A stretch of 23,113 bases of DNA from a virus: IMG/VR virus record IMGVR_UViG_3300020405_000023, positions 1-23,113 of that record, one strand, 5' to 3'. This document shows positions 1 to 23,113 of the stretch, one piece after another; within the stretch, counting starts at the first letter, position 1, and the number at the start of each line of letters is the position of its first letter. Below the pieces are notes generated by a model. That model searched no databases. It saw only the letters and a program-made list of their open reading frames with translations, and was not told where the DNA came from. The translations under genes were made by a program, and so were the position numbers.

Positions 1-604
1 CTAAGTATATACCACCACCTAAATAAAGATTTGAAAATCTTTGAGTAGCACCACCTAAAGCTGTTGCATTATCATCAGTGCCAGCACTATTTGTTGTAGG
101 CACTATTGCCCCACTTCCAAATCTTAAACCCTTGTGATTTGAAGCAACACTATTGATGAATATATCATTTGTTGATGAAGCAATACCAATATTCCCTATG
201 GAAGTGCCATCTTTCTGTAAATCAATAATAGCACCATCACTTGTGGCTCTATCAACTGTAAGAGCAGTTGCACCATCTTTAGCAACAGTAATAGCGTTAT
301 CAAACGTACCACCATCTGCTTTACTTACAGTGTCTGCGGCACTAAACGCATCAAAAACTATTATTTCTACGAGGTCATCAACTGACGCTCCTTGAGCTAA
401 AACAATAGCTGTGCCACTTGTAGATGTGTAGTCGGCATCACCTAACTTTACACCATTTTGATATACGTCAACAAAGTTAGAGTCTGTGTAACTTAATGTT
501 GCACCTTCTGATCCTGCACCACTGAAACTAGTTTGCCCAGCCGTAGCAGTATAAGTGTGCTTTCTTCTAACTCCAAACTGTGGGCTGACTCCTATGTATG
601 GCAT
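1..604 (-). CDS. Tail fibre-type protein, 5' part (runs off left edge)
   Basis: Open frame from an ATG at 604 to the window edge: 201 residues, no stop reached. The N-terminus begins MPYIGVSP, followed by a segment with VDVYQNGVKLGDADY and a run of short beta-type stretches ending in VEIIVFDAF. The same plan (MPY-[IL]-G, V-DG/NGV, hydrophobic end) opens the gene at 1662-2741, so this is probably a shared anchoring module for fibres. The rest is Ser/Thr/Gly/Ala-rich with NDIFINSVASNHKGLRFG and an AGTDDNATALGGATQRFSNL segment, typical of phage fibre shafts leading to a receptor-binding or chaperone tip. The tip is outside the window. AAGGGG lies just upstream of the start, and the preceding gene stops at 608. 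Virion fibre role is inferred from composition and position; the exact family is unknown. Confidence 0.75.
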   Translation of the reverse strand, partial: MPYIGVSPQFGVRRKHTYTATAGQTSFSGAGSEGATLSYTDSNFVDVYQNGVKLGDADYTSTSGTAIVLAQGASVDDLVEIIVFDAFSAADTVSKADGGTFDNAITVAKDGATALTVDRATSDGAIIDLQKDGTSIGNIGIASSTNDIFINSVASNHKGLRFGSGAIVPTTNSAGTDDNATALGGATQRFSNLYLGGGIYL

Positions 605-607
605 TAT

Positions 608-859
608 TTACACCCCTTGCGATTCCAAATGTTTTTTATAAGCAGTTTTAATTTCATTTGTATGAACTGCATTGCATATTGCTTTTACTTCTGCACTTTC
701 ATTGCTTATGTCTGCATCAGGTGCTACTGTATGTCTGTTAAAACTTCTACTTATTTCTGTACCATCTCTTTTAATAACTGTAGCAGTTCTTACTTGAATT
801 ATTTTATAATCACCAACAATTTCAAATTTATCTTGTATTGTTTCTTCTGTTAACGCCAT
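608..859 (-). CDS. Conserved small phage protein in fibre cluster, unknown function
   Basis: 83 residues starting MALTEETIQDK. It looks like a compact soluble alpha/beta protein: a beta-rich first half (FEIVGDYKIIQVRTATVIKR) and a helical, charged C-terminal half (SAEVKAICNAVHTNEIKTAYKK). No signal peptide or membrane segment. I recognise this type from marine phage genomes, where it sits among tail fibre genes, but I know no function. It lies between two fibre-type genes: 10 bases separate it from the gene upstream, and only 3 bases lie between its stop and the start of the partial fibre gene. A tail-associated or fibre-assembly role is inferred from context only. Confidence 0.75.
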   Translation of the reverse strand: MALTEETIQDKFEIVGDYKIIQVRTATVIKRDGTEISRSFNRHTVAPDADISNESAEVKAICNAVHTNEIKTAYKKHLESQGV

Positions 860-869
860 TAATTACTCC

Positions 870-1370
870 TTAAACAAAATATAATATATGAAAATCTATT
901 CTTGCTCCACTAACAGCGGCACAAGTTAAAGCACTACCACCAGCATTAGCTCCACCAATAAAAGAAACATCAGCAGCGGCATTTGCAATAAGAGGTCTTA
1001 AATTGTCATTTATATAAGTAGCAGACATACTAGTATAACTTATATTTCCTCCACCAAGATAATATCCGTCTATAGTCGATGAAAAAGGTAAACTAAGATT
1101 AAGAGGATTGGAATTACTGTTAGAACCTACAGTTATAGAAGCTTGCACTGCAACTAATCTTCCTATTTTAGTATAATGTGATCTATTATTTGTTATACTC
1201 GCTTGTCCACTAACCTCTACAAATGTATGAGTGCCTTCTTCATAATCATCAAGTAAATTAGATGATGTAGCAGAAGTTACACCAAGATGAACACCTTTAC
1301 TTGCTGTGCTAAAAGTAATATTTTCATCAAGATTACCTAAACCTTCTCCTATTACTTTTGTTAATGCCAT
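870..1370 (-). CDS. Fibre/minor virion protein with LDDYEEGT motif
   Basis: 166 residues. Near the N-terminus is LDDYEEGTHTF, followed about 20 residues later by YTKIGRLVAVQASITV. This pair (L-DDYEEGT...Y-KIGR-V) is a signature I know from many phage tail fibre and minor structural proteins, usually marking a beta-sandwich tip domain. The remainder is Gly/Ser/Ala-rich beta-type sequence ending in an aromatic strand (RIDFHILYFV), as expected for a trimerising tip. It follows the gene at 1374-1646 by 3 bases and is followed by the 83-residue protein at 608-859. Receptor binding is inferred; the motif is seen directly. Confidence 0.75.
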   Translation of the reverse strand: MALTKVIGEGLGNLDENITFSTASKGVHLGVTSATSSNLLDDYEEGTHTFVEVSGQASITNNRSHYTKIGRLVAVQASITVGSNSNSNPLNLSLPFSSTIDGYYLGGGNISYTSMSATYINDNLRPLIANAAADVSFIGGANAGGSALTCAAVSGARIDFHILYFV

Positions 1371-1373
1371 TCT

Positions 1374-1646
1374 TTACTCTCCGATACCTTTAGATCTATT
1401 ATCTTCAACATTTTTTGCAGTATCTACAACTTTTAAAGTGTATGCTTGTGTTACTTGTGCATCAGTACCTACAGCTAATGCAATCGATTTTTCATTACAA
1501 TGTGCAACTAATTTTGCTATAATTTCTTCTTGAGCCACTCTAGCTCTATTGTGTATTGCATTATCACACCAATCTTGAACTGAATAAGACGCATACTCTA
1601 AACATTTTGTTTGAGTGTCTGTTAATTTAACTGTAATGTCTGCCAT
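1374..1646 (-). CDS. Conserved helical phage protein in fibre cluster
   Basis: 90 residues, mostly helical: LTDTQTKCLEYASYSVQDW, then a helix with NRARVAQEEIIAKLVAHCNE and a C-terminal stretch with VTQAYTLKVVDTAKNVED. The pattern of an N-terminal LTD-E/Q-LEY segment, a W near residue 27 and NRARxAxEEI is one I know from structural regions of marine phages. No enzymatic motif, signal or membrane segment is seen. It sits between the C1q-like fibre (1662-2741) and the LDDYEEGT protein. It could be a tail-fibre assembly factor or a small virion component. Function is not known. Confidence 0.75.
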   Translation of the reverse strand: MADITVKLTDTQTKCLEYASYSVQDWCDNAIHNRARVAQEEIIAKLVAHCNEKSIALAVGTDAQVTQAYTLKVVDTAKNVEDNRSKGIGE

Positions 1647-1661
1647 TTATTTTTCTCCTAA

Positions 1662-2741
1662 TTAAGCCACTAAAAACCCAGAAAAAGCCGTATAAAGATT
1701 TGAGGAATCTGCATATATTCCCGAACCCTGTACATAAATTGAAGCGTGATCGTTTGCACTAAGATAAACAGCAGAAGAAGCAGAAACTGCTGGATAAGTA
1801 TTACCAGCACCATTACTGTTATTTTCATACGCTATCATTATATAACCGCTTCCATTTATAAGAAGATTAACTGATACAGTTTGAGTGCCGACAGAACCTC
1901 CATTATATCCAAAACCAACAAAATTAAATTGATAAAATCCAGATACTGGAGCAGTAAATCTGCCAGTAGAAGTGCTATAATGACTACCCTGATTTACAGC
2001 AACTGTTTGAAATTTTATAACTTGCCCAGTCTCCCATGTATTACCATTATTTCCAGCATTACTTCTAGCTTGAAAATGAGGTTGGTTTGGTGCTACTACA
2101 CGACCACTACCATCAATATGAAGATAACCACTTCCTCCTGCTCCAAGATATAAAAAATCGGTGTTGTGGTCATAACTAATATATCCACGATATCTTGCGT
2201 CTCCCGATGTTCCATCTGCAAAAGCTAAATACCCTCTATGTGTAGTGCTATTTACAATCGTCATACCACCTTCGTCTCCAGCAGTAACAACAAAATCATC
2301 TGAATAATAATTACTAGGAGTTGTAGTATTAACACCTACTTTATCAAGAGCAGCATCTACTTTTAAAGTGTCTGTGCCTCCCGTATTTACAGTTACATCA
2401 CCAGTAACAGTTACATTACCAGTAAACGTACCTGTTGACGCACTTAACGCACCATTATTTGGATGACTTACTGTACCCACTGTCCTAAATAAGTAATACA
2501 CAAAAATGTTATTACCAGAATTATTTGATGGTGCGCCTGTAAATGTAAGTGTAGTTCCGTTACTTACTGCATACGCTACAGATGGTTCTTGTATAACACC
2601 ATCTACAGATACAAGTATGTCTTCATCAGAACCTACTGCATGATCTAATGTAAATGCAGTTGTAGAACCATCACCAGAAAATTGTGTCGCCGCCTTTGCT
2701 GCTACAAATCTATTTCCTGCTGTGTTACCTAAATACGGCAT
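1662..2741 (-). CDS. Tail fibre with C-terminal C1q-like domain
   Basis: 359 residues in three parts. Residues 1-95 (MPYLGNTAGN..., LVSVDGVIQEPSVAY, NNIFVYYLF) match the plan of the N-terminus of the fibre at 1-604 and probably anchor it. Residues about 95-225 form a shaft with repeated GTFTGNVTVTGDVTV-type strands, DKVGVNTTTPS and LYLGAGGSGYLHIDGSG. Residues about 235-359 look like a C1q/TNF-type jelly roll: GRFTAPVSGFYQFNF, VSVNLLINGS, SSAVYLSANDHASIYVQG and a C-terminal FSGFLVA strand. C1q-like tips trimerise and commonly bind ligands, so this is a candidate receptor-binding protein. Its start overlaps the stop of 2741-3097 (TAATG). Confidence 0.8.
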   Translation of the reverse strand: MPYLGNTAGNRFVAAKAATQFSGDGSTTAFTLDHAVGSDEDILVSVDGVIQEPSVAYAVSNGTTLTFTGAPSNNSGNNIFVYYLFRTVGTVSHPNNGALSASTGTFTGNVTVTGDVTVNTGGTDTLKVDAALDKVGVNTTTPSNYYSDDFVVTAGDEGGMTIVNSTTHRGYLAFADGTSGDARYRGYISYDHNTDFLYLGAGGSGYLHIDGSGRVVAPNQPHFQARSNAGNNGNTWETGQVIKFQTVAVNQGSHYSTSTGRFTAPVSGFYQFNFVGFGYNGGSVGTQTVSVNLLINGSGYIMIAYENNSNGAGNTYPAVSASSAVYLSANDHASIYVQGSGIYADSSNLYTAFSGFLVA

Positions 2742-3097
2742 TATGTGATCTCCATATAACTCATGGTTACTGATAGCTTATCTGCAACAGAACAATCTAT
2801 CTTTATTATATCTCCTACATTCAAAACTATCTTATTTCCCGACATGATCTCAACTGATGACCCAACTGGCACTGGTATGTCTTTCACTATATGAGCCGTG
2901 GTGTTTTGTGTTTGAGATGTTTGTGTCGTTGTACTTACAAGTTGCACTGTTCCAGTAACTTGTGCAGTATGTACATTTGCTAGTGTTAATCCTAATACAA
3001 TAATTGTGCTACCAGTTTGAACTGTATAAAGAGTTTCTGGCGATCCAGCACTGGCTGGAGCAACATCTCTTGTAATTACTTTGAATGTATTTGCCAT
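2741..3097 (-). CDS. Small beta-rich virion-region protein
   Basis: 118 residues beginning MANTFKVITRD. The sequence is beta-rich, with many Thr, Val and Gln: ETLYTVQTGSTIIVLGLTLAN, a Thr/Gln-rich middle, then VPVGSSVEIMSGNKIVLNVGD and a C-terminal strand ending in MSYMEIT. No Cys, membrane segment or catalytic motif. This is the kind of single-domain beta-sandwich protein found in phage tail and head-completion regions. It resembles small proteins in marine phage clusters, but I cannot name a family. It is coupled to the C1q-like fibre by a TAATG overlap and lies 4 bases after the fibre at 3102-4226. Confidence 0.7.
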   Translation of the reverse strand: MANTFKVITRDVAPASAGSPETLYTVQTGSTIIVLGLTLANVHTAQVTGTVQLVSTTTQTSQTQNTTAHIVKDIPVPVGSSVEIMSGNKIVLNVGDIIKIDCSVADKLSVTMSYMEIT

Positions 3098-3101
3098 GTC
3101 A

Positions 3102-4226
3102 TTATCCTAACGCTATTGCTAAAGCTGTAGCCTCATCTGCTGCTGCCGAAGCAGTTGTTGCACCTATGTCAGACAGTACTTCTGATGCACTTCTGCTCTC
3201 TAAACCATTTGCAGTAAATCTTGCAAACTCATCATCTGCCACACTAGAACTATCTATCTTCACTGCGTTTGTGTTTGATATACCAAAAGTTAATGAGGCT
3301 TGACCACCAATATCACTTAATACTTCAGATGCACTTCTGCCCTCTATCGATGTTCCATCTACACGCAAGAAATCATTGTCAACTACACCTGATGTAAACA
3401 CTGGTACATTTGTATTTGATATACCAGTAGCTGCAACTGCCGCTGTGCCTAACCCTAATGTTGTTCTTTGAGCGGCTGCATCTGCATCATCAAGCAATGC
3501 CTTACCTGCTGCTGTTAAATCATATGTTGATGCTGTTCCTGATCCAGTAAATTGTATGCCTTTGTCTGCGGCTGATGTTAAACCAGCTAGTGCTTGTAGT
3601 TCTGCATCTAATCTTGCATTTGCTACAGTTCCAGATAGCTGAGAAGCATCAATAGTTTTATTTGTTAATGTGTCTGTGGTCGCTCTACCAACAATAGTGT
3701 CTGTGGTTGCAGGAAGAGTTAATGTGGTATTACCCGCAAAGTCAGAGTGTGCTGGTGCTTTTAACGCTGCGTAGTGTGCGTTAGAAAACTCACAATACAT
3801 CCTAAGTTCTGATTGTGCTCCAGTGTTTTTAAGTTCTATTACACCACCATTAACAGTAAGATCGTCACCTATGGACAGATCTGCACCTAATGTTGCATTA
3901 CCACTGGCATCTAAAAACACTGATTTGGAAGCTGGTATTGTACAAAATATTGTTTTTGTACCAGAACTAAAGTTTACAGCACTATCACTATTCGAGCTAC
4001 TTATAACGGTTGTTCTAGCTAAAGTGCTAGAGTCGCTATTGAGTGTTCCTAATCCTACCTCAAACTCTGATGTGCCAGGTAGTGTAACTGCGTAGTATGT
4101 AGTATTACTGTTTCCGACACCAGCAGCAAAAGTTTCAAATCCAGTAACTGCACCAGCCAGTGTAAGTGTGCCAGTGCCAGTTGTGGTTGTTGTTTCTTTT
4201 ACTCTGTCGTTTAATACTAATGCCAT
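3102..4226 (-). CDS. Tail fibre protein with internal repeats
   Basis: 374 residues. The N-terminal segment ([70 protein letters not shown]) is a module I recognise from the start of many phage fibre or baseplate-associated proteins. A middle shaft includes [20 protein letters not shown] followed by NKTID, a classic fibre shaft motif. The C-terminal third contains two imperfect repeats of about 40 residues spaced 47 residues apart, each ending [11 protein letters not shown] (residues about 268-307 and 315-355). The end is Ala-rich and abrupt (TALAIALG), with no obvious tip or chaperone domain, so it may be an adaptor fibre on which other tips assemble. It overlaps the upstream gene at 4226. 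Confidence 0.8.
3162..3425 (-). repeat. Two-copy coding repeat in fibre gene
   Basis: Two direct in-frame copies, about 3306-3425 and 3162-3284, spaced 141 bases. Each encodes GISNTN..., a D-[DE]-F-[LA]-R segment and [11 protein letters not shown]. They are diverged at the DNA level, so this is an old duplication or a structural repeat rather than a recent slip. Confidence 0.7.
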
Positions 4227-4657
4227 TATTTAAGCTCTATTGTTAAGTTACCTGCATTAATTCTAAATATATCACCACTTGCTATTGCCTTACTTGCATC
4301 TAATGCACCAACAAATAATATATTACCACTGCTAGATGCGTCTGCAAGAAATACATGTGTGATAGTATTGTTTGTGCCACCAGATGCTGGAAACTCAATA
4401 TTAGCTGCATTGACTGCTGTTTGTGTGTCTGTTGAATCTGAACCTATTGTAGTCCAGTTCGCTGCGGTAACTTGTTGTCTTGCATAGTTAGTAAAGGTTG
4501 CCTCTGTTAAGGAACCAGTTTCTGCTGCACTTACTGCCGTTGCAAGTCCTACATAAATACTATCACCAGGTGATGAAAAACTAAGAGAGTTGTTTTTAAA
4601 TATAAAATGTAATAATCGTCTCTCTAGATAATTGGTTGCTGCATTTGCTGTTGCCAT
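4226..4657 (-). CDS. Tail fibre-like protein, Gp80-type
   Basis: 143 residues. The N-terminal helix has [19 protein letters not shown], followed by [18 protein letters not shown], a segment with [15 protein letters not shown], then [41 protein letters not shown] and a final [13 protein letters not shown]. This order (N-terminal 'YLE..ll..i', 'vyvgL.t', 'YAR..v', 'f..a....iTh..l.da..Gn.lf.g.l', 'f.i.ag.l.i') is the phage tail-fibre Gp80-type fold I know from many siphoviruses and podoviruses. Full length for that family. It follows the adaptor at 4667-5314 by 9 bases and overlaps the fibre gene downstream (TAATG). Probably a small tail-tip or fibre-base protein. Confidence 0.75.
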
Positions 4658-4666
4658 TTTCTACTC

Positions 4667-5314
4667 CTATGTTCTTGGTCTGGCGGGTAAACCAACTCTG
4701 TTTGCGTCTGTATTCTCTCTTGCTTCTCCTAAATCTTTCAAGCGTTCCATATATTGCAAGTATGTATTATTATAGTTTTGAATAACATCTGTCTCGCCCT
4801 TCATAAAAGTATAAGCTTCAATCAAAGATCCGTATAACAAAGCAAAAGGAGCATTAGTGCTAATCCAAGTGGTGCCACTATCCGCCCCTGCTGTTATACT
4901 AGTGGGTCTATAATAGTAATGTAATTCTATTGTGTAATTACTATTTGGTGTTGGCGCTAACATGAAATTGTTTTCATCAAATCTTGCATAATATTTTGGA
5001 AGTCCAGTTGTTGAGGCCGCTGGCGTATATTCTCTTAAATAATTAACATCTTTTTGCAGTAAAAAACTTTCAGACCCAGCCGTTGTTATTTGTAAAGAAA
5101 AAGATGCAAGATAGTCACTAGGAACCGTTAAAAACTGATCTGATGAAGTCAAAGCACTCGTTACATTTTTTCTAAATATATCTAGATCTACACTTTTGAA
5201 TATTTTTTCTTCTGCTGCTTTTATAAAATTATTTAAATTGTTAACAAAAGTAGTTTCACTATTATCTGTGTAATCTTGTATTGCTGTTTTTAATGTTGCT
5301 AACGTAAAACTCAT
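4667..5314 (-). CDS. Adaptor-type head-tail connector protein
   Basis: 215 residues from the ATG at 5314, right after the stop of the upstream gene (5316); an in-frame GTG at 5323 is an alternative start. The N-terminus MSFTLATLKTAIQDYTDN, a helix NNFIKAAEEKIFKSVDLD, then beta stretches (DQFLTVPSDYLASFSLQI), a P-KYYARFDENNFMLAP segment, ELHYYYRP and a helical C-terminal region (APFALLYGSLIEAYTFMKGE) match the SU10/P22-type adaptor proteins of marine phages. Such proteins form a 12-subunit ring under the portal and receive the tail. A second, distantly similar protein is at 5819-6487. The assignment rests on motif order and position, not a search. Confidence 0.75.
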   Translation of the reverse strand: MSFTLATLKTAIQDYTDNSETTFVNNLNNFIKAAEEKIFKSVDLDIFRKNVTSALTSSDQFLTVPSDYLASFSLQITTAGSESFLLQKDVNYLREYTPAASTTGLPKYYARFDENNFMLAPTPNSNYTIELHYYYRPTSITAGADSGTTWISTNAPFALLYGSLIEAYTFMKGETDVIQNYNNTYLQYMERLKDLGEARENTDANRVGLPARPRT

Positions 5315-5315
5315 A

Positions 5316-5819
5316 TCATGCACTCACCGTTGTTGGCCCAGCTGTAGCTCGACTACCGCCCCCTACAATACCTCCTATTGTAGCCGTTTGTCCATTAGCT
5401 GTAAATGTATAAGTATCTGTTGTTACAACCGTAATACTGTAGCCAGCAGATTGTTCTAATACAGCCTTTGTAAAACCATCAAAGCCATTCACTGTTCTAA
5501 ATCTAACAGTGTCACCCGTAGTTCTACCATGACCAAACTCTCTTACCGTTATTACGCCTGACCCTGAAGAACTAGATATAAAAGGATTTAAAACTAAAAG
5601 AACTTCTACGTCATTTTCTGTTCTGCTAGGCCTAGCATCTCGTAAAGCTTCAGCATCTGAAACGGTTCTAAAAGGGCCTAATTGGGGATGTTTGGCTTCA
5701 AATTCATCAGGACCCACTAAAGAACCGTTCCATTCCTTTTTTAGATCACGGTATCTATATTTCATACCTGATCTATCCGATATACCAAAAGCGTGTTTAC
5801 CTGTTGCAAATCTTGCCAT
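5316..5819 (-). CDS. Conserved virion-region protein (MARFATGKHAFGISDRSG type)
   Basis: 167 residues. The first 60 residues are strongly patterned: MARFATGKHAFGISDRSG, KYRYRDLKKEWNGSLVG, DEFEAKHPQLGP. This part is nearly invariant in marine phage homologues I remember. The C-terminal 90 residues form a Gly/Thr-rich beta domain (GVITVREFGHGRTTGDTVRF, TKAVLEQSAGYSITVVT, TYTFTANGQTATIGG) like a small immunoglobulin-type sandwich ending GGGSRATAGPTTVSA. It lies between the two adaptor-type genes, so a head-tail completion or decoration protein is likely. The function has not been established as far as I know. It starts inside the upstream stop (TAATG at 5819). Confidence 0.75.
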   Translation of the reverse strand: MARFATGKHAFGISDRSGMKYRYRDLKKEWNGSLVGPDEFEAKHPQLGPFRTVSDAEALRDARPSRTENDVEVLLVLNPFISSSSGSGVITVREFGHGRTTGDTVRFRTVNGFDGFTKAVLEQSAGYSITVVTTDTYTFTANGQTATIGGIVGGGSRATAGPTTVSA

Positions 5820-6487
5820 TAATTAGACCTCAAATAAGCATATTGTGGACTTACAGTAAAGCTTGATCTATCACGATCTTCTCCCATCGCTCGTTCAAAC
5901 TCTTCCTCGTAAATAGCTTTTAACATTTGTGTTCTTTGAGGTGCTTTTTTCAAAGAGAGATAATAGGCTAATCCTGCCGTTAAACAAGGGTAAAATCTAA
6001 ACGGAACATCCATAGTATTAACTTGAGAATCTACGTCTTCTATTCTTGTTAAAGCATCATAATGTATAACATCCGTGCTGTTCTCAGGGGTCGGCCATAT
6101 TTTTAAATTAGGAGTTATCTGACGATCTAAAAAAAATTGTGTGGGTCTACCTGTGGTGCTCTTGTTAGGAACGGCTAAATCATCTGATCTACTTACTCTA
6201 TTCATAGAAAAATCTGTGCCAGAACGTCTTACAACTAAATTTAAAATATCTATCACATCCGTTGCTAAGGAATATTCTCTAGTTCCAGAAGTAAGAGCTT
6301 GCGTTCTTTGTGTTATAGTCCATTGATTTAGACCTCTGTTTGCCCACTCTGCAAACATCAGATTTAAGGATCTTCTAGCTGTAGTTAAATCATAACCTGT
6401 TCTTATTTCTAAACCACATCTTTCATAGGCTTCTTCTACATATTCTGCGGCATCAGGTTCAAAGTTTGTTGAATTAGATGTTGCCAT
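5819..6487 (-). CDS. Head-tail connector / tail-tube-A-like protein
   Basis: 222 residues, highly charged and helical at the start: DAAEYVEEAYERCGLEIRTG, then LTTARRSLNLMFAEWANRGLN with the W-T-I segment. Next are beta strands (TREYSLATDVIDILNLVVRR, PTQFFLDRQITPNLKIWPTP, VIHYDALTRIEDV) and the helical end (FRFYPCLTAGLAYYLSLKKA, RTQMLKAIYEEEFERAMGED). The A..a.eacg......g......Rrslnlm..eWan.g..lW pattern is typical of gp4/TTPA-like connector proteins. It probably forms a ring below the portal. An ATG at 6487 sits 1 base past the stop of 6489-6863, and it overlaps the downstream gene by TAATG. Confidence 0.75.
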   Translation of the reverse strand: MATSNSTNFEPDAAEYVEEAYERCGLEIRTGYDLTTARRSLNLMFAEWANRGLNQWTITQRTQALTSGTREYSLATDVIDILNLVVRRSGTDFSMNRVSRSDDLAVPNKSTTGRPTQFFLDRQITPNLKIWPTPENSTDVIHYDALTRIEDVDSQVNTMDVPFRFYPCLTAGLAYYLSLKKAPQRTQMLKAIYEEEFERAMGEDRDRSSFTVSPQYAYLRSN

Positions 6488-6488
6488 A

Positions 6489-6863
6489 TCATGTCCTTAC
6501 TTTTGTTTTTTTACGTCTATCAGACATAACAACACCACAACCTCTTGCAACAATAGTTCCTTTTTCTGTCTTGCCATTATAAGGTCTTTTAGCTTTAGTT
6601 GACGTTACTGCTCCGCCTGATCCCATTTTTTTAACCTTTGCAGGTTTAGTGTTTGCAACAAAAGTTTTACCTTTTGCGCCCTCTCTTTTCTTTTTACGAG
6701 CTGTTGCAGCTCGTTGTGACTTAGTTAAGCTGTTGGCTTTTGATCTAGGCAAACACCTATCAGGATTTTTTTTATCCTTTGAAGTCCCACATTTTCCCTT
6801 GATTTTCCCATCAGTTCCTATGCGAACCCAATCTTGTTTTACCCAATCTTTAAGTGCACCCAT
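6489..6863 (-). CDS. Small Lys/Arg-rich virion-region protein
   Basis: 124 residues, about a quarter Lys or Arg. The N-terminus MGALKDWVKQDWVRIG, then KGKCGTSKDKKNPDRCLPRS with two Cys, and SLTKSQRAATARKKKREG. The middle has KKMGSGGAVTSTKAKRPYNG, and the end has VARGCGVVMSDRRKKTKVRT. I recognise the type from marine phages (related in pattern to the DUF6321-like protein at 7695-7979) but know no role. The paired Cys could bind a metal or form a disulphide. The strong positive charge fits binding of packaged DNA. It starts within the TAATG overlap with 6863-7090. Confidence 0.75.
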   Translation of the reverse strand: MGALKDWVKQDWVRIGTDGKIKGKCGTSKDKKNPDRCLPRSKANSLTKSQRAATARKKKREGAKGKTFVANTKPAKVKKMGSGGAVTSTKAKRPYNGKTEKGTIVARGCGVVMSDRRKKTKVRT

Positions 6864-7090
6864 TATTTTTTACCTTTTGCGCCTTTAGCATAATTAGGAT
6901 CTTTACAATACTTTGAAGCAGCCATATTTGCATATGCGCTTGGATATGTATCAAAAGTTCTTTTAGCCCAAGCTTTTCCAGCAGGACAAATTTTACTTCC
7001 TTTAGATTTTTTTGAGGCAGCTCCACCCCTTTTAAAATAAGTAACATTTAATTTAGAAGGTTTGGGTCCTGTTCTTACTACAGATGTCAT
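6863..7090 (-). CDS. Small basic protein, ICPAGKAWAKRTF type
   Basis: 75 residues, very basic. Main motif: ICPAGKAWAKRTFDTYPSAY followed by ANMAASKYCKDPNYAKG, with Cys 35 and Cys 62 roughly 27 residues apart and conserved aromatic positions. The N-terminal half includes LNVTYFKRGGAASKKSKG, and the C-terminus is GAKGKK. I recognise this motif from marine phage gene clusters next to connector genes but know no function. It overlaps its upstream neighbour by ATGA at 7087-7090 and its downstream neighbour by TAATG, so it belongs to the same tightly coupled series of basic proteins. Confidence 0.75.
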   Translation of the reverse strand: MTSVVRTGPKPSKLNVTYFKRGGAASKKSKGSKICPAGKAWAKRTFDTYPSAYANMAASKYCKDPNYAKGAKGKK

Positions 7091-7374
7091 GTTTTCCTCG
7101 CTTTCCTAATCTGTTCTTTACCTTTTTTAAAAATATTAGCCACTTTATTTTTTTTCATAACCTTTGCTCTTTGCTCACCAACAGTAAGTATTTGTATCTT
7201 TCTCGCAAATGGTTTATCAATTCTTTTAACTTTCGCAACTGTTGCTCTTGCGTCTGCTTCTGTGGCAAACTTGATACTAACGGTGTCTTTTGGATTCTCA
7301 TCCGTGTATAATCTTCTACCCGAACCTTTTGGTTTTTTTCCCGTTCCAATTTTAGGATCTTTTTCTTTTGCCAT
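7087..7374 (-). CDS. Small basic protein, GRRLYTDENPKDTV type
   Basis: 95 residues, strongly basic. Key motif near residue 15-32: KPKGSGRRLYTDENPKDTVS followed by IKFATEADARATVAKVKRI. The rest is a helical, Lys-rich tail (QRAKVMKKNKVANIFKKGKE, IRKARKT). The GSGRRLYTDENPKDT motif occurs in many marine phage proteins in my memory, with unknown role. The start codon at 7374 lies inside the 3' end of the 44-residue gene at 7352-7486. Possible DNA-associated virion protein by charge and neighbourhood. Confidence 0.72.
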   Translation of the reverse strand: MAKEKDPKIGTGKKPKGSGRRLYTDENPKDTVSIKFATEADARATVAKVKRIDKPFARKIQILTVGEQRAKVMKKNKVANIFKKGKEQIRKARKT

Positions 7375-7486
7375 TTTTTAATAATCCAGATAATACTTTC
7401 GATTGACCCGCGTGAGCTTTTGAAGCTTTTTTTAATTTATTTGCAACTGTTTTAATTTTTCGTTTTGCTTTTCCTGTTAATACCAT
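7352..7486 (-). CDS. 44-residue basic mini-protein
   Basis: A short gene of 45 codons with an ATG at 7486 that shares TAATG with the stop of the upstream gene. The product is nearly all one basic amphipathic helix: MVLTGKAKRKIKTVANKLKK, then ASKAHAGQSKVLSGLLKNGK and RKRS. It ends 23 bases inside the next gene. The 'LKKASKAHAGQSK-L' segment is one I have seen in small marine phage proteins. Tight coupling on both sides supports that it is real. Function unknown; nucleic-acid binding is possible from charge alone. Confidence 0.6.
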   Translation of the reverse strand: MVLTGKAKRKIKTVANKLKKASKAHAGQSKVLSGLLKNGKRKRS

Positions 7487-7695
7487 TAGTTACTCATTCC
7501 TATAAATATAGACACAATTCCTATCAACTGTAAAACAGCTCCAAAAATAATAGCCCATATACGGGCATCAATCTTATCTATTTGTTTTTGTAAATGCGTT
7601 AAATGATTGCTCTCAAGACGATCCATCGTATCTTCAAGAATAGCCATTCTCTTATCTAAATCATGCATAAAATCTTTTTCTCTTTTAGTAGCCAT
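7486..7695 (-). CDS. XhlA-like coiled-coil membrane protein
   Basis: 69 residues from the ATG at 7695, which shares TAATG with the upstream stop; an in-frame ATG at 7707 would add 4 residues. The N-terminal two thirds form a charged coiled-coil helix (REKDFMHDLDKRMAILEDTM, DRLESNHLTHLQKQIDKID). One hydrophobic segment follows: IWAIIFGAVLQLIGIVSIFI. This is the layout of the haemolysin XhlA family, small proteins that cooperate with holins at the inner membrane. A lysis-accessory role is therefore possible, although the recognised holin lies 5.5 kb upstream. A membrane-anchored structural role cannot be excluded. Confidence 0.7.
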   Translation of the reverse strand: MATKREKDFMHDLDKRMAILEDTMDRLESNHLTHLQKQIDKIDARIWAIIFGAVLQLIGIVSIFIGMSN

Positions 7696-7979
7696 TAACA
7701 CTTCCACCTTCTTCTAGCTTGTCTCAAACGACTATTAGGATTTTTAGCGGCCTTTGGAAATTTTTTCATTTGTCCTGCAGACCTAGCACAAAAAGACTTT
7801 CTTCTTTTTGCATCCTTGCTACCTTTTTTTACTTTGCCTGTAACAGCTGTTTGTAATTTACTCCCAGGATTATCTCTTCTATATTTTGCAACACCTGCCT
7901 TAGTCATTCCCGCCCCAGCTTTAGTAGGGCGGAAATATTTTTTAGTTTTAGGCGGCTGTTTATCTTTTTTCCTAGCCAT
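7695..7979 (-). CDS. DUF6321-like basic protein
   Basis: 94 residues, extremely basic. It contains TKAGAGMTKAGVAKYRRDNP, GSKLQTAVTGKVKKG, then AKRRKSFCARSAGQMKKFPK and a C-terminus of NSRLRQARRRWKC. The RRKSFCAR...(M/A)G-MKK...R..KALRxWKC pattern is what I recall for the DUF6321 family of marine viruses; full length. The function of the family is unknown. The two Cys (in FCAR and the last residue) are conserved features of the pattern. Neighbouring genes 6489-7486 are also basic. It overlaps both neighbours (TAATG at 7979 and 7695). Confidence 0.8.
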   Translation of the reverse strand: MARKKDKQPPKTKKYFRPTKAGAGMTKAGVAKYRRDNPGSKLQTAVTGKVKKGSKDAKRRKSFCARSAGQMKKFPKAAKNPNSRLRQARRRWKC

Positions 7980-8266
7980 TAGGATAAAAACACCGTCAAT
8001 TTATTATTACTACCAGTAAAAGCAGAAAGATATGCACCGTTCTCAGCTAATATACCGTTGTCTGGAATATTAAGAGTGTGTAATCCAGTAGGAAAACTTT
8101 GTGCAATCAGAGTAGATCCACCGTTACCATTTGTTATGGTAATAGCCCCCGCAGCATCAGCAAAAATAACAATTTGTCTTATTCTTGACCTTGCAGGGCC
8201 TATTAAAGCAGCAGACGCTCCTTGGTTAACATTAAACGCTTTTACGTCAGACCTTGTTCCTACCAT
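7979..8266 (-). CDS. Small beta-rich virion-region protein
   Basis: 95 residues, not basic, in contrast to its downstream neighbours. The pattern is MVGTRSDVKAFNVNQGASA, then a segment rich in beta strands: RSRIRQIVIFADAAGAITIT, GGSTLIAQSFPTGLHTLNIP, DNGILAENGAYLSAFTGSN and a final LTVFLS strand. This resembles small capsid or tail decoration proteins of marine phages, where an Ile/Val-rich sandwich carries ligand loops. No signal, membrane or catalytic motif. It lies 12 bases after the gene at 8279-8899 and shares TAATG with 7695-7979. Virion component by context. Confidence 0.68.
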   Translation of the reverse strand: MVGTRSDVKAFNVNQGASAALIGPARSRIRQIVIFADAAGAITITNGNGGSTLIAQSFPTGLHTLNIPDNGILAENGAYLSAFTGSNNKLTVFLS

Positions 8267-8278
8267 ATCAAACTCCTA

Positions 8279-8899
8279 TTAATATACAGAGTATTCTAGT
8301 TCAACTGTAAATCTTCCAGCAGTTGCATCAGCATTTAATGTAGTTGTAGCTGCGGCATATAAATGCTTACTTGCAATTGGAGCAGATACATTTGGTTCAA
8401 ACACATGAAAGTTACCAGCTGTATTATTAAAGTTAATATCTACTTCTGTTATGCTTAATGCAGCAGATAATGTTGGTGAAAAAGCTGCAACACCTGCTCC
8501 AACAATTTCTGTACCTGAAGATACTGCAGCATTCGTTGCTGTTCCACTAGTAGCACTTAATTGTAAAGAACCAGCTAAGGTTTGTCCTGCGGCTGTTGTT
8601 ATTCCAATAACAGCTTTATGAATAAAAAACTTTGATGCTGTTACTAAAGCGTCTGGATGATCTGTATTTAAAGTTCCTAATTCTACAAGCACATCACCAT
8701 CAGCATAAGCTGAAGATGTGTCTGTTCCTGCAAGAGTTCCTACAAATGTTTGAATTTTTCTTGAACCCAAAGATATTAGCTGACCTGTAGAATTTATAGA
8801 AAAACCAGTTTCTGTGATAGCACCAGTAGTGCTGTTTTCATTAATTACGTTAAATCCGCCTTTAGATCGGACGGGACCCGAAAAAGTTGTGTTAGCCAT
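8279..8899 (-). CDS. Probable head decoration / structural protein
   Basis: 206 residues. N-terminus MANTTFSGPVRSKGGFNVIN is a pattern I recognise from marine phage structural proteins downstream of the capsid gene. The rest alternates Gly/Ser/Thr-rich strands: ITETGFSINSTGQLISLGSR, VLVELGTLNTDHPDALVTAS, FIHKAVIGITTAAGQTLAGS and a final RFTVELEYSVY. It is Ala/Thr-rich, without Cys, consistent with a capsid-surface or spike protein. AAGGAGATTGAC is a good ribosome-binding site before the ATG. The gene is separated from the capsid gene by a strong terminator, with its own promoter candidate. Separate control would fit a protein needed at a dosage different from the capsid subunit. Confidence 0.72.
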   Translation of the reverse strand: MANTTFSGPVRSKGGFNVINENSTTGAITETGFSINSTGQLISLGSRKIQTFVGTLAGTDTSSAYADGDVLVELGTLNTDHPDALVTASKFFIHKAVIGITTAAGQTLAGSLQLSATSGTATNAAVSSGTEIVGAGVAAFSPTLSAALSITEVDINFNNTAGNFHVFEPNVSAPIASKHLYAAATTTLNADATAGRFTVELEYSVY

Positions 8900-8937
8900 G
8901 TCAATCTCCTTGTCTTGGCAAATGTCGAAGTTAATTC

Positions 8938-8994
8938 TTCGTCAAGGTTAAATTTATTATACACAAAAAAAGAAGGGCGGCAAGTGCCGCCCTT
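8938..8994 (-). promoter_or_regulatory. Candidate promoter for the gene at 8279-8899
   Basis: On the minus strand, TATAAT (8956-8961) stands 16 bases after TTGCCG, a 4/6 match to TTGACA that lies inside the terminator stem. Because the capsid operon terminator ends just before this -10 box, the downstream genes need their own promoter or terminator read-through. The -10 is perfect; the -35 is weak. Confidence 0.45.
8964..8994 (-). terminator. Rho-independent terminator after capsid gene
   Basis: Perfect 9-bp stem AAGGGCGGC / GCCGCCCTT (8973-8981 with 8986-8994), 4-base loop, followed on the minus strand by a C and then seven Ts. It lies 28 bases past the stop of the major capsid gene and is the most GC-rich short element in the late region. 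Confidence 0.85.
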
Positions 8995-9021
8995 AAACTG
9001 ATGCAATTAGTTGCTTGGAGG

Positions 9022-9933
9022 CTACGCTGCACCAGGTGTTCCGAATAAACATCTCCAGTCTGAAAAACCAAAGCTGTATCTCTCTCTAGCTTTAAAACGC
9101 ATGTTTCCAGTGTCAAAGTCACCTTCCATAGCTGTTTTAATAGCTGCACGGTTAAAATATTTTAGACCGTTAGGAGCATCTGTCTTGATAAAAAATGCAT
9201 CTGTGTCTGTTAAGAAATGGTTAACAACGGCACCTTCAGGTATCATTCCCATGTTCTTAATAGCATTTGCATCATTATCTGCAGTTCCTACTCTTAAATT
9301 ACTGTTCAATACTCTTTCAGCAATAAATTGTAATTCTTTTGGAATTATCAACTTTGTGCCTCTAACAGCAATTTTCAAGCCTCTTTCATCTTGAAAGCCT
9401 GCAATATCAATCAAAGCTTGCTCTAGCGAAGTCTCGTTTAAGTCTGCCGCTGTAGACAAAATGTTACTTTGATTACCGCTAATTGTTGGATGCGAATCAC
9501 TTAATAACGCAACACCATCACCCCCTGCAGTAGCTCCTGCAGTAAAAGCGTTGTTTAACACAGCTGCAGCTTTAATCTGCTTTGTCTGTGCCATTGATCT
9601 TGCTAACGCTTTAGTGTAACGGCCTGCAAGTCTGTCATAAAGATTATCCTCAATAGCTTCTTCTGTAATTGAGAAAGCTAATGCAATAGTCTCATGTGTG
9701 TATCTTGCAGTGAAGGTTTCTTGTGCGTCATCAAAGCTAATTGTTCCACCCTCTGACTTAGACGGTGCAGTTGAAAAGCCTGCTAACATCACTTCTTCTT
9801 CAAACGCTCTATCTGATGATTCCTCATCAAATATTTCCGCATGCTCGTTTTCATAACGATCGTACTCTAGACCAAACAGCGCGTTAAGTCCAGGTTCTAG
9901 CTCTTTAGCTAATTGTGCTCTTGAGATAGCCAT
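9022..9933 (-). CDS. Major capsid protein, Mu gpT-like
   Basis: 303 residues. Opening MAISRAQLAKELEPGLNALF, then an acidic helix (YDRYENEHAEIFDEESSDRA), GFSTAPSKSEGGTISFDDAQ, the segment RYTHETIALAFSITEEAIED, YTKALARSMAQTKQIKAAAV, LLSDSHPTISGNQSNIL, LIIPKELQFIAERVLNS, and YSFGFSDWRCLFGTPGAA at the end. The order 'SRAQL..EL.PGL..lFG..Y', 'itEea.edn.y', 'ka.AlA.s..q.k...aa..ln.aF', 'LlS..Hp' matches the Mu-like head subunit gpT family with the HK97-type fold. The length is right for that family. A strong terminator follows. Position between scaffold/GroES genes and decoration genes supports the role of main shell subunit. Confidence 0.87.
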   Translation of the reverse strand: MAISRAQLAKELEPGLNALFGLEYDRYENEHAEIFDEESSDRAFEEEVMLAGFSTAPSKSEGGTISFDDAQETFTARYTHETIALAFSITEEAIEDNLYDRLAGRYTKALARSMAQTKQIKAAAVLNNAFTAGATAGGDGVALLSDSHPTISGNQSNILSTAADLNETSLEQALIDIAGFQDERGLKIAVRGTKLIIPKELQFIAERVLNSNLRVGTADNDANAIKNMGMIPEGAVVNHFLTDTDAFFIKTDAPNGLKYFNRAAIKTAMEGDFDTGNMRFKARERYSFGFSDWRCLFGTPGAA

Positions 9934-9947
9934 TTTCTAACCCCTTC

Positions 9948-10580
9948 CTATATGCCTGTTGTAGCGAAGGTACCAACCGCCGCACTTGTGTTAAGATTAT
10001 AGTGACCATTTAATCTTACGATATATTGATGACCTAATGCAGAATAGTCTTCATTAGCTTCATCCTCGTAAAGACCAACAATCCTCACATCTAATGTATT
10101 AGTAGTAGCAGCTGTGCTGATATCTAACATGTCGCTAGATCTACCTGTTACAGTGCTACCATTATTTACACTTGCCATGTCACAGTTAGCAAAAGTATCA
10201 GCAAGAGCTGTTGCTCTATTTGTGTTAGTGCCATCTGCTACCACAACAAAAAGTTGCATAGGATCGTCAAATACGAATGCTTTCACAGGAAAATTTGTGT
10301 CCACACTCACGTTGTTTGATCCAGGCCAATAGTTTTTAAAGGTAGTTTTTCCAGTTGTAGAGTCTACAAATTCTACGCCACCTAATACACCTAATGGGGA
10401 TACCGCTTGATCAGAAATCGCTATGGTTCCACTAGATAACGGAATAACAATTCCGCCATTGTATATAGCTGTTGTATAGTTACTTGCAATCTCATACTGT
10501 GTAGTGGCATTATTAAATGGATTACCACCTACCTTACCTATCGGACGAAGACCAAAACCAGCAGTTAAATTATTTGCCAT
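9948..10580 (-). CDS. Capsid-associated structural protein
   Basis: 210 residues directly upstream of the capsid gene. The pattern GFGLRPIGKVGGNPFNNATT, QYEIASNYTTAIYNGGIVIP, SPLGVLGGVEFVDSTTGKT, FKNYWPGSNNVSV, KAFVFDDPMQLFVVVADG and RIVGLYEDEANEDY is typical of a conserved marine phage structural protein that accompanies the capsid gene. Beta-rich, no Cys clusters, one Cys only. By position it may be a decoration, stabilisation or head-completion protein; I cannot decide between these. ATG at 10580 is preceded by GGAGTAAAGTAA. Confidence 0.75.
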   Translation of the reverse strand: MANNLTAGFGLRPIGKVGGNPFNNATTQYEIASNYTTAIYNGGIVIPLSSGTIAISDQAVSPLGVLGGVEFVDSTTGKTTFKNYWPGSNNVSVDTNFPVKAFVFDDPMQLFVVVADGTNTNRATALADTFANCDMASVNNGSTVTGRSSDMLDISTAATTNTLDVRIVGLYEDEANEDYSALGHQYIVRLNGHYNLNTSAAVGTFATTGI

Positions 10581-10609
10581 TTTACTTTACTCCAATAATG
10601 GGGGCCATC

Positions 10610-11098
10610 CTATTGCTTCTTAGGACCGCCAAAGGTTACACGAGATTGACGATCAGGTCTATTGATCGTCATGGTTGAATGTGCGTTTTCTCTCATCATG
10701 TCCTGATCTACTGCTTGCATCTGATCTGCTTTCCTCTGATTAAAGTATGCAGTTCTTTCCGCTATAGTTTCTTCAGGCATGCGAGCTAAAACTAACCCAC
10801 CTACTCCGAAAACACCTTCATACTTACCCGAATCTACTACTGGGGCTTCAAAATCTGGATATTCGTCTGCTCTAACGAGTTCCCAACCTTCTCTAAGCTT
10901 TGCGGAAACATTTTTTGTATCGTTAAAGCCACGAGTTTCTGCTCTTACCCATCTGTGTTTGAAACCATCTGGTGCGGGTGGTGCATCCAGCATGGATGGT
11001 GGAGCCCACGGCTTACGCGCTGCCGCCTTCTCCCTTGTCTGTGTTGCGCGAGGAGTCCTCTTAATAGAACCTTCAAACATATCGTCTTGCTTTTCCAT
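10610..11098 (-). CDS. Conserved scaffold-neighbour protein
   Basis: 162 residues. Central conserved block: WAPPSMLDAPPAPDGFKHRW, VRAETRG, NVSAKLREGWELVRADEYPD, then GKYEGVFGVGGLVLARMPEE and the C-terminal MRENAHSTMTINRPDRQSRV ending in TFGGPKKQ. I recognise this as a widespread protein next to scaffold and capsid genes in marine phages, with basic N- and C-terminal arms (KRTPRATQTREKAAARK). No enzyme motif. Likely a virion or prohead assembly component; function not established. It lies just 4 bases after the scaffold gene. Confidence 0.75.
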   Translation of the reverse strand: MEKQDDMFEGSIKRTPRATQTREKAAARKPWAPPSMLDAPPAPDGFKHRWVRAETRGFNDTKNVSAKLREGWELVRADEYPDFEAPVVDSGKYEGVFGVGGLVLARMPEETIAERTAYFNQRKADQMQAVDQDMMRENAHSTMTINRPDRQSRVTFGGPKKQ

Positions 11099-11102
11099 AA
11101 TT

Positions 11103-11999
11103 TTACTCCTTAACGTATTTTGCGTATTGTTCTAGACTTACTCCCAGTTTTTTCGCCATAGCTACTTGTCTTTGAGTTAGTCTAACCTTAGTCCCACTAC
11201 TGCGCCCAGAGTTACCAGAGGATCTATTAACAGAAGCAACCGTCTGGGCGGGTCGTTTACTCTGAGATCCTTCCTTAAACTTGTGAGGAAATTCTTCCTT
11301 CATTCGTCTATCTAAACTATCATAGTACTCATCGCTCTTTGGGTCAATCCCCTCTTGTTCGACAAGTTCTTTATGAATACCAAAAGCTGCATAGGTCATA
11401 GCGCTATCTTCGCCAAACCAGTCATTCCGTTGAGCCCAGCTTTCTGCCTTTGGATCAGGCCTTGCTGGTGCTTGAGGTGCTGTTTGCTGGGCCATAGACG
11501 GCGCTGGAGCCTGCTTTTGTCTTTTTTCGTTAGCAGCCTTAGCCTGTGATGCTCTATCGGCTTCTACGGCTAACTGTGTCATTTTTCTTTGAGCAGCTAC
11601 CGCTGCCTCTGTATCACCAATCTCCATAGCATTTCTAAGAGCTGCTTCTGTTTGAGCCATGTCTGATTCTACGCGACTAGAGTACTGGTCAACGTAACTG
11701 GTGTCCATTTGATTTAGTTTTTGAGTTAATTGTTGGTTTTCTTGCTCTTTTTGCTTTGCAAAGCGAAGCGCTTCATCAGCATTTTTTTCAGCCTCACGCA
11801 TTTTTTTCGTAAGGCGGTTAATCCTTTTTTGAGTTTGGTTCTCACTTTTCTTAAATTCATCTTCAGTTTCATTAGTTTCATTGGCATCAACCTCTACATC
11901 AGCTGTCTCAGCTGGTTTATCGACCGTAACCTCAACATCAGGACCCTCTTCTTCTCCTAAGTCCAAATCTAATTCTGCTTGTGCTTCTTTTCCACTCAT
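11103..11999 (-). CDS. Scaffolding-type protein
   Basis: 298 residues with the layout of phage scaffolds: an acidic N-terminal third (LDLDLGEEEGPDVEVTVDKP and VDANETNETEDEFKKSEN), a long coiled coil (KRINRLTKKMREAEKNADEA, RFAKQKEQENQQLTQKLNQM, about residues 55-170), a Gln/Ala/Pro-rich linker, then a conserved NDWFGEDSAMTYAAFGIHKE block and a basic C-terminus with TQRQVAMAKKLGVSLEQYAK. Such proteins organise capsid subunits through a basic C-terminal helix and are removed before packaging. Position beside the capsid and GroES-like genes supports it. Confidence 0.8.
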   Translation of the reverse strand: MSGKEAQAELDLDLGEEEGPDVEVTVDKPAETADVEVDANETNETEDEFKKSENQTQKRINRLTKKMREAEKNADEALRFAKQKEQENQQLTQKLNQMDTSYVDQYSSRVESDMAQTEAALRNAMEIGDTEAAVAAQRKMTQLAVEADRASQAKAANEKRQKQAPAPSMAQQTAPQAPARPDPKAESWAQRNDWFGEDSAMTYAAFGIHKELVEQEGIDPKSDEYYDSLDRRMKEEFPHKFKEGSQSKRPAQTVASVNRSSGNSGRSSGTKVRLTQRQVAMAKKLGVSLEQYAKYVKE

Positions 12000-12009
12000 A
12001 ATTACCTCA

Positions 12010-12429
12010 TTAATAATGTAAAACGTCTTCAGGGTCCATTATTTTTGCTAAAATCTCATCATCGTTCAAGATCCGTACTTCTCCGCCATCTATTTTAAAA
12101 CGAGATCCTGCATATCGGGCAAACATTACCCAATCCTTTTCTTCACACCAAGGGCCTGTAGGAAACTTTTCTGTATCTTTGTATGCCAAAGACCCTGCTT
12201 TCAATACATAACCAACTTGTGTGGAAATCTGTCCCTCTTCTACAATCTTATCTGGTAATAAAATACCGCCTTCAGTTTTACCTTTACCTCTATATGGTAA
12301 TATTAAAAGCCTCCATCCTGTAGGCTTAGGCATTCTCTCTATCAAACTCTTTTCTATTAAAGTTGGATCTAAAACCCTGTCATTGGGGTCTACATATGTT
12401 TTATTTAACTCAGTAGCTGTTGCTTCCAT
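12010..12429 (-). CDS. GroES-like co-chaperonin
   Basis: 139 residues, longer than bacterial GroES (about 97) because of an N-terminal extension of about 35 residues. The Cpn10 features are clear: PTGWRLLILPYR at the fold start, the mobile-loop segment GKGKTEGGILLPDKIVEEG (residues 48-66, containing the hydrophobic GGILL that docks into GroEL), VGYVLKAGSLAYK, the conserved GPWCEEKDWVMFARYAGSRF and a C-terminal GEVRILNDDEILAKI. Phage versions (compare gp31 of T4) replace host GroES so that large capsid subunits fit into the chaperonin cage. Location just upstream of scaffold and capsid fits. No GroEL partner is in the window, so host GroEL is presumed. Confidence 0.82.
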   Translation of the reverse strand: MEATATELNKTYVDPNDRVLDPTLIEKSLIERMPKPTGWRLLILPYRGKGKTEGGILLPDKIVEEGQISTQVGYVLKAGSLAYKDTEKFPTGPWCEEKDWVMFARYAGSRFKIDGGEVRILNDDEILAKIMDPEDVLHY

Positions 12430-12626
12430 TACTCTTCCTCTTGTTCTTTTTTATCTAAAAGATTTTTTACTTCTTCTTCTAAATAATTTAAAGATCTTAA
12501 CTCTCCCATCAGACCTTTGTAATGTTCCATATTTTTTACATTATCAAATTCTAAGGTGTCGCGAATCAATCCTCTTCTTTCATTTATAAGCCTAAATACA
12601 GCTTGTGCAAGATAAATCTCATTCAT
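12429..12626 (-). CDS. Small helical protein next to GroES-like gene
   Basis: 65 residues, almost entirely helical and charged: MNEIYLAQAVFRLINERRGL, DTLEFDNVKNMEHYKGLMGE and an acidic coiled-coil end (YLEEEVKNLLDKKEQEEE). It overlaps the GroES-like start by TAATG, so the two are probably translated together. I recall similar short proteins next to the GroES-like gene in marine phages. A chaperonin-related or head-assembly role is an inference from coupling. Confidence 0.7.
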   Translation of the reverse strand: MNEIYLAQAVFRLINERRGLIRDTLEFDNVKNMEHYKGLMGELRSLNYLEEEVKNLLDKKEQEEE

Positions 12627-12649
12627 TTATATAAAAACCCTATATTTTT

Positions 12650-12811
12650 CTATTCTGTCTCATAATCTCTTATACTATCAGACGTAGTTTGACATATAGG
12701 GCACTTATATTCAACAAATTTCATAATTCCTGCAAAAGGGATTGGTTCTTCTACTTCTTTTTTAACAAAAGCTACTTTATGTATGTAACAAATATCATCC
12801 TCTGGTGGCAC
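12650..12811 (-). CDS. 53-residue Cys-rich micro-protein (GTG start)
   Basis: In-frame TAG upstream of the coding part leaves GTG at 12811 as the only sensible start, with AGAGG about 9 bases before it. Product: MPPEDDICYIHKVAFVKKEV, then EEPIPFAGIMKFVEYKCPIC and a short acidic end. CYIH near the start and CPIC near the end could together bind one metal ion. The start lies within the last codons of the reading frame at 12795-12896, so it is either coupled or joined to it by a +1 shift. Function unknown. Confidence 0.5.
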   Translation of the reverse strand: MPPEDDICYIHKVAFVKKEVEEPIPFAGIMKFVEYKCPICQTTSDSIRDYETE

Positions 12812-12896
12812 GCCGTATACCCTCTACATGTTTTCTGTAAAAATAATTACCAATTTTATTGAAAAATTTAAATAATTCTAAATTTAATCTTATCAT
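12795..12896 (-). CDS. 33-residue basic micro-ORF
   Basis: ATG at 12896 shares ATGA with the stop of the zinc-ribbon micro-gene, and its stop is 17 bases past the GTG start of the next one. Product: MIRLNLELFKFFNKIGNYFY, then RKHVEGIRRATRG. The basic, hydrophobic N-terminus could be a membrane-associated helix, and the C-terminal RKHVEGIRRATRG is basic. It may be the N-terminal part of a single protein with 12650-12811 if a +1 frameshift occurs. Too short to be certain. Confidence 0.4.
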   Translation of the reverse strand: MIRLNLELFKFFNKIGNYFYRKHVEGIRRATRG

Positions 12897-12976
12897 CTTC
12901 TTACTCTACAATTTGGACAAAAGTCTCCTTCTGGGAGCTCAAAACCACATTCTGGACATTTATTTACGTTCTTCAT
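12893..12976 (-). CDS. 27-residue zinc-ribbon micro-protein
   Basis: Product of 27 residues: MKNVNKCPECGFELPEGDFC followed by PNCRVRR. Two CxxC knuckles (CPEC and CPNC, 10 residues between) make an ideal treble-clef/zinc-ribbon metal site in a minimal frame. The ATG shares ATGA with the stop of 12973-13131. Conserved spacing makes chance unlikely. It probably folds around a zinc ion; role not known. Confidence 0.6.
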   Translation of the reverse strand: MKNVNKCPECGFELPEGDFCPNCRVRR

Positions 12977-13131
12977 GTCTTCTTTTTCTTCATTGGTTTT
13001 CTTGCTGTCTTCTTAGCCTGAGCAAAGTTTTTAGCTGTAGGCGCTCCTTTTGCACCTTTGCTTCTCATCTTCTCACCGCTTCCTGCAGCTATTCTTTTTC
13101 TTTTTTTATTTATATTTTCATACAAACTCAT
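12973..13131 (-). CDS. Small basic protein, MSLYENINKKRK type
   Basis: 52 residues beginning MSLYENINKKRKRIAAGSGE, then KMRSKGAKGAPTAKNFAQAK and a Lys-rich tail. I recognise the opening LYENIN-KRK and the GEKMRS-G-KGAPT motif from marine phage proteins of unknown function. ATGA coupling with the holin gene upstream (stop at 13128) and with the zinc-ribbon micro-gene downstream supports that it is translated. Its basic nature resembles the proteins at 6489-7979. Confidence 0.7.
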   Translation of the reverse strand: MSLYENINKKRKRIAAGSGEKMRSKGAKGAPTAKNFAQAKKTARKPMKKKKT

Positions 13132-13523
13132 TTTGTTAGTCCTTTCTGCTTTTCATATGTTCTGAGTCCTCCGATGCCAAGCATGCCGCCGAGAACCGTT
13201 AAAAGTGTGCCCATGTCAAATTCAGGCAGCTCTGGTAGTTCTGCACCAGCAAAACTTGCACCAAATATAATTAAATCTTTTACGATAAAGTGATAGGCAA
13301 AAGCGATCGCGCAGACCCACCCAACTGCTGGCCGCCAACCACCCTTAAATATAGAACCGCTTGCAGCTTCTGCTTTGTTAATCTCTAACTGAGCAAGCAG
13401 AGCCTCCTGCGCATGTTTTTCAGACATGGTGGCTATCTCGTGGGCAAGTTTCGCCTTCTGATCTGCGTCAGGTATAAATTTATCTAGAAGTCCCGTTACT
13501 GGACCTATCAACGCTTGTAACAT
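13128..13523 (-). CDS. Holin, 3TM superfamily (GTA-type)
   Basis: 131 residues. The N-terminal part is amphipathic and charged (LLDKFIPDADQKAKLAHEIA, then MSEKHAQEALLAQLEINKAE with Glu/Ala heptads), followed by KGGWRPAVGWVCAIAFAYHF, a hydrophobic IVKDLIIFGASFA stretch, and MGTLLTVLGGMLGIGGLRTY. The GGWRP-VGWVCA...AYHF motif and the final L..LGG.LGIGG.RTYEK are the marks of the GTA_holin_3TM family of alphaproteobacteria and their phages. The holin forms pores in the inner membrane to release endolysin at lysis. No endolysin was identified in the window. It shares TAATG with the gene upstream. Confidence 0.82.
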   Translation of the reverse strand: MLQALIGPVTGLLDKFIPDADQKAKLAHEIATMSEKHAQEALLAQLEINKAEAASGSIFKGGWRPAVGWVCAIAFAYHFIVKDLIIFGASFAGAELPELPEFDMGTLLTVLGGMLGIGGLRTYEKQKGLTK

Positions 13524-13846
13524 TATTTAACTCCATTCTTTGCCATGTAAGCACTTGTCCCCATGTAGGTGCCAACAATACCCGCTCCTGATATGTAAAA
13601 TAAATTAGATATATCTGCTAGGGCTTCAACACGTTCAATAGGAACTATAAACATAGCAACTGTAAATACACCCATACCAATTAAAGTGTATCTTGCCATG
13701 CGTAATTGCGCTAAGTTTTTTCTAAGTTTTGTTTCTGTTTCTTTGATTTCTTTTGCTTGCTGTAGTTCTTCATTGGTAATTTCGTTATCACCGTCAAGAT
13801 CATATTCATCTAGTATGGAACCTTTTTGTAATTTTTTCTGTACCAT
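13523..13846 (-). CDS. EF-hand membrane protein next to holin
   Basis: 107 residues. Residues about 13-27 contain a canonical EF-hand loop: D-LDG-D-NEITNEE with acidic residues at loop positions 1, 3, 5 and 12 and Ile at 8. A charged helix follows (QQAKEIKETETKLRKNLAQL), then two hydrophobic segments (LIGMGVFTVAMFIVPI and FYISGAGIVGTYMGTSAYM). The layout suggests a cytoplasmic Ca-binding N-terminus on a two-span membrane protein. It is coupled by TAATG to the holin downstream and TGATG to the gene upstream. A calcium-sensitive control of lysis timing is an inference; such proteins occur in marine phages but I know no studied example. Confidence 0.7.
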   Translation of the reverse strand: MVQKKLQKGSILDEYDLDGDNEITNEELQQAKEIKETETKLRKNLAQLRMARYTLIGMGVFTVAMFIVPIERVEALADISNLFYISGAGIVGTYMGTSAYMAKNGVK

Positions 13847-14049
13847 CAGTATACTTTTACCTTATCAGAATTGATACTCGGAACTAACTTACAAATACAC
13901 TCGTATGTAACACTTTGACCCACCTCATTCTTGTACTCCTGCTTACTTAAAAATTTTGTGTAGTAAGTACAATCATTGACAGACTTAAAATACACGGCTC
14001 CCTGAGCTACACCATTCATATAACAGGCAAGCATGAAAGCCGTCACCAT
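13846..14049 (-). CDS. Small exported or membrane-anchored protein
   Basis: 67 residues. The first 20 residues (MVTAFMLACYMNGVAQGAVY) are hydrophobic and may be a short signal or anchor. The remainder is polar: FKSVNDCTYYTKFLSKQEYK, then YECICKLVPSIN with two Cys (CIC). Three Cys outside the hydrophobic segment could pair in the periplasm. Overlaps on both sides (TAATG upstream, TGATG downstream) place it in the lysis/membrane cassette. A spanin-like or periplasmic role is speculative. Confidence 0.65.
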   Translation of the reverse strand: MVTAFMLACYMNGVAQGAVYFKSVNDCTYYTKFLSKQEYKNEVGQSVTYECICKLVPSINSDKVKVY

Positions 14050-14249
14050 TACATCAAGTCTTTGTAATAACTCATGTCACCGCGAACGCTGTAAACCTCA
14101 CCGCCGCCTGCCATCTTTACAGGTTTAACTTTATCACCATGACCCTGCTTAATTAAAAACTCTTCAAAAGACATAGTATCTGATGCTGGTCCATCAAAAT
14201 ATTCTTCTCTTAAATCTTTTTCAGTTCTTTTGTCACCTTTTTTAGCCAT
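14049..14249 (-). CDS. Small protein with KMAGGGEV motif
   Basis: 66 residues, charged: KKGDKRTEKDLREEYFDGPA, then DTMSFEEFLIKQGHGDKVKP and a C-terminal VKMAGGGEVYSVRGDMSYYK. The Met-x-Gly-Gly-Gly-x-Val segment also appears in the long protein at 16845-18761 (MKAGGGVISL) and resembles KKMGSGGAV in the basic protein at 6489-6863. I recall such glycine-rich motifs in marine phage virion-region proteins, but have no function for them. It is one base from the upstream gene and coupled to the downstream one by TAATG. Confidence 0.7.
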   Translation of the reverse strand: MAKKGDKRTEKDLREEYFDGPASDTMSFEEFLIKQGHGDKVKPVKMAGGGEVYSVRGDMSYYKDLM

Positions 14250-14250
14250 G

Positions 14251-14415
14251 TTATTTACCCTTCTTTTTAGTAATCTTTTTTAACATCTTACTTCCTTCAG
14301 CTGCTCCAATTATCCCTGATGGTCCTGCAGCTTTAAAAGGCATTAATGTTATGGCTGCTCCACTTCCCGCTGCCGCTCCTAAATTTACTACAGATGTTTT
14401 ATTTTTTTTAGCCAC
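14251..14415 (-). CDS. 54-residue small protein with GTG start inside portal end
   Basis: The GTG at 14415 is preceded by an ideal AAGGAGG six bases upstream, which itself codes the last glycines of the portal. The product has a basic N-terminus (MAKKNKTSVVNL), a Gly/Ala-rich segment GAAAGSGAAITLMPFKAAGP, SGIIGAAEGSKMLKK and a basic tail ITKKKGK. Helical, weakly hydrophobic middle; a peripheral membrane or DNA-binding role is possible. Translation start overlap with the portal gene (8 bases) suggests coupling. No known family recognised. Confidence 0.65.
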   Translation of the reverse strand: MAKKNKTSVVNLGAAAGSGAAITLMPFKAAGPSGIIGAAEGSKMLKKITKKKGK

Positions 14416-16825
14416 CTTGACCTCCTTGTTGTTTCATTTGCTCTCTTCTCTCAGCTGCATTAATCCTTGCCGCAGTCTGCTTCTCCTGACTTTCTAGTCT
14501 CTTATCAAACTGTGCATCTCTTTGTGCAACCTTCTGCGCTTCAAGTCCAAGTTTCTGCCTGTCAATCTGAGCATCATTCTGTTCAGCTTGGGCCTTAACC
14601 TGTAACTCCTTCTCCTTCAACTGTACTAACGGATCAGGCTTACCCGCTCCAGATAGTTCAGCACTCAAGGCCTTCAATCTAGACATACCCTCAGCTACAT
14701 ACTGAGCTGTCTTAGCCTCTAAGTCAATCATCTGTTCTTCTGATACAGCCTCACCACCGCCAGCTTGTATCAAATCAACCGCAGCTCGCTCACGAGCTCC
14801 TATCTTTACATGCTCCATGATGTGCTTTTGTAAAGTCACAGCCATCTGTGGTGACTGAGCTACCAAAGGTGTAGAGCCAAAAACCATGTGAGCCATAATG
14901 TGAGCTTCGTGATCCTGTCCTTCAAATGCCACTAAACTTATCTGATCAAGAACATCTATGTTCTCCTGTGCAGGATCTTTTGGTACAGCTTCAGGTTCAG
15001 GTGTTCTCTTCAATATTCTGTCAATATCTCTTACACCCAACGCTTCATACATATCTCTAAATACTTCGTATAAGTTGTGCATATCAGGCGCGGCTGTCGC
15101 AAGCTGCATCTTGGTTTGTGCTAACGAGATCCTCTGTGCCTGACTGAATATATTAGGATTAGATACAGGTAATACATCTACACGGTCATCAAAGTCAGTT
15201 CTCTTTATACTGCCATCCACACCTGTAATACTATACGGATACTCGTCAGGTAAAAACTCTGCCATGACATTAGATAACAACTTAAACTCTAACTTCATTG
15301 CATAATGCAATCTCTTATGAACAGCAGACATGACCCGTGAGCCCTGTTCCAACATCGCTATGGTAGTACCCACGGCTGCCTGTTGATTGCCATCGCCTAC
15401 TTTTAAATCTGTTATGGTAGCGAATCGTTGTCCTGCATTAACTACAAACCCTAACAAACTCATCAAAGTCTGGTCAGGTCCCTTGAATGGTAATGACATC
15501 AAGCTTGCTTTGATATCACCTCCTGGGGCATCTACATCTCTAAACTCTCCAGGCTGTAAAGGCTCATCATCATCCCTGATCCGTAGGCCGCGGGCTTTAA
15601 ATCCTGCTGGCAAGTTCGATAATGTGCCTGCATCAATCAACTGTCTCAACGCAGCAGTCGCGGTTCTTGATAAGCCGCCAATAGTATGTATTAAACCTAA
15701 ACCATAGAACCCAAAGCCTGGAAGAAACTTGTAATGTACAAAATATTGTATCTTCGCTTTCTTCTTGTCATCTTCTTTGTAGTTCCTGCGAATCGCCAGT
15801 ATCTGGCCATTATCCTGTGATATGGTGACAATATACGGTACCTTGATTCCTGTTGGCTCACCGTCCTCGTCCATCTCTTCGTAACCTTCAAGATCCAGAT
15901 CTACATGACACTCCAATAATGTACAGTCATAATCTATCTGAGATGGATACATACCATCTATTCTCTCAATCTCGTCAGCTAAACTGCCAGAATCAGACTG
16001 AGCTGGTATCACAGGTATGTCTTTGTAAAAACCAGATACCTGTCTCTTTCTCAAATCATTCAAGCTCATCTTCAAAACTTGTGTGATGTTAGGACAAGTT
16101 TCTAAATCACTCGTGTTGTACGGTACAATCAAATTTTCTGCAGGCACAAACTTACTTACAGCTCGGTCCAAGTTCTCATCATAGTAAACTTTCTTAAACG
16201 TACTACCTGCTAGCGGCAAGTAAAATAGCATCTGATCTAACTCAGGCGTGTACTCTTCCATAATACAGGTTATGTAATAGTTCATAAACTCCTTTACACG
16301 TTGAGCTTGGTCTTCTTTTTCAGGAGTGCTTGAGCCAAGCACAGTTGTTCGCACGGGTCCAGTGGGCGGCAACAATTCATTAAAGGCTTGAGCTTGGAAC
16401 TGCGTAGCGGACTCTGCAAGCAAGGGGTGCGTGACACCGCTGGCTCCTCTGAAAGGCTGTGACCTTTCTTCGTAACTAAATCCCAACAACTCCAAACCGT
16501 TAGCGAAAGCATCTTCCCACTCCTGTCTACCACTCTTGTTCTCATCAAACTCACCAATCAACTCACTGGCAATCCTACCCAGTAAATCATCTGGCATGTC
16601 CTCAGCTAAATTAGCAGAGAAATCCATGTCAGCATCGCGCTTGTCCCGTGGGTCAAAGTCTATAACAACACTGCCATCGTCCTCTTCCATGATCTCCACG
16701 TTATCAGGAACAGGGTCCATGTCTAATGTTTCAGGCATTTCAACTTCTACTTCAGCCGCCAACTCTTCTTCGTTCAACTGAGATGGCACATTCTCCATCA
16801 TGCTGCCTATTGGTTCTCTTGCCAT
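14408..16825 (-). CDS. Portal protein (P22-type, large)
   Basis: 805 residues, in the size range of P22-type portals (about 725). An acidic N-terminal arm (EELAAEVEVEMPETLDMDPV) is followed by the portal core: SELIGEFDENKSGRQEWEDA, GLELLGFSYEERSQPFRGAS, GVTHPLLAESATQFQAQAFN, ELLPPTGPVRTTVLG, then PLAGSTFKKVYYDENLDRAV and SKFVPAENLIVPYNTSDLE. A long alpha-helical C-terminal barrel-type region follows, with a coiled coil rich in Gln/Lys (KEKELQVKAQAEQNDAQIDR) and a Gly/Gln-rich end. The portal sits at one vertex, carries DNA entry and exit, and docks the terminase. AAAGGAGATTTAC before the ATG is a strong ribosome-binding site. The length, motif order and position between terminase and scaffold make the call secure. 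Confidence 0.88.
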   Translation of the reverse strand: MAREPIGSMMENVPSQLNEEELAAEVEVEMPETLDMDPVPDNVEIMEEDDGSVVIDFDPRDKRDADMDFSANLAEDMPDDLLGRIASELIGEFDENKSGRQEWEDAFANGLELLGFSYEERSQPFRGASGVTHPLLAESATQFQAQAFNELLPPTGPVRTTVLGSSTPEKEDQAQRVKEFMNYYITCIMEEYTPELDQMLFYLPLAGSTFKKVYYDENLDRAVSKFVPAENLIVPYNTSDLETCPNITQVLKMSLNDLRKRQVSGFYKDIPVIPAQSDSGSLADEIERIDGMYPSQIDYDCTLLECHVDLDLEGYEEMDEDGEPTGIKVPYIVTISQDNGQILAIRRNYKEDDKKKAKIQYFVHYKFLPGFGFYGLGLIHTIGGLSRTATAALRQLIDAGTLSNLPAGFKARGLRIRDDDEPLQPGEFRDVDAPGGDIKASLMSLPFKGPDQTLMSLLGFVVNAGQRFATITDLKVGDGNQQAAVGTTIAMLEQGSRVMSAVHKRLHYAMKLEFKLLSNVMAEFLPDEYPYSITGVDGSIKRTDFDDRVDVLPVSNPNIFSQAQRISLAQTKMQLATAAPDMHNLYEVFRDMYEALGVRDIDRILKRTPEPEAVPKDPAQENIDVLDQISLVAFEGQDHEAHIMAHMVFGSTPLVAQSPQMAVTLQKHIMEHVKIGARERAAVDLIQAGGGEAVSEEQMIDLEAKTAQYVAEGMSRLKALSAELSGAGKPDPLVQLKEKELQVKAQAEQNDAQIDRQKLGLEAQKVAQRDAQFDKRLESQEKQTAARINAAERREQMKQQGGQGG

Positions 16826-16844
16826 GTAAATCTCCTTTCAGGAA

Positions 16845-18761
16845 CTATACCATGAATTTTATAAAAGGTTCAATACCTTGTGGTCCGCGGTTCATGTTTA
16901 CCGCTTTATCCTTCAAAGATATTACACCGCCACCTGCTTTCATCGTATCAGGGCTCTGTCTTTTGTTAGCTATCATTTGACTTAATAATTTACTAAAGCT
17001 AGTTGCTTCGTCATCATTTTTAAATTGAATGAAATCTTTTTTGTCCAAAGAAGCTTGATAAGCGTCTTCTATCGTTGGATATCTAACTAACTCTCCTTCA
17101 ACTAAACGTATAGTAGGGAACAATCTACCATCAATAGAAGCTGTCCGAACTGTTTCTAAACTTTCTGTCATAGGCGTAGAAGGATCTAAAGCACGACTTA
17201 ACCATGCAGGTCTTTCTCCCAAAGGTAGTATGGCTCCGCCTTCTTCTTTCATTATGTCTGGGTTTGTTCTTTCTCTTGGATCGTTTTTACCAAACTTGCC
17301 TTTCAAAACAGCTTTGCTACCTTTGGGTCTGTCCGTTAACATAACATAGGATAAACTTCCTGCATCCTCTACTGCATTGTAATATGGTAAATGTGTAAAA
17401 CCCTCTTCTGCTAATTTTTTTCTAAACTCCCCTATAAATTTACGAAAGTCACTAAAAGGAAAGTTGGGCTTGTCCCCAACTAGATGACCCATATCGAATG
17501 CTTTAGGAGAATAAGCATCACCGAAACGATCTTTATTATATTCTATAAGTAGATGCATATTAATACCTTCTTCATCCCAAACATCTACATCTTTTACCCT
17601 AGAGCCTGCTTTTCCTTTAGGGGTGTAAGGTTTACTTAAATCTGCTTTCAAAGGATAGGTGCCACCAAATGTGGTTCTTGGTATTAGATTACCTGCTTCA
17701 TCATATCCTAAATTACCTTTGGGAGTTTTAGATAAAGGACCAAGTCTTAAAGCATTCAAAGCTTCAAACCTTTCTTTAGCAGCCTTTGATGTCCCAACAT
17801 GTGTACCAAGAGCATCCAAAGCACTAGGAGCTTTGTCTGGATCAAAAACTGTAAACCCTAACTCTGCATCAGGAGTATAATGAAAAACATCTTGCGGAGT
17901 GTTAGATCTTATAAATTTACCTACAGATTGTTTCTGTCTGCCAGATCCATAGTTGCTACGCTCGCCCTTTGGTAAAGTTTTTTCATAGTCTAATCTATAA
18001 TCAGTTATAGGCGCATCTCCAGCAGCCTTTTTAATTACATCCTTGTATAAGCTGGAACCTTCTACAACAACTTCATCATAACCCTCAATAGTATTTTTAA
18101 TACGGTTGACCTGAGTAGGATCGTTCAAAAGATTATTTGCTATCTCTTTATCCATCTTTACATTGTAGTTTGGTATCTTTGTGTCTCGCCGTATCAAACC
18201 ATATTTGGCAGACATAATGGCTAAATCTACATTCTCTTCAGGAATACCCTGCTTCTTTATACTTTTGAACATATCTCCTGTGTAACGATCAAATGCTGCC
18301 ATATCCCCAGGATCTGGACATTTATCTGCACTACACGACACAATCAAAAGTTTACGTCCTTTTTTAATTTCAGGACTAAACAAACTTCCTGATCCTAGAT
18401 TTAAATCGTCAGGGATTTTAGAAGCTGCCATACCTAGTGCACCTTTTGGGACTGCCTTTGGAAGTAATTGAGATCCTAGTAAGGTACCGCCAGTTACATT
18501 CATAGACGTATCAAAAGCTAGTTGCTGTATTTCCTGCGGGCTAAGTTCGCCGCGCATAAGAGCACCAAACTTCATAATACCACTGGAAGCATCCTTTATC
18601 GCTTGTGGCATACCCATCTGAATATCACTCAAACCCACCTCACCAAAAGGCGTGGTTTTAGGAACAGTCATTGGTAAAAAATAACCTATGCCAGCTAAAG
18701 GTCTTCTATCTTGCCCCGTAGGGGGTAAAGCATCACTAGGTTGAAAATCTTCTCTAGCCAT
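16845..18761 (-). CDS. DUF6884 (YaaA-like) plus ADP-ribosyltransferase-like virion-region protein
   Basis: 638 residues from the ATG at 18761; a TTG three codons earlier is an alternative. Residues about 130-245 look like DUF6884: GRKLLIVSCSADKCPDPGDM, DRYTGDMFKSIKKQG, LAIMSAKYGLIRRDTKIPNY; this matches C-S-x-x-K, YTG-MF and L-SAKYGLI of that family. Residues about 290-480 resemble an ADP-ribosyltransferase-type fold: VFHYTPDAELGFTVFD, ALGTHVGTSKAAKERFEAL, GTYPLKADLSKPY. The C-terminal third has GRLFPTIRLVEGELVRYPTI with ASIDG before it, like virion internal proteins, then MKAGGGVISLKDKAVNM and RGPQGIEPF. The gene lies between terminase and portal, overlapping its neighbour by 8 bases. A product carried in the virion and injected to modify a host target is an inference; each family call is by eye. 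Confidence 0.65.
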   Translation of the reverse strand: MAREDFQPSDALPPTGQDRRPLAGIGYFLPMTVPKTTPFGEVGLSDIQMGMPQAIKDASSGIMKFGALMRGELSPQEIQQLAFDTSMNVTGGTLLGSQLLPKAVPKGALGMAASKIPDDLNLGSGSLFSPEIKKGRKLLIVSCSADKCPDPGDMAAFDRYTGDMFKSIKKQGIPEENVDLAIMSAKYGLIRRDTKIPNYNVKMDKEIANNLLNDPTQVNRIKNTIEGYDEVVVEGSSLYKDVIKKAAGDAPITDYRLDYEKTLPKGERSNYGSGRQKQSVGKFIRSNTPQDVFHYTPDAELGFTVFDPDKAPSALDALGTHVGTSKAAKERFEALNALRLGPLSKTPKGNLGYDEAGNLIPRTTFGGTYPLKADLSKPYTPKGKAGSRVKDVDVWDEEGINMHLLIEYNKDRFGDAYSPKAFDMGHLVGDKPNFPFSDFRKFIGEFRKKLAEEGFTHLPYYNAVEDAGSLSYVMLTDRPKGSKAVLKGKFGKNDPRERTNPDIMKEEGGAILPLGERPAWLSRALDPSTPMTESLETVRTASIDGRLFPTIRLVEGELVRYPTIEDAYQASLDKKDFIQFKNDDEATSFSKLLSQMIANKRQSPDTMKAGGGVISLKDKAVNMNRGPQGIEPFIKFMV

Positions 18762-19260
18762 CTCTTCCAAGAACCTGTGCTAGCTGGGCCATGAGGCGTG
18801 GGTCGTTGGTCTTGGACTTTCCTGCTTTTTTCATTATACGGCTCATAACTAACATCTCTCTGTCAGCAGGGATCTCCTGTATCTCAATAGTTGTTTTCTT
18901 CATCAAACCTTCTATTCCTGGGGACCCACCATATTTCAAAGGGATAGCTTTTGGCTTTACATAATTAATATCTAATAAATCAATACCGCCTAGAGCAGGC
19001 TCTGCAAAACCCTCAAACTCTAACATCTTTTTACTAATAGCATCTAACGGTTCTATAAATTTTTCAGGCGCTCTAGTTGTGTCTTGATCCAAAGGATCTA
19101 ACGCATTTGGATCGTCCATAAGTCTTTGTATAATATCATTAGGGTCTTCAGTTAAGTTATCAAGATCTTGTTCTAAGAAAAATTGATCACCAAGATCAGT
19201 ATCGCTATCAAAAATTGGAATGTCTTCTTTGTTTGCGTTGCGTACTACACTGTCAGCCAT
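18754..19260 (-). CDS. Acidic protein between terminase and DUF6884 gene, unknown
   Basis: 168 residues from the ATG at 19260 with GAGG five bases before it; a GTG at 19266 is possible. The N-terminal half is very acidic: EDIPIFDSDTDLGDQFFLEQ, DLDNLTEDPNDIIQRLMDDP. The middle has LEFEGFAEPALGGIDLLDIN, and the C-terminal third is helical and basic: REMLVMSRIMKKAGKSKTND, PRLMAQLAQVLGRDG. The pattern (acidic plus a C-terminal helix that could contact another protein) would fit an accessory to packaging or the portal. It could be a divergent small terminase, but I see no helix-turn-helix evidence. It starts 8 bases from the terminase stop. Confidence 0.6.
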   Translation of the reverse strand: MADSVVRNANKEDIPIFDSDTDLGDQFFLEQDLDNLTEDPNDIIQRLMDDPNALDPLDQDTTRAPEKFIEPLDAISKKMLEFEGFAEPALGGIDLLDINYVKPKAIPLKYGGSPGIEGLMKKTTIEIQEIPADREMLVMSRIMKKAGKSKTNDPRLMAQLAQVLGRDG

Positions 19261-19267
19261 CGTCACC

Positions 19268-20722
19268 TCAATAATATGCTCTCACTTGAGCAGACCCATC
19301 GCTCTCTTCCCAATCGTCTGAAGGTAACTGTACAAAATTACCCTGACGATATCGCATTAAAGCCTGTGTCATGCTATCCACAAGGTCATCATACTCTCCA
19401 TTTGGAAAAGCTGCAACCTCTTCTATCATCTCCTCTGCAAAAGTCTCATCGGGGGCCCAAACCATCCCAGCTTCAAACAAAGGTGATACAGAATGTACTC
19501 TGGATACCTTATCATTACCTTTACTCGGTGTAAAGTTAACAACAGGTATGCCCATGTTCCGTAGTTCGTGGGTCAAAGGTAGCCCCGTTGCCTTGGCTTC
19601 TATGATAACTGTTTCGGGGTCCCAATAATTATACTGCTCTAACGCAACATTCTTTAATTCTGGAAAGTCCCACCTGTCTTTTATACTATCTAACAGTATC
19701 AAAGCGGGCTGGCCCCCTATTTCTTCTGGATAAAAAACGCCCCATGTGGTTATCGCACTGTAATCTGACGTTTCACGCTTTGAAAAAGCCGTATCGTAGC
19801 TCTGAATGACGTATTGTAGGTTAGGAACATTCTTTTTTTCCCATTTTCTCCACCATTCTCGCTTAATTATTGCATTTTCTTCGCCTGTAGGCTGCTGTTG
19901 GTACTGTGCATTCCATTTACTGGGCGGTATTGACGCTTTTACTGCTGTTAAATCGTCCAAACTCCAATATTCTGGCCAGCAGGGCTGCCCATTTTCAAAA
20001 ATAGCAGGCAGTTCTACTATCTCCCACTGGTCTGCAATAGGATCTTTAGCCATAGAACGTAGTAACTGACCTGTTAAATCCTTTTCTGACCACCTAGTCT
20101 GCACTAAAACGATACTTCCACCAGGCTGTAGTCTCTGTCGGGGGCCCCCAGTGTACCAATCCCATGCATCTTCAAAACCATTGTTACTCATCGCGGTCTG
20201 TTCCGAGTGCGGATCATCGATTATGACAAGATCACCACCTCGACCAGCTAAGTTTGATCCAACACCGACAGCATAATACATGCCGCCCTTGTTTGTATCC
20301 CATCTACCCGATGCTTTACTGTCAGCTGCAAGGCTCACATTAGGAAAAACTGTTTTGAACTCGTCCGTTTCAAGAAGATTCTTTACCTTTCTACCAAAAT
20401 TAACAGCAAGTTCTGTCGTGTGAGTTGCCTGAATGATTTTCATACTAGGGTTTCTACCCATCATCCATGCAGGAAACAAAAAAGATGCAAACTCTGATTT
20501 AGTATGTCGGGGTGCCATATTAATTATTAGACGTTTCAGTTCTCCACGAGCTACTCTTTCTAACTTTTCTGATATTATTTCGTGGTGCCTGCCCTGAATA
20601 AAGCTTGGCCAGATGTTTTTTACAAAACTTAAAAACGTATTTTGACACTCCTCATTCTTCTCTAACTGAGCTAGTCTTAGTTCAAGTTTAAGTATCCTCT
20701 CGTCTTGTATTCTACCATCCAT
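19268..20722 (-). CDS. terL: Terminase large subunit
   Basis: 484 residues. ATPase half: a variant Walker A NMAPRHTKSEFAS (residues 69-77), a Walker B-type GGDLVIIDDP (about 163-170), and a coupling motif VLVQTRWSEKDLTGQLL. The C-terminal RuvC-like nuclease carries Asp in QSYDTAFS (D310), Glu in VIIEAKATG (E375) and Asp in YDDLVDSMTQAL (D445/D449). This is the ATP-driven motor and DNA cutter that fills the prohead. Typical length for the family. AAGGGG precedes the ATG. No small terminase was recognised next to it. Confidence 0.93.
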   Translation of the reverse strand: MDGRIQDERILKLELRLAQLEKNEECQNTFLSFVKNIWPSFIQGRHHEIISEKLERVARGELKRLIINMAPRHTKSEFASFLFPAWMMGRNPSMKIIQATHTTELAVNFGRKVKNLLETDEFKTVFPNVSLAADSKASGRWDTNKGGMYYAVGVGSNLAGRGGDLVIIDDPHSEQTAMSNNGFEDAWDWYTGGPRQRLQPGGSIVLVQTRWSEKDLTGQLLRSMAKDPIADQWEIVELPAIFENGQPCWPEYWSLDDLTAVKASIPPSKWNAQYQQQPTGEENAIIKREWWRKWEKKNVPNLQYVIQSYDTAFSKRETSDYSAITTWGVFYPEEIGGQPALILLDSIKDRWDFPELKNVALEQYNYWDPETVIIEAKATGLPLTHELRNMGIPVVNFTPSKGNDKVSRVHSVSPLFEAGMVWAPDETFAEEMIEEVAAFPNGEYDDLVDSMTQALMRYRQGNFVQLPSDDWEESDGSAQVRAYY

Positions 20723-20737
20723 GTAGGGGCCCCTTGC

Positions 20738-20790
20738 CTTAAAATTATATGCGATTTATGGGTTATTATAATATAGTTAATGGCCATATC
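20738..20790 (-). promoter_or_regulatory. Candidate promoter for the late operon
   Basis: Upstream of terminase on the minus strand is a very AT-rich stretch with TATAAT (20744-20749) and a second TATAAT-like box about 20 bases upstream. No good -35 hexamer is seen. It is the natural place for the start of the long late transcript. Position, AT-richness and the -10 box are the only support. Confidence 0.35.
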
Positions 20791-20968
20791 AAATTATTTA
20801 TAATTGTTAGTGAAAAACTTAGCTCTAGCTAGCGCTGCTGGCGCAATGGTCGCGCGGCGCTAAGTCATTGATTTTGTTACATTTTTCCTGTTTTAGCCTC
20901 TATTTTCTAGGGCCCCTGATTTATTATTTTTTCCACATTTTTTATTATTTTTTTTCTTTTTTTCTTCA

Positions 20969-21187
20969 CCAGCTGGGGAAGGAATCGCGCCAGCTGGGGC
21001 CGCTGATCGCGGCCAGCTGGTCCCGAATCATGGGGGCTGGGCCAGCGCCAGCGGGGACGGATTCGCGCCAGCTGGGCCAGCTGTTAACGGCCCAGTAAAA
21101 CCGCCCAGATAGTGAGCGCCCACGCCCCAGCAATTGCGCCAGCTGGCCAGCTGTTAACGGCCCATACGTTTTAGCCCACGCCCCAGC
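20969..21187. repeat. GC-rich CCAGCTGG palindrome cluster
   Basis: The 8-bp palindrome CCAGCTGG occurs at 20969, 20990, 21013, 21068 and 21139, with 7-of-8 copies (CCAGCTGT) at 21077 and 21147. Two longer imperfect direct repeats, about 70 bases apart, carry the motif twice followed by TTAACGGCCCA, and GCCCACGCCCCAGC occurs at 21118 and 21174. Further exact copies lie at 22023 (inside the downstream gene) and 22276 (upstream of the promoter at 22240). I saw none in the late genes. Confidence 0.8.
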
Positions 21188-21233
21188 GGCCGCGCCGCGC
21201 AAGTTTAACTATTTAAAACGTATATTAATAAAA

Positions 21234-21350
21234 GTTAGTAAGGGCTAAGTTTGTTAGTAGCTGCCCAAACTATTTTAGGCTGGTCTAAGTTTGTTCGGCC
21301 AGGTTTTTACATTGTTAGTAAATGCTAAGTTTATTAGTGATAGCGCTAAG
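21234..21350. repeat. Iteron-like direct repeat
   Basis: GTTAGTA, three bases, then GCTAAGTTTGTTAGTA at 21234-21259 and a near copy (GCTAAGTTTATTAGTG) at 21314-21339, exactly 80 bases apart. A half copy, TCTAAGTTTGTT, lies at 21284 and GCGCTAAG at 21343. The sequence is AT-rich next to the GC-rich cluster, like the iteron-plus-AT layout of replication origins. Confidence 0.7.
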
Positions 21351-21409
21351 ATAGGAATAAATTAAAATAAGCTTTTTCTGCAGCTGCTGGAGCAGCCCTG
21401 AAAACGGCA

Positions 21410-21434
21410 ATAAAAAAGGCCCAGAAACTGGGCC
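21410..21434 (-). terminator. Rho-independent terminator after Gp88-like gene
   Basis: Perfect 7-bp stem GGCCCAG / CTGGGCC with a 3-base loop at 21418-21434, followed on the minus strand by six Ts. A run of Ts is also present on the other side, so it may act in both directions. It lies about 70 bases past the stop at 21503. Confidence 0.8.
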
Positions 21435-21502
21435 GTTTTTTTTTAAATTTTACGCCGTTTTTTAAAAAACCGCTTAAACAAAATATATATTATAAAATCC
21501 AT

Positions 21503-22207
21503 TTACTTAGATTCCTTCCCAATATCGCCAGCGATATGATGCCGTAAAACTTGCCCATATGGCAAAGTTTTAACAAAGCGCTTTAATACTTGCGAATCTG
21601 ACTCCGCGTGATCAGCGCGAGCTGTTGCGGCCCAGTGAAGCGCAACATGGCCGCCAGTAGCATAACAGCCGCCGCGCGTTTTTTCATCGCTTGCGGCCTT
21701 TTTATATGTGCCGTGATCAGTAAAACCAATAATATAGTCACGATCTAAACGCGCGCACAACGGCCGCCCAGCGCCGCAATTGCGGCAATTCATTAACTTA
21801 TTACCTTCCGCGGGGCATTTAACAATTTTAACGCCGTCAATGATTCGCGTTTTTTTACCTTCCCAAAATTTAATATTTACATTGATAACAGTTGGTAAAA
21901 CTTTAAACGCATTCAATGCGGCCTTAAAATTGTCCGCGCTGTAATTAATAACAGTACGGCCCAGTTTTAATAAATGCGCATAATTTAAAAAGTTAAAATG
22001 TGAATAAGTAAAACTGATTCCGCCAGCTGGGACCGCATCTAATAAAGTATTTAAATATTCTTTATCAATACCAGCCGCGCCGCAAGCGCTCGGATTCAAA
22101 TTACAAGTTTTTGGACAAGTAGCAAAGTTATTGCCGCGCCCAGCTCTATAAGTAACGGCGCAATATGTGGTTTTCATCGCCGTTGAATTAACAACCGTTT
22201 TTAACAT
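21503..22207 (-). CDS. Cys-rich Gp88/DUF7227-like phage protein, motif order apparently permuted
   Basis: 234 residues. Early part: TTYCAVTYRAGRGNNFATCP then KTCNLNPSACGAAG. Middle: YLNTLLDAVPAGGISFTYSH, TVINYSADN, VKIVKCPAEGNKLMNCRNCG, PLCARLDRDYIIGFTDHG. End: GGCYATGGHVALHWAATARA, then LPYGQVLRHHIAGDIGKESK. I recognise each piece from the phage Gp88/DUF7227 group: TCPxxC, GCYA...HW, R-H-x-AGD, YTH, N-SAD, CPA...C..C, IGF.HG. In the members I remember, GCYA to HHIAGD comes directly after TCPxxC; here it is at the C-terminus. The many Cys suggest metal binding. Function not known. GGAGTC is the ribosome-binding site. Base use differs from the late genes (many GCG/GCC codons). Confidence 0.75.
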   Translation of the reverse strand: MLKTVVNSTAMKTTYCAVTYRAGRGNNFATCPKTCNLNPSACGAAGIDKEYLNTLLDAVPAGGISFTYSHFNFLNYAHLLKLGRTVINYSADNFKAALNAFKVLPTVINVNIKFWEGKKTRIIDGVKIVKCPAEGNKLMNCRNCGAGRPLCARLDRDYIIGFTDHGTYKKAASDEKTRGGCYATGGHVALHWAATARADHAESDSQVLKRFVKTLPYGQVLRHHIAGDIGKESK

Positions 22208-22270
22208 TATTAAGACTCCTTTTCATTAATGTTTAAATTCTTATCGCATATATTTATATAACTTGTAAAG
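22208..22270 (-). promoter_or_regulatory. Promoter and leader for Gp88-like gene
   Basis: On the minus strand the element CTTTACAAGTTATATAAATA, beginning at 22270, is matched almost base for base by the one at 22791. TTTACA resembles a -35 box, with the AT-rich -10 region near GATAAG about 18 bases on. The leader ends with AAAAGGAGTC shortly before ATG, as in the other cassette. Confidence 0.65.
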
Positions 22271-22290
22271 CTTCACCAGCTGGACGCATA

Positions 22291-22316
22291 AAAAAAGGCC
22301 CAATAAATGGGCCTTT
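22291..22316 (-). terminator. Rho-independent terminator of the zinc-ribbon unit
   Basis: Stem AAAGGCCCA / TGGGCCTTT with a 5-base loop (about 22294-22316). On the minus strand it is followed by T-rich sequence. It is of the same design as the terminators at 21418 and 22800 and ends the two-gene unit 22337-22725. Confidence 0.78.
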
Positions 22317-22336
22317 AATTTTTTATTTATTTTGGT

Positions 22337-22522
22337 TTATCCTTCCGTCAAATCTAAACCAAATTTTTTAAAAGCTTGCGTCCATATTTTTTGTTCATAT
22401 TCGTTTAAACCTGATTCTTCAAAAGTTTGGTTATAAATATCAGCGCTAGTTAAAGCTGATACAATCGCGTTGAATTGATCAACATTTAAAGAAATTGTTA
22501 TTTTTTTCGGCTTTATTGACAT
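22337..22522 (-). CDS. 61-residue protein, unknown
   Basis: Starts at the ATG at 22522, inside the last codons of the upstream gene (overlap of ten bases), with GGAGTC upstream; a longer reading to 22576 would only extend an Arg-rich sequence and is less likely. Product: MSIKPKKITISLNVDQFNAI, then VSALTSADIYNQTFEESGLN and a helical C-terminus. It reads as a small helical protein with an N-terminal strand; no Cys, no membrane segment. No family recognised. It is translationally coupled to the zinc-ribbon protein, so a joint function is likely. Confidence 0.65.
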   Translation of the reverse strand: MSIKPKKITISLNVDQFNAIVSALTSADIYNQTFEESGLNEYEQKIWTQAFKKFGLDLTEG

Positions 22523-22725
22523 TGAATGACTCCGTTTTTTATATCTCTTGTTAATTCTTTTAAATCTTCGGCGCATTCAATACATAGCGTGAAATTTTCC
22601 GCGTTAGTATAATCCAATTCATTATTATAAAAACACTGTTCACAACCGTTATTAGGACCAAAAGCCAGCGTTTTATATTTAACAACGCCGCCGCACTTAT
22701 TAATAGCTTTTATAAATTTACTCAT
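22513..22725 (-). CDS. 70-residue zinc-ribbon protein
   Basis: Product MSKFIKAINKCGGVVKYKTL, then GPNNGCEQCFYNNELDYTNA and ENFTLCIECAEDLKELTRDI. CEQC (28-31) and CIEC (48-51) are two CxxC knuckles 16 residues apart, a good zinc-ribbon arrangement, and an extra Cys is at 11. The C-terminal helix is charged. Such proteins often bind nucleic acid or another protein; the function here is unknown. First gene of a two-gene unit driven by the shared promoter box; leader AAAAAGGAGTCTAATAATG. Confidence 0.72.
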   Translation of the reverse strand: MSKFIKAINKCGGVVKYKTLAFGPNNGCEQCFYNNELDYTNAENFTLCIECAEDLKELTRDIKNGVIQCQ

Positions 22726-22791
22726 TATTAGACTCCTTTTTATATTTTTCTAATATCCCATATAGTTATATATTTATTATACCTTGTAAAG
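22726..22791 (-). promoter_or_regulatory. Promoter and leader for zinc-ribbon unit
   Basis: Element CTTTACAAGGTATAATAAAT (from 22791 on the minus strand), near-identical to the one at 22270, followed by ACTATATGGGA near 22757-22767. The leader ends in AAAAAGGAGTCTAATAATG, which is also the leader of the other unit apart from one base. It starts just after the terminator of the gene to its right. The end of this box also has some likeness to T7-type promoters (ACTATA-GGGA), which is noted but not relied on. Confidence 0.65.
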
Positions 22792-22792
22792 G

Positions 22793-22820
22793 CCAAAAAA
22801 AAGGCCCCAGTAGGGCCTTT
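22793..22820 (-). terminator. Rho-independent terminator after partial DUF932-like gene
   Basis: Hairpin AAAGGCCC / GGGCCTTT with a 5-base loop (22800-22820). On the minus strand eight Ts follow the stem. It ends the gene at 22860-23113 and is immediately followed by the promoter at 22791. Confidence 0.8.
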
Positions 22821-22859
22821 AATTTTTCACCTTGGTTAAGGCGTTTTTATGAACTGGTG

Positions 22860-23113
22860 CTATGCGGCAACCGCTACGCGATTCCAGTCAGATTTTTTTA
22901 GATCTAAAACTTGACCGCCTAGACGTTGCCAAAAATCTACATCATCAGCTTCGGCCTTATGCGCAACAGCTGTAACAGCGTTAACCATTGTAGCGCGGTT
23001 TAACGGCTGGTCGTTTTCATAACCAGCTTGGCCAATAGTATCAAGTAAACCATTTAAAACTGAGCTAGTTTCTTTTTTACTTAAAGATAAAACTTTACCT
23101 AAATTTTCAACAA
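22860..23113 (-). CDS. C-terminal part of a DUF932-like phage/plasmid protein (partial)
   Basis: Reading leftward from the window edge, an open frame of 83 residues ends at the TAG at 22860-22862. It includes VENLGKVLSLSKKETSSVLN, NGLLDTIGQAGYENDQPLNR, then ATMVNAVTAVAHKAEADDVD, FWQRLGGQVLDLKKSDWNRV and a final AVAA. The 'NRATMVNAVT.v.h' and 'lG.qvl.l....W' elements resemble the end of DUF932 (phage/plasmid-like) proteins, but this is weak evidence without the rest. The start is outside the window. Codon use is GCG/GCC rich like the Gp88-like gene. A terminator follows. Confidence 0.5.
   Translation of the reverse strand, partial: VENLGKVLSLSKKETSSVLNGLLDTIGQAGYENDQPLNRATMVNAVTAVAHKAEADDVDFWQRLGGQVLDLKKSDWNRVAVAA

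What the first reader, a model, noticed from the sequence alone, without database searches (positions are those of the whole stretch)
16845..18761. Late-gene protein joining a DUF6884 domain to an ADP-ribosyltransferase-like region
Seen: C-S-x-x-K, YTGDMF and SAKYGLI motifs at residues about 130-245; VFHYTP...GTHVGT.KAAKERF and a TYPLKADLSKPY region at about 290-480; and a C-terminal segment resembling virion internal proteins. Known: DUF6884 is YaaA-like, linked to DNA damage or nucleotide chemistry in some contexts; ART folds modify proteins or nucleic acids using NAD. Inference: a packaged enzyme placed between terminase and portal would be ready to act on the host at injection. I do not know this combination as a described system.
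Basis: partly seen in the sequence, partly recalled or inferred. Interest (0 to 1): 0.72.

Follow-up and report, generated by a model that had tools for sequence, protein, structure and literature searches.

The report
Swappable phage cargo enzyme, packaging untested
A marine virus of bacteria carries, between its two DNA-packaging genes, a multi-part protein built from interchangeable enzyme pieces ending in a conserved tag; one piece folds like an NAD-using ADP-ribosyltransferase and another like a nucleic-acid-binding protein, so it looks like a weapon that the virus may inject, although nobody has yet shown it inside the virus particle.

Summary
The 638-aa late protein (16845-18761, minus) has a DUF6884/YaaA-type domain (Pfam E 3e-7; CxxxK and SAKxG invariant in 23/23 relatives) and an ART-fold domain: an AlphaFold2 model of the ART alone (pLDDT 80) matched only ART folds in all 50 listed VIA-align rows, the top one being residues 1419-1600 of the cyanophage A4 pre-ejectosome. 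H294, H321 and E465 are (nearly) invariant in 37 relatives. The larger finding is the locus. Between terminase and portal genes that stay mostly 82-99% identical, this gene is rebuilt from modules. Of 39 complete slots found through the portal alone, 27 have DUF6884+ART (11 with an added HExxH module), 6 ART without DUF6884, 2 HExxH only, 2 an empty 40-aa remnant, 2 no tagged cargo. In 37 of 39 the product ends in one conserved tag (GGVxxLKDKAVNM...GIEPFIKFM); two-unit proteins carry a tag after each unit; every testable tagged ORF (52/52) directly precedes the portal. Best reading: a polyvalent-type, virion-delivered ART cargo with a cargo tag. DUF6884 is optional, not an obligate partner. 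Packaging, activity and target are untested. New variant of a known kind (polyvalent proteins; works like T4 Alt/internal proteins).

The parts
16845..18761 (-). modular cargo protein, 638 aa (ATG start)
   Evidence: relatives
18417..18761 (-). N-terminal module (PPTGQDRR type), residues 1-115; replaced by other N-terminal types in relatives, several with a hydrophobic Gly/Ala-rich stretch
18033..18347 (-). DUF6884 (PF21818)/YaaA-type domain, residues 139-243; CxxxK at 143-147 and SAKYG at 184-188
17253..17918 (-). ART-fold domain, residues 282-503; H294 (strand 1), H321 (strand 2), R331, E465 (before strand 5)
16935..17240 (-). extra module, residues 508-609 (GGAILPLGERPAW...), present or absent in relatives about 95-97% identical in DNA
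16848..16943 (-). conserved C-terminal tag, residues 607-638 (MKAGGGVISLKDKAVNMNRGPQGIEPFIKFMV)
18754..19266 (-). upstream 170-aa ORF, overlaps the cargo start; size-variable in relatives
19268..20722 (-). terminase large subunit, left border of the slot
14408..16825 (-). portal protein, right border of the slot

Best explanation
The gene encodes a polyvalent-type cargo protein of a marine phage related to the HTVC023P/HTVC027P pelagiphages. Made late with terminase and portal (shown by position only), it is most likely loaded into the head through its conserved C-terminal tag (inferred), ejected with the DNA (inferred), and its ART domain then uses NAD+ with the H294/H321/E465 set to modify a host macromolecule or to deplete or neutralise an NAD-linked defence (inferred from fold). 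DUF6884 is an optional second module that probably binds nucleic acid (inferred from the YaaA/DUF6884 literature). The locus evolves by exchanging whole modules between the terminase and a constant right end of tag and portal (shown), as expected if the tag is what matters to the virion and the modules are what matter to the host.
For: Slot mosaicism between conserved borders: gap 153-3952 bp in related contigs; 39 complete slots found via the portal alone give several architectures, 37 with the end tag. Relatives with DNA mostly 95-97% identical around the slot differ by whole modules. Empty 40-aa N-end plus C-tag alleles in L080/L081. One tag per enzymatic unit: 34 proteins have two tags. 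52/52 testable tagged ORFs directly precede the portal. ART fold: model pLDDT 80, pTM 0.79; all 50 listed rows are ART folds, top = cyanophage A4 pre-ejectosome, Z 7.1; a viral 'PolyVal ADP-ribosyltransferase' at probability 1.00. Another ART family in the same slot: L165 has the same DUF6884 and tag but a PF18760 ART-PolyVal (E 2.2e-9). Constraint: dN/dS about 0.075 (DUF6884), 0.09 (ART), 0.23 (tag), against 0.05 portal and 0.03 TerL. Literature: ARTs near terminase/portal are predicted to be packaged, about 44% of phage ARTs in such contexts (PMC9503650); T-even internal proteins are highly diverse with only the capsid targeting sequence conserved (PMC3012670).
Against: No virion proteomics. 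The best Z is 7.1 and no PDB Foldseek hit reaches E<0.001; profile comparison of these ARTs with L165's canonical ART finds nothing. Conservation of the tag could reflect a recombination crossover site or proximity to the portal. L058 and L091 have no tagged cargo and L080/L081 an empty remnant, so the enzymes are dispensable. Substrate and activity are unknown.
Confidence: 0.6

Rival explanations
1. The protein is made late and acts inside the producing cell (for example on host NAD+, translation or superinfecting phages) without being packaged; the slot is merely a convenient moron insertion site in the late operon.
For: Some sampled genomes lack the cargo (L058, L080, L081); module gain and loss resembles moron turnover. 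No packaging data exist.
Against: An end tag is kept on 37 of 39 slot products irrespective of cargo and repeated after each unit, which a cell-internal enzyme would not need. The top structural match is a domain of a phage pre-ejectosome.
Confidence: 0.22
2. The conserved tag is not a packaging signal but a recombination scar or crossover point: short shared DNA that lets modules be exchanged, conserved because it borders the portal gene.
For: Tags sit at module borders and inside two-unit proteins; swaps in near-identical phages break at or next to the tag.
Against: The tag is protein-constrained (dN/dS about 0.23), and distant relatives keep its pattern with changed sequence (GGIAGLSDIARDMFKGPKGIG). 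Both roles could hold together.
Confidence: 0.3
3. The protein is mainly a structural or ejection (pilot) protein, and the ART and DUF6884 folds are degenerate scaffolds without activity.
For: Position between terminase and portal; the best structural match is a pre-ejectosome protein; hydrophobic N-terminal stretches in many relatives.
Against: Structural ejection proteins are essential, whereas this one is reduced to 40 aa in L080/L081 and swaps whole domains; CxxxK, SAKxG, H294, H321 and E465 stay nearly invariant while the surroundings vary.
Confidence: 0.12

Closest known systems
Phage polyvalent proteins (Iyer et al. 2017, PMC5512222)
   Same: Unrelated enzymatic domains in one polypeptide; ART and HExxH metallopeptidase-like modules; late genes of portal-terminase phages; domain shuffling; predicted delivery with DNA
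   Different: DUF6884 module (YaaA is not mentioned in that paper); ART outside the PF18760 model with H-H-E instead of H-Y-D; repeated conserved tag closing each unit; 360-1139 aa
T4 Alt and CTS-tagged internal proteins (PMC3012670; PMC9503650)
   Same: Virion ART acting on the host at injection (Alt); hypervariable cargo with one conserved targeting sequence (internal proteins)
   Different: No sequence relation found; here the tag is C-terminal and repeated, and several enzymes sit in one chain; Alt is R-S-E type
Cyanophage A4 pre-ejectosome protein (PDB 9k3a chain B, residues 1419-1600)
   Same: Closest solved fold of the ART domain, in a phage ejection complex (Z 7.1, rmsd 5.4, 142 aligned)
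   Different: 13% identity; no sequence-level match; rest of the protein not compared
RES-domain toxins ParT and MbcT
   Same: ART fold over the whole domain (Z 6.1-6.2)
   Different: Stand-alone toxin-antitoxin toxins; 6-8% identity
DUF6884/YaaA family (PF21818, PF03883; PMC11701544)
   Same: Curated cut-offs passed; CxxxK and SAxxG motifs; fold matches to AF0587 (2q07, Z 7.2) and YaaA (5caj, Z 5.5)
   Different: Here one module of a phage late protein; no TGT/deazaguanine gene in 9 related records, unlike phage phiFN37

Membership tests
DUF6884 (PF21818) | passes Pfam gathering score | tested here: met
   31.0 vs 30 bits; 9 of 9 related records over the cut-off
DUF6884 (PF21818) | CxxxK and LSAxxG motifs (PMC11701544) | tested here: met
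   invariant in 23/23 as C-S-x-x-K and [ML]SAKxG
DUF6884 (PF21818) | cantaloupe fold as in YaaA | tested here: inconclusive
   YaaA 5caj Z 5.5 over 138 residues, AF0587 Z 7.2; model confidence moderate, FtsZ and others score similarly
DUF6884 (PF21818) | nucleic acid binding | not testable with these tools
   needs a binding assay
ART superfamily | ART fold | tested here: met
   model pTM 0.79; all 50 listed chains are ART folds, Z up to 7.1; same region in the earlier two-domain model
ART superfamily | conserved catalytic-type residues in strands 1, 2 and before strand 5 | tested here: met
   H294 37/37, H321 37/37, E465 36/37; geometry not inspected
ART superfamily | NAD+-dependent activity | not testable with these tools
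   needs biochemistry
ART-PolyVal (PF18760, Tox-ART-HYD2 clade) | sequence model match | tested here: not met
   no hit at E<=1 for the window protein nor at 0.05 in 49 relatives; only L165 matches
ART-PolyVal (PF18760, Tox-ART-HYD2 clade) | H-Y-D active site (PMC5512222) | tested here: not met
   H-H-E pattern
Phage polyvalent proteins | two or more unrelated effector-type domains in one chain, shuffled between relatives | tested here: met
Phage polyvalent proteins | late-gene context in a portal-terminase phage | tested here: met
Phage polyvalent proteins | domains typical of the class (ART, zincin MPTase) | tested here: inconclusive
   PF18760 in L165; PF18818 MPTase-PolyVal only below cut-off in one relative; HExxH modules by motif
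Phage polyvalent proteins | packaged and delivered with DNA | not testable with these tools
   needs virion proteomics
T4-type capsid-targeted internal proteins | conserved sequence on otherwise diverse cargo | tested here: met
   tag at the C-end in 37 of 39 slots with differing cargo; the targeting role itself is untested
T4-type capsid-targeted internal proteins | N-terminal sequence removed by prohead protease (own knowledge) | tested here: not met
   the tag is C-terminal or internal, except L024/L032/L068 where a copy is near the N-end; cleavage untestable here

The most novel reading that the evidence does not exclude
A phage-encoded cargo-loading system: one conserved roughly 30-residue tag, repeated after each enzymatic unit, directs interchangeable effectors (H-H-E ARTs, DUF6884, HExxH modules and others) into the virion or marks where the chain is cut, giving a marine phage lineage a swappable set of injected enzymes.
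Probability: 0.35. Interest if true: 0.72.

Novelty: new variant of a known kind. Interest (0 to 1): 0.55.

Why it matters
If the tag loads cargo, it would be another natural portable signal (beside the T4 capsid targeting sequence) for packing enzymes into a phage head, here in phages related to those of abundant ocean bacteria, and it would make the roles of a new ART subfamily and of DUF6884 testable. It also offers a reason why closely related marine phages differ by whole modules right between terminase and portal.

Tried and rejected
Deazaguanine DNA modification (DUF6884 next to a TGT in phage phiFN37): no TGT in 9 related records, so rejected for this family, with the caveat that some records are fragments. 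Fixed DUF6884-ART partnership: rejected, since DUF6884 is absent in 8 of the 35 portal-found slots that carry an enzymatic unit ahead of the portal. Positive selection on the ART: a first pass gave a median dN/dS of 0.40, but that included near-saturated pairs; with pS<0.5 it is 0.09, so fast divergence is better explained by replacement with divergent alleles. R-S-E active site: no fitting conserved set. General virion-wide tag: no copy outside this gene in the loci held (the 'outside' rows are unmasked overlapping copies of the same gene), and all testable tagged ORFs precede the portal. Cellular or prophage relatives: the genome-contig scan found none. Virion-internal-protein resemblance of residues 508-609: no hit. 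Profile comparison with L165's canonical ART: nothing. PDB sequence searches: nothing relevant. No paper on the cyanophage A4 ejectosome in the library.

Full report
OBSERVATION. The finding lies on the minus strand: ATG at 18761, stop ending at 16845, 638 aa. Every quoted motif is present. Pfam places DUF6884 at residues 139-243 (31.0 bits, cut-off 30, E 3.1e-7) and YaaA over 154-247 (29.7 bits, cut-off 29.6). The gene follows TerL (19268-20722) and a 170-aa ORF and precedes the portal (14408-16825), all on one strand. Its ATG overlaps the stop of the upstream ORF (gATGgcTAG), which suggests translational coupling.

THE TWO DOMAINS. In 23 sequences covering both regions (A2), C-S-x-x-K and [ML]SAKxG are invariant, the two motifs that Pfam's authors name for DUF6884; they describe a cantaloupe fold shared with the DNA-binding YaaA and a possible role in DNA repair (PMC11701544). 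A model of both regions (pLDDT 67.8) matched archaeal AF0587 (Z 7.2) and E. coli YaaA (Z 5.5) with its first part and only ART-fold RES toxins with its second part; FtsZ and others score as well as YaaA there, so the DUF6884 fold match is supportive, not decisive. The ART alone, with 37 sequences (A3), gave pLDDT 80.2 and pTM 0.79. All 50 listed rows of the second look are ART folds: first a 142-residue match inside the cyanophage A4 pre-ejectosome (9k3a chain B 1419-1600, Z 7.1), then MbcT, ParT, other RES toxins, diphtheria-type and PARP-type catalytic domains. Foldseek against PDB alone gives nothing below E 0.001; against viral models it gives eight, and a protein named PolyVal ADP-ribosyltransferase at rank 10 with probability 1.00. 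H294 (strand 1) and H321 (strand 2) are invariant in 37/37 and E465 (before strand 5) in 36/37. This H-H-E pattern differs from H-Y-D of polyvalent ARTs and R-S-E of T4 Alt (PMC5512222).

THE LOCUS. A scan with the portal returned 80 loci, mostly 81-100% identical to the window portal. Between TerL and portal the distance runs from 153 to 3952 bp in these relatives (the more distant HTVC027P reaches 4266). Portal and TerL average 86% and 91% amino-acid identity over all pairs, DUF6884 68% and the ART 48%; in 300 matched pairs the ART is less similar than the portal in 98%. Among 39 complete slots found through the portal alone, so without bias to the cargo, 27 carry DUF6884+ART (11 with an HExxH module as well), 6 carry ART without DUF6884 (2 with HExxH), 2 carry an HExxH module alone, 2 (L080, L081) are reduced to MADPQQKKFSEVLSKMEAQDKAVNMTRRPQGIEPFIKFVV, and 2 (L058, L091) have no tagged ORF, L091 having a separate ORF with HELLH. 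Contigs whose DNA is otherwise mostly 95-97% identical to the window around the slot differ by whole modules: L027 N-ART-tag, L022 N-ART-extra-tag, L023 N-DUF6884-ART-tag, the window N-DUF6884-ART-extra-tag, L002 with a further module before DUF6884 (parts of the ART itself are 89-90%). In L165 the same DUF6884 and tag enclose a canonical ART-PolyVal domain (PF18760, E 2.2e-9). L163, L164 and L166 carry DUF6884 with a different, unidentified module.

THE TAG. 37 of the 39 slot products end in the pattern GG-V/I-x-x-L/M-K-D-x-A-V-x-M...GIEPFIKFM or a shortened form. Of 120 cargo sequences counted, 34 have two copies, one after each enzymatic unit, and 80 have one (loci of one contig were not all collapsed there). 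In L024, L032 and L068 a copy is near the N-end. A scan with the tag profile alone returned 80 loci; of the 54 new ones, 52 have the portal directly downstream and 2 are cut by the end of the sequence held. The tag therefore belongs to this slot and not to virion proteins in general. Its coding sequence is moderately constrained at protein level (dN/dS about 0.23; DUF6884 0.075, ART 0.09, portal 0.05, TerL 0.03).

MECHANISM. Shown: late position, modularity, ART fold, invariant residues, tag. Inferred: packaging, ejection, NAD+ chemistry, host target. The inference rests on three supports: ARTs encoded near terminase and portal are predicted to be packaged and injected, about 44% of phage ARTs being in such contexts (PMC9503650); T-even internal proteins are diverse defence proteins with only the targeting sequence conserved (PMC3012670); and the closest solved fold lies in a phage pre-ejectosome. 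DUF6884 is likely a nucleic-acid-binding accessory, but it comes and goes, so the ART cannot depend on it.

COMPARISON. The nearest class is the phage polyvalent proteins (PMC5512222), which join ARTs, metallopeptidases and other domains and are predicted to be delivered by phages. This protein fits in context and architecture, but its ART does not match the PF18760 model and its active-site pattern differs. Functionally it resembles T4 Alt plus capsid-targeted internal proteins; no common descent was found. The closest cultured phages by portal (about 50% identity) are HTVC027P, HTVC023P and DSL-LC04, whose slots hold other proteins. Within the searched open library no paper describes DUF6884 with an ART; subscription papers were not searched.

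LIMITS. The genomes are metagenomic fragments and the window is a 23-kb record; complete architectures were counted only where both borders are present. Architectures were called by motif patterns, not by full profiles. Structures are predictions and Z below 8 is modest, though the consistency over all rows is telling. No experiment shows packaging, activity or target.

Noticed in passing
window 18754-19266: Upstream ORF is also size-variable among relatives (about 133-372 aa) with conserved ends and a GGSPGIEGLMKK motif; a second variable protein in the slot.
   Followed up: partly
window 14049-14249: 66-aa ORF downstream of the portal ends KPVKMAGGGEVYSVRGDMSYYKDLM, loosely like the cargo tag.
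   Followed up: no
window 6489-7979: Run of small, very Lys/Arg-rich late proteins, possibly DNA-condensing virion proteins.
   Followed up: no
window 1662-2741: Tail fibre with a C1q domain (PF00386, E 1e-16) on a T7-tail-fibre-like N-end (below cut-off).
   Followed up: no
window 12010-12429 and 13128-13523: Phage GroES (Cpn10) and a GTA-type 3TM holin in the late module.
   Followed up: no
window 4667-5323 and 5819-6487: Two ORFs both match the SU10 adaptor family (PF24175).
   Followed up: no
L069/L161 contig (77,651 bases, G003): Two portal genes, 84% and 52% identical to the window's: two phages joined, or a real duplication.
   Followed up: no
L102 1648-5779 (HTVC027P gp41, gp42) and L101 3427-5904 (DSL-LC04, PcfJ-like): Different large proteins fill the same slot in cultured relatives and carry GG motifs such as ADGGRIGY.
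   Followed up: partly
L167 4025-4459 (Fusobacterium phage phiFN37): DUF6884-like ORF beside a queuine tRNA-ribosyltransferase, a ParB-like protein and a queuosine precursor transporter.
   Followed up: partly
L163, L164, L166, L139, L006: A shared unidentified module (EAMxEEGAxLE...GKIPxRRxxNY...ERELIV) occurs with DUF6884; perhaps another ART type.
   Followed up: no
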